A stretch of DNA of 64,000 bases from Branchiostoma floridae (Eukaryota; Chordata; Leptocardii; Amphioxiformes; Branchiostomatidae). Of this stretch, positions 1-64,000 are shown in pieces (position 1 is the stretch's first letter; each line of letters begins with the position of its first letter). A program made the position numbers and the translations under genes. Below the pieces are notes generated by a model. That model was not told the DNA's origin, made no database searches, and saw only the letters and a program-made list of their open reading frames with translations. Location of the stretch: NCBI RefSeq assembly GCF_000003815.2, contig NC_049997.1:15006213-15070212 (forward strand). Direction: 5' to 3'.

Positions 1-1844
1 CCAGTGTTACCATTCCTACAGCAGTTGCCCCCCTCCCCACAGCAGCTGCCCCCCTCCCCACAGCACCCCTTGCACAGCGTGTACGAGCAGACGGCTATGG
101 TGGTGATGGACAGACCCAGCTCAACCAGCGCAAACAGCAAGTTCGCAGCGTCGATGGTGAAACGGGCGATCTGTCACAGAACATGACGAATCATTGATAA
201 GTCTATGAAGGTTAGACATCCAGGTGACGTTGAAGAAGAATGATGGATGGCACTCATAATATCCGGAGGTAAATCTCCGTTTTTATCCATTTGTAAAGAT
301 TGAATTGTATTTAAATATGACGGATCATTGTTGTTGGTACTTTTGAAACTTTTTCTACGTTACTTACTGAACACTTACTGAACTATGATGTTCAAGTTCT
401 GGTTATTTTTCATTATGGAAAAGACGGGAGCTCACGTTTACGTGATTCCGGAAAAGCAATGATCTAACGCCACCGCCCCTGAGGTGTTGCCAAAATGAGC
501 AAACTAAGAAGGAGAATTGAGAACTACGAAATATTACATCATTATAAAACAATACATGTGTACTGACACAGTGTTGCGATATAGTAGTATAAATATACTT
601 ACATCCAAGTTAGTGCACTCATTCTCGCTGTTGTTCCAGTCATAATAACACCCTACAGGACCTGACCAGGTGTTCCAGTGCTCGCCTGCAATGGCGATGG
701 AAGCCGATGCGATCCCACAAAATGTCAGAATCAAACTCAAACAGGACATCACAAGAAATCCGATGATCTGGAAGCACGGCAAAGAAAAAAGGATTAACAT
801 TCGACCTTTTTCACAATTTATGTTCGCTACAATGTTAGGGACACATGTTGAGAATTAAAAAAGTATGAGGTTTTAAGATTTAAAAAAATTGTAGAAATAT
901 TACTAACTTTATTACAGATCACAAACTATTAAAAGTAGGGAAACAATATATTTCATACCCTGAATTGTTATATTTTGTTACAAAGTTTTAACAAGTACAT
1001 TAATATACCACAAACACATTGATGAGGCAAGGAAATATACAAGACATGTTTGATATCAGGGTGACTGTTGACAATTCCTTCTTGCTCCTAAATAACGACA
1101 TACTGACTCACCAGGCATTTGGTGTTCCTGTGGCTTGATACGACTCCCAGAATGCCTGTCACCAGGTACTGTAGAGACCAACAACCGAGTCACTATTTTG
1201 GTTGTGTGAAAAACGGCTCCGCCCCTTTGGCGTCAGCAATTACACTTGTTCACCAGTGATACGATGTCTCTCTCTTTGTGAATTTGAACTACGCATAGAC
1301 GAAGCATTCACTTATATCACAATCTTCCATTGAGATTATAAACAACATCTGCCTTTGTTGTTCACAATGCGTCGCGAAGCTTTATCATCTATGTTGAAAT
1401 GATAATGATAACTATCTATGATTATCAAACGATAACCGCTCGTTATTTTTCCTTGAACAATGTTGCATTTGTAGCTTTGGTCCACTCCTCACTCACAACA
1501 CTGGGAATGGAAGCATACAGGGTCCGTACAAGACTCGGTACCATGCTTATTGATCATGAGAACTATATCGAGATTCGGAAGATGATAATCATCACTTTTA
1601 AAACACTATCTTTTTCATGTTAACCGTAGGCAATGATTGTCTTGGATAAAATGTACCATACCATTAGTCCAGTCCAGACTGGCGTCCCAGCAAAGTACAC
1701 GTCTGTTTGCACGACGATTCCGATGATTCCGAAGGTCAGCAACAAACTGGCGAACAAAATCTGGGCCCCTCCGAGGCCCCTGGCGCCGCCTACAACGTAC
1801 TTCTTCTGTTGGGGACGGGCCCCGCGCTGGTTTGCGGACTCCAT
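1..1844 (-). CDS. MS4A/CD20-like four-pass membrane protein, copy A (3' end outside window)
   Basis: Four coding exons are visible on the minus strand: 1662-1844, 1112-1168, 603-767 and 1-170, where the last is cut by the window edge. All have GT-AG junctions in phase 0. Exon 1 opens with MESANQRGARPQQKKYVVGG and then the first membrane segment; exon 2 (YLVTGILGVVSSHR) starts the second, exon 3 carries the third followed by a Cys-containing extracellular loop (CYYDW...NECTNLD), and exon 4 the fourth, followed by a Gly/Cys-rich tail (repeats of CCGEGG). This four-segment plan with short N-terminus and a variable third loop is that of the CD20-like (MS4A) family, which act in plasma or endosomal membranes as oligomeric signalling modulators; the specific role here is unknown. 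The start is the ATG shared with copy B, lying about 35 bases after a 3' splice site, so a 5'UTR intron is expected. Family call is by topology and motif resemblance only. Confidence 0.72.
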
Positions 1845-3047
1845 GGTGCTCTGATAATATTCTCGGATGTGCCAACTGCATAGAAAATTATTGACTTTAT
1901 TCACAAACTACTTAATCTACCTGATTCTAATGGAGTTTTATATCACATTATATCAAGGTATACGTACGCCGTGTCGCGTTACATACCTTATTTGAGCCCA
2001 TGACTTTAAAAATGACCACAATACTTTGTTGGGAATTAAAAATGATTCTTGAATATCTTTGCTATGATTTCATCATAGGTCATTCCTTCTGAAATTAAGA
2101 CCCTAAGATGACCCTAAGATAACAAAGGAGCGTAGACAGAAGCATAAGAGACTAAAAAAATATGACAGCTTTTCAAGAATCCCAGCATGAAAGAAAACAA
2201 AGAAGAAAAAGAATCCAGGCGACATTAAAAGCGGACGAAAAGGAAAAATTACCAATCCCCGCACAAAGAAGTAAAGTTAGCAACCCTCTCTAGAGGTACG
2301 CAAAGGAAAAAATTCCATTTACCATCCAATGTCACAACTACCGACTATCAACTGGACGTTGGACGATGTTGCACTGATAAATCCGTACTCCTCTATCGTG
2401 TTGTATTTGGTTACTTGTACAAAAGTCCCTCAAAATATTCTCAGTCTTCGGATAAAAAATATGCTGATAGCAGTGAAAGGTTGGGAAGTAATGGTTAATG
2501 GATAATCCTAATAAACATGCTACGATGTATTGTTTCGTCTGACCCGTTTGTTAATAGTTAATTAATAGTTGGATCACCAAACACACGTCTGTAACAAAAA
2601 ATACCACTGTGGCGTTTTGGTTCATTGTATCAGACGACTTTTCTGTCAGTCGTTGAGTTGGCTGAAACAATGAACAAAGCACGGAATATCATTACTATCA
2701 GTAGATAGTCAAAGATACACGCATTCCTCCGCTAGCGCTACAGTAAAATCTCACTTGAGTATACCCCTTAACTATTTTTGGTCCACGTACATATTTCTTA
2801 TTCCAAACCAGGTAATAACGTTAGAGGCGAGAGTTGACACCTTTTGGTACGACGTAAACACATACAACTTGCAGTACAACTTCCCGTTAGCTTGATATTG
2901 TTTCAGATCTTCGCAGGACAAGCAGCGTTGAAACTTGGACCGAGTGATGCTTTCAACACTGTACCACTTGTTTAAAAACTCCATTCTTAGCAAAGGCAAT
3001 TATTATTGTGATACTCATTGTCAATAATACTAAAAGAGCGGCCTTAC

Positions 3048-3130
3048 CTGACTTCCTTCGCTTTTAAGTTACTTGGCGATGTCTGTACCGTGACAGGTGT
3101 GTAATGTATACTACCTTACTTCCGGCCTCA
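3048..3130 (-). promoter_or_regulatory. Putative 5' noncoding exon and start region of copy A
   Basis: A minus-strand donor (CAG|gtaagg, exon side beginning at 3048) sits in sequence that is conserved with the matching place upstream of copy B (7949 onward). The conserved block continues to about 3170 and includes a shared stretch reading CCGGCCTCATCACAAAGT on the plus strand. It is best explained as a short untranslated first exon plus core promoter that was duplicated with the gene. The transcription start itself cannot be placed from sequence. Confidence 0.45.
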
Positions 3131-3896
3131 TCACAAAGTACAAAGGTGTGTTCCTACGCAGCAGATTTTTATAAGAAATAAGGATGGCACCATATGTCCG
3201 ACATTACCACAAGCACATAGTGGTGTATCATCAAACACAGCTTTATGTCATTGAAGGACTTGTCGGTTGTAAAGAATTGACTATTGACGCGTTCGCTATA
3301 AGAACTACTTTTGAGAGCACTGATACATTGACCTGATCAGGTTGGTCAGGTCGATATGAGTTTATTGACATGGGGTACATGTGACTTTTACGTACATGTA
3401 CGCACCCACACCAAGTCAACATGTACCAACACGTCACGATGTGTACTAACTAACCTGGAAAATAGAGCCTGCACAGGCCTTGTCTCTGCCAGACTCCGGC
3501 CTGGCCGAATAGTAATAGGCCTTTGGTCACGTTAGGAATAAAAGTGTAGTAGAAGTTGGCCTAGGAGCCTAGGAGTGAACTGACCGGTCGGCGGATAGCA
3601 GGATAGACTACAAAAGACTGACTGAAATTCCATGGCAACTTATTTGTCCCTGTTTGGCCAAATTCTTCTCTTTTTTCATCCAGCTGACACGTCTGCTTGG
3701 AGATTCGCATAGGCCAGCTCCTCGGCAAAAGAGACATCAATGCCCAATTAAATTTTGCCTCGGCCCCCATGATGCAGGCCCCGTTTCGGTCTATCTTAGG
3801 GGGTTGGGTGGGTGGGGTAGCAAAATTGTATTGGGGGCGTGCATGTTAACCGTAGAGCCGACGAGCTTGGCTTCGAACGGTCTTGCTTCCAGGTTA

Positions 3897-4372
3897 CAGT
3901 CAAACCTGCCTATAGCGGCCACTGAAGGGACTGGAGAAATATGGCCACTATAGACAGGTGGCCACTACAGAGAAATGTTGATCATGAGCAAGCTACACAT
4001 GATTTCAGTTCCCACCAATCTTTCTCACCAAGTAACATTGTCTCGATCGGTAAATTCACCGACAAAGACTTGCACTTTAATGCTCAAGGCATGCATACCT
4101 TCTGCTACCGCCAAAATGACCCTGTCAGGAACTCCAAATCCTCGCAAACTACAATTTCAAACTCGGTGCAGGATGACATAAGGCTGCAGTATGGTTGCAA
4201 TAGGCAGAGTTTCTGTATCAACGGGACCGGAAATCGTGTGGCCGTGGCCGCGTTGGACAGGTGGCCGCTAAGCCTATTTCTTAATCATTACGAATCCAAG
4301 GGACCGACAAAAAGTGGCCACTATGGCCAGGTGGCTGCTATGCAAAGGTGGCCGCTAATACAGGTTTGCCTG
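3897..4372. mobile_element. Tc1/mariner-type (pogo/Tigger-like) MITE, 476 bp
   Basis: The element has inverted ends CAGTCAAACCTG...CAGGTTTGCCTG and is flanked by TA on both sides, as expected for a Tc1/mariner-superfamily insertion. Sub-terminal copies of a GGCCACTATAG-like motif recur at both ends. A second, closely similar copy lies at 52189-52656. An open frame of about 145 codons crosses it, but the frame runs through the terminal repeats and is shared only with the other element copy, so it is not a gene. No transposase is encoded; it must have been moved in trans. Confidence 0.8.
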
Positions 4373-4813
4373 TATTAGCTAACAGCACCTATGTGCACAA
4401 TAAAGGTAAACAGGTGGGGACGAACACTTCACAGCCACTCACAGGTAAAGTCAAGGAGTCACATGAATGGGAAACGGAGGAGTGAACAAAGTTCAATAAC
4501 CTGTTCTTACAGCAACCTGTTTCAATAAAGGATTTAATCATCAAAATGACAGAATGTGAAAACTGTACAACGTATAGCCAGAAAATTCGCCGCAATTGTT
4601 CATGGCCTAAACATAAAAGATGAAGCTCATTCATCAAAGAGCACGTGTATGTTTTCATACATATGAAGGACTTCTTGACTACGTATGAACTATCATTTAC
4701 TTCTCGTTTAGTTTACAATACATCCCAAATTCTATATTCTTTTTTACAGAAAATCTTTTTTTCCTTGATAAGTGCATGCAGGAGCACTCTACATCTGCTT
4801 GGAGATGAATGAC

Positions 4814-7488
4814 CTAAGCCTGGTTGTACCCCGGTGGAGGGCTGACGTAACCAGGTTGCGCATGCGCGTCTGGGGTGGCACCCTGCTGCTGTGGAGGCTC
4901 GTTCTTCTGTTGCTGCTGCTGTTGCGCATGCGCCAGAGTCATAGCCTGGTCCCCTGTACCTGCAACCATTCCTGAAGTAAACATAGTGTCTCTATTAGCT
5001 GAGACTGAAAAGAGCTAGGTTTTAGATTATATGGATATCTATGCATCTATGCATGTATTGGTTGTACACAAGATGAAAGTTTCGAAAGTCATTCAAAAAA
5101 GCAAATTGCTGTTTAACGAAAACTGCATCATTTCAAGGAATATGGCAAATTTAACTATGTCTATTATATACCTGCATGCAGGAATAACAGTTCTATTTTG
5201 TTGTATTCTACTTATATACTATTATATATTATATTCCATGTGTATTCTATTCTCATTACTTAACAGGACCATCATTGCCTAAGCTATAAATGGACCAAAG
5301 AGTGTATCTGATTAACAAAGGTAGCTATCTCTATCATTCACACCAAATTGCCATGTTAGATCCGTGTAGATACATCCCTTACCTTGCTGCACATCTCCGT
5401 GTTGAGGAGGTATGGGGCTACTGATGACGTAGGACGGCGCGTTCGCAGTGTGCGCTGGAGCGTAGTTGATGTTTGCAAGGCTGTGCAGCGGAACCAGCCG
5501 TCCGCCTGGTGCGACCTCGTGCATGGTCTGGTGAAACGTTATTTACAAGATTGTCAGTCATAAGAATAAATAAAGAGAGAAACGGTCAATTCAAATTATG
5601 TTAAGAACACAAAAGAATGAAACTCTATGGTATGACTTTGTGTAGAACCGGGAGAATCACTTACCTGGTAGGAATTCCCTGTGTTGCCATTCACACAACA
5701 GCTGCCCCCCTCCCCACAGCACCTGCTGCCCCCCTCCCCACAGCATCCGTTAGACAGTGTGTACGAGCAGACTGCAATGGTGGCGATGGACAGACCCAGC
5801 TCAACCAGCGCAAACAGGAGGTTCGCCGCGTCAATCGTGTAACGGGCGATCTGCGAAAAATAATACGACGAACTAAATATAACGGACGACTTTCAAAGTC
5901 TTTCTAGATTCATGATTATGACTGACAATTACCAGACCTTTAGGTTCAAGTCTATTACCAATTACATGTTATTCCGTATACGAATCTTGTTTTTTCCATC
6001 ATCTTCGCATAATTGCTCCACCCCAGAGGTGTTGCAAAAAAATTTTGACTTGAACTTAGAATTATGGAATATGGCATAATTATGGAATATGGCATAATTA
6101 TGGAATATGTCATAATTGTAAGGCACAGTCTACCTGGCTCCACTCTAGAGATGTTGCCAAAATGACCAAAAACGAAAGGGAGACTTGAACTGAGAATCAT
6201 GGAATATGGCATCTGTCTACTTGGGAGTCTCTTATCCCAGTGACACAATATGGGAAAGTACAGAGGCACCCACGTCCAGGCCTGAGCAGTGCCAGTGACA
6301 CTCCCCGGGTCCAGGAAAGTAGTTCCAGTGCTCTCCATCTACGGCGTAGGCGGCTGTTGCGATCCCACAAATCGTCATCAGCACACTCAAGCACGACATG
6401 GTAAGAAGGCCGATGAGCTATTTTTAAAGACAAAGAGAAAGTGTTGAGATGCCAACTTTATTACTCAAGGTTTCTTATCATGCGTATCACTCATCTTGGG
6501 GAAGGAAAAACGAATGAAATGATGTCAGGTGTTGAATCTCCGTGTTAAATTCGCTGCTGGAATCGGCTACACAAAGAGCTACTGAAAGGACTACTGTCTT
6601 CAGTTCAGATGAACGAAGAGATAGTAATATTATGTTTTTACTAAATACTTCAGTCTTTGTATGTCATCCGCCTGTAATTTGCACATGTCACTCCGTTGTG
6701 TCCATGGATTATGTTTGTCTATATGTCCTTATATGTTATATATAATATATATGTTATATTGAAGTTTTTTGAACTGTCCTAATATGTTGTGTAACAAATT
6801 CAAACAAAACGTTTTCAGATGCAAGCAAACCTGAATCTGAGAGACCAATTCGGAATAATGTACTTTTTGATACATCGAGTACAGGGAAAGTTTGACGATT
6901 TCTCTTTATTCAGAGAATAATTAAGTAACGACATAATGACTCACCACACATCTAGTGTTCCTGTGGCTTGATACCACCCCAAGAATGCCTGTCACCAGGT
7001 ACTGAAAAGGTAAAGAACCAAAATATCAGTTTCTGTGAAAACGGCTCCGCCCCTGAGGCGTCGCCAATTAAATTTGTTCACTATTGATACGAAGTCTCTC
7101 TCTCTTGCTATGCCTCACGCAGTAAAGAAACATGTACGTGTGTCATTTTTGAATTGGATTTTAGTAGTATCTGCTTTGTTTCTTTTACCTACAACGCATT
7201 AATTTTGATACTTACTGATTTTAATACACATGTATTTGCAGTTAAAAAAAGAAGTATTTTTTTACAAATGTTAACCAGTGACGTTTAGCTCAAAGTGTGT
7301 CCTACCACTAGTCCAGTCCAGATAGGAACCCCGGCAAAGTACGCTAGTGTTTGTAAAACCATTCCGATGATTCCGAAGGTCATCAACAGACCAGCGAAGA
7401 AGATCTGGGCCCCTCCGAGGCCCCTGGCGCTGCCTACAACGTACTTCTTCTGCTGGGGACGGGACCCGGACTGGTTGGTTGACTCCAT
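4814..7488 (-). CDS. MS4A/CD20-like four-pass membrane protein, copy B (complete, about 290 aa)
   Basis: Six coding exons on the minus strand: 7306-7488, 6945-7001, 6274-6417, 5665-5850, 5383-5527 and 4814-4971. The first four are phase 0 and match copy A exon for exon; exons 5 and 6 join through a split Gly codon. Four hydrophobic segments fall one per exon in exons 1-4. The loop after segment 3 is seven residues shorter than in copy A, and its donor (GAC|gtgggt) is weaker, so that boundary is the least certain. After segment 4 come two Cys/Gly repeats, then a cytoplasmic tail of about 100 residues with a Gln run and a terminal SPPPGYNQA, which contains a PPxY motif of the type bound by WW domains of NEDD4-like ubiquitin ligases. 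Family assignment rests on topology and on the WTG...YLVTGILG region; function is not known. A 3' splice site about 30 bases upstream of the ATG implies a 5'UTR intron. Confidence 0.78.
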
Positions 7489-7948
7489 AGTGGTTTAGGG
7501 ACACTCTTGGCTATTCAAACTGCGAAAAAATAATTAGTTTTATCAAAAGCATACTATAATCTACAGACATCATCATTTGTACGAAGGCTGGGATATTTTA
7601 AATCCTATTAGGTTCGCAAATATAGGCATTCTCCCGCTACCATAGCACCGCATTGGTCTCCGTGTACATTTCTCATTCTATTCTCCAGTAGTGTAATGCC
7701 ATGGCTTTACCGTGAAATAATGGCACCCCTTTCTGGTCTAACGTAAACATATACAAAGAACGTACAACTTGTACCTCCGCAAGGTTGACACCAGTTATGC
7801 GTGCATCTTGAACGTTCGTAGCTCCAAAATTAGTGACTGAAATTGACATCAGTGATGCTCTATCAATTCTTCGAAGACTTAAATCAAGACACTGTAGGTT
7901 CTATTTGTGATATCCGTGGTCAAAAATGGATATAAAGAGCGTCCATAC

Positions 7949-8050
7949 CTGGCTTCCTCCCCTTAAGGTGTTTTGCGATGTCTGTAACAGGTACGTGATA
8001 TGTACAGTTCTACCTTACCTCCGGCCTCATCACAAAGTGCAAAGGTGTGT
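7949..8050 (-). promoter_or_regulatory. Putative 5' noncoding exon and start region of copy B
   Basis: The donor here (CCAG|gtatgg, exon side from 7949) lies in the duplicated counterpart of 3048-3130. The block containing CCGGCCTCATCACAAAGT is retained, making it the strongest noncoding similarity between the two copies. It is probably an untranslated first exon with its promoter. Confidence 0.45.
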
Positions 8051-8499
8051 TTCTACGCAACAGGTGTGATAACGTATTGCATATAGAATGCAGCGATGTC
8101 GCATATGGCCGACTTTACCGTACAGCGGCAAGCGCATAGATTTATGCCATTAAACACAACGAAGTTTGCACTGTATTGACTATTGACGCATTCGATATAG
8201 GGACTACTTTTTTCAGAGTACTGATACATTGACCCGATTACCGCAAGGTTCAACAGGTTGTTATGAGTTTATTGACCCGGAGTACGTGTGACTTGTATAA
8301 ACACGCCCACAAGAAGTCAACATGTGTGTGTTCTACATTTCTTTACAGTTTATGCGCGTCATACACGTATACAGGAGGGGCTTAAGACTTCCTGAAGTCA
8401 CAGATAACGTTACAGGGTTGCACGGATTTAATAAAATAAGGTGCCCAAGTCGGTTGGGTTCGTAAGTTCAAAGGCTAAAATGTAAAGGTAGTCCCATAG

Positions 8500-8745
8500 C
8501 CTTTTTGAAGCCGTGAAGGCAGTGAGTTGTTATCCACTGTGTCTAGGGCACGGTATTAGAAGGCGGAGCCCAACTCTCTCCTTTCACCGCCTTTCACCTC
8601 TCCAACCGAAGTCATGTACCTATTTTTACACCTGGGTGAAGTGAGGAAAGTCTTGTTAACTGCCTTTCCCAAGGACACAACGTATAGTCAAGTAAACTAG
8701 CAATCGAACCCTTGCCCTCTCAATCTCACATCCGTTTGTCCATCC
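8500..8745 (-). mobile_element. SINE-like repeat, tRNA-derived head, minus orientation
   Basis: Read on the minus strand the sequence has a box-B-like GGGTTCGATTGC followed by a conserved body containing TCCTTGGGAAAGGCA. The same body recurs in plus orientation at about 34204-34490. No open frame. Boundaries are approximate. Confidence 0.45.
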
Positions 8746-9848
8746 ACCGGTACTACATGAAGATAGCTTCAAATGTAACGTTTATTTACTATTTCTACAT
8801 GTTTACATTCATTCGAATTTCATTAAATACGGTCATATGATCAATAACGAAGAAGCATTTTCAAATAAAATTATGATTTAATCATCAAACCTAGTTATCA
8901 ATATCAAGAAATGTGCTTATTGATTATGTACAATGCACTGGAAGAAAGAAACAATGCCGTTTTTTTTAAACATTAAAGACACGGTCCATTTATCTAAAGA
9001 CTGTATTACATCACACTGCATACTCCTAGTTTTGTTTTTGGATATACATGTTCCGAAAGTGAACATTTGTGTACAAAACAACGTAAAGATAAGTCTCTAA
9101 ATGTGTGATACAGCTATGTTTACAAATACACTGCATGGTTACTTCTCGATGACAGTGTCCATTCATGCAGTTTTAAGCATCATATCCACATTCTCCTACA
9201 GCAGAGATGAATCTGTGTCGTAGAAACTCCATTATTCAGGAGTGTAACAACGTTGGTCCCTTTGCGTAGGAGAATGACATATCCACTAAATAAGTACTGT
9301 ACGTACAAAATATCATATAAATTATCATTCAAACTTCATTTAGTTAATGTAAACTCGTTTAGTTAATATAAACTCGTTATGAATAAGATTTGTCAAAAAC
9401 CTACAGTATGTTGATACTATATTGCTATATTGCTATATTGATTCTTACAAATAGTGATATTATCAATATCACAAGACTACAAATTGTAAAACATATCGTA
9501 ATTTTTTCTTGCTGAATCTATAGTATTCCCTTGCTGTTCAGTCAGGCCATTGAGTCATATAAAGAACAGCAAGTTTCCTTGTTTCAGTAGCAGGGTATAT
9601 TTTACAGGGAGGGGTTACTATCCCTTCACCTTAAACATGTTCGAGGCACAACCTCAAACACGGGACCGATATGTTTACATCCCTTCCGAAAGACAGATGT
9701 AGCCCCAACCGAGAGGCCCTGCCCAGGATTGAACCTGTGTATTCCAGTTACCAACTAATTAGAACCAACATGAGCTCAACTGTGAGGCTACTACAGGGAC
9801 ACCCCAGTGAATTCAATACAAAAAGAATATATAAGACCGATGCAATGG
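8746..9848. other. Gap without recognisable gene
   Basis: AT-rich DNA with short simple repeats (for example TATTGCTATATTGC near 9420) and no frame with coding character. Nothing supported. Confidence 0.6.
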
Positions 9849-10095
9849 CCGAGTGAGAAGGTCGTGAGTCAGATCCTCGGCCGAGTCATACCCGGAAAGA
9901 CTTTAAAAATGGTACATGCTGCTTTCTCTGCTTGGCACTCAGCATTCGAGAGAGAGTATGGAAGTTAAACGCACACCACTACCAGTATCCTGCTGTAGAG
10001 ATTGCACACAGTTGTGCGGCCCAGGACTACAGAAACGGAGGTGATGGGCGCCGCCCTATGCGCCATCGGGTGCGGGAAGGACTTTGACTTTGACA
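9849..10095 (+). mobile_element. SINE-like interspersed repeat
   Basis: The sequence begins with a tRNA-like segment (GTGAGTCAGATCCTCGGCCG), has a GC-rich body and ends in the short repeats GACTTTGACTTTGAC, which resembles a SINE tail. It abuts the 3' end of the TAZ-finger ORF. The class is an inference from layout. Confidence 0.4.
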
Positions 10096-10126
10096 GAAGG
10101 AATCCCCCAGTCTTTTCTTTTGCCCT

Positions 10127-10456
10127 TTAGTCAATATTATCAATGATGCGAGCCATGTTTTCGCGGATGTACTGAACAGTAAACAAACATGGCCCCGGTG
10201 TAAGTACAGGTGTGTCCTTCATGAGCGCGAGTAGTTGTCCACAGAACGGAATGTCGCAATCGTAGCGAGGACTCAGATGCTTGGTGCTGTGCTGACACAC
10301 CAATCTCGTAACTTCCTTGCACTCCTTACACAGTTTTTTGCGGCATCTGCTGATGTGCAGTAGACGGTAGAGGGCGCTTTCGTCGTCTCCAAGGTACAGA
10401 TCCAAACTGTTGATGGTCTCAGTCTCAAGCTGGGCAGCCAACAGTGCCTCTTGCAT
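10127..10456 (-). CDS. TAZ-type zinc finger small protein or terminal exon (109 aa)
   Basis: A 109-codon frame has two zinc-ligand clusters: LLHISRCRKKLCKEC, with spacing H-x3-C-x4-C-x2-C, and CQHSTKHLSPRYDCDIPFC, which matches the last HCCC cluster of CBP/p300 TAZ domains except that the second ligand is His rather than Cys. TAZ domains bind acidic activation domains of transcription factors. An acceptor-like sequence (ttttactatag) ends exactly at the ATG on the minus strand, so this is either the terminal coding exon of a longer minus-strand gene or an ORF with a 5'UTR intron. I found no convincing upstream coding exon before 15290. It could also be a relic of a larger TAZ gene. Only about half a canonical TAZ domain is present. 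Confidence 0.5.
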   Translation of the reverse strand: MQEALLAAQLETETINSLDLYLGDDESALYRLLHISRCRKKLCKECKEVTRLVCQHSTKHLSPRYDCDIPFCGQLLALMKDTPVLTPGPCLFTVQYIRENMARIIDNID

Positions 10457-12638
10457 CTATAGTAAAAATGTATAATCAATTGCTCTTATTACACAAGGTT
10501 ATGTGTTTGGAAACGTTTGCATGTCTGTACGTTTGTATGCGTACATGTATGTACATTGATGATCAGCATAACTCAGGAAGCTATAAAAGGATTGCCATGG
10601 AGTTTGGTATGTGGTTTGGTCATGTCATCTCGACGAAATGGTTATATTTTACGCCTTCTGGCAATTCTTTTGGTATTGCAGCAGACAGTTCTATAGAAAC
10701 CATGGCATAGTCACGATTTTTGGGTGGCTCTTTTGCTTGGAAAGAAATGACGTATCAAACTAAATTTTCTTTCTTTCGAATTGCAGAAGGCATGTTAGTT
10801 GCAGACTTTAATAAGTTATGAATGGATAAATGATTTTTGACCCGCAAAAGTTTAACTTTGATGAAGACCAACGTAATGGCATGTTTATTCTGGTTTGCAT
10901 AATCAATGAGGAAAACCTGTCTTCCAATGTGCTTAATGGTAGGGAATAGCGATCTAATATGCATAATTAATGAGAAAATGGTGCAAATAATAATACCTTA
11001 GTGGCAAGTGGTGGCATATTTATGACAATTGTAGGTTAAGGATAGATCAAGGTTAATAGATTATGTAAATGTTAACACTTTGCATAGATAATGAGGAAAT
11101 GCTCTCTGCTGGAAAGAAAATAGTTACAACATGATTTGGAAAGAGTAACGAGTTAATGCTAATAAAAGACTTAACATTAGGATGTTTATGCTCATCAGAT
11201 ACGTCTTTGCATCTCATTTGCATTATGATGAGGCAAAGGTATGTTAAGGTCATTGAACTCTAGTTGTAGCATTGTTTTTGGCTAGTCGTGACGAAACCAT
11301 GACAGACATACCATTAAAATTGTGGTTCCGAAGAAATTCATTACATACGTCAACAGTAGGCGGTACCCCTCCCCTTTTTTGGCTCACGTCCAAAAATAAC
11401 CTTCCAACACCGTAGCCACTACTATTCTCTGTCTTGTAAACAAGTTAAATGCTGCATGACAAATTTCTAGGCCCGAATTCTGCAATATAATTGCGCTCAC
11501 TGGTTTAATAGGGTCAATAAACCAGATCTTGCCGACAGAAAGATGATGACGCTACAATTACCTGCTATTTGCATTCTTGCATTTTGGTGGCATTTAAACT
11601 GCAACCACATACCTACATGCATAGCTGGATTTTTAACGTATAAGAATGCGTTCCAAATGCATTGAACGAATCTTGAGCATGTCGATTGTTATTGGATCAC
11701 AGCTATGTATCAATTACGTACCCTGGAACTTGCATTGATAGCCTTGCAACTGCCGCATGGTTTAACGTGTTGAGCGAGTTTTGTTATGATACATACGCCC
11801 ACAGTGCATCGGCGCTGGCTGAAGACCAAAATACAAGCAAATTTAAAGTCAAAACATGTCATTTAGTCAATGTCAAGTATGCAAGGTGATACGTACTTCA
11901 TTCAGCATGTCGCCTCATGTATCTGTGCCTCCTTATATGGTCAAAAGTCTCGTTCAATCCAAGCAAAATTCTGCAACATCTCGCTACCAATTGTGCAAAT
12001 GTGAATTTCGTACTGCGCAACAGGCTAGCACGGGGAATCCCCTCCGAGCAAAACCATGATGGTATAAATGATTAGGGGGTAAAGATATAAAAAAAAAAAT
12101 ACAATTTCACGGAAAAAAAAGAATAATCTTTTTCTTCGGTAAAACAAAAAATAAGATAAGAGTAACCTAAGACTCAGTCATATTGTTGAAAATATGCACT
12201 ACCATTCTGACAAAGGTTTGCATATACACGCGTACTTGAACAGTAATGTTGTCTTCCGGTGCATTCAATCTGGGGTCAATGGCCACGATTACTGGTGTGT
12301 AAACATAAAACATGACGTACGTGCACAGTAGGCTGGGATGAAAGGTAACCTTACGGGTGTCAGCTCAGTACGAGTGACAGAGAAAGAATCTTCGAAATCG
12401 TAGCACCTGTTAGAGTATTCAACAAGACAATAACGCCTTTGTTTATCTCAGACAAGATTGTTCAAAAGACCATTTGGTCCATTTAAGATATGCAGGCGTC
12501 ATAACAAACAATTTAGCAAATAAACCATAAAAATATGCAATTTATTTCATAGTCGTAACTTGCACCGGGAGGCTAACAGATTAAACATTGAGCACATTTT
12601 GCTACACATGATTGCTCTTCTTTTACGTTCTATTTTAA
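10457..12638. other. Gap without recognisable gene
   Basis: Both strands carry only short frames without family signatures. Several runs read TTAATGAGAAAATG or TGCATAATTAATGAG between 10890 and 11240, suggesting degraded repeats, but no class can be named. Confidence 0.55.
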
Positions 12639-13233
12639 GCCCCCCTTCACACGAGAGCACGAATGAGCCGGAATGCCGTCCGAATGAAATTTTTTTTCTA
12701 TTCGTGGCAATTCCTCGCAATTCGTACTGTATTCTAAACATTCGTACTGCGTTCCAGATATTCGTCCCCGTTCTTTTGGCTGGCTCGAAAGTTTTTGACA
12801 TGTCAAAAACTGTCGAGGTGCATTCGAAGTGTAGAAATATCGAATGGCATTCCAAATGGATTCTAAGTGGATTCTAACTAGTCTAACTGCAGTCTGACCG
12901 CATTCTGTGGCATTCCAACATGATTCGAAATGTTTTTATCTCATTCGAAGGAGAACCGAAAAGGCAAGCCACTTCGAATCCTGCCCGAATGTAGGCAAAA
13001 GAATATCTCGAATGCAGTAAGAATTTCCAGAATACACTACGAATTCCCAGGAATAGAAAAGAATTTTCATTCTGACGGCATTCTGGCTCATTCTTTCTCG
13101 TATGAAGGGGATATCAAGTCCATTTGGAACCCCCGCTCGGAATGGCCCCGAATGTGTTACGAATTTTGCAAATACTTCATTCCAACTGATTCGGCTTGAT
13201 TCCTGCTAATTCGATTTCCGTGTGAAGGCCCTA
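12639..13233. mobile_element. Non-autonomous DNA transposon with TTAA target and periodic ATTC/GAAT motif
   Basis: TTAA lies at 12635-12638 and again at 13234-13237. Just inside, the ends are inverted (TTCACACGAGAGCAC on the left, TTTCCGTGTGAAGG on the right). The interior of about 595 bp is packed with ATTC and GAAT tetramers, often about 11 bases apart, in both orientations. A TTAA target suggests piggyBac-like mobilisation, but the terminal bases are not a clean piggyBac match. Overlapping frames on the two strands here are by-products of the repeat. Confidence 0.6.
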
Positions 13234-13665
13234 TTAAGAGCGTCAAAAAGGCGGAAACGTGTTCAGCAAAAGATAGCCCAAAAGGTAGACATTGCGTCAT
13301 AGCCCAACAAAGTGTTCGCGTTGTGTACATAGTAGTTCTCGTTGCGTAGATATCACGAATGTACATAAAAATGCACACAATCTTAGTCTTCACACAAGGA
13401 CATATGATTGACTATGACTACAAGAAATCAAAGATCTCATATCTCCATTGAATATTTTTGTGAATTTTTTGTTTTGTTCATTATTGTCAATTTTCCACTG
13501 GCTCTTAAGTAGCAACAGGCATGCATATAGCAAGGAATTGAAGACAGGAAATGAGACAACCTTTGATAACCTTTTCAGGGACCTTTGACCTAACTTCCTG
13601 CCAGTATCTCTGGCATGCCTACCATGTGGAAACCAGCCTCTACTACATTTAGATATATAACTACG

Positions 13666-13709
13666 AACACACACACACAAACACACACACACAGACACAA
13701 ACACACACA
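13666..13709. repeat. CA/TG microsatellite, imperfect
   Basis: An array of ACAC units interrupted by CAAACAC and CAGACAC. It produces a low-complexity antisense frame rich in Val and Cys that is not a gene. Confidence 0.9.
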
Positions 13710-15289
13710 TCGTACACAGAGGTGATAAAATGATCAGCACATTCTGGGTTTGTATTGAGGAGGGTTTATTGGTATTCCTATCAAATATACACTAAATCAC
13801 CACCAAGACCATATTAGGGCAAGAGGAGCGGAGAAGATACAAACCGTTAATATCGGGAACCAAATTCTCCTGGACAATTTTGGCGACGCCTCAGGGACAA
13901 GCCAAATGGCATATTATTTCCCCTTTTCCACAAAAAACATTAAATTTTTTTTGTCAACAAAAATGGCACATTTGCATAGCAGCAGCGCATTTTATGTTCT
14001 TCTTAATTGCATAGACTGTGTACTTTTCCCAGGCATGGGACCTCTCATGAACTGAATATATTTTGTTTTGAGTAGACATTTGTCCTTGAGAATTTGACCC
14101 CTTTGTTGTAGCCGCATAATAACCAGCAAACAAAGATGGAGGCACACTGCAATAATCTATATGATCATCATTCTGATATTGACAAGCATGTTTGATTTTT
14201 TTTTCATACACACATGACAAACACACATTCTTTTTGAATAGATTTACATTTTTAGTCACACTGAGCTTCTAGGATGCTTTGATATGTTGTTTAAGCCCTT
14301 CTTAGCTGATATCCTTTGATAGTTGTAAAAAATATACAATCTTTTTTCATATTTGATACCTCTATTCTCGTAACACAAGGACTGTTACAGTAGTACTTAG
14401 CTGCATATGTTTTGTTCTCATTACATACATAGAAATGTCAACTGAAATGTGCCATTACTGCAATAGCGCAAACTTTTATCTTAAAAAAAGAGCTGTTATT
14501 AAGTTTGGATGATGATATTTCACTGAAGAAACCCTTATTTTCACAAACACAAGGTAATTACATTGTATATGACATTGTCCTTGTTTTCACCTATAATAAA
14601 TTCCTTTTTTTTTTATTACAAGAATTGACACTGCATTAATAACTACTGTATATTTGTAAGACATATTTCACTTGGACCAGCAATTCTCAATGCATGTATT
14701 TCTGTTGGCAAACATTCCTCACAAAATATGTACATCTGAGTAAAAGAACAATTCTCTGTTAGCTTAATCAACAAAATAAACGAAATACAGAGAAACTTCT
14801 TGGAAAACAAAAATTAAAAGCAGCAAATAAGGAAAAAAATGGAATCTCATCGGCAAAAACATAAAAATTACATGTCATTCTACGGTATGAGGTTATGGAA
14901 TTGTGCAATGTCTACTGTGCAGAAAGTAACCTTTGTGAATTTCTTAACACATCATACAATTATTGTGATGTCGAATTCAATCTAGGATAGACAAAGCACA
15001 AAAATAAAAGAAAATTGGAACATTTGGCTGCACCTAAAACACACTTTTACTGAAAAAAGATTCCTGACAAGTACATAATCTTTTTTGTTGTTGAAAGTAT
15101 TCACAACTGAACTGAGGTAAAATATAACACTGTAGAAAGGTTCTGCCAGCAAAACTGGTCACTAAGCTGAGAAGTGATTGGTTGCTTTGAAATATGCATG
15201 CATGGATCCCATTGGCTGGGCTCACAGGTGATGGATGTAGAAGGATGGATCTCATTGGTTGGTTTGTACTGCTGGCTTGTTATGATTGG
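13710..15289. other. Gap; probable 3'UTR of CIMAP1A near its left end
   Basis: No coding signal. The right part may be 3'UTR for the more distal CIMAP1A last exon; a minus-strand AATAAA-type signal is present near 14610, about 680 bases past that stop. Confidence 0.4.
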
Positions 15290-15382
15290 CTACTCCACTG
15301 GATCAATGATGAGTGGTGCGATGTACTCGGAGTGACGAATCCCAAAGGAGAATTGTGGGTACTGCAACTTGTGCATGATCAC
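15290..15382 (-). CDS. CIMAP1A/ODF3 alternative last exon (distal)
   Basis: A minus-strand exon bounded by an acceptor (aatgtcacag|GTG) encodes 30 residues and a stop: VIMHKLQYPQFSFGIRHSEY, then IAPLIIDPVE. It is clearly homologous to the proximal last exon at 17510-17605 and has the same phase (0), so either can be joined to exon 4. Both keep the conserved FSFGIRHSEYIAPLI core and end differently (DPVE versus DPSY). The distal form matches the vertebrate ending in a Val-Asp-Val-Glu-like terminus slightly better. A tandem duplication of the terminal exon is the simplest origin. Confidence 0.72.
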   Translation of the reverse strand: MIMHKLQYPQFSFGIRHSEYIAPLIIDPVE

Positions 15383-17244
15383 CTGTGACATTGGTAAAAT
15401 AAGAATTTTAAACAACAAGAAATCAACTTTAAGTTATTGCAATGTTTTGATTTTTTAACGAGAGGCACTAGCTGTCCTTGTCAACTTTCTAATGTAACAC
15501 AGTCTGCATGCAAGACTATTGAACTAAAATCATAGTTGATCAGCTGTTTGAAAATATCTACAAATTCATAATCATGCAGTGATTGTATTGACAGGTTTCC
15601 CTACTAAGGGTCAGTGGTCACATACGTTGTGTGATCGCCATACGATTGCAAACTGAAGACATTTTTAAGATAGCCATCCATGTGTCCTGAAAAACTCAGC
15701 TGTCTTGTTACAGAAAAGGTTGTTTCTTTTAGATCCTTGTCAATGTTTTTTTCTGTCCCAGTCTCTTTTAATATTCTACAGCGTTGACATTACACGACGA
15801 CCAATGACGCAACATATGTGACCATGTCTGTGGCTTTAAGCATTGCAGTGTGCTACAATAGCAATGGATGTGCAGGGTACAGAAAACTCTCTCTGAAAGT
15901 GGAAAGAATTCAAGTTATAATCATGCAGGACAGCATTGACAGAACCATAACTGAATCAGTCGCTGACAGTTGACAGGACAAGCAGGTCACAATATACAGT
16001 TGAAGACGGTCATGTATCATGGAAGATCATTGAGTTACAGATCACATTGTTGCAGCTTATGTTTATAAATATCACTAACTTCTACTGTGCCATCTTTCAA
16101 AACTTCTTTCAGCATTTAATTCTATCAAAGATGAAGCCATGCACTGTACTAGCACTCTAGGCTCCGGATAAAGTACACACACGCTTGAATGAATGTTTGA
16201 CACTTTTTGAAGAAATTAATAAAAGTCTTTCAAAGTTTTCTCTGTACTTGTGATTCATTCAGTCATTTATGAAGCCATACAATTACCGGTAAGATCATAT
16301 GCATTTTTACAAATTCAAGAGCTTGTGGTGACAGTTGAGATGACAGATTTAGGAATGGCTGGAAGTCAAAAACATTCAGGAAAGTGTGTACTACGTAGTT
16401 TGTTTGCACCAAGCTACTCTCTTGGTAACAGCTAGTATTGCAGGTGGCAAAGCAAGCTGTGATCGTCATGTAGAAGATCTGAAAGGTACCGTACATCTAT
16501 TAGACCATGATAGGACATTTGTATTGAGAATGGCGGACTCCGAAATAGAAGCCGGGAGATTTTCTGTGAAGGTTAACCTGAGAGGAAAAGTACAACACAT
16601 CGACATGGAGTAAGAAGACAAGTTAAAGGACGTCAACAGTGAAGAGGTCAAGTTCAACAAACATATTCTTCAGAGGAGAGGGGGAACATAGTGATTATTC
16701 TATCAAGATTCATTTGAATAAACATATTCTTCTGAGGGGGGAACAGTGTGATCATTCTATCAAGATTCATTTGAAGGACAGAAAGGGGTTGCTATATATA
16801 AGTCACGGTAGAGACTGCATTATGGCAAAATCATTGATTCTACTGGTTGAGATTGTGATCAGAGGTTCTGTTGATATGATACTAGGAATGTTAGTGTTCT
16901 CTCATTTTTCTCAGCTCCGTGTAATTCCTAAATTTCAAATCAATCCATGAGCTTATGTGAGATGAATTGAAGTTGAAAAGTTCTGTCTTTTATGGGAATT
17001 TCTTAAAATTTGTCCTTTTAGGGAATTCGTTAAAGTTAGAGACTCCAATTGGCATTTCCACAAGAAAAAACAGGCAATTCTGTCAGAATTGCAATCTCTA
17101 CCGTGGCGTATGACTTTTTGAAACAAATTATATCATCATTGAATGTGAAGATGACAGTTGAAGCATTTTTGCTAGATATAGAAGGAAATGTTCATGCAAA
17201 AGCTGAAAGAAAACAGATACACACAAAGCATTCTTGATCAATGA

Positions 17245-17310
17245 GTGTGTGTGTGTGTGTCTGTGTGTGTGAGTGAGTGTGTGTGTGTGTGTGTGTGTTT
17301 GTGTTTGAGT
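17245..17310. repeat. TG microsatellite
   Basis: A run of TGTG with interruptions (CTGTG, GAGTGAG) in the interval between the two alternative last exons of CIMAP1A. Confidence 0.92.
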
Positions 17311-17509
17311 GTGCACAGAGACCTCTGAAGCTGATGACTTAGGAAGCTAGAAGTAGGAAATAAAGTTTGATTATTTGAGATTCTGGCAGGACAGGACTGC
17401 AGTTGTAAGCTTCAATACAGAGCCGTCGCCTACATAAATAAATAACGTAAATAAACAAACAAAAAGAAAAATAAACATGTTCTACCCGTGCTTACACAAA
17501 CGCCATGAG

Positions 17510-20688
<3,179 letters not shown>

Positions 20689-20777
20689 TCAATCTGTGTC
20701 AGCTCAGTTCTGAGCAATTCTGTAACGACAAAAAAATCCTTGTATGAATATAGGTAAGTAGGCAGGTGGGTGTGAAT

Positions 20778-21211
20778 CAGGGTTCTAGCCAGCATCCGTC
20801 CTTCCGTCCTTTGACGGAATTTCGCTGCTGGGGATGGACAAAAATTTTGCCGATTCCATCCTCTGTCATGGACAACAAGCTGTATATAAAAATATCAATT
20901 GAACAAAGTTGAGTCTACATTTTTGGTACCAGCAAAATTTGCCCCTCACACCTGCATCGGCTGCATATAGCGGTGAGAAGCAGAACTCCAGTTAGAAGGT
21001 CTGACGAAGGTGTCTGAGAAACATAAGCAATGTAAGTACCTGCCGGTTGTGTAAAAAGAATTCTCCTATATTCAGCATTTCAAAAGATCTACATTTAAGA
21101 ATTAAACCCGGGGGAGCATACCTCGGACCCCCTAGGATTGCTGCACCTTCGACAGGATTTCCATTCAAAATCCAGGGGATGGAAAAAAAATTCAGGCTGA
21201 CTAGAACACTG
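20778..21211. mobile_element. Non-autonomous hAT-type element, 434 bp, with perfect 8-bp target duplication
   Basis: Ends CAGGGTTCTAGCCAGC and GCTGACTAGAACACTG are inverted repeats and are flanked by GTGTGAAT on both sides (20770-20777 and 21212-21219). An 8-bp target duplication and CAG...CTG ends are the hAT hallmark. It has no transposase frame. The perfect duplication suggests a fairly recent insertion upstream of CIMAP1A. Confidence 0.85.
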
Positions 21212-21782
21212 GTGTGAATATACAAAGTGTTCTACCCACAGGACAGAGACATCTGGAAGTTTGCCATCAATACAAGACATCTATATCTCAAGTCATACAT
21301 AAGATGGATAGGACATTTTAGCTTAAGTCCCCCTGGGTCTTGAGGAGTTAAATTGAGGTCACACATTGTGGCACAATTCTTAAGGATTTCCGTTGGGAGT
21401 TAAGTGGCACAGTTTTTGCCTTTGTTCAAGGTATTGCCCCGACAATCGTTCACACAAATTGGAATCAAATTAGTTCTACTTGGCTTGTCATTATCTAAAG
21501 TATGGAGAATCTGATTTTTTATATAATAGGAGCTATTGTCATGATGAAAAACGTTTCATGAGTAAAGCAATTACTGTAAATCCTGAAATATTTGCTGTGG
21601 TCACGGAAAATCATAACATTGCAAATATGCCTTTCCATTGTATCACTTTTCTACTAGAGAATTGTTAAAACTGCAATTACAAAGATGCAGCAAAAAACTC
21701 CATTCCCTTCCAACTACAAAAATCTTAAAAATAATTGCATTTCTAGAACTTATTAGAGGCTTTTTACTGAAAATACAGAATA

Positions 21783-21940
21783 CTGTAAATGCAGATTCTG
21801 AAATGTTTGTGGTGGTTTTGGTTTTCTGTTATAGTATTAGACTACAGTCTATGGCGCTACAGCAAAACAAAGTGACCGCGAACACACCATTTTCCCGCTA
21901 CAGCGAAAGTAATTCCCCGCAAACTTAAGTGCATGTACAG
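21783..21940. mobile_element. MITE of the CTGTAAATGC family
   Basis: Begins CTGTAAATGCAG, ends GCATGTACAG, and has TA on both sides. The interior has the alternating CCGCGAA / TTCGCGG-type words shared with copies at 22856, 39434 and 42084. Confidence 0.7.
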
Positions 21941-22522
21941 TAGCTACAAATTTGTTCCTGTCCTTGGTGCTGAACTCAAAATACCTGATTGACAAAGAAA
22001 TAAGACACCAAAGCTTTCAAGAACTAAATGCCTACCTTGAAGTTCAGACAGTCAAACTTATGCAAAATGATTCAGACTTTTCTTTCCTGTACTGTCCTCA
22101 AACAGAATCACTATGGCAACAACCCCACCTTCACTGGGTGTGGTTTCATCCCAAGGGACTGACTTATAAAAAATTCATGACAATAAATGGTAGAAGAAAG
22201 GGGTGATTTGTATTGGTGTCAGAGAGGAAATGGAATGAGGAAGGGACAACAATAGACTAGCTTGTTATGGTAACAGTTGTCCCACTTTTACCGGAAGTAT
22301 TGTCACGTTTTACGAGTCCTTGACACTGACCACTGTTATTGAATACTGTAGTATTGAAAACCTTTGCAAACATTTCATAACAGAAAATTTTGCGGTTTCG
22401 TTTAATATTTCTACACTATTCTGGGGACAAGTATCTCACTGAAATAAAAAAAAACCTTTTCTTTGAAAAAATTAAATGATTCTACAGTACCTGTGTTTTA
22501 TCAGCTATAGAAATTTAGTCGA

Positions 22523-22743
22523 TTAACACTACTTCACCTTTATTCGCAGGGTAACCTATATCCGTTGTTTTTTAAGACAAAGTATTTACGGATCAGCTCA
22601 ATGGATGGTGGTTTCAAACTGTACAATTTGAAAATACTACAATTTGAAACCACAGTCTGGCAACTTGACATCCCTAAAATACCATGTTAAAAAACAAGCA
22701 ATGGATAAAGGTCACCCCGTGGATAAAGGTGAACAAGCGTTAA
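22523..22743. mobile_element. MITE of the AACGCTAGTTCACC family
   Basis: Inverted ends TTAACACTACTTCACCTTTA and GGATAAAGGTGAACAAGCGTT. The interior holds inverted GGTTTCAAA motifs around a spacer, as in the copy at 29302-29522. Confidence 0.7.
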
Positions 22744-22855
22744 GAAACATTGTATATACTAGTGTTGTTTCATGGAGTCTTGGCTTAGATTACTTCCTTC
22801 TAAAAAACCAAATCCAGTGAACAGAAAGCCTGACATTTTTCCAGAATATGGTTTA

Positions 22856-23084
22856 CTTTAAATGCAGAAACTTTCGCGGTGGTTTAATCTTCGAGTTTTT
22901 TGCGGTTGCCACTTCACCACGAACTTAAACCCACTGCGAACATTTTTCCATGGCAGTATGAGACTACAGTGCATGGTGCTATCGCAAACTTAAAACCACC
23001 GCAAATGTCCCCTTTCCCACTACCGCAAAATGTCTTTCCCGCTACGGCAAAATTAAATCCCTACAAACCTAAAGGCATTTACAG
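22856..23084. mobile_element. MITE of the CTGTAAATGC family
   Basis: Left end CTTTAAATGCAG, right end GGCATTTACAG, with repeated CCACCGCAAA and GCTACGGCAAA words between them. The small frame across its right half is repeat, not gene. Confidence 0.7.
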
Positions 23085-26000
23085 TATTTCGCCCTAATCT
23101 ATCAATGTTATAATAATTAGAACATTTGGTTCTTAGGATTCATGCAATACCAAACATGCCCACTAGGTGTCTCTATATAACCTTGGTGTACCACCCTGTC
23201 ACAGATCACCTGTGTTTCCCGGACAACCAGGTAAACCAAATAAAGCAGGTGTTAGTAGTGCTGAACAGGTGCAACAACAGGTGTTCTGTCCAGATATATC
23301 TAGTACAACCGTCTCTTTCACCCTGAGATTGTGTACGATACCTCTTGGCTATCTCCGAAATCTAAAAACCGCTCTAAGCTTTTATGCTTGCTTTGTCATT
23401 CTGACAATCCACTAAGGCAAGCATTGTGGTAAGAAATACCTAACAAATCACTAAGATTTACCCATCCAAGAATTGAAACAAACCATTCTGCACTTTTTCA
23501 TAAAAACAGACTTGCAAAAAAAGACCATTTCGTAAATATGCAATATCAGTTTATAGCAAAGAGGTGGAATTTTGCAACATTTTCTTCATGTTTTTCTTTG
23601 TTCAAAGAATCTGCTCCCAGTCAATACTGACAAAGGGTCTTTCTGTATGGCCTTGTCAAGGCTTAGGCGTTCAGTCAGGTGAAAAATGGCACCGTGCTAT
23701 CAGTAGGATAGGTCAACTAGTTAGAGCCTGTCGGTTTGATGTTTTGGTGCTATGGAGCCCATGTCATGAGCAAATAAGTAAATTAAATGTGCCTAGAAAC
23801 ATCTAGGTACAGGAATGTTTCTCTATTGTCTATGAATCGATTTCTAAGATTTCTAAATATTTGAAAATTGCTGGAGTCTTTTTTTAGCAAGAATTCTTAT
23901 CAAAAGTAAACTTTAGAATTAGCAAACAATTCTCAAGTTGCGGGTTCCAAATGTTGTTCTAGAATTTGTATATGCTTTCTCAAATAATGCTAGCATTATA
24001 TGATAGGTTATGCATAGGAAGTTGTTCAGATATTCCTAAAACATGAAAAACTGAATTCGATACACAGATAATAGTCAGAACATTTTTCCGACAAAGGAAC
24101 ATTTACTATTTTTTGCCTGAGGAACTTAAGAAAACTTAATACATTTGTATATGATTATTCAATTGTTATCTCAATCAACGTTACCCCCTGCTAGTACTGA
24201 ATGGATAACTTATTGTTTGAGGTTTTTAAGCCGATACGTATTGACCAATGCTGATAGTGGTGGGTGATGATATCAGTACTTTGGAATGTCTCTATGTTGA
24301 CTCAACAGTGACTGCGTGGGTTTCAGGGACACTGGTTGAGGAAATGTGATTTAGAAAAGTGTGGGGTGGGGGGCATTACATACACCCCCATAAAAAGTCT
24401 AGGGTTGGCAGGTTTTTTTAGGGTAGGTTGGGAACAGGAAACACAACTTTTTTTTTTCCAAGGCCTTATGGGTTGGTATAGACCGATCTGTATTTTATGG
24501 TATCACACAAGCCTCCACGTACATGTATATTACATGGGCTGCCATAGAATAATCTATAATTGACAATATTACAATCATAAATTATTCTGTGTGTTCATAA
24601 ACTTTAACTTTTTACAGTCCTCGTCAATTGTGCATTACATTTATGATTTTATGGCATTTTTGGGTGCAGTTTAGATTCTTATGCAAGCAATTGCCAGGTA
24701 TTTATTGCTTTTATGAGTTTATACCAAGAGCCTTTTGCATCAATGTAATGATGTCCAGAATTCAGATGGCTTATTAGGCTTGAGGTAAAACTAAAAGGGC
24801 ATGCTGCCCCCTCTATTCTTAAAGACCGATTTGTTTTGATTGGTTCAAATACTTGCCACCCTTTGTGTGTCTTTGTTTTTCTTCCAGTGGGCAGTACAGT
24901 GGGTGGAGGGTTTATTTTCATAACAAGGAGAGCGCAAACTAATACGAAACCACAGGTCTGTACATAACATGTGGGGTTTGTTGTTAGGCGGTCGTCATAA
25001 TGGTTGCTATGGACTTTTTGAGCCTTGACTCTTTCTTTCATGCTTTCTGAGACTTATTTGAGTTTACAGAATCATTGAAGGAGTAACACACCAATTTGTT
25101 AAGGTATACAAAAGGTGTTGAACCAGACTTTAAGGTTTGATCCACTCTCACTGGGATGGACCCTCAATCTTTTTGATACTCAACTTGTGCTCATAGTGTA
25201 CTATGTACCTCAAACTATCAGGAAAAAGCGAAAAAGTACCGCCGTAACACCATGATTTTTTTCCCCTTAGATAATTTGACGTCAGATCACTCCACCTAAA
25301 AATGCAATTAGTACTTGGTTGAGATTACAAAGCTGAATTTTAAAACCCACTTCATGCCTTTTGTACGTAGGTATGGGTGAGGTTGTTTCTATAGCAGAGT
25401 GTTCTAATGTGTGCCAGTGCATGGGTAGGAGCCACTTGAGACTAGGTGTTGTTTTTCAGCAGTGCACTTGGCTTTTGCACCAAGTTTACGGTGAGTATTA
25501 GAGTCAGGAATAGAATTTTTATAATGGATACAGAGAGGGTATCTTCCAACCACAACCCAGAAACTTTTAGAGTGCAAGAGACAAACAAATTGTTTCTTTC
25601 AACCAACTTATAAATTCCATCTAGATTGTGATGATCTATCAACTATAGTTGATACTAGAGTATATGAAAGAAAATATAAAACCACATTTTAAAGAGCTTT
25701 TTTTGTCCATACAAAATTGAATTGAATCAAAGTTAAAACAAAATTAAGTAACACTTGCAATATCTATTCCCCTGTACTGTAAACGATTGAAATGTGCGCA
25801 GTATTTTCTTTTAAATTCCCATTTTTTCATCACCCTTAAGAATATGATAATGCAAAATGTGCGCTTTCAGTGTATTACTAAGAAAATTTACTGTACTGCA
25901 GAATGCAGCGAAGGCCCCATTTTTGCTCCTACAGTGTAATAAAACCACTGCAAATGTACATGAGTTTACAGTATCGAGTATTTCACAACTGTCATGGTTA

Positions 26001-28738
26001 ATTGCTACCAAAAGATCAATTGTCGTACATTTCAACAAAGAACCATAAATCTGCATCGCTGACAAATGCTACAAATAATCCCAGTTAATCCAGCCTTACT
26101 TAAAGGTTACACACGTTACTCAAACAGCCACAATGGCGGGAGTGTTTGCTGTGGCCATAGACTCCGCCTCCATGACAGTTACTTGGCTACCAGTGGTGAC
26201 GCTCCAATAAACCGGGGTAAACTTTAGATCTCTGAAGGTTTTACACAGTCTGTAGGACTATTTTTCTATCATGAGTCTTTATACAAAAGACTTAATGAAT
26301 TAACTATGCTGGAATTGGGAATGTTATAGGGGGTCAGCAGGGCTGTCTGAAAGACCTGTCCTTCTGTCCAGGGATCAGGAAATTTGCTTGTTGGGACAAT
26401 GATTTTACCCCATTCGTCCCCAAATTACATGAGACTGTTGAAAATGCACTTTCATAAGCTTAAGATGACATGTTTAACCAAAAAATGGGCTTCCAAACAA
26501 TGGGACAGGATAAGAATTAAGCTGGAGACACCTGAGGGAGTGTATAGTCTATAGTGTATGTGGTAAATACATTGTGTTTTTTTTATGTTTCTGTCTGCTT
26601 TGTCCAACCAAGTTCATAGGGGACAAAATATGTACATGGGGTGAATGGGGAGCAACACTTGATTCAGGAAGGCAGTGGCTACACATACACATGTATGTAT
26701 AACATTAAATTCAATTACTTTACACTAAACCTGGGCGTCCATTACCTATACACAGAATACAAAGATTACTCTGCAGTCCAGCTACGAATCAGCTGGCATT
26801 AAGATGGCCAAATACAAGTAAAAGGGTATGCTCTATACAAGTAGTGAGTAAAATAGAAATCACTTCTTCTACAATATACACAATTGCTCTGTACACTAAA
26901 AGATAAGTCCATCAACAACTACAAATCTTCCAGTTTCACAACATTACAAGAAATCATTGACACAGCAAGTACTTGTTTAGCTCCACCGTAAACTATATAC
27001 TCTGCCCTTCCAATACCCTTTATCATAGGAGCTTCATGTTATGAAAACATTGTTGCGAGCGTCGCAAATGTTTAGAAGTTCACTCTGTACAAGTTGTACA
27101 GTATGGTAACAACTAACAAACACATAGCTTAGGTATATCCATTACAAGCTTGTAAATAAATCACAAAGGGTTTTACTTCAAGCAAACCAGCTGAAGATGC
27201 GACACTTTGAACCTGTTATAAACACTCATTGTAGCTATTAGTTGACATAACATAGAAAAACATAGAGATGAGTCGATAGCTACATGGTAGCAACATAACA
27301 CATTTTTGCAGTTCAGATCAAACTTTTGTTCTAAGAAACAAAAATCATTAAACATTTTCATGCAAAAGCTCAAAAGATACAGTATTCTCTTTTTTATGCA
27401 GTTGAAGCATGCTGTCAAGTTACACAACTGTTTGTGATTAAAAACTTTTTACATTTTAATCTTAACATGTAATGTTTTAATCTTCTCAATACAATTTCCT
27501 AAATTTTTCATGTCTACGATACCATTCCCAAAACTGCAAAAGATCCAGGTTGGGTCATAATCTTATTCAGCAGAAACTTATGGACTTGACATTATTTACA
27601 ACATGTTTATTGTTTTCATGAGTACCATTTACAAAAAGGAAAATTATAGAAACAACTCCTAACAAGTTCTAAATCAAAATTTTGAACACAGAATATGTGA
27701 GAGGGCTTCGAACAAAGGTTGACCATCTTAGTAAAATTTTAAGTTATTCTTAAACAACGAATTCTGATGTTTTCTCCTCTAAACACGTAATATTTGGAAT
27801 AATTAATATCACTAGTAAATTTCATCTATCAACTCGTTTCAAATTCTTGAATAATGGAACCAATTTTAAACGTGGGTTTAGAAGAAATGCTGCAAAAGTG
27901 GTTTATGTACTGTATAGTGTGTTAAGTTGGCTTGAAGTATCCTATGTCTGATTTGAAAAGCTCTCCATATGCCGTGAAAATCAATTGGGTAAACTTTTCC
28001 TTCACGGGGAAGTGATTTTGCGACTCAATATTGCTAAGTATTTTATGGTGTGTTAGCTTAGTTACAGGCGTATCTTACGGGCTGTAAGTTTTATATTACC
28101 GAGGCTTTGGGTCAAGTTGCTTACACAATGGCGTGAAAAACGTGGTATAGAATTCAGCCTCAGAGCTCAATGCACTGTGTGGTAAACGTCATAAAAAAGG
28201 TGTGAAAATTCGACGATTTTGAACCATACAACGCCTAGAGAACAGTATAATACTTTCATTTTCTTACGATCACAAATCTAAGGAGTCTTTAAAGGCGTTG
28301 TGGACCTGAAATCTTCGAAATTCCTCAACATATGCCCCCTTTTGCTCGCGAAAGTTCTTGTCGCCATCGACTTCGCGTTCCTAGCAACGCCCTTGGTAAC
28401 GCATTGTCAGGCGTGTAACAGATACCGCGCTGTCGTGCCTTCAACTTTTCAAGTCCATCTACCGAACAAATAAATCCTCCAAACCCCGTTTCTACTGTTT
28501 ATATCTGTAGCTATGACATCAAACTTTACCCTATTTTGTAAATCTGGCTCGATTTTGGCAAAATTTCGACCAAAAGTGGACAGGAAAAGGGTGAAAATTT
28601 CGTCCCGGTCCAACTAGCTCGGGAACCATGCAAAAGATTGCGCGGGAAATTGCACAGAATTTTCGCAGTGCAAGTCGAATATTAGACAGCTTGATACAAC
28701 TTCTAGTGAGTCAAGACATCTAAGACGTTGTTACTCAC
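23085..28738. other. Long gene-free interval
   Basis: No frame shows family motifs or exon-like borders. A weak copy of the CTGTAAATGC MITE is visible at about 25777-25974 (CTGTAAACG...GAGTTTACAG). If the exon at 28739 belongs to CIMAP1A, this interval is part of its first intron. Confidence 0.5.
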
Positions 28739-28960
28739 CTTAAGACGAACTTTCTCAGACGTTTGCGCTGATTTTCAGCCTCTTTCGCCGCTGCAAATCG
28801 ATCCCCACGGTTTCTTTGGAGTGCTCTGCTTTTGGGTCAAAGGTCCTTTCTGCTCGTACCCAGGGCAGTCGTGACGTCATGACGATTCTTTGCCGTGATT
28901 GGTCAAATGTGTTGCATACAAATAAAACACGTTCCCGGGTTACTTCTCGTGACAGGTGTA
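28739..28960 (-). promoter_or_regulatory. Possible distal promoter and noncoding first exon (minus strand)
   Basis: A near-consensus donor (TTAAG|gtgagt) ends a minus-strand block at 28739 that is richer in G+C and CpG than its surroundings, and DNA on both sides out to about 28330 and 28960 is also CpG-containing, with a TGACGTCA site at 28872-28879. This looks like a promoter with a short first exon. The next acceptor downstream on this strand with a known partner is CIMAP1A exon 1 at 20720, about 8 kb away. The link is inference; a separate noncoding transcript is equally possible. Confidence 0.35.
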
Positions 28961-29301
28961 TATTTTCAGACAGGTAAGGTTTGCTTGCAAAGAAAATATG
29001 AAAGTATCTGCCAACAATCAAATATCACACATTTGCAATTTACCCCATTTATAAAATAATGCACATATTATACATTGATGAAGATTAGACATCCAGGTAA
29101 TAAAATATGCCAAAAAGCAGTTACTCAAATAACTGGATATGATTTTGCACATATTATCCATATGCTTTTAGCCTCAAATCAGCATGGTTCTAGTCACAAT
29201 GAACATACAAAGGAACGTAAAATTGAATGGCCAATATCCCACAAGTATATTATACTTTCAAGTATATGCTTTTTCTGTGATTTTATAGCGAGAGCAAACA
29301 T

Positions 29302-29522
29302 ATAACGCTAGTTTACATTTATCCGTTGGGTGACCTTGTCGTTGTCTTTAAAAACAGCACATTTAGGAGTATTAAGTCTGCGGACTGTGGTTTCAAATTT
29401 GCCATATTTTCAAAATGTTCCGATTTGAAACCACCGTCAGTTGTCTTCATATCCCTATATACGTTTTTTCTTACAAACGACGAAAATAGGTTACCCTCGG
29501 AAAAAGGTGAACCAGCATTATA
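29302..29522. mobile_element. MITE of the AACGCTAGTTCACC family
   Basis: Ends AACGCTAGTTTACATTTATCC and AAAAAGGTGAACCAGCATTA with TATA-like flanks. Two inverted GGTTTCAAA arms bracket the centre. Confidence 0.68.
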
Positions 29523-29699
29523 TGCTTTTACCAATTTTCAGATTTTCTTTGTTGTTGACTAGAGCCGAAAACGCCTATGTTTATCTTGTGGGAATGCCTT
29601 TTCATGAATTTGATTCCCTTTCATAGTGGAATATAGTTTACTTTCATAGTGGAACATTTAAACAGAAACTTATGCTTTTTGCATGCAAAGAAACAAACC

Positions 29700-30010
29700 A
29701 TAGTGATACATCTTCTTCTGCACCTTAGGCCATGTAGATTCAATCATATGGATGGCATCCTCTGGGAACCCTAAAATTGGTGCAAGCATGCAAATAAATG
29801 AACAGTCTTACTGCCCCTACGGCCACCTGAGTGAGAGATGCAAATAAAGAAAGGTTTCTCAAAATGAAATTGTCTAAATCTAAGCGGTCTTGGTTGAACA
29901 AATAACCAAACATAAGTATGGCACACTGAAAAATATTTTTCCTTCTTTCATATCATCTTCTTTGACTTTGTATTGGAATTCTACTTCATAATTTTCAGCA
30001 TACTGGTATA
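29700..30010. repeat. Interspersed repeat, class unknown (also at about 58600-59000)
   Basis: Blocks reading GGCATCCTCTGGGAACCC, TGGTTGAACAAAT and ATCATCTTCTTTGACTTT recur in the same order at 58626-58830. The copies are well diverged. Terminal signals that would give a class are not visible. Confidence 0.45.
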
Positions 30011-31648
30011 TTTCCTCATTTTGCAGCTGCTTTGTAGGATTTACAAAATGGTTAAAACTTCTTTTTGAAAACAGCCAATTATAGATGCATGTGCATCAAC
30101 ATGTTCAATCAAAAGAAAGGTATGTTATGGACTGGTAATCCAGGCTTACCAGGCCTCTAACTTTGGTGGTCACATAGCCTAGACTCTCACCTCACCTATC
30201 CCTTGACCTCTGTGTGGGTCTAGAACCTCACAAACATCAGCATCCAATTTCAAAGATCAGAAATCCAGCCTCATAAGAATTGGTGCTGTGTTGACCAAAT
30301 AGACTGTAACTCCTAACTCTTTGTGACTTCAACTTTGGTGTCCAGATAGGCTGGAACTCCAGATTTATTAGATCTCTTACTTTCATGGCCAAAGAGAATG
30401 ACAAGCCAGACTCATTAGGCCTCCAACTTTGATGATCATGGAGTCTGGAACTCCAGGGTTCCTTAACTCATTTGGGTGTCCAACAAACTTCTTACTTCGA
30501 ATGAAGACTCGTCTTTGTTGGTAGAATACATAGTTATGAAATTGAGCTTTGTTCCAACAGAAGTTCTTCTTTTGTGATGGAGCAAATCTCAACTTTGTAA
30601 GTACACTTCTTGTCCAATACATATCATGTAGTTCTGACGACACACTAACAAAGGTACATGTACTGAAATAAAACCATGCAGCCATTGATGTATTGCTTAA
30701 AATTTAATGGTCGAAAAAAATTTCTTAAAAAGTCAGTTAGATTAGAAAAAAGATAAATGAAACTACCCAATTCTTTTTCCTTTTTCCACAATTGAGTGTC
30801 CCTAAATGATCTTGAAAGCAAACCATGTTTGCAAATACTTGTACAGATGTTATATTGTGAGGCAATCTTTCCTACCGGTAGATCATCAGATACACAAAAT
30901 CTAAAACACTGTTTTCAATCTAAAAAGTATCTTAACCCCAACACAGACATTAAAAATGCAGGCAATACAACATGGTTACAGGTATTTTTTCAACAGTATG
31001 AAGTTTTAAACAATTCTAATGTCTGTATGATGTTACATGGGTTAAAATGGGTATCTATCAAAACAAGTTGTTCCAAATAAAACTAAGATTAGCTAAGAGA
31101 AATAAACCAGAACTATACAAACAACAGAAAAATGGACATAACATATGCCTAAAAAACTAAGTACATAATGCCTTTACCAGGCCTTTTTAACAGTGGTATG
31201 AAAATATATAGCGAAGTCTTAGTCATAATCTCTGGTCGTGGATATTCTTGGTAAAAAATGATGTCTTCTTTTCAAAGAATGTCCACTGTTGCTATAGCAC
31301 GTAAAACTATCAGATGCTACTATGTACAGCACTATCGAACAACCTATAGATTCGAACGATAGAGAATAATCCTAAAAGACAGTGTCAGTATTAGAAATAT
31401 AAGTTTAAGGCAGTAATGGCAGTTAACAAAAGAGACAGTTGAAAATGCAGAATTCCTACAATCAAAACTTGCAAAATTCCTACAATTTTGTAGAGAGATT
31501 CTAGGTTTCTTTGAGTTGCCGAAGAATACTGGCTCGTGTTTTTGCAACTAGTGCATATTTCCCTTCTATATAATACTTAAATGTGGCAGTTCAAAAGTTC
31601 AATATAAAAACTACTGTTCTAAGGTTTCTAAATCTCCTTAACGGGAGG
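30011..31648. other. Gap; right end probably wee1 3'UTR
   Basis: No coding signal. Between 30150 and 30450 several loosely repeated phrases occur (CTCCAACTTTG, GGAACTCCAG), probably a decayed tandem repeat. Sequence adjoining 31648 should be 3'UTR of wee1. Confidence 0.45.
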
Positions 31649-34600
31649 CTAGTATATGGTTACGCTAAGACTACGCGAGAACTTCTTCCCGACAAGCGTC
31701 TTCTTCCTGATTGGTCTGAACCTGGTGTTGCCGAGCGTGTGTGCGTCCTCGTGTTCGTGCTTCACCTCTTCTAGTTGCCTAGGAGATGAGAATGATTGAC
31801 ACGTTAGTGATGAAAAATACTGTAAATCTTAATAATATTTGAGGTGGTTTAAATTTCATTTTGAATCCAAATTGTGAAATTATGTCGCTGAAAATATGTG
31901 CTTTACAATTGTTACAATCTCCTTTCCAATCCTAATGATAAATTAAACATTTAGCATTAGGAGTGAAAACATTAATCCCCAACCCCCCAAAATGACTTTA
32001 CAGTAACAGAAAGCAACTTTCTTTGAGCATTCAAAACTGTGGATTAGGGCAAGTACTTTATTTTTTCTTTTAGCCTTCCTTAACCCTAGAAATACATGTA
32101 AACTAATGTTTTACAGAAGACAAGTGGACTGATCAAACTCACCTGGCTAGCTGTTCATTCTTCAACTTTTCTTCGTTCAGCTCGCGGTGTAACTGTGCCT
32201 TCGTCTTGCCAGCCGTCGGACACAGCAGGGCATGCTGGGTAATAGATACTGCTGACGGTCTGGAATTGGGGTCAGGGTGCACCATGGACTGTGGTAGGGG
32301 AAAGAGAAAGATTGAAATTCACAATCTTGACGACAAAGAACGTTTATTTTCAAGTAAAAAGTAGTAACCAAAATTTAGATTCTTGACAAGTTTAAGGCTA
32401 GAAAGAAAATACTCTTTGGTGTTAAGTCCCTATCATGAAAATGGTACAGTCTGAAGACAAGCACAAACACTTACCCTGAGCAACTGGTTGAACTCATCTG
32501 AGCACTGTGGGAGGGGTGGCAGGTACCCCTGCCGTATTCTGTGCCAGTCGTCCCCGTTTTTGGGCAGCGGACCCCCGCTCCCTATTCTGTGAATGGTCAG
32601 GGCCAGCGAAAACACATCTGCCTTGGTGAGGTTGGTATAGTCCTGGGAGGGGAGATCATATATGTTTATACATGCATTACATTTCTGTGCAACCTTGTCA
32701 AACTTACAATCATTGCAGACAATACACATGTACACACATATGAAGGCTCTATACATGTGCTCCACCTAGCAATATGCATCAGAACTACTATACCCATATT
32801 ACAGTAAACTAGCAGTTTTGGTATACAGTTGACAACAATTATCCATACTTTTCATCAACTTTGTTACAAGAAAACATTTTTGAATTTCTGTTACAAGCTA
32901 CTATTACTGCTAAAAGAAACAGATATACTCCTTTACAACTCTGACAATATGTCTGTTTAGAAATGGTCCAAATTCCACTGTTGTACATTTCGTTCTTGAC
33001 AAACACAAAAAACAATTTACAATGGGCATGAAAAATTTAGGGTATGAATAACTATGTTGCTATATACTTGCTAACATTCAGAGAGACAAATTGAAAAGGC
33101 AGGAAAGAAGAAACATACAACCTAAGTCACGATGAATTTATCCGAACTCACCTCTTGAAGAATCTCATTGGCCAGGAATCTACAGTCTCCCTCCTCGACC
33201 TTGGGGTGTGACGTAGAGGTCACATGTCCGAGATCACCTGAAGATGTAAGAAAACGTGAAATGAAACAAATGTGGTGATTGGATTACTTGAAACCGCAAT
33301 GTACCATGATTGGGTCACTTGTAGCAATAGAGAATTGTCATTGCCCTGAAACAACACTGCATTGTGATTGGCTGAGACTTAATCAACCTACCAGTTTTCT
33401 TTATTTCTTTATTTGAATTTACCACATGCAAAAACAAGTGGAAGGGAGGACAAAACAGGTGTATCAACACCTTTACAAGTTGTCCTCCCAAACCTGAAAT
33501 GATAATAGAAAACAATACGAAACCAGATCAAACAATAAACATTAGACATCAAAAGTCAATAGACATGAATATACAATTCGGTGACAATTATACACAGAAT
33601 TGATTATATACAAAATTATCAAATATCATTATATACAGAGTAAAAAGCTAATTATAATACTAATGTAGCCTTAAAGCAGTGCAAGAGGCACACCCACAAG
33701 ATGTGGACCAAGAGCAGGGGACGTCGATATTGAACTGGGTGTCAAATCTCACAAACGTGGCTCTCACAAGCGATCGCTAAAGGTTGTGCGCATGCCCCTT
33801 TCTAATATTGATATAGTTACACGTTCAGGAAAGGTTGTATCAATACTGCAATGTAATAACTCTATTGGTTAGTTTGTGGCAATACCGCTTCATGATTGGC
33901 TGAGGCTTAAATGACTTACCAATTTTGAAGGTTGTGTGCATGCCCCTGTCTAACTTCTGGTTGATGTGACAGGTCTCGTCCTGACAGGTGTCGACAATGG
34001 ACGTTGTTCTACACACAAAAATGTTACCTGGAGGGGAACACGAAACACTGATGAGTACAGATCAAAGACTTGTCAATGACAACAAAAATCCTTGTCTTCA
34101 ATTCCTTAAACGGCTACAATTGTTGAATTTTCATACCTAAAACCATAGTAAATCTTCAGACAGATATATGTGTGCATAAATGTTTGTTCATAAGATATAA
34201 ATGAGTTAGGAACTGGGCATGTCGGAAGCTACATCATACAATGGGCCACTGGAGGCGAAGGGTTCAATTGCTGGCATTCCTGGCTAGGTGTTTTGTCCTT
34301 GGCTTGGGAAAGGCACTGAAGACGACTTACCTAACCCCACCAAGGGTAGAAATCGGTACCTGACTTTAGTTGGGAGTTTAAAAAGACAGTGGAAAGAGAG
34401 CGATGGGCTATCCCTTCCAGCTCCATGCCCGGGACACAGTGGATAACAGCCTACTGTCCCCTACAGCCTCAAAAAGGCTATGGTACTGCCTTTACCACCA
34501 AGTTTTAGTGCTCGAAATTTCCACTTACACACTTGCAAAGGTAGCCACATTTTGCTTGACGCAACTTAATTTCAAACCCAGTGCGCAACATAAATTTTGC

Positions 34601-37600
34601 AGTTGGAACACCACTTTTCTCCCACCTATGTGCATAAGCTTTTAATTGATTTCTTGATAAGATAAAACATAAGTAGTCAAATGTAACTGGAAGAAAGGAG
34701 AACGGATAAGCAGCTAATTTGAAGAAAGTAATAACTTGGAAGTGGGGCAACCTGAAATGTTGGTGGTGTAACCTAGCTTTTGACCCAGGTTGCCACCAGG
34801 ACAACCTGGCTAAAAAAAAGTATTTTGAGCCCTGCCCACGTGACATTCAGACCCCAACCAACAACCAAAATGATGACTGCTTCAGATACAAGACAAAATC
34901 TGTGAGGCACATAAATATTGTCAAAAGTACAAAGTAAACCATTATCATTATGACATGTCCATACTCACTAGGTTTGATGTCCATGTGCACCAGGTTCTGA
35001 CTGTGAATGTACTTCAGCCCCTGCGCCACCTGTACCAGTATTTCCTTCAGCTCGCACTCGCTAAACGGTCTCCCGTGTTTCTGATTGGCCGTCAGGTCGT
35101 CTGCTAAACTCCCGCCTGAACGTGGTAAACAAAGAAGCAATGTCAGCTTCCAGCGGAACAACACTGGCAACAACAATTGTTGTTATTGAGATGTGACTGC
35201 ACACCGAATTGTTATGTTAATTTATTACTGCAATGGTAGTCTTACCAGTAATACAATTTTTCTGACATATTCAGAACCCTGTCTCTAGTCACCACCTTTC
35301 TACTGCGACCTTTCTTGAGATTGAGAATTGCAAGAAATGCAGACTTAAAGGTTGATAACCGTCTCGAAACAGAGTGGCAGTGGGTATACAAAGAAATTAG
35401 GTCAAAAAGAATGAGTTCCTTTCTAACCTCCTTGGTTTCACACTTTAGTTAACTATAGACATTTATTGGGTATTAGTGGAAGAGGAACCAAAATATTTGT
35501 GGTCTTACCATTGCAGTATTCGTTCTGTATGATCATGTGGTCGTCCTCTGCCCATGCGGAGTAGTATCTCACCACGTGGGGATGTTTCCCGAGCACTGCG
35601 TGGGCGTAAACTTCCTTTATTGCATTTTGTCTGAAAACGAAAAAATAGTCGTAGGTAAAATTTTTTTCATCGGGTAAAGGGTATGGCAAAACCATACGCC
35701 AGCAGTATATGTCCAACAAGGGCCCTGGTATACCGACCTACAATCAATGTGTCTTACTGCATCAGCTCAGCCCACCAATCAGATACTCCCCCTCCTGTTA
35801 CTGGAGGAAAGCTATCAGCCAATCACATTCTCTGTTGAAAGAAAGAGGCTATTTGATTGGTTGGTAACTTTCCTACAAAGGACAATGGGAGGAGTCTTAA
35901 ATGAGAGAATGGGAACTGTATTACATTACAAATTGTTATGCAGATAAAATTCATCTGTATCAAGTTGAGTCTAAGATGTAAGTTCGAAAAATATAGCTAC
36001 ATGAGGAAAGCTAGTATCAAATTTTGATTGAAAAGCTTTCCTGAGCTTGCGATAGCTACTGTACTGTACTTACTCATCTGTTGATCCAGCCACTGGCTTT
36101 TTAGACTTTTTGATGGCGTACAGACAGCCGTCAAGGCGGTTGATGCACTTGTACACGGAGCCGAACTCTCCGGAGCCGATGCGCTCTACCTCGTGAAACT
36201 CGATGTTGTACCGCGACACGTTTGCGTCATGGAGAGCAATTTTCTGTGGCAAAAAAAAAACAAAGCATGTAAGCATGACAGAAGTGATTGTGGATACAAA
36301 AGGTTTCAAACAATATCTGTGACTGGTGATATCCAAACACATAGATATTCATTGAAATGCAATATTTTCATTGTTTTTTAACCTGCAATACGACCTTACA
36401 TACGTGTGTTCAATTTGTGACTTCAAGCAGAAAAGGATAATGCAAGAAAACAACAGAATAAATGAACAATCTTACTTTGGTTGGGTTTTCTTCATCAGAC
36501 TCCTCATCAACGTCGGATAACATCCCACTGGAAAGAAGAGCAACAGGAACATGGTTACTATGTGGGTGTATGTGTAACCATATCAATATCACTGTGAGTA
36601 CAATGCTATACTTGTGACCAAACTAAAACACACCGTACATTTACATTTACTGACTGACTAGATCTAGTAAACAGATTAACCAGTGTTTCCGCCAGAGGGG
36701 CGTCCACCCGTCCATTGACGGTCTCATTTCGTTTTGGACGGCTTGAACGCAAACAGAGGCCGTCCTCATAAAAGCGACCCACATTTTGCCGAGAAATCTG
36801 TACAAACTTTAACAAAGTCGATAAATGTAAACCGCAGTTTTGTGTTTTGTATTGAAGCTAGACGCTTGGGGACGCCGTCCACAGTCAGAAAGCCGCATAC
36901 TGTTTGTTTTGCTATTGTTATGATTGTTGACAATGTGTGTCGGCGGCCTTTCGCATACGATAGTTTTTCAAGGTCTCAGTTATGCGAATTTTCCCTGCCA
37001 CATTTCGAAAACTTGGCGGTAGGTCGATCTCGCTATTACACTACAAACTAATAGTTTTTATTGGGAGAAAAAATTTAATAAGAAAACACACTAACTTTGT
37101 CTAGATATTAAAAACTTTAGTCTCTGTTTTCATCATCAATCATCGTAAACAAAACAAAACACGATGAACAGAAACATGTGCCCACCGGGGTGCTCGGCAC
37201 GGGAAATCCCCAACCTCTTTCAAGTTCGTTATCGGCAACACAGCGGAAAAATAAAGGGTTCACCTAAGAGGTGATGGACGTAAAAAACATCAAGTATAAC
37301 TTTGGTTCATTTTTATATGAGTTTTGAGCCCGCAAAATCTCCGAAAACGGCAGAAATTTTCGGGATAAATACGCATCAAAAATGGCGGTCAGTAGCTGTT
37401 GTGTATCCTAGCCAATCACAGCGCTAGTTTCCCGTGACGTCACTAGTTTTCCCAGATCTCGCGAGAAGTCACCACGTGAGATTGCGGGATTTCGGCCGCC
37501 ATTACGCTCACTGTCGCCGATAGACAATGTTTTTCGTCATTTCTGAACGCAAATTTCTCGATCTATGGAAGGTTTTAGATGATTTATAAGTATACTACAA

Positions 37601-40507
37601 CATAAAAGAGAATATATACAAATGCTATTTCTTTCTTGAAAGTCCAAGAACCGTTTCTAGAACTTTTTAAAAGTCGTAGTACCCGTTCGGTGCGGCATAC
37701 CGGTACGCGGCACAGATCATAACACTTCGGCACTGAACTTAATCGGACATTAGTTGTTTTGTTTTTTCTTGCGACAGTTAACCATTAACTTTAATTTTCG
37801 CGATTTTACAATTAAATTTAATTTTCGCGGTTTTACAATTAAATCTAATGTTCGCGGTTTTGCAATAAAATTTAATTTTCGCGGTTTTCGCGCCCCAAGG
37901 TGGACGGCCTCCCAGCTGAGGTCTGGCGGAAACACTGAGCTTAACCATCCCGATATTAATTTCATCATTCACAGAAATAGTCCAAGACATGGAAATAAGT
38001 CCACCGACTCAGCCCTACTCTTTCTATCAGTGTGTACTTTTACATGAATCGTCTGATAATGCGAGAATAACTCTGAGGGCCGCCAGCTTTATGTCGCCAT
38101 TAGAAATCAGGAATGCAATCCCTTATGTCGTAACAAGGCAAAGCCAGTGGATAGCTTGCACCTATGCCATAGGTAAATTTCTCTGTAACATCAATGTGCC
38201 TACAATGACGTGCATGAATGTGCCCATACTATCCCGGCCATAGTGACATGTACAGTGTTTGCAAGAAGAAGAGAGTGATAAGTCAGGAGATTTTATACTA
38301 TCCCTACCTGTCTTGTCGTCTCCGTTTAGCTGTTGCCCTTGTCACCATGTTGTTGTCGGGTGTGAAAGGGTTAACGTTGGCGGCGGGACGTTCCATCACC
38401 CTGTGCCGCGGTTCGCTGGTGCTCAGGCCGAACAGTTTACTGGGTCCCGTGGGGGTGATCCGCCGAGCCCTCCTCGCGCTGCTGCTCAGGGAGCGCAGGA
38501 GGGTCTTAGGGGTACGGGGAGTGTCCAATAACCTCAGCTCCTGGGGGCACAAGGAAATACAGCTATAGTATGGGATGTGCTAATACCCCCTCACATTAGG
38601 CGTGATTGTATCGGACGACGAGTCTGCGAGCTCTAATTTACGAGGAGGCATGACCCTGATGCCGACGAAGAAATGGCAGAGGATTAGAATCTAAATGTTT
38701 TGGGTTTAAATCCCTGGCAGGTCCCAATGCTTTACACATCGGGAAAGCCAATAACAACTTTTTCCTCACTTGACTTTAAGGGCGTTCACTTGGATGACAC
38801 GAAATGCTGGAGGCCCAAAGTTTGAGAGCCACACCTTGACAATGTTGAACTTGAACGACTTTACAACTACAGCTGGTACTGGGCAACATTTTGATGCAAC
38901 ATTTTCAACGTTATGTCATTTTGGTTGTACTTTTATGTTGTTGTATGTGAATTCGAGGTTGATCGGGCCAGTGCTCTATGAACTACTTCAGAAATATACC
39001 ATACAATGTATGAAAAATTGATAACCACAACAACTTTGATACTAATATATTGTGTACCTGCATAGACTTGTGTGGAGGTGAACAGTCACCGCTACTGCTG
39101 CTGGTGTTGGGACTCGCCTCGGGCGAAGCCGCAAACCGTACGCTACGCTTGACGGGGCTGGGGTTAGGGGTCGGACTGGCGAGGTCTGGGTCCCAGAAGT
39201 CCAGCGAAGCATCCTTGTCTGAGGTGTCAAGATCAGCCTTACTCCTGGAGAATGAAAAATAGGAAATAAGTATAAGTGTACTTTAAAATATTTTGTAAAG
39301 TTTGTTTCGGGTTGTAACTCACTTTTCCAGCATATGTATGTTGGCTATCAACAGTTCATCTATATCTTATCATCTACATAAGCAACACCCTCAAATAAAA
39401 TTATGTGGCTCTCCCAAAACATGGGACCTAATAAATGTAAATGACAGTTCGCGGGGATTTAATTTCGCGATGGCGGAAAAATACTTTTCGCTGTGGTTTT
39501 AATTTCACCGTAATACTATAGTATAGACTGCAATCTTAATAGAAAAAAACGCGAACATTAATCAACCGCAAACATTTCTTCATTTACAGTATATGTTGGA
39601 GAGACCGTTCTAACCGAAGCTTGGCACTCTTTTTCACCTGGGGCAAGGCCACAAGATTGGTGACATATCAGCTGATTTGAAACTGGGACTTCTGCCAAGT
39701 TCTGGGTTACAGGCCAAACACCACACACCACAACAGACAGCTAAATGAAAAAGGCATTTTGAGAATTACAGTAACCACTTGCATTGTTAAAACTGTCAAA
39801 GAAAACAAGAAGGCACAGTGGGTACTGACCTGGCATATCTTAACATCTAGGTGTTAGAGACACACAAAAATTAGAATACAAATTATACAGTTATATGCAA
39901 AAACATAGAAATGAATAAAGATAATGGTAAGTTTGTTGTAGCTTGGGGACAGGAGTTACCTTATTTGGCAATGAAGGTAAACTATTATATTCAAAACAAT
40001 AGTTTTCTGTACATATATGTGACGTCATCATGACTCATTATGCAGAGCTTCCGTCCACAAACCTACAAATTAGCACTTTCCAAACATCAGATGTTGATTA
40101 TCTAGGAAATATGGCTTGGTAACAACATTTTTCTACATTTCGTCATTTCTATCAAACCAAAACTTTACAAAGTGTGACAGATTTATGCTACCTTTCTAGG
40201 TACACAGGAAATTGAGATATAATTTGATACGGTTGTATTGTGTAACTTGTTTTCTTGCGACATATGGCATAAAAACAAGGATGTTGCCAAGCACAAAAAC
40301 ATTACATCATCCCCCAAGCTTGCACTCGGGAACTACAGGAGACATCAAGGATGAAATAAGACGGAGAAAATGATAAAATACCGACCTGAATCCTGTGAAA
40401 CTCGGGCTGGAAAGTCCGGATGAGCCGAAGGAGTCTTCGGTCGGTTCGCCGTCACTTCCCATGCCGTCTCCGAAATCCAACGTTTGCGCCACGGGGTCTG
40501 TATCCAT
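31649..40507 (-). CDS. wee1: Wee1-type protein kinase (about 556 aa, 12 coding exons)
   Basis: Exons on the minus strand: 40386-40507, 39058-39244, 38308-38540, 36476-36527, 36074-36243, 35509-35630, 34969-35115, 33920-34027, 33152-33237, 32475-32642, 32143-32288 and 31649-31778. All phases agree (1671 nt). Wee1 phosphorylates Tyr15 of CDK1 in the nucleus to hold cells before mitosis. The N-terminus keeps [15 protein letters not shown] and NVNPFTPD, motifs shared with animal Wee1. The kinase domain shows IGSGEFGSV, the lysine in YAIKKSKKP (about residue 243), the Wee1-specific HMD catalytic loop in [12 protein letters not shown] (about Asp341) and GDLGH in place of DFG (about Asp382), then [13 protein letters not shown]. 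The C-terminus [14 protein letters not shown] matches the vertebrate ending. An in-frame ATG 21 codons upstream (40570) exists; the ATG at 40507 was chosen because the upstream stretch lacks similarity. Intron 3 holds a hAT element. Confidence 0.95.
33402..33775 (-). mobile_element. Probable retroelement 3' fragment inside a wee1 intron
   Basis: Read on the minus strand, the segment ends in TTCAAATAAAGAAATAAA, like the 3' tail of a LINE or SINE. It interrupts a decayed duplicate of the donor side of wee1 exon 8: the pieces flanking it (33366-33400 and 33775-33812) match 33893-33928 and 33928-33955 respectively. No reverse transcriptase frame remains. Confidence 0.4.
34204..34490 (+). mobile_element. 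SINE-like repeat, plus orientation
   Basis: A box-B-like GGGTTCAATTGC and the body phrase CTTGGGAAAGGCA match the minus-oriented copy at 8500-8745. A third, poorer match (GGTTTAAATCCCTGGC, then GGGAAAGCC) occurs around 38698-38755. It sits in a wee1 intron. Confidence 0.45.
37412..37505. promoter_or_regulatory. Promoter-like block inside the hAT element
   Basis: Within 95 bases occur CCAAT (37412), TGACGTCA (37435), the palindrome TCTCGCGAGA (37457-37466), CACGTG (37473) and GCCGCCATTA (37495), which resembles a YY1 site; AAAATGGCGG is just upstream at 37378. In animals TCTCGCGAGA and YY1 sites are typical of CpG-type core promoters. It could drive an internal wee1 transcript, an antisense transcript, or the parent transposon. 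Confidence 0.45.
37790..37890. repeat. Minisatellite, about 29 bp x 4
   Basis: Units of TTAATTTTCGCGGTTTTACA type followed by ATTAAAT recur almost perfectly four times near the right end of the hAT element. The words TTTCGCGG also occur in the CTGTAAATGC MITE family, so the array may derive from one. It generates repetitive frames on both strands that are not genes. Confidence 0.82.
39434..39589. mobile_element. MITE of the CTGTAAATGC family
   Basis: Left end TGTAAATGACAGTTCGCGGGG, right end TTCTTCATTTACAG followed by TA. It lies in wee1 intron 1. Confidence 0.65.
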
Positions 40508-41100
40508 CGCGCCCGCACACGAGCTCAGCTTCAACGGCATAAGGTGCAGTAAGGTTCCAACCAGGTCCAAAAACGTCTCACGACAAGCTCAACTTAAGCA
40601 AAAATATCCGAAGTATGTTCAAGGGTTGTTACAAATTTTTCGCAGACGGCCACAGACGTCGATGTGATGGTGAAAAAAACACGCCCAACGTGGGGAGGGG
40701 GGCGATGGCGACAAAATCCGAAGATCAAGACGAAATTCTCTCAGATCTCCTCTTAGATCGCCGTCAGTTGGTTGAGGAAATGCTCCCAAGGTAGGTTGCA
40801 ACCTCAGGATCGCGAAGTTACGAGCAGATGGCCACGAAAGGTGACAAATCCGCCCCAAATTTGAACACGAAACTTGCTGACACCGTCTCTTGTCGATTAA
40901 TATTTCGCGCGTCGGTTAATCACGTGGTGAGGAGCGGCCAATCAGGGGCCAAGTTACAATTCAAAATTGGCCAATTAGTGAGATGCGATGACGTCATGTG
41001 AAACCATTGTCCAACTATCGACCAATCAGAGAGTCGCTATTGAATGATGTCATCGACTCGTCACGTGGTCGGCAAATGACTCAGAAGCGTCACCAAGCGT
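40508..41100 (-). promoter_or_regulatory. wee1 5'UTR and promoter
   Basis: Upstream of the wee1 ATG lie two CACGTG E-boxes (40921-40926 and 41062-41067), three CCAAT boxes as read on the plus strand (40938, 40971, 41022), a perfect CRE TGACGTCA (40989-40996) and an AP-1-like TGACTCA (41078-41084). CCAAT clusters are typical of cell-cycle promoters bound by NF-Y. CACGTG boxes mediate CLOCK-BMAL1 control of mammalian Wee1; that the same holds here is inference. Confidence 0.6.
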
Positions 41101-42083
41101 GATAGATTGTAAAGCCAACAACCACTAATCAATGTAATTACGATGAATGATCTACAATGAGTGTCGATTATTGTCATGTTTGTTGTTTTTCTTAATTGAC
41201 TGAAATTAGCTGAGATTAATTTACCTTAAACAAGAAATACATCCGTACAAAATGGAAAAAACAATTTTTTTTTTCTTAGGGAAATCGGCAATTCGTAATT
41301 CGTAAGATAAAGGTGATAATAAGCGATGTTGTTACAGATACATGTACATGTACTAGTATTTCGGAACCAAAAAATGATCTAACAGTTGTGTCTTCTTTAC
41401 ATGTATGTACATGTGTCTTCTTTATTCAACTAGTGTCCATCCATCAGAGCAGCCAGAATAGTCCAACAACAATTTACATTGCGCATAACACCTTTACAGA
41501 TGAGATGGCTTGGTTTCTATGTAATTCCATAAACTCCCTTGCAGTCTTCGGACGGGGCTGTGTTTTTTTTTTGGGGGGGGGGGGGGTTTCAACGTCGGGA
41601 GGGGCAGAAACTCGCTATCGCCAAATATTGAAAAAAAAAAACGCTTATTTTACAGAATGATAAATTAAAAACTATATATCCATTGCTTGTTGTGGGAATA
41701 TTGTTCCCATCAACATGCCACGATGTTTATTTAGCTTGACAATGCCAATTATTATGATTTATGAACTAAGAAAGTTTATGTTCCATTTGTGGTAACTACC
41801 GACCATGATTGGCTTCTTGCAATTGGTTCTTTTAGATAAATCAATTATCTATCACGTCAACTAATTTTGGTGAGTGGGGACAGATTGACCAACAAAGAAT
41901 AAAACGATTACGAAGATTAGCTGTTAATTATTTGTTGTGAATAGACCATCAAACCACTTATGAAAGTAAACAACATTATGAAATTTAAAAGTTGTATGAT
42001 CTGATAAATGCTCATTGTCAGTGCTAGTAATTATATTATTGCTCAATGTTGGGGGTCAAAAAGGGTTTAGATTATCATTTAAA
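41101..42083. other. Gap without recognisable gene
   Basis: AT-rich intergenic DNA with an 18-base poly(T)/poly(G) run at 41562-41586. The 115-codon frame across that run is low complexity and is not supported. Confidence 0.6.
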
Positions 42084-42284
42084 CTGTAAATGCATTTAAG
42101 TTCGCGGGGATTTAATTTCACGGTAACGGGGAAAAGGACATTTCGTGGTGGTTTTAATTTCGCGGTAGCACCATGCCCTGTAGTCTCTTACTGAAAAATG
42201 TTCGCGGTGGTTCTAAGTTCGCGGGGAAGCGGCCACCGCGAAAACCGCGAACATAAACCACCGCGAAAGTTTCTGCATTTACAG
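42084..42284. mobile_element. MITE of the CTGTAAATGC family, well preserved
   Basis: Ends CTGTAAATGCATTTAAG and TTTCTGCATTTACAG; TA follows on the right. The interior alternates TTCGCGGGGATTTAATTTC and CCGCGAA words and can fold on itself over much of its length. It is the best reference copy of the family in this window. Confidence 0.75.
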
Positions 42285-42583
42285 TACTTTGAGCCCCAAA
42301 AGTTACATACATGCTCTAGGATCATGACGTCATCAAGGCATGCGCAGTGCACCGTAAATTGTGACCATACTAACTTTTATAGGGAACAGCTATCCAGTGT
42401 TTATAGAGTTCTATTCCAGTCTACCTTTCTTGTACAAGTACTATTTCATATGTAGCTTATTTGAGCAAAAGTAAACATATACACAAGGCAGGTGTTGTGG
42501 TACTATTAGAAACGTAGCGAGGCTTAGATTTCAGTAAAAGACGCACACAGTCCATGTCGGGGCACTTAACTCCTGCTCCTGCT

Positions 42584-42660
42584 AGTTCACCTTTATCCGC
42601 AGAGTAACCTTTATCCGTTGCTGAGATTCAGACCGACAGTGGCTTCAAACTATAGGAAGA
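42584..42660. mobile_element. Half element of the AACGCTAGTTCACC family
   Basis: Only one end is clear: GCTAGTTCACCTTTATCCGC, then AGTAACCTTTATCCGTTG. The opposite arm is missing or too diverged to see. Confidence 0.5.
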
Positions 42661-43313
42661 AATCGAAATAATTCTGCGAACGGTAGGATTTGCTAGGGTC
42701 GATCTGGTAACACTTTTTTCTTAAATTAAGCCAAGCCATTGTTCTTTGTTTTGATATGTAGGATAGCCCATTAATTGTTTTAAGTGGCTCGAACACGTGT
42801 TTTGCTTTTCAAAACTTGTTTACTGTTACTGCAACCTGCTTTCATTCTTCCCTGATCTATTTTCGCCATGCTGACGAATTCATGTTTGCAGATATGGCTT
42901 GATTCCTGTGAGAAAAAATCGTCACCCTGTTAACTGTATCGTGACTGTGATTGGTCCGTTTAAATAGTTCATAACAAAACGGATTGGAATCTACCCGACA
43001 TGTGTGTATATAAACCATATATTAACAGCGTATTGAATCATTACAAAAGAAGCTTAAGAAGAGCCAAGTCTTGTACAAGTCTTAACGACATGTGAGTTGC
43101 ACACCTTTTTGTTTGTTTGTTTAAAGCGTCCTACGATCTTTAACGTTATATGGTCCAAGCTTGTTCTGTATGTTGTTCCGTCCGTTTGGGAAAAATGAGA
43201 GAAATGCTTGTCTTTTACGGAACTTTTTTTTACGAAACCAAAATGGTCCTACATATTTGCAAATGGTCAACTGTCACAGGTCGTTCAGTGTAACATAACC
43301 ACCTGCTGTTATT

Positions 43314-43726
43314 CTCCAAGCAGAGGTTCGGCTCCGGCTGTTTTTCGACGTTTTTTAAACGTTTTTCTATTTTGTGCCATTTTGTTGATTTCTCGTGGTC
43401 TACAAAGCCGGTGTGTTACACCGAAGGGCGGCTAATCTGTACTGTTTTCTTAGCCTTTACCAGGCTCCGTGGATCGGTGGTCTAATTAATTGTAGAAATT
43501 TGAAAAAATATAGAGTTAATAGTATGCTAGGCTAGGGGAGTCGACCGGCCAGTAAAACACTCTCCGATCCACAAAGCCTTTGTGGATATACAATTAGACC
43601 ACCGATCTACGGAGACTGGTAGAGGCTTCTATTATTTTTATGTTCGTCAGCCAAACTTTTGGCCGGAGAAAACAGTACAAAATAATTTTAGTAACAACGT
43701 AGCCAAACCTCTGCTTGCTTGGAAAA
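43314..43726. repeat. Foldback (long inverted repeat) element
   Basis: The outer arms CCAAGCAGAGGTTCGGCT (from 43316) and AGCCAAACCTCTGCTTGCTT (from 43701) are inverted copies. Inner arms contain CCGTGGATCGGTGGTCTAATT and its inverse near 43592-43615, and ACTGTTTTCT pairs with AGAAAACAGT. A further phrase, CCGAAGGGCGG, occurs in direct orientation at 43421 and 43742. Probably a hairpin-forming DNA transposon; superfamily not identified. Confidence 0.6.
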
Positions 43727-44263
43727 GCTGGTGTGAAACGCCGAAGGGCGGTTAAAATGGCTATATATTTACAAATACAGATACCAATGGTACATTTCTT
43801 TAAAAAAGTCCCGATCTACTCATCAGTAGGGTCTTAATGTTCTACTAGAAATGTATATTTAGTAAATGCAAGGACAATCCTTTGTTAGTGCATATAGAGC
43901 TCCAACCTTCAATCAGTTACTTTTGAAAACATTGCGAAACATCTCAGGGGCTATAGTGTTACTGTTAACTTGTTCCTTGCAAAACAATAACAGCAAAATT
44001 GTCGACGACGTCATTTCAGCATTCAAACCTACGCGGTCACACGTGAAAACAAATACAGCCGGTTTGTTTTTGTACCTTTGAGACTTTGCGTGTAAGAACG
44101 TTCCCACGGAAAAAACAAACATCGTAAAAAATCAATATTCATACCATATGTTTTCTCTACAAGATTCGCCCTCGTCTTTGAACAGTATTTACAAACACAA
44201 AGAAGACCCCAGAAATAAAAAAGCACAATTTCTTGAAGTAACATTGAGTGTCGTGCAAGCATC

Positions 44264-44500
44264 TTAAGTTTCCCAAGCTATTCCTAAATGCCTGAAATGT
44301 TACGTCTATATGTTCGATTTGCAATATAACAGGGAAGTGAATCTTTTATATACATACATATTCGCCTATAAATATCATTCATACACGCGTGTTAAGCTTC
44401 CCAGGCTATTTCCCAATACCTGAAATGTTACGTCTTTACGTTCGATTTTCAATGCAGCAGGGGAAGTGAATCTTTTATATAACAGATATTCGTCTATATG
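44264..44500. repeat. Tandem duplication, about 128 bp x 2, upstream of the fusogen-like gene
   Basis: Two copies (44264-44391 and 44392 to about 44500) share CCTGAAATGTTACGTCT, GTTCGATTT and GGGAAGTGAATCTTTTATAT. They end about 390 bases before the ATG at 44891, a position where duplicated cis-elements could affect expression. Confidence 0.78.
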
Positions 44501-44890
44501 AATGAATATGATATATTTAGAAGAATATTTATGTATTTGATCATACATATATGCATTAGGCGTGGGCCAACTTTCAAGTCAGGACTTGTGTTCGTTTCCA
44601 AAAGTCTTGCGAACAAAATGCCAACCAGAGGAATAGACGTCATAGCAATTTCAGCCGCCATTTTGAATTTCCCGGGCCCTTTCCTAGAGTTTGCATCAAA
44701 ACGAGGCTACCTATACATGTACTTACAATAGTGTCCCTGTATTATGCACGTATATGTAGTATAGGTATGCCATTTTCGGTACCCCCTAGATCTACATCGG
44801 TCAGCAACAAAACGTAAGTGAAATTTTGATAGATTCTCCAAACTAATTGTTGTCAATCTCTTTCATTAGATTTCAGTCCTTTCACCCATC

Positions 44891-47434
44891 ATGGTTGTTT
44901 TACGCGCCGTCTTGCTTTGGGCCAGCATCTCTGGTATCCATGGTAACCGATGCACCAAGACCCTGCCGACTACCGGCCACGTCCGGTACTCCAGCCGGGA
45001 GTCCGCCCAGGCCTTGGTGGAAACTTTCATCCAATCGTCTATCAAACCCGGGGAGACCCTCTGTTTCACCTTACATGACGTCACCAACGATGACGCAACC
45101 TCTGACGCCTCAATCTCCATGGCAACGAATGGGAGCGTGCCGTTGCTATGGCAACTCACCTACGAAGGCATCGAGATGGAGTACGGCGTCAAGAATCGGT
45201 ACTCCTTCTACAGACCGAAGTACGAATCAAAGTGCATCTGTGACTGCCCTCAATATGGCGACTACTGTAACTCCAAAACAAACCGCTGCACTGAGCACGA
45301 GCTAGATTTCTGTTACAACACTTACAGATCCGACCAAACGGCTCATGGTTGTCTTGCTTATTGGAACAGCGAAGAATCAGAAGTCTGCTGCGCTCTTTAC
45401 GTCGGGAAACACCCCGAGTCGCCTAAATACGACGCCGTGTACCTTTCTTCGGACGGCAAACCGATCGTCAAGCTCGCTCTCAAAGTCTACGACAGCAGGA
45501 CTGACGAAGTAGTGTATTCCTATCCAACTTTTACAGTCGCTTTGAATGATCGAACTCACAGGGCACAACACTCGGTAAGAATGGAGGTGACAGGCGACAC
45601 CCCGACACAGATCGACAGCGGGTACTACTATGCTACGAGTGAAGGGACCCAGCTATACACGGACGTTAGTATTAACGGTCTAAACGAGTTTGATCCGAGA
45701 AAGATGGGGTGGCTGAAAGTTCGTGACGACGGGACCGTGGAACGGCCCCCCGAGAGAACAGTGCTCGACGCGTTCCACTTGAAGACACATAAATGTCATA
45801 ACAAATTTGACTATACAGAAACATGGCAGATATATGGCGAAGGGGATTGGAAGCATTATTCCGGGTCGCGTGTTGAGAATTTCTACGGCTGGGTACGGAG
45901 GGTTAGTTACTATCCTCAGCGGCGTTCGGTTACGGTCGTCCCGCGGTATGACAGACTCGTTACGGTCAAGATCGGGATCAACACCACGACAAACGTCCTC
46001 TTCTTCTACCACGACTCAGATCTGATAGACTTCACGGCCGAAGTCCGGGTAGACAAGCACTCGAACCGATTCGCCAACATAACACTGGTGGCAGCGGTGG
46101 GATCACTCGTGGGATCCATTACACCCTATTACGGCGCCGACGGAGCTAGCTCAGCAACAGTACACAGATTTGAACTACACGTGGACTCTCCACCTGCAGC
46201 GAACACCATTAAGCGCATTTCCTTGCCGAAAACGATAAACGGCACGAGTCGGATGTGTCTGTCGCCGCTTTCCAAACCTAACAACGAGGTCTGCAAAACC
46301 GTGCCGTTCATACAGGAGGCGCTGCAGGACTTTTTCGTGCCGCCAACCTGGAGGCCTGGCAACCCTGGGAGCGCCGGGCCGGGGTTCAACTTCAACTGGC
46401 TCTTCGACTTTTTCGGTTAGTTTTCTCTCTTTCAGGCTTAACCAAAGCCCCCTTCGGAACATATTGCAAAGAATGATGTATAGGAAGACAATGGCCCTAG
46501 TCAAAAATCCCATACATGCAAATTTATGCAAATTTTACGATTAGCAAAACGCAGATTTTTTTATCATATGGGTTTTTCATGTTTTTAATGTATACAGGCT
46601 TTCTGAACCCCGCCGAATGGTTTGACGGCATCCAGGGCTGGTTGGAACTGTTCGCCATGTTGTTGGACATCGCCTTGTTCATTGCAGGCATATTTCTGTT
46701 CATCAAGGTCTGCACGTGCTTCAACGTCTTCACGACAAAGGCTCCGAAATGGGTAAGGGTTAACAGGGCCAGGCCACAGCAAAATGCATTGATTTTCGTC
46801 TGATTTCGTAAAAAAAACACGATATTTCGTTCCCCTTTCGATACCTTGAGTGTACAGTTGTACAAGTGACATTAATGTGGTATAGCCTGGAATGTAGCTG
46901 TAGAACTGACACTCGTATGTGCTTGATTTATAATTTACAATGTACTAGGCTGCCAGTCAGTTTGTGCCGTTCTTGGATACAGTAATAAAAGGCTTGTTGC
47001 CTGTGACAATGTTTTGTCACTTCAACTCTAGTCAATATATTTATCAGGTGTCCGTTTAGGCATCTTGTTTTTTTTTTACATCTTTTTATTTTTCCCGCTC
47101 TGGCTTAATTTACATTTGGAGCCTGCTGGACTGTCCAGCACTTTACCAATGACATCATAGCAATTAGCAGTTCGACCAATCAGAGTGTAGCTGCAAGTCT
47201 ATCAGACCAATGAATGCTCATGATGTTTTCAATTTATTTCACACTTTTGAAGATGGTCAATGGTGGGGCTATGGGATCGGTCTATGACCGGGACCTTGCT
47301 CTATTTAAGGGTGCTGAACAAGCATTCCCATTGTTTAAAAACGTATTGTTTTATTGTTTGATTTTATCTAGGATGAGGGGGTGGAGATGTCAGTTCTACG
47401 GCGTCGGAAAGCAGAACCTGGTGACGTGTGCTGA
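44891..47434 (+). CDS. Candidate EFF-1/AFF-1-type cell-cell fusogen (type I membrane glycoprotein, about 580 aa)
   Basis: One long exon (44891-46415) encodes a signal peptide (MVVLRAVLLWASISGIHG), then about 490 ectodomain residues with many cysteines, notably ESKCICDCPQYGDYCNSKTN, NRCTEHELDFCYNTY and SEVCCALYVG, plus several N-glycosylation sites. It ends at a donor (TTCG|gttagt) just before an in-frame stop. Exon 2 (46598-46752) gives FLNPAEWFDGIQGWLELF and a transmembrane helix (about residues 524-544). Exon 3 (47372-47434) adds a short charged tail ending EPGDVC. Phases agree. The Cys-rich block, paired CC, single C-terminal helix and size resemble the nematode fusogens EFF-1 (658 aa) and AFF-1 (589 aa), which act at the cell surface to merge plasma membranes. 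The family call is recalled similarity, not a search; an unrelated secreted-type receptor remains possible. Exon 3 is the least certain part. A host gene, with a truncated copy 1.2 kb downstream. Confidence 0.6.
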
Positions 47435-48650
47435 GGATCCGTCGATGGCCCAATCAGAAGAAGTTCATGTTTACTCGCTGACACGATAAGGTTCTCATTG
47501 GCTGTTGACACATGACTGTCACATGGCCATACACATCAAAGTTGACATAAATGGATGTTTGAAGCTAGGATCTATAGTGTGTTCAATACACTCCTTTCCA
47601 GAAAAAAATATATGTGCTGCTTTCCAATCTGCATATGTATATTGCCAACTGTTAGTAAAAGTAAGCTTTTTCTCGTATATATTTCAGCTTGTTATATTAG
47701 GCTCTTAATTGATACATTGTATATGGTTTGTGATACGTTACTAGAATTTTAACGTTTGAGTGATTGGAATGTGACGGTGACGGTCTCCACAAATCTACGT
47801 TTAACAGTTACAATGTTGAAAACATTTTGCTCGTTACTGTAGAACCATATGTGTAGAACGAGACAGTCTGATTTTCACATTTTGAACGCTAAAGTCATTG
47901 GACTTGAACAAAGAATGATACATGATAGTACGAATTTACATGTACGCTGCCACCTATCATGCGAACATTTCAGTAATTCGTATGTAACGTTAATGTAAAT
48001 AACATGATTTGTGCAGCGACAACACAACTGAAGTCTGTTGTGCTTGTGTGTAAAAGCATGTACGTAATACCGATATGTTTAATCGCACAAAGTACATATA
48101 TTATTTACAATTGACATTGATTTATTGACCATTAAGTGAACAACTTGTTCTCTTACGTAACCGTAGTTCCTTCCCTTTCCCGCGAGTTTAATTCGGGTTG
48201 TCTGTTTACCTGAACGTGTGTGGACACTCGCACTGTTCACAGAGAAACTGCTTATGCATGTGATACTGCGTTTTGTAGGTACTTCCCCTGATAGTACCCC
48301 TTATATGTCATATATGTGCATAACAGTCTTGTACTCATGGGAATCACTAGTTGGTCGAATTGTGTCAAATTGCGCAAGATGTCTCACCGTATAGAGGCAG
48401 TTATCACACGAGAAACGTTGATGATATTGAGTGGTCAGGGTCTTCTGATAACCCCGATGTGTACCGATATGTCCCTTTCACACGAGAAAAATTATAATAT
48501 ATATTCCCATGCATATTCGATCTGTTTCTCTAAATTAGCAAAAATTGATTACCGATATCAGGTATTGTAAGTCCGAACATGAGAAAGGTCTCTTCTATTA
48601 CGGTCACGCCTGATAGAGGTTGAAGCATCTAAACGTCTTAATAAACCAGA
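47435..48650. other. Gap between fusogen-like gene and its truncated copy
   Basis: Probably 3'UTR, then spacer. No coding signal and no named repeat. Scattered CGTTAATGTAAAT and ACGTTACT words are not arranged in a clear array. Confidence 0.5.
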
Positions 48651-49547
48651 ATGTACCGGCTACCCTCTCATATCATCGTCTTAGCTGTCTTGGTAACGTC
48701 AGGACTATGTCTCGATGGTCTTTCTCACCTGGGCGATTTTACAGCAGAAGTTGTGTTGGACAGGTTCTCCAACCGTTTCGCCAACATAACACTGGTGGCA
48801 GCCGTGGGATCACTTCTGGGCACCATCACCCCTTTGGTCACAGAAAACCAACACGGGGTCCCGTTCACGTTCGAGCTACGCGTGGACTCGCCGTCCAAGG
48901 TTACATCGTTAAAGCGTGTGTCTCTACCGAGCAACATCCATGGTCACAGCCGGCCGGCTGTGTCTGTCTCCCTTGTCGCGACCAGACATGGAAATCTGTA
49001 AGGTGGTACCGTTTGTCAAGGAACCAATCGGAAGGTTTCTTGTTCCGTCCGAACCCAAGCTTAGGGCTAGTGAAGGTCAGAAACAACGCAGCGACAACGG
49101 AACTGCCCGTTCGTTTGGGGGTGAGCTTTCAAGCTTTATGTTAAAAACTAACCTAATTAAAATCAGCAAGTGTGAACAAGAAGTTTTGATGTTATAAAAC
49201 AAACACATAGAAAGAGTCGCTTTTTACTCCTCTTTTGGCTTGGACTTTTGTCGTAGGATTTATAGTTGATTAGGCTACCGAATTGATGTTTGCCTGTTTG
49301 ATTGGTAATGTTATCAACACATTTACAGCTCTTATCTGTGTATTATGGCCTTTGTCCAGAGTACATGAACCCCGGCCAGTGGTTGGATGGTGTCCAAAGT
49401 CCGCTAGAGGGCGCAGCTATCGCTGTCGACATCTTCTTGCTGATGGTGCTCATCGCCGGTTGTGTGGCTTCAGTCAGTGTCCGGTATGTACGGCGCGGCT
49501 GTGTTCGTCAGGACGTGCCGATCGAAGCTATGACAGCTAGTGTGTGA
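48651..49547 (+). pseudogene. Truncated tandem copy of the fusogen-like gene, apparently decayed
   Basis: The first part carries a signal-peptide-like start (MYRLPSHIIVLAVLVTSGLC) joined to DFTAEVVLDRFSNRFANITL, which matches the membrane-proximal ectodomain of the gene at 44891 (DFTAEVRVDKHSNRFANITL). A later part matches its LCLSPLSKPN...KTVPFI region, and a separate exon at about 49362-49547 matches the transmembrane exon (YMNPGQWLDGV, then a hydrophobic helix and a tail [18 protein letters not shown]). The Cys-rich N-terminal three quarters are absent. The ectodomain part looks broken in about one place, while splice signals flanking the transmembrane exon keep the same phase as the parent. 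Either a recent pseudogene or, if the break is an assembly or allelic artefact, a mini-protein. Confidence 0.62.
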
Positions 49548-49570
49548 GACAGTCAGCATGGACGATTGAA

Positions 49571-49903
49571 ACATTCATTCATTCATTTATTCATTCGTTT
49601 ATTCACTCACTCATTCATTCATTCATTCATAGATGTTCAATCAATCCGTCCGTCCATCCATCCATCAATCCATCCATCCATCCATCCATCCATCCATCCA
49701 TCCATCCATCCATCCATCCATCCATCCATCCATCCATCCATCCATCCATCCATCCACCCATCCATCCATCCATCCATCCATCCATTCATTCATTCATCCA
49801 CACATCCATCTATCCATCCGTCTACTCATTGATAATGTATTTATTTATCTATGCACTTATTAATCTACTCATCCATTCATTCATTCTTTCAATCATCCAC
49901 TTC
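49571..49903. repeat. CATC/CATT tetranucleotide satellite
   Basis: More than 30 CCAT units in the core (about 49652-49790), flanked by CATT units. Open frames across it consist of Ile-His-Pro-Ser repeats and are not genes. It directly follows the truncated fusogen-like copy. Confidence 0.97.
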
Positions 49904-50939
49904 CTCGCTTAGGTACATTTATAAGCTTGAATGAATAGCCTACAATGTTTTTTTATCATTCTTTTTATAGGTTTTCCAATCACATGGTACACAAATAGAA
50001 ACAATAATAATGAAATGGCACGTGGAACACAATAAATATAAACAAAACCAGAGAACAATGAGGATAACACATAGCGGTTTTCACCTTTGGATACAATGCC
50101 TACAATGTTTGTAAATGTGAAATAAATACTTGTTGCAAATATCAACTTTCGGTTTATTCCTTCGATCTCCTGTTCACTTGAAGAGACCTAAAGAATACAT
50201 GTATAAAAGCGTGTCTTTGCTCGTGCTTATAAAGGTTTTATGTGTTGCACCTTCTATATTATCTTGGAGATTTGCATATTTTAGGGTGACAGTCAGGTTT
50301 ATTGCTTGTCCTCTTCAGTCGCTAGGTGACTTTGACTTTATTCAGATCCACTTTTAGCTATTACAGCTGTGTACCGCAGCGAGTTTTGCTTAATCGAAAT
50401 GGCTGAAAGTTTAATTCACTTATACATGGTTAAGACAATTCAAGACCCTACCAGACTAGGAGAAGAGTTTACAATCTGGCTTACATTTGTCGGAACCATT
50501 AGTGGAAGATTTACCCCGTACCCACATGTGTCCGGCACCTAACACGCCGCGGTACAAGGACGCCACTACTATTCAGCGGAATAAAGTAGAACTGCAGATA
50601 AACAAAGTAGCAGGAGTCAGCTGTAAAAGTTAGGCACATTTACTACATCGCCTGCTGGGCAAACTTCAAAACCTTATTCATACGATCTAAAAGCCGACTT
50701 ATCATATCACCCAATGGCAAAAAAGAAATGCCGAAAGAAAGTCGTCAAAAACAAACCGGTAGGGTACCTACTAGTATTCCTTGGTGCCCAACTTTCGTTA
50801 CTCCGCGGATCAAAGCTCGCTGCTGCATACCCGCAGAGCTCATCTCCGCAGAGGACTGCACATAGCCTCTTCTCACCGCTACAACTCTGCAACAACTGTT
50901 GAACTTTTAGACCCCTTTTAGCGTTTTTTAGCCTCAAAA
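49904..50939. other. Gap; right end is the headcase-like 5' region
   Basis: AT-rich DNA without coding signal. From about 50780 the sequence contains more G+C and precedes the headcase-like ATG directly, so it probably contains its promoter and 5'UTR, but no TATA box or other clear motif stands out. Confidence 0.45.
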
Positions 50940-53900
50940 ATGGCCCCCAAGAAGAGCGCAGTCGCCAAGAGAGCTCGACAGAAGAGTGAAAGTAAAACTA
51001 CCGATAAGGAGGACAGAAGTCGGCGGGAGAACTCGGGTACAGCCGGCGGGGCGCTGGTGTGCTGTACGCCGCGCGGGTGTGGGGAGGGCGGCACGGTAAC
51101 GCTAGACCAGAACAGTGCAGTGAGGATGGTGTGTACCAACACCAAATGTGACCAGGTTTGTGGTTCTCAAGTTGTGCATTACAGTTTATAAGCAGTAAAC
51201 TGTAGCGACTGTTGAAGAGCTTCGTTTGCTCTGAAAATATAAACCAAGGAGCTTTTATATCTGATAAAAGCTCCTTGTATAAACAAGGAGTTCTTCTTTG
51301 ATATAAATAAAGCTAACGTTACATGCAAAGCCACAATAAAGCTTCCGAAAATTGTTAAGTCAAAAATGAAGTATAACGTTAATGTCTGACAAGAAATTCT
51401 TCTTAGGATGGATGTTTTTCTTTTAATTAATTCAAACCAGAACTATGCATGCAACCAAGGATGCAACAATTTTTGGGGTTTGATGAAAAGGCTGGCTGTC
51501 TCCCAGGCCTGTCCAGCTGGCATGGCTATCACGTCAGTTCTCCAATCAGTATGCAAATTGGAAATATGCATCTCCGCGGTGTCGGCCATGACTGCTATTA
51601 TTTATTCCCTTTTTGTTACTTAAATTTTTCGCTCATAAACTTTGAATTGAAGTTACATTTTTGGAGTGTAGGATGGATGGAAAATTGTGCAAACTCATTT
51701 TTGTGCACTTTAGACTCGTTTAAAATATGTAACGTTAACGTTAACAACATTAATGCAGCAAGTTTTGACTTTCCTTGAATAGTAAATTTGAACAGTTTGG
51801 CATATCAAAAGATATAAAATTTCTTAATACACAACCAGAGAACATTTTATGTATGCCAAGGTTTCAATGGGTCTTCTCCTACCTTCCTCATGGATCCATT
51901 AAAGTCAAAGGCTTCTTGAATAATGTTAAAACATCATTTTCTCCTACTCCTAGGGTAATCTAATGCACAAGGCTTGCTTTGAGGCTTACGAGGAGTATTT
52001 GCTGAAGATGCTGGTGAAAAGCGGCCGGTCGAACCGTATGCGCTGTACGGATGCACAGATGCGCCAAGGGCTGTGGACAAAAATCTGGCATATCACCAGC
52101 AAGGTAAGCAGTGTTGTCAATATTGTAGTAACTTCGAACAACCGTGTCAAGGTGGGGGAGGGGGTACTGTTAGACCCTATTCATACTAAAGTCAAACCTG
52201 TCTATAGCCGGCCACTATAGACAGGTGGTCACTTTAGAGAAAATGTTGATCAATTGACCATGAGCAAGCTAGTAGCCTACAAATGATTTGAGTTCCCACT
52301 AATCTTTCTCATTAAGTAACATTGTTTAGATCGGTAAATTCACTGACAAAGACTTGCACTTTAATGCTCAAGGCATGCATGTCTTCTGCTACCGCCAAAA
52401 TGACCCTGTCAGGAACTCCGAATCCTCGCAAACTACAATTTCAAACTCGGTGCAGGATGACATAAAGCTGCAGTATGGTTGCAATAGGCAGTGTTTCTGT
52501 ATCAATTGGACCGTAAATTGTGTGGCCGTGGCCACATTTGACAAGTGGCCCCTAAGCCTATTTCTTAATCATTACGAATCCAAGGGACCGACAAAAAGTG
52601 GCCACTATGGCCAGGTGGCTGCTATGCAAAGGTGGCCGCTAATACAGGTTTGACTGTATTACTAAGCTTACTAAATCGGATTTCGAGCCAAAACCACCAA
52701 AGCAGTACTGTAATTCCTGATTTTTTCACTGTAATGTGGTTCTCACGGTTCTGTAGTAATTCACGGTTTTCACAGTGACGACTGTAACGTGAACTTATCA
52801 TTACCGATAAAAAATAATTCATAGACTTTTTTCATGCGCACTTGCCTCGACAGTGAACATTTAGTTCCGAGAACAAGTTCAATTTTCCCAGACCGTGAAA
52901 ATTTGGTACCGTGAAGATAAAGTGAATTACAGTATTCATGTGGCCTAGTATGAACAGTCAAAGTCACATCGAAGCTGGCTTAATCGCGAACCACCTCTGG
53001 GAGGTGGTTTCTATGTGGCTCGGGTGACTCGGGGCAGTGACAGTTGAAGCTCAAGCAAGGGAATGTACAAAACATGTGTAATGTTACACATCCAGATTGC
53101 CGCGCACCAAGAAAAAATGTGGAACCCATTCAGTACAAAGTTTAAAAAACTTGAAGAACAGATACTAGGTATGTTAGGTGTCTGTTCAAAACTTTCTGCT
53201 TATGTATGCCAATTTGCTAAGAAAGCTTTTGCTGTCTTCGCGACTTGCCATTATTTTTATCTTGAATGTAAAAAAAATGGGCGCTTTTCACCATTTTCAG
53301 TTTAGTGTCTGTAACTGTGGCGGACATCTAAGAAAGGACATAGACTGGGAACCAGCAGAAGAGGAACCACAGGCTCCGGTACCCAAAGCAGGGAAAAAGA
53401 AGTCCACTGAAAAACCCAGTCTGGTGGGCTACTCCAACAGGAAAGGCACCAAGGGACAGACAAAGTCCAAACTTATACATCATGTGAACAACAACATCAA
53501 GAAAAGTGGTACGATTCACAGTGTGAAGAAAGAAGAGGAACAAGCACAGACTGGTAAGAATGGTACGGTAGTAACATTTACTTTCGTGGTGGTTCTGTAT
53601 CCGTTAGGAGGGAAAGGGAGGTTTTCGCAGTGTTTTGAATTAGGTGTAAAAACTACTTACTCTGTAATACAGCAGTAGTGATACACAGGCATTCTCATAG
53701 TGTCATAATTTGCACTGGAAAAATAAAACCACAGCGAACATTTCAATATTTACAGTACGATATATAAACATATATACATGTATTGATTATTTATGGCAAT
53801 TTTTTTTAAGAACAAGGGACAGCAATTTTTGATCTGACATATAACTTATGATCTAAGTGATGAAAAAATTTCCCCTTATTTCTGTTGCAATAGAAAATGG

Positions 53901-54578
53901 TGAGGAATGCATATCTGTATGATTTAAAAAAAAAGATGTTAAAAAAGTTTTTCAGGGCGTTATCATATTTAGAAACATAATATATTAATTTTCATAGCAG
54001 TTAACTATTCTTTTTTGTAAATCCTTGCAGACCAATCGTATCCTCCAGCACAGTCATGTGACCTGTCACCAGAGTGCGAGATTGGTGATGATGATGATGC
54101 AGAGCCTTCAGCCCTTTTGGGTTACCTTGGCTGTTCCAACATACCTTACACCCTCCCTGTGGATGAGCATCCAGACTTCGGTTATGAAACTTACGATATG
54201 CATGCTGTTAGCTCTTCCAATAGCTATTCATCCCTCCCCACCTCTACTGAGGATAATGAAATCCACTGTTCCAACAGCCACCCTACCTCCCCAAACAGTG
54301 AGCTACCCAACTCCTTAGTGGAGTGCTTTGCTGTTTGGTGGGTGAATGAAGGATGGAGGGAGTGTGCATTTTATATGGAACAGCAGGGTCTTAACATGAA
54401 ACACCTGATCTCAGCACATGAACTTGAGATGACCTTGGAGCTGACCTCTGACCCTGCCATCCCTGTTGCTAAGCAACTAGAACCATGGTTACAGGATGAA
54501 GGTTGGCAGGGATTTGTGCAGCACTATGCAGAGAGGTCAGAGGTCACTGAACTTGTAGGGTCAGAGTTCAGCTGGTAG
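50940..54578 (+). CDS. Headcase-like protein (HECA N-terminal zinc domain, unusual short C-terminus; about 388 aa)
   Basis: Four exons: 50940-51155, 51954-52103, 53301-53553 and 54031-54578, with all phases agreeing (1167 nt). The first three encode a Cys/His module: CCTPRGC, VRMVCTNTKC, then LMHKACFEAYE, QGLWTKIW and VCNCGGHLRKDIDW. The order and spacing match the headcase domain of Drosophila headcase and human HECA (VVCNNEHC, MHLQCFYEWE, QNMWTKKGYD, SCRCGQGHLKKDTDW). Headcase proteins restrain proliferation and growth signalling in the cytoplasm. Human HECA is about 540 residues and has a second conserved cysteine-rich half; here the remainder is a basic Lys-rich linker, an acidic Ser-rich segment and a C-terminal part with a Trp-rich near-repeat (WWVNEGWRECAFYMEQQG and WLQDEGWQGFVQHYAE). 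Intron 2 carries a MITE. The start is the first ATG after a stop in frame and begins MAPKKSAVAKRARQK. Confidence 0.72.
52189..52656. mobile_element. Tc1/mariner-type (pogo/Tigger-like) MITE, second copy
   Basis: Flanked by TA at 52187-52188 and 52657-52658. Its ends AAGTCAAACCTGTCTATAG and AATACAGGTTTGACTG match the element at 3897-4372 over essentially the whole length, in the same orientation. The right terminus is intact; the left has one changed base. It lies in intron 2 of the headcase-like gene, and the roughly 100-codon frame within it is repeat. Confidence 0.82.
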
Positions 54579-54898
54579 AACCAGTTTATCACAGTATTTA
54601 TTATTGATACTAGTGTAGGCAAGTGTAGTTATAGATGTGCTATCTTCATTGCATGATTTTAGTCTTTATTTTTTCCAGTATTTGGTATTTTTAAACTAAC
54701 ATTACTTGTTTATATCTGACCTCAGTTCCCTAAGTTTATAACTTGAAGTTTTCTTTTTAGCCTGTCTAGTACAGACTGTTGTAGCTGACTTGGAATGTCA
54801 ATTTTCTTACTTCCTGTATTGTTTGTATCTGTAGAAATGACACTCACAATGAAGACATCAGGGACCAATCAGAACTGGAAATAATGGCCATATACTCA

Positions 54899-54993
54899 GG
54901 AGTATGGAAGTTATACACAGTAGTATGGAAGTTATACACAGTAGTATGGAAGTTATACACAGTAGTATGGAAGTTATACACAGTAGTATGGAA
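54899..54993. repeat. 21-bp tandem repeat, about 4.5 units
   Basis: Units of AGTAGTATGGAAGTTATACAC are nearly identical. It lies downstream of the headcase-like stop, probably in or just past its 3'UTR. The spacing is uninterrupted, so it is a minisatellite and not a CRISPR array. Confidence 0.93.
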
Positions 54994-55090
54994 TGTAACT
55001 TGAATGTAACTTGTAATGGTATACAATGTAGTTAGATTCTGATTATATTTCAGCCATACATAGTATGGTGAAATATATTGTATTCGTAAT

Positions 55091-55124
55091 GTTTCTTTCT
55101 TCTTTCTTTCTTTCTTTCTTTCTC
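55091..55124. repeat. TTTC microsatellite
   Basis: About eight TTTC units, slightly interrupted, between the 21-bp array and the 163-bp array. Confidence 0.9.
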
Positions 55125-55199
55125 CTGTCAAATCTTCAAAGTGATTCATCTCCGCCGTTCCTGGACCGAATGACCTGAAATTTGGCACAGGGGTAGAAT

Positions 55200-55850
55200 G
55201 GGCCAATACCTTGATGCTTTTTTCTCAGTTTTTCATATCTGCCTCTAAAATCATTTTATTGAGATTGTTTTGGTCAATTTTAGACCAAAACTGTATATTT
55301 TGGCCTCTGTACCCTGGTATTACAATCAAATGAGCTGAAATTTGACAGAGATGTGCCTTAATAATGCCCCCATATAAATTCGATAACACTTTTGGTGTAC
55401 AGTACAACAAAATGCTTATTTTTGCGATTTTTTTACCAATTTTTGACCAAAAAAGGACACTTTTGGCCCCTGTACCCTGGTATTACAACCAAATGAGCTG
55501 AAATTTGACAGAGATGTGCCTTGATAATCTCTTCATATAAATTCAATAACACTTTTGGTGTACAGTACAACAAAATGCTTATTTTTGCGATTTTTTTTAC
55601 CAATTTTTGACCAAAAAAGGACACTTTTGGCTCCTGTACCTTGGTATTGTAACCGAATGAGCTGAAATTTGACACAGATGTGCCTTGATAATCCCTTCAT
55701 ATAAATTCAATAACACTTTTGGTGTACAGTGCAACAAAATGCTTAATTTTGCGATTTTTGGCCAATTTTTGACCAAAAAAGGACACTTTTGGCTCCTGTA
55801 CCCTGGTATTACAATTAAATGACCTGAAATTTGGTATAGATAGGCATTAG
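55200..55850. repeat. Tandem repeat, period about 163 bp, four units
   Basis: The phrase TGTACCCTGGTATTACAA begins at 55308, 55471, 55635 and 55797, giving spacings of 163, 164 and 162 bases. Units also share GAGCTGAAATTTGACAGAG, AACACTTTTGGTGTACAGT and TTTTTGACCAAAAAAGGACA. Antisense frames across it are repeats. Confidence 0.88.
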
Positions 55851-57155
55851 ATACTTGGTAACAAGATTCAAGTAAAATTTTTGACATAAACAACTTTAAA
55901 ATGATTAATTTTGGCACTTTTCTGAGGGGAAATTTGTTTTCTTTTGGCCTCCTGACGTGACCTTCCGTGACCCCGCACAGAGCCACACCTGTGCGCGTCA
56001 GCCGGAGAGTTAATTGAATCAAAGACCTAGCCAATCAGCGAAGAGGAGGCCAAAGGCTAATTAATATTCATAAGCGGGGCCTCATGATCCCGTATATAGC
56101 AGTGTTCCCGCCAGTGGGAGCGAAGCCCGCCTAAGGCTCTCGCATTTTAGACTATTCAGAAGGCTTTATATTGTATCAGTTCTTAGGGGCATATCTATGA
56201 TAATCGCAGCAGTCACTTAACTTCTCTTCAGGAGTTTAGCGTAACACTTTTTCAGGTCAAACCGTCAAAGGCAACTAAAAACAAACTTTAACGTTACTGA
56301 GTTCAACAGTACTTATAACTTGTTATCCGAAGTTGAAACGCTAGCGATGGTATTTTCGCTGCGCTGTTAGCTCCGTGCGACTGTTGTTGACGGTCTTATA
56401 ACGGTATATTTTGCACCCCTGTACCCTGGTATGAGTAACATTTGGTATAGATAGGCATAAGCTAGTTGGTAAAATGATCCAAGTAAAATTTTTGGCATAA
56501 AGTACTGTAAAAGGCTTAATTACAGCACTTTTTTTAGGGGAAATTGGTTTTCTTTCGTTCTCCATGCCATGACCTTTCGGACGTTCACCCCACAGAGCCG
56601 ACATCTGCACCTGCGTCTAGCCGGCAGGAAGAGTTAATTCAATTAATGGTTCAGCCAATCAGCGAAGAGGAAAGCGAAGGCTAATTAATATTCATAAGCG
56701 GGACCACACAATATGTTAACTTGAAGACTCAGGCCGTACAGACTTCTCGCCAGGATTTTTTTTCAAAGCATCGGACAGGGGTCCGGGGGCCGCCGAATGT
56801 CCCTGGCGGGGTCCAGGGGCAGGGCCACTGTGGGGGGGGACCCAGGTGGGCGAAGCCCCCCCGGAAGCTCTTGCATTTTAGACTATTGAGAAGGCTTCTT
56901 TTATCAGTTTTTTTAGGGCCATATCTACGATAATCGTAGCAGTCACTTACTTCTCTTCAGCAGTTTGACTTTAGAAATTTCGGGTCAAAGCTTCAAAGAC
57001 AACTAAAACCTCATAAACAACAAACTTTACTTAGCTCAACAGTATACAAAAATATTGTACGGGTTGCCATCCTTAGTTGAAGCGCTTATTTATAGCGCTA
57101 GTATCTTCGCTGCGCCGTTAGCCGCAGTGCGACTTTTGTTGACGGTCTGATATCC
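55797..57155. repeat. Direct duplication, 0.6-0.74 kb units
   Basis: The left copy (about 55797-56400) and right copy (about 56418-57155) share, in order, TTTGGTATAGATAGGCAT, CCAATCAGCGAAGAGGA, GGCTAATTAATATTCATAAG, GCATTTTAGACTATT, GCAGTCACTTA and TTGTTGACGGTCT. The right copy has an extra GC-rich segment near 56750-56865. Each starts with one further unit of the 163-bp array, so the array and this longer repeat are connected. CCAAT and TAATTAATATTCAT are present in both copies. Possibly a larger satellite or transposon; no coding content. Confidence 0.75.
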
Positions 57156-58599
57156 CTACGTCGCCGCCTCGCTAATATTCCCACGGACATTTTTCAAGAA
57201 AAATACCCAGCAAAAACGCTGTTCTGCGTCAAATTCTATTCTATAAAACATGTGGGACTCAGTGTTACAGTCTAAATATTTTGTAGAAGCACCGCTGTAG
57301 GAAAGAAGGTCCAAGCAATGTAAAACATCACGTAGCATGAAGATCGCTGTCAACTGGCACACAGCACATGACTGTTTGAAACTCTAAGTCTAATCAACAG
57401 CCGTGTTTGATTGATAGCCGGCGGTCCTTTGATGAAGTCGGCGAAAGGTGCGTTAGTTAGAAAATCTGCGTTTAGTTTTGATACGTAATTATAAGTTAGA
57501 CAGTGGCGAGAATGATTATTTTCTCATCAATATTTCTCTTCAGAATTATTTGAACTTAATTGTACATCTAAACAATTGGCTTACCTGTGCAATGTTTATA
57601 TGATTAATGATCAGTGTACTGAAATCATGTGTAACGTATGGCTCCTAGTCAATAGATCAGCATTTTCTCTATAGTGACCACCTGTCTATAGTGGCCACAT
57701 TTCCTAGTGCTGTTGTTGTTTGACATAAACTTTGAACATTTAAATTGTAAGTAACTTTAAACTGCCAGAGTTTCAGCCCAATAAAACACTCTCAGCGCCA
57801 GGGTATGAACAGACTGACCAGACAGACGAAAATAAATCCTCGAACAAGGTTCAATCGTATCTTCCGGGTCTGGCAGGAAGTTGTTAAACTAAAATAAGAA
57901 TAGGCTCGATGGCTGATTGCATACAAAGTAAAACAGTTTAACAGTTTTACAGCTTGAAGAAAACAAACGCTCCTACAGTACCTGCACCTGCTTGATAATT
58001 ATTAAATCGTATGCCCTACTTGAATAAAAAAAGTTCACTGCAATAATAAATGTACCTACATCACAAGGAGCTTATACTTTTTTAAACTTACACCTAGTTA
58101 TCGTACTGAAAATTGTTAATGACATTACATGAAGTCATTCAACAATTTTCAGTCATGATGAAAATTTTCTGAATGGAAGGTGTGATTATTGTCATTTTCT
58201 GAAAAATAGAAGCAAGCTCTGCTTTTACCTGGAATCAATTCACAATACCAGTCCACTTTGGGGGATAATGTACTGTTAATATGATGTTCCATTTTTGCGC
58301 AGGGGTGATTTGGAACAGTCCAATGTTGCGTGGGAAGGGGTATGGCTGAAATATGCTGTATTTGCTCTAAGGAAATGTCGGCCTTTCTAGTATGGAAGTT
58401 GTTTTCATAGTCATTTTAACTTGATATATGAATAACAGTGTACAGTGGCTATCTAAGAAATTTGAACATAAAAACATTCAGACTTGTGCGAGGATCTTTT
58501 TAATTTTGTGTGTGTTTTTATTTAACTTTTTCCCCAAAAATGTACATTTTGTGCTCTTTTTTCAAAGTAGGAAAATCAGTGAAAAGTGAAGGAGACAAA
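57156..58599. other. Gap with one MITE fragment
   Basis: No gene is visible. At 57667-57712 the sequence AGTGACCACCTGTCTATAGTG is a minus-oriented fragment of the end of the Tc1/mariner-type MITE found at 3897 and 52189. The rest is AT-rich and unclassified. Confidence 0.5.
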
Positions 58600-59000
58600 G
58601 AGCATTTTTGTTTTGATTACACGAATGACATCCTCTGGGAACCCCAAAAACTGGTGGAAGTGTGTGATTATGAAATAAGTTTGCCAAAAGATAGTTGCCG
58701 TCTTTATGAAATCTAATTGGTATTATATATAAAGGAAGGTTGAACAAATGACTGAAAACACAGAGTATGGTATACAGAACAATAGATCCTTCATTTTTGT
58801 TCTTTCAAATCATTTTCTTTGACTTTCGAATTACATCTGGCATTCTACAATGTAAGTATTCATTATTCAATTTTTTTTTCAAGTTGGGCCATGTTGATTT
58901 AATCATTAGTATATGGATGACATCCACAAGCGCATCAATTTTCGGCCATTTAAAAAAAAAACAACCATACTTTGAATCCTACAAAGTAGCTGTAAAATGA
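58600..59000. repeat. Interspersed repeat, class unknown (also at 29700-30010)
   Basis: Shares GACATCCTCTGGGAACCCC, GGTTGAACAAATGA and ATCATTTTCTTTGACTTT with the first copy in the same order. The short frames here are not supported as genes. Confidence 0.45.
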
Positions 59001-59039
59001 GCACATATAAGAAATTTCGGACATGGATACTAATCATTT

Positions 59040-59180
59040 CATTTGGTTGGTTCCCTGGTTGGCTGGCCGGTTGGTTCGGTTGACCGATTGTTTGGTTGAG
59101 TGATTGGTTGCTTGGATGGTTCGCTGGCTGGCTGACAGGTTTTTTGGCTGGTTGGTTGTGTGGATGGCTGGTTGTCCATT
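59040..59180. repeat. GGTTGGCTGG-type simple repeat
   Basis: Imperfect tetranucleotide array of GGTT, GGCT and GATT units, giving a Gln-Pro-Thr-rich antisense frame without support as a gene. The remainder to 59649 holds no recognisable feature and is probably in part the NXPE 3'UTR. Confidence 0.88.
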
Positions 59181-59649
59181 ATCTTAGAAAACTGCGAAAA
59201 CGTATTTCTTAAGGTATTTAGGTTGGCTAAATTGGCATTTTGACTTTGCATTGTTTTCTCATTAATGAATGAATGAAGGAAGAAAGAATGGAGCGGTGAC
59301 GAATATTGAAAGATGGACATGAACGAATTCTAAATCTGATTTTTGGGTGCCATATTGATGTCGTCATCAGGTTTAATTGTTCCTAATATCATTTTTTTCT
59401 ATGACAAAATACAGCACGTTGGTACATACCACTGCAATGAAACTATGATTTTCATGTGCATAATGATGAAAGCTACAAACTCACTGTTGCGCAAATTGAT
59501 ATCCACTAACGATCTGTAGTTATTAAAAAATAATTTTTTTAATTAGATGAAAGAAAATATTTTCTAATTAATTATATAATTAGGACTTAAGATCTTTCTT
59601 TTTTTCGTTATGTCGGCAATAATAATAAATGTTCTTTTGAAGACTAGGT

Positions 59650-62600
59650 TCACAATGGACAAATGAAAGAACAAAGGAACTCTAGTTCTTGTACGATGAT
59701 GTCCTGTGCTGGGTGAATGGCATCCCCATGCCAGTGCTGTGCATTGGTCATTTCCCAAACATCTACAAGAACAACGTTCATCCCGCGGAACATTTCTCTC
59801 ATTATCAAGTCCAGCTTGTGTGCCAGCCAATCCCCACATTTCAGCTCATTGCCCTTGGCCGTGTTTGCCGACTTGATGACCACCAGAGTTTCAGGACTCC
59901 TGTGCAGTAAACGTTCTATTGCAGCACGGACGGCTTCCATTCTTTTCCTGTAGACCTCCACAGGGTACGAGGTGAAATGTGCCCACATGGTGATACCAAC
60001 CACATCGTTCGGTCCTCCTTCGATTTCATCGATGATGTTAGCGACATACTTGAGGAGAAATGTCAAAATAAAAGGACAGCGACGAGGCGGTCCGTGTGCA
60101 CGATAGTTTAACGTTATGTTATTAACAGGATCTCGGGCGAGCAATGGTCCAGTTTTGTGTATGGCCCAAGGAATATGTGTTTCTTTCATTTTCAAGATTC
60201 TGACGAAATGTTCCCACCACTGCCGTATGGTAGAGTCCCCCATGAAATGCAGAGTTTTCCCCTTCAGGCATTGCTGCCAGCCGGCCTGGCTGGAGAAATG
60301 TCTGTTCTTACAGACGAGAGAGTTCCACACGCCGTTCCGATAGAACCCAGATATCTGTGGAGTGGCCAGTCCCCAGACACACCGTCTGCGATTGGCCAAA
60401 GGATCTTGCCCTGTGTTAAGAAGGAGAATGCCATGATATCCAGTTAGCCTCCACTAGGCCTTCCTACGGGAGTATGGATCGTAGAATTCAGCAAAAGAAG
60501 GAGATTCTGATTGGCTGTCCAGCGGTGACGCAACGCAACGAGAGCACGAATCACCGACGATTGCTTGCAGGCGACATTCTCTCTCTCTTTAGAACAGAGT
60601 TATGTTTACACACATCCCATACTCCCTTCTGCTTAGAATGAAGCTGCAATTGACGCGTTCAACATTCAGAAAACATATCGTCTTACTCTATTATCAAGAT
60701 AAATGGAAGAAATGTGGCGTACCTTTTTTCACATTGATTTTAGATGGAGATCCAGAAATAGACATCTTCAGTGCAGTGTTGCCCCTGTAGCAGGATCGAA
60801 ATGCACAACGTTGCACGTTGGAAAAAACGGCATCGTACATATCAACATTGTTTGCTTTATCATACCACCGGTTTGGATTATCATTATCAATTGAAAGGTC
60901 GACAACTTTGATAATTGTCATTGTCATAAATGGTTTGCATTGTCGGTTTGCACTATGATAAAAGGTTCTTTCGTGTCGAAAATTTTATAACCATCACATG
61001 TGGTGTTTGTAGCGATTGCAAGTCTAAAATACGAACAGTTCAAATTCAGACACCTTTGCTATGATGTCATAATCTGCATTTTTGACATTCAGAAGTACTC
61101 CTATATTGAAGGGAAGCATGATGTTCATTTAAGTAGTAACTCTTGCGTTTTCCAAGCGCACCAGGCATTTTATATATAGTTTTATACATAGTTAAGATAG
61201 ATGATCATTGTGCGTCAACATACCTGCTAAACAGTTTTCCACCTTTCACGTCCCTGTACCTAAGTGTGCCATGGTATCCTGATGTGTTACAAGGGATGTT
61301 GGCGGCTTTCTCACAATACCACCAGGCGCCTGCATGCGGGTCCGAGTAGTTACAAACTGCACTGGTGTTTTTGAAGATGGCAGGGTCTACGTTACACTCG
61401 GTGTCGATAACAGTGTTCTTTCCTACTATATAGCGTTTTCTAAACATGACAAGATCAATTGGATATTTTCGGATAGTTCTTTCTATAACATCGATAGCCT
61501 GCCGTGGGTGGACCAGTTGGATTTTGATGGTGACCTCCCCCTCCCACAACAGTCGGAACGTCGCCGTGTAAGTACCGTTCTGGTGGTCCGTTATGATACC
61601 GACTGCACCAGAACCTGCCTTCCCTTTCACTGCGGTAAGGATGGACGCCCGAAAGAAATCGCCAATGTTTGTAACTATGTTGTTTTGTGAATCTTTGGCA
61701 GAGATCTCAATGCGCAACATATCTCCTACAGAATATTGTCTGCCAGACTCAGAAGCTAAGGAAAATTTCAGCTGCCTCTTATAGACCGCAGCAGAGAACG
61801 GTTTGGTCGTTTGTAACACCGGAGAAAACGGTTTGGTCGTGTTCAACACCGGTTTCTCAATTACAATGTTGTTCCACCGATGTCGAAATGAAGGAACATC
61901 ATTAGAAGATTCTGCCGTAAACCATTGCGTTTTCATCATTCGTTGGCTGATCCATTGCGAGCTCTACAGATAATAAAAGAATTGCGTCACCCATCGTTCA
62001 CAAGAAGCATTGACGTCAATCCAAGAAGTAGGGGTGGGTAACGGTACAGTGTAAACAAAACCAGTTTTTCTTATTGGACCGGTCCGGAAAAACCAGACCT
62101 GAAAATTTTCGGTGGACCGGATGTAGGACCTACTGGAAAATGAACAGATTATATGAACAGGCATTCACACGTTTTGGGGCTTACCCGTCTGGGAAAATAA
62201 CAAGAGCGAAGTAGAGTAGAGCCTATAGCCATTTCTACCATAACAGTCAATAGTACAGGGGCAGTTAGCCTTGTAGGATTTTAAAACGCCAGTGGCAGTC
62301 AAATACTCCACAAAACAGATTTCTTTGGACCATCGTTTTGAGTATCGTCTATTCACAAGTTCTCACATAATGAATCAGGTTCAGGTCCGGACCTGATCCT
62401 TTGGACCTGAACTGGACCTGAATTTTCTGTACCGGTACCCACACTAGCCTGGTTACCAAACCCCAGCCCGATCTCAAGTATCTATCGTGCAAGGGTCTGG
62501 ACGGATGGCATAGGCAGCCTTCTCAATTTTGCCCCCTATAGTGGGCAAAAAAACTCCACCAATTAGAACAGCAGCAGGATCAGCAGGAGGTACTACACCC

Positions 62601-63308
62601 CTACCATGATTGGTTAAAGACCCCCAACTGTATTTTTTGAATCCATAACAGTAACCACTAAGTACCTGATTCGCTTCTGTGATAGCCTGCTGACCAACTG
62701 TGGTGTGTTGTAACTGGCTACCTGTGGTGTGAGTGGCCATTAATCATAGGTTCTCCTCCCTCTGATCAAGGGCCTTCGAGAACATTTCTACAGCCATCCT
62801 TTTTTTGAGGTTATACCCACACCGGTACCGGTCACAATCGGGAAAGGGGGCCCTACTGGGTAGCTCATGGGATGTTTTCGGGCGTGCCTACTACTTGGCC
62901 ACCTGGAACACCTAGCGGCTACTGGCTATATTTGGCCCCTGGCGGGCTCCGGATTATCAACCCGTAGTTAAACTCAACCCGGGGCCCGGTGACAAATAAT
63001 CGGGCAGCCATGATGATCCAGGTATGTATCTGGAGACCGTGGATTGTTGAATTCCATGCCTTGCACGTGGAAATCATCGCTATACTGAAATCTACGTCGC
63101 TACGATGCTAATACTAGTCTTTGGCCGTGAAATTCACCAGAAAATGTGGTGCGTTCTTTTCAGTTCTGTTGACAACTCAAGATGTATGATGTTTAGAATA
63201 TACCTGAGTGCAGTACAGTAGAAACGTTGCGATAAGGAATATGAGTGCTGGACCCAACCACCTACGCGTTTGTCCGCCACCAAACCATTTCCTCCATCCG
63301 TTCGCCAT
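59650..63308 (-). CDS. NXPE-family (neurexophilin and PC-esterase domain) type II membrane glycoprotein, about 555 aa
   Basis: Four coding exons on the minus strand: 63204-63308, 61224-61963, 60723-60784 and 59650-60410. All phases agree (1668 nt), matching the 540-560 residues usual for NXPE1-4. Exon 1 encodes MANGWRKWFGGG followed by a signal anchor (residues about 18-33). Exon 2 carries the neurexophilin-like/filamin-like part (YSVGDMLRIEISAKD, GDFFRASI, TDHQNGTYTATFRLLWEGEV) and a Cys region. The 62-nt exon 3 bridges GGKLFSR to the last exon and restores the frame. The last exon is a PC-esterase domain with the GDS block FMGDSTIRQWW (Ser about 362), AHFTSYPVEVY, VVIKSANT and the closing DAIHP (Asp about 532, His about 535), so the catalytic residues of that fold are all present. 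Such proteins sit in the secretory pathway; related plant domains transfer acetyl groups to polysaccharides, but the animal substrate is not established. Confidence 0.92.
62031..62443. mobile_element. DNA transposon fragment or MITE in an NXPE intron
   Basis: The ends GGGGTGGGTAACGGTACAG and CTGTACCGGTACCCACAC are inverted. Inside, ATTGGACCGGTCCGG and TCAGGTCCGGACCTGA are palindromic GGACC-rich motifs. No target duplication can be read with confidence. DNA at about 62447-63000 also looks repetitive but could not be classified. Confidence 0.5.
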
Positions 63309-64000
63309 GTTTGTCTGTACATGTTGGGAGAGAAAAAGATACAACCTCAAAACTCTGCATTTGTCTTTGGATAAAACAGGTGTGCGGTGCCTCGATCTTG
63401 TGGATTAATCTGCTTCCTGCACACATCACGTTTTCCGTCCCCTTTTGCCGTTTGCAAAAGCACACAAGTTAAATGGGCATTCCACTCTGGAAGGGGTGGT
63501 GTTTTCCAATAGATAATGTGTCAATGGATATATATAGTCAGCCAACTTTTGTGGAATTCACATTGCACTATGTATGTGTGTTTTGTAAAACTATATGACA
63601 CTCACTAAACCCATGCAGACCCTACCCATGCATTCCCTATATGCATAGACACTTTCTTTATCGTGCATATTTTCAGAATAAATGAGGATCGCTAAGCACA
63701 CCGTGAAGGCGAATTGCTCATAAGCTAGAAAAGAACACATAACAAGACTAGATTTCTTAGCGATCCGAAATAAGTTTTGTAACCTTACCTAAAAGTTTTG
63801 CATTGCATTTTGCCATAGGATTAATTTAATTAGAGGGTACTTGGGAAGTTTAGCAGAAGACTGAATGCTTTTGAGGCACGTGGAGCAGCTGGGTACTTTA
63901 TCGTATAATGTGAAGTAGTATGCATTTATTACTTCCTACAATTAATATGTATCGGAAAATAACACTCCCGTGTGGAGTGGAATGCCCCTTTAAAGATTGA
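63309..64000. other. NXPE 5' flank
   Basis: No gene. The first few hundred bases upstream of the NXPE ATG should contain its 5'UTR and promoter; CACGTTTTCC and similar words are not distinctive, and no TATA box was identified with confidence. Confidence 0.4.

Follow-up and report, generated by a model that had tools for sequence, protein, structure and literature searches.

Does a chordate genome encode a member of the EFF-1/AFF-1 (FF) family of cell fusogens and, if so, what may such a protein be doing in a lancelet? The question is raised by a locus of Branchiostoma floridae, located in the 64,000-nucleotide stretch of DNA analysed here, referred to as the window, where an earlier note, made from the letters alone, had singled out the interval 44891-47434 as a gene resembling the nematode fusogens. 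In this work, we describe the gene, its relatives and a truncated copy lying downstream of it, and consider it probable that 44891-47434 encodes a lancelet FF fusogen with a class II-type ectodomain, whose tandem domain III-only copy would, where intact, most plausibly limit fusion. This is proposed as the best explanation of what is observed, namely gene structure, family membership, common cysteines and the topology indicated by hydropathy.

Structure and topology of the full-length gene

A product of 581 residues can be read from three exons on the forward strand:

44891..46415, + strand: exon 1, signal peptide, ectodomain aligned with EFF-1 domains I-III and start of the stem (open reading frame, splice sites, PF14884, EFF-1 PDB chains)
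46598..46752, + strand: exon 2, NPAEW juxtamembrane motif and transmembrane helix (splice sites, hydropathy, tblastn)
47372..47434, + strand: exon 3, last part of the short cytoplasmic tail (GDVC) with the stop codon (splice sites, tblastn)

From the ATG at 44891, 508 complete codons and one base are open up to 46415. Intron 1 (46416-46597, 182 nt, GTTAGT...ACAG) and intron 2 (46753-47371, 619 nt, GTAAGG...CTAG) both feature canonical ends, and the TGA terminating at 47434 sets the same 3' limit as the earlier note, so that frame and introns agree with the three exons proposed there. Exons 2 and 3 are, by tblastn, 89% and 94.7% identical to residues 509-563 and 565-583, respectively, of P0001, one of the orthologues described below. 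The G+C content of exon 1 is 52.8%, against 40.3% for the window, and its translation contains CICDC, CTEHELDFCYNTY and CCALYVG, the motifs which had originally been quoted.

Translation and hydropathy are also in agreement with the architecture initially proposed, a signal peptide, a Cys-rich ectodomain made by one exon and a membrane helix in an exon of its own. The N-terminus resembles a signal peptide by eye and by hydropathy, and is hydrophobic in the orthologues P0001, P0003 and P0004 as well (hydropathy 1.08-1.26). The hydropathy peak, 2.72 for the best 19-residue window, begins at residue 526, within exon 2. As judged by hydropathy, the product features the signal peptide and the single C-terminal membrane helix of a type I protein.

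A small irregularity is found at 46700-46752, where three residues that follow the membrane helix in all four database orthologues (AG plus one, before FTTK) are missing from the window protein (NV-FTTK). The gap corresponds either to an in-frame difference or to a difference in gene models.

Membership of the FF family

By sequence comparison, membership of the FF family is secure. Searched against Pfam-A, the exon 1 product matches PF14884 (EFF-AFF) with an E-value of 6.4e-69 and 233.2 bits (cut-off 25), and this is the sole Pfam family reported for it at E <= 10, a range in which the HMMER filters discard most matches above about 0.1. HAP2/GCS1 is, within the same limit, not among the Pfam matches, and the profile search which had been recommended as a check ended up by selecting EFF-AFF without any rival family. 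When all PDB chains were searched, four C. elegans EFF-1A sequences came out on top (E 2.7e-22 to 9.5e-21), the best two matches spanning query residues 31-489, while the only other two rows have E-values of 0.48 and 0.56; the resemblance originally noticed is a real one. A profile built from the alignment of the lancelet proteins with an EFF-1 fragment found no PDB chain besides EFF-1 at E <= 1; the E-values of EFF-1 itself are circular in this search, the fragment being part of the profile, and only the absence of other chains is used. Chance is excluded, because of the distance between the Pfam score and its cut-off and because all four database matches are lancelet proteins at 100% query coverage.

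The region homologous to C. elegans EFF-1 (PDB 4ojc, 4cyl) covers residues 31-489, and the likeness extends to the type I topology and to all 13 of the 13 cysteines inside the aligned stretch; outside the EFF-1 fragment lie C21, before it, and C547, C549 and C583 of P0001, after it. An NPxxW motif precedes the membrane helix in EFF-1 as well as in the full-length and the truncated lancelet proteins. In contrast, overall identity is low (P0001 is identical to the EFF-1 fragment in 103 of 440 columns, about 23%), the loop aligned with the tip of domain II is three residues longer, with a Tyr-Trp pair and three acidic residues, the tail beyond the hydropathy peak measures 37-39 residues, and the lancelet gene, unlike EFF-1, is accompanied by a domain III-only paralogue in tandem, the sequence comparison being with EFF-1 only. 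The fold relatives of EFF-1 covered by passages of the review PMC8784728 gave no sequence match to the lancelet protein in Pfam at E <= 10 or, with the profile, in PDB at E <= 1.

A class II fold would follow from the homology to the EFF-1 crystal structures; AlphaFold2 modelling of the full ectodomain, with five close sequences as input, gave a pLDDT of 28.1, too low to be used. From the same family relationship we infer fusion activity.

Orthologues and previous reports

A search of 5.8 billion proteins with the exon 1 product produced four matches, all from Branchiostoma, with 100% query coverage and 82-98% identity:

P0001, B. floridae x japonicum: 98% identity, "cell fusion protein aff-1-like"
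P0002, B. belcheri: 85% identity, hypothetical
Hypp8880, B. lanceolatum: 83% identity
P0004, B. lanceolatum: 82% identity, "cell fusion protein aff-1-like"

A wider query, composed of three lancelet proteins and the EFF-1 fragment, returned the same four lancelet proteins and zero nematode ones: this protein search misses known members of the family, and its outcome says nothing on vertebrates or other animals.

The novelty implied by the earlier note was overstated, as two of the four orthologous records are already named aff-1-like. A survey, Avinoam 2011, is said to have reported a chordate FF gene. Passages of PMC4723337 (2016) mention FF members in a chordate and describe the distribution of the family among animals as patchy. 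A chordate FF gene is already in print, at least in outline; the full-length gene is of a known kind, and it is rather the domain III-only paralogue in tandem with it, together with the aromatic tip, that deserves testing. Literature searches found no paper combining EFF-1, fusogen and Branchiostoma, none naming PF14884 and, for EFF-1/AFF-1/HAP2, none mentioning cephalochordate. The truncated paralogue and the Tyr-Trp loop are not mentioned in the literature passages retrieved, by queries in terms other than a domain III-only name.

A truncated tandem copy

While 44891-47434 stands as the extent of the gene, the locus is larger than initially delimited, as it includes a second, truncated copy at 48651-49547 on the same strand, 1.2 kb downstream of the full-length gene. 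This paralogue has a signal peptide, a domain III, a stem and a membrane helix, but neither domain I nor domain II:

48651..49120, + strand: exon A, own signal peptide, domain III and stem (PF14884, tblastn; exon end read from the sequence)
49360..49547, + strand: exon B, NPGQW juxtamembrane motif, transmembrane helix and short tail (tblastn; splice sites read from the sequence)
46016..46345, + strand: domain III of the full-length product, of which the truncated copy carries a duplicate (tblastn)

The duplicated part corresponds to EFF-1 residues about 410-507, and domain III of the full-length protein is, by tblastn, 53.6% identical to the second copy of B. belcheri over 110 columns. The window copy has its own ATG at 48651, followed by a hydrophobic leader. 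The 5' piece of exon A matches PF14884 (E 9.2e-9), while the 3' piece alone reaches 11.8 bits, under the cut-off. With the orthologues as tblastn queries, a second family stretch is detected at 48702-49116, in two frames, and at 49359-49541; exon B is 62.9% identical to residues 155-215 of P0006, and the phase 1 intron preceding it matches intron 1 of the full-length gene in both phase and place. The residues which precede domain III in the full-length proteins find no second match in the window at tblastn E <= 0.01, and domains I-II are, for this reason, considered to be absent beside the truncated copy.

The frame of the copy shifts near 48953 and, reading on from the ATG, the first stop is met at 48999. 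Within the larger piece (77 codons), the two copies of the window differ by a dN of 0.37 and a dS of about 1.9, a simple count near saturation, which indicates that the tandem duplication is old.

Directly 3' of the truncated copy lies a long TCCA/TTCA simple repeat (49556-49850), which might make the locus unstable.

Domain III-only proteins in other lancelets

Searching with the B. belcheri copy resulted in five matches, predicted proteins of 214-231 residues, all from Branchiostoma:

B. floridae x belcheri record: one domain III-only protein
B. lanceolatum: three domain III-only proteins, namely Hypp8881, an uncharacterized protein and Hypp8949
B. floridae x japonicum: one domain III-only protein, P0009

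The Pfam match runs, in all five, from profile position 325-327 of 467 through to the end, and each protein is hydrophobic at its N-terminus and again in a C-terminal stretch, with two cysteines in domain III and a sequon at residue 44-51. Hypp8881 is numbered adjacent to the full-length Hypp8880, and, judging from the records, P0009 would share a contig with P0001, P0006 and P0008 with P0003, and P0007 with P0004. In B. belcheri, the P0002 gene model has the full-length gene running into the copy, the frame of which is open there. P0008 (Hypp8949) is a second domain III-only gene of B. lanceolatum, apparently on the same contig as Hypp8881, and its location suggests a further duplication in this species.

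Between B. belcheri-type and B. lanceolatum sequences, domain III identity is 75.5-79.4% for the copies (102 columns) and 89.3-90.3% for the full-length proteins (103 columns). P0009 is 84% and 89% identical to the exon A pieces of the window copy and 69% to exon B; this being below the 98% of the full-length pair, P0009 may be a different or fast-changing copy.

The loop aligned with the tip of domain II

The region aligned with the tip of EFF-1 domain II is the following:

45350..45391, + strand: loop from C154 to C167 (alignment, cysteine map)

The loop comprises 11 residues between the cysteines in lancelets, against 8 in EFF-1, and a Tyr-Trp pair is found both in the window protein and in each of the four orthologues, followed by one residue and then by Ser-Glu-Glu/Asp-Ser-Glu. 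In PMC4050280 the EFF-1 tip is placed at EDD, residues 157-159 by its own numbering; these are 179-181 of the 658-residue chain, and the offset of 22 also fits the two DDE motifs reported there. As far as the alignment indicates, the lancelet loop keeps acidic residues like those of the non-hydrophobic EFF-1 tip, but has three extra residues and Tyr-Trp. The aromatic tips of viral class II proteins and of HAP2 insert into membranes. A one-sided mode of fusion, mediated by the putative aromatic tip as placed by the sequence alignment, is conceivable, and the tip bears on the need for FF fusogens on both membranes.

Elsewhere in the ectodomain, at 45764-45781, the EFF-1 residues D321/D322, changed in PDB 4ojd, align with D293-A294 of the window protein, with D-G in P0001 and with N-T in B. 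belcheri: the acidic pair is thus not kept.

A proposed mechanism of fusion and of its control

The full-length product would be a type I glycoprotein, anchored by a single membrane helix between a stem and a short tail, and would most likely merge plasma membranes from their outer face. Monomers exposed on apposed membranes would engage and then trimerise, and domain III would fold back along the domain I-II core, drawing stem and anchor to the tip. EFF-1 is thought to trimerise and to fold back domain III in this manner, according to passages of PMC4050280; for the lancelet protein we infer the fold, as well as trimerisation, fold-back and fusion.

The old tandem duplication would have left a protein made of signal peptide, domain III, stem and anchor, which, lacking domains I-II, would not be expected to fuse membranes by itself. 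The likeliest role of an intact copy would be to limit fusion by taking the place of domain III on the core. Since soluble domain III blocks EFF-1 fusion, as stated in passages of the review PMC8784728, a brake is the most economical role for a domain III-only protein. Should the paralogue indeed be an inhibitor, lancelets would possess an antagonist dedicated to a class II-type cell fusogen. The full combination, in which the anchored paralogue binds the open domain I-II trimer core and stops fold-back, as a natural equivalent of the recombinant domain III that blocks EFF-1, and in which the fusogen has acquired an aromatic tip able to enter the partner membrane and to work from one side, appears unlikely to be right in both its parts. 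Suppressyn is an inhibitor of syncytin-driven fusion. It resembles the proposed brake in concept, as a fusogen relative that has been shortened and opposes fusion; the family is unrelated, and the analogy with the lancelet copy is a functional speculation.

Alternative explanations and genomic context

Fusogen-driven syncytium formation, as envisaged by the earlier note, is not supported by the present analysis; amphioxus myocytes are described, in passages of PMC8805411, as unfused and mononucleate, yet expressing many myoblast fusion genes; EFF-1 is not mentioned in those passages. The full-length gene offers a testable FF fusogen in an invertebrate chordate lineage, though one whose muscle is described as unfused. 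The same description would suit an FF fold used within one cell, in neurite or tube sculpting, in repair or in outer-face scission, instead of for syncytia, and passages of other papers report that AFF-1 acts in endocytic scission and tube elongation (PMC5931541) and that EFF-1 sculpts neurons (PMC4050280). In worms, however, the proteins which play these roles also fuse cells, and the sequence does not tell the two uses apart; we regard a use confined to single cells as possible, although not as the expected outcome.

Similar reserve applies to the truncated copy, which may be nothing but functionless, decaying debris of the tandem duplication, a reading we take seriously while leaning against it. 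Its frame is broken in the window, which is equally compatible with decay and with a brake; domain III changes faster in the copies than in the full-length proteins, and the open copies of other lancelets, being predicted proteins, are open by construction. Nevertheless, the five lancelet matches extend from the hydrophobic N-terminus to the tail, that of B. floridae x japonicum being close to both exon A pieces, the pair of domain III cysteines and a sequon are retained in all, and the divergence from the parent is old, with the dN of the larger piece at the value reported above. Capture of a class II envelope gene from a virus or retroelement, in place of inheritance from an animal FF ancestor, is highly improbable: class II viral proteins and EFF-1 have a common fold (passages of PMC4050280), and the animal distribution is known as patchy (passages of PMC4723337), but the sequence matches are confined to EFF-1, no chain of viral origin being picked up by the profile in PDB at E <= 1, and the gene contains introns. 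Searches with two short patterns gave 0 relatives in 123 stretches of IMG/VR and 0 among 81 pattern matches in prokaryote genomes, both being weak tests. Nine neighbouring open reading frames were scanned and none is viral; matches above the cut-off identify the following:

59653..61963, - strand: NXPE family gene (NXPE4_C, E 5e-79; neurexophilin part, E 1.4e-15)
34850..36348, - strand: protein kinase exons (Pkinase, E 4e-10; another just under the cut-off, 1.5e-7)
18902..19360, - strand: open reading frame with sperm-tail PG-rich (SHIPPO) repeat (E 1.2e-6)

The kinase encoded at 34850-36348 is, by eye, Wee1-like in appearance.
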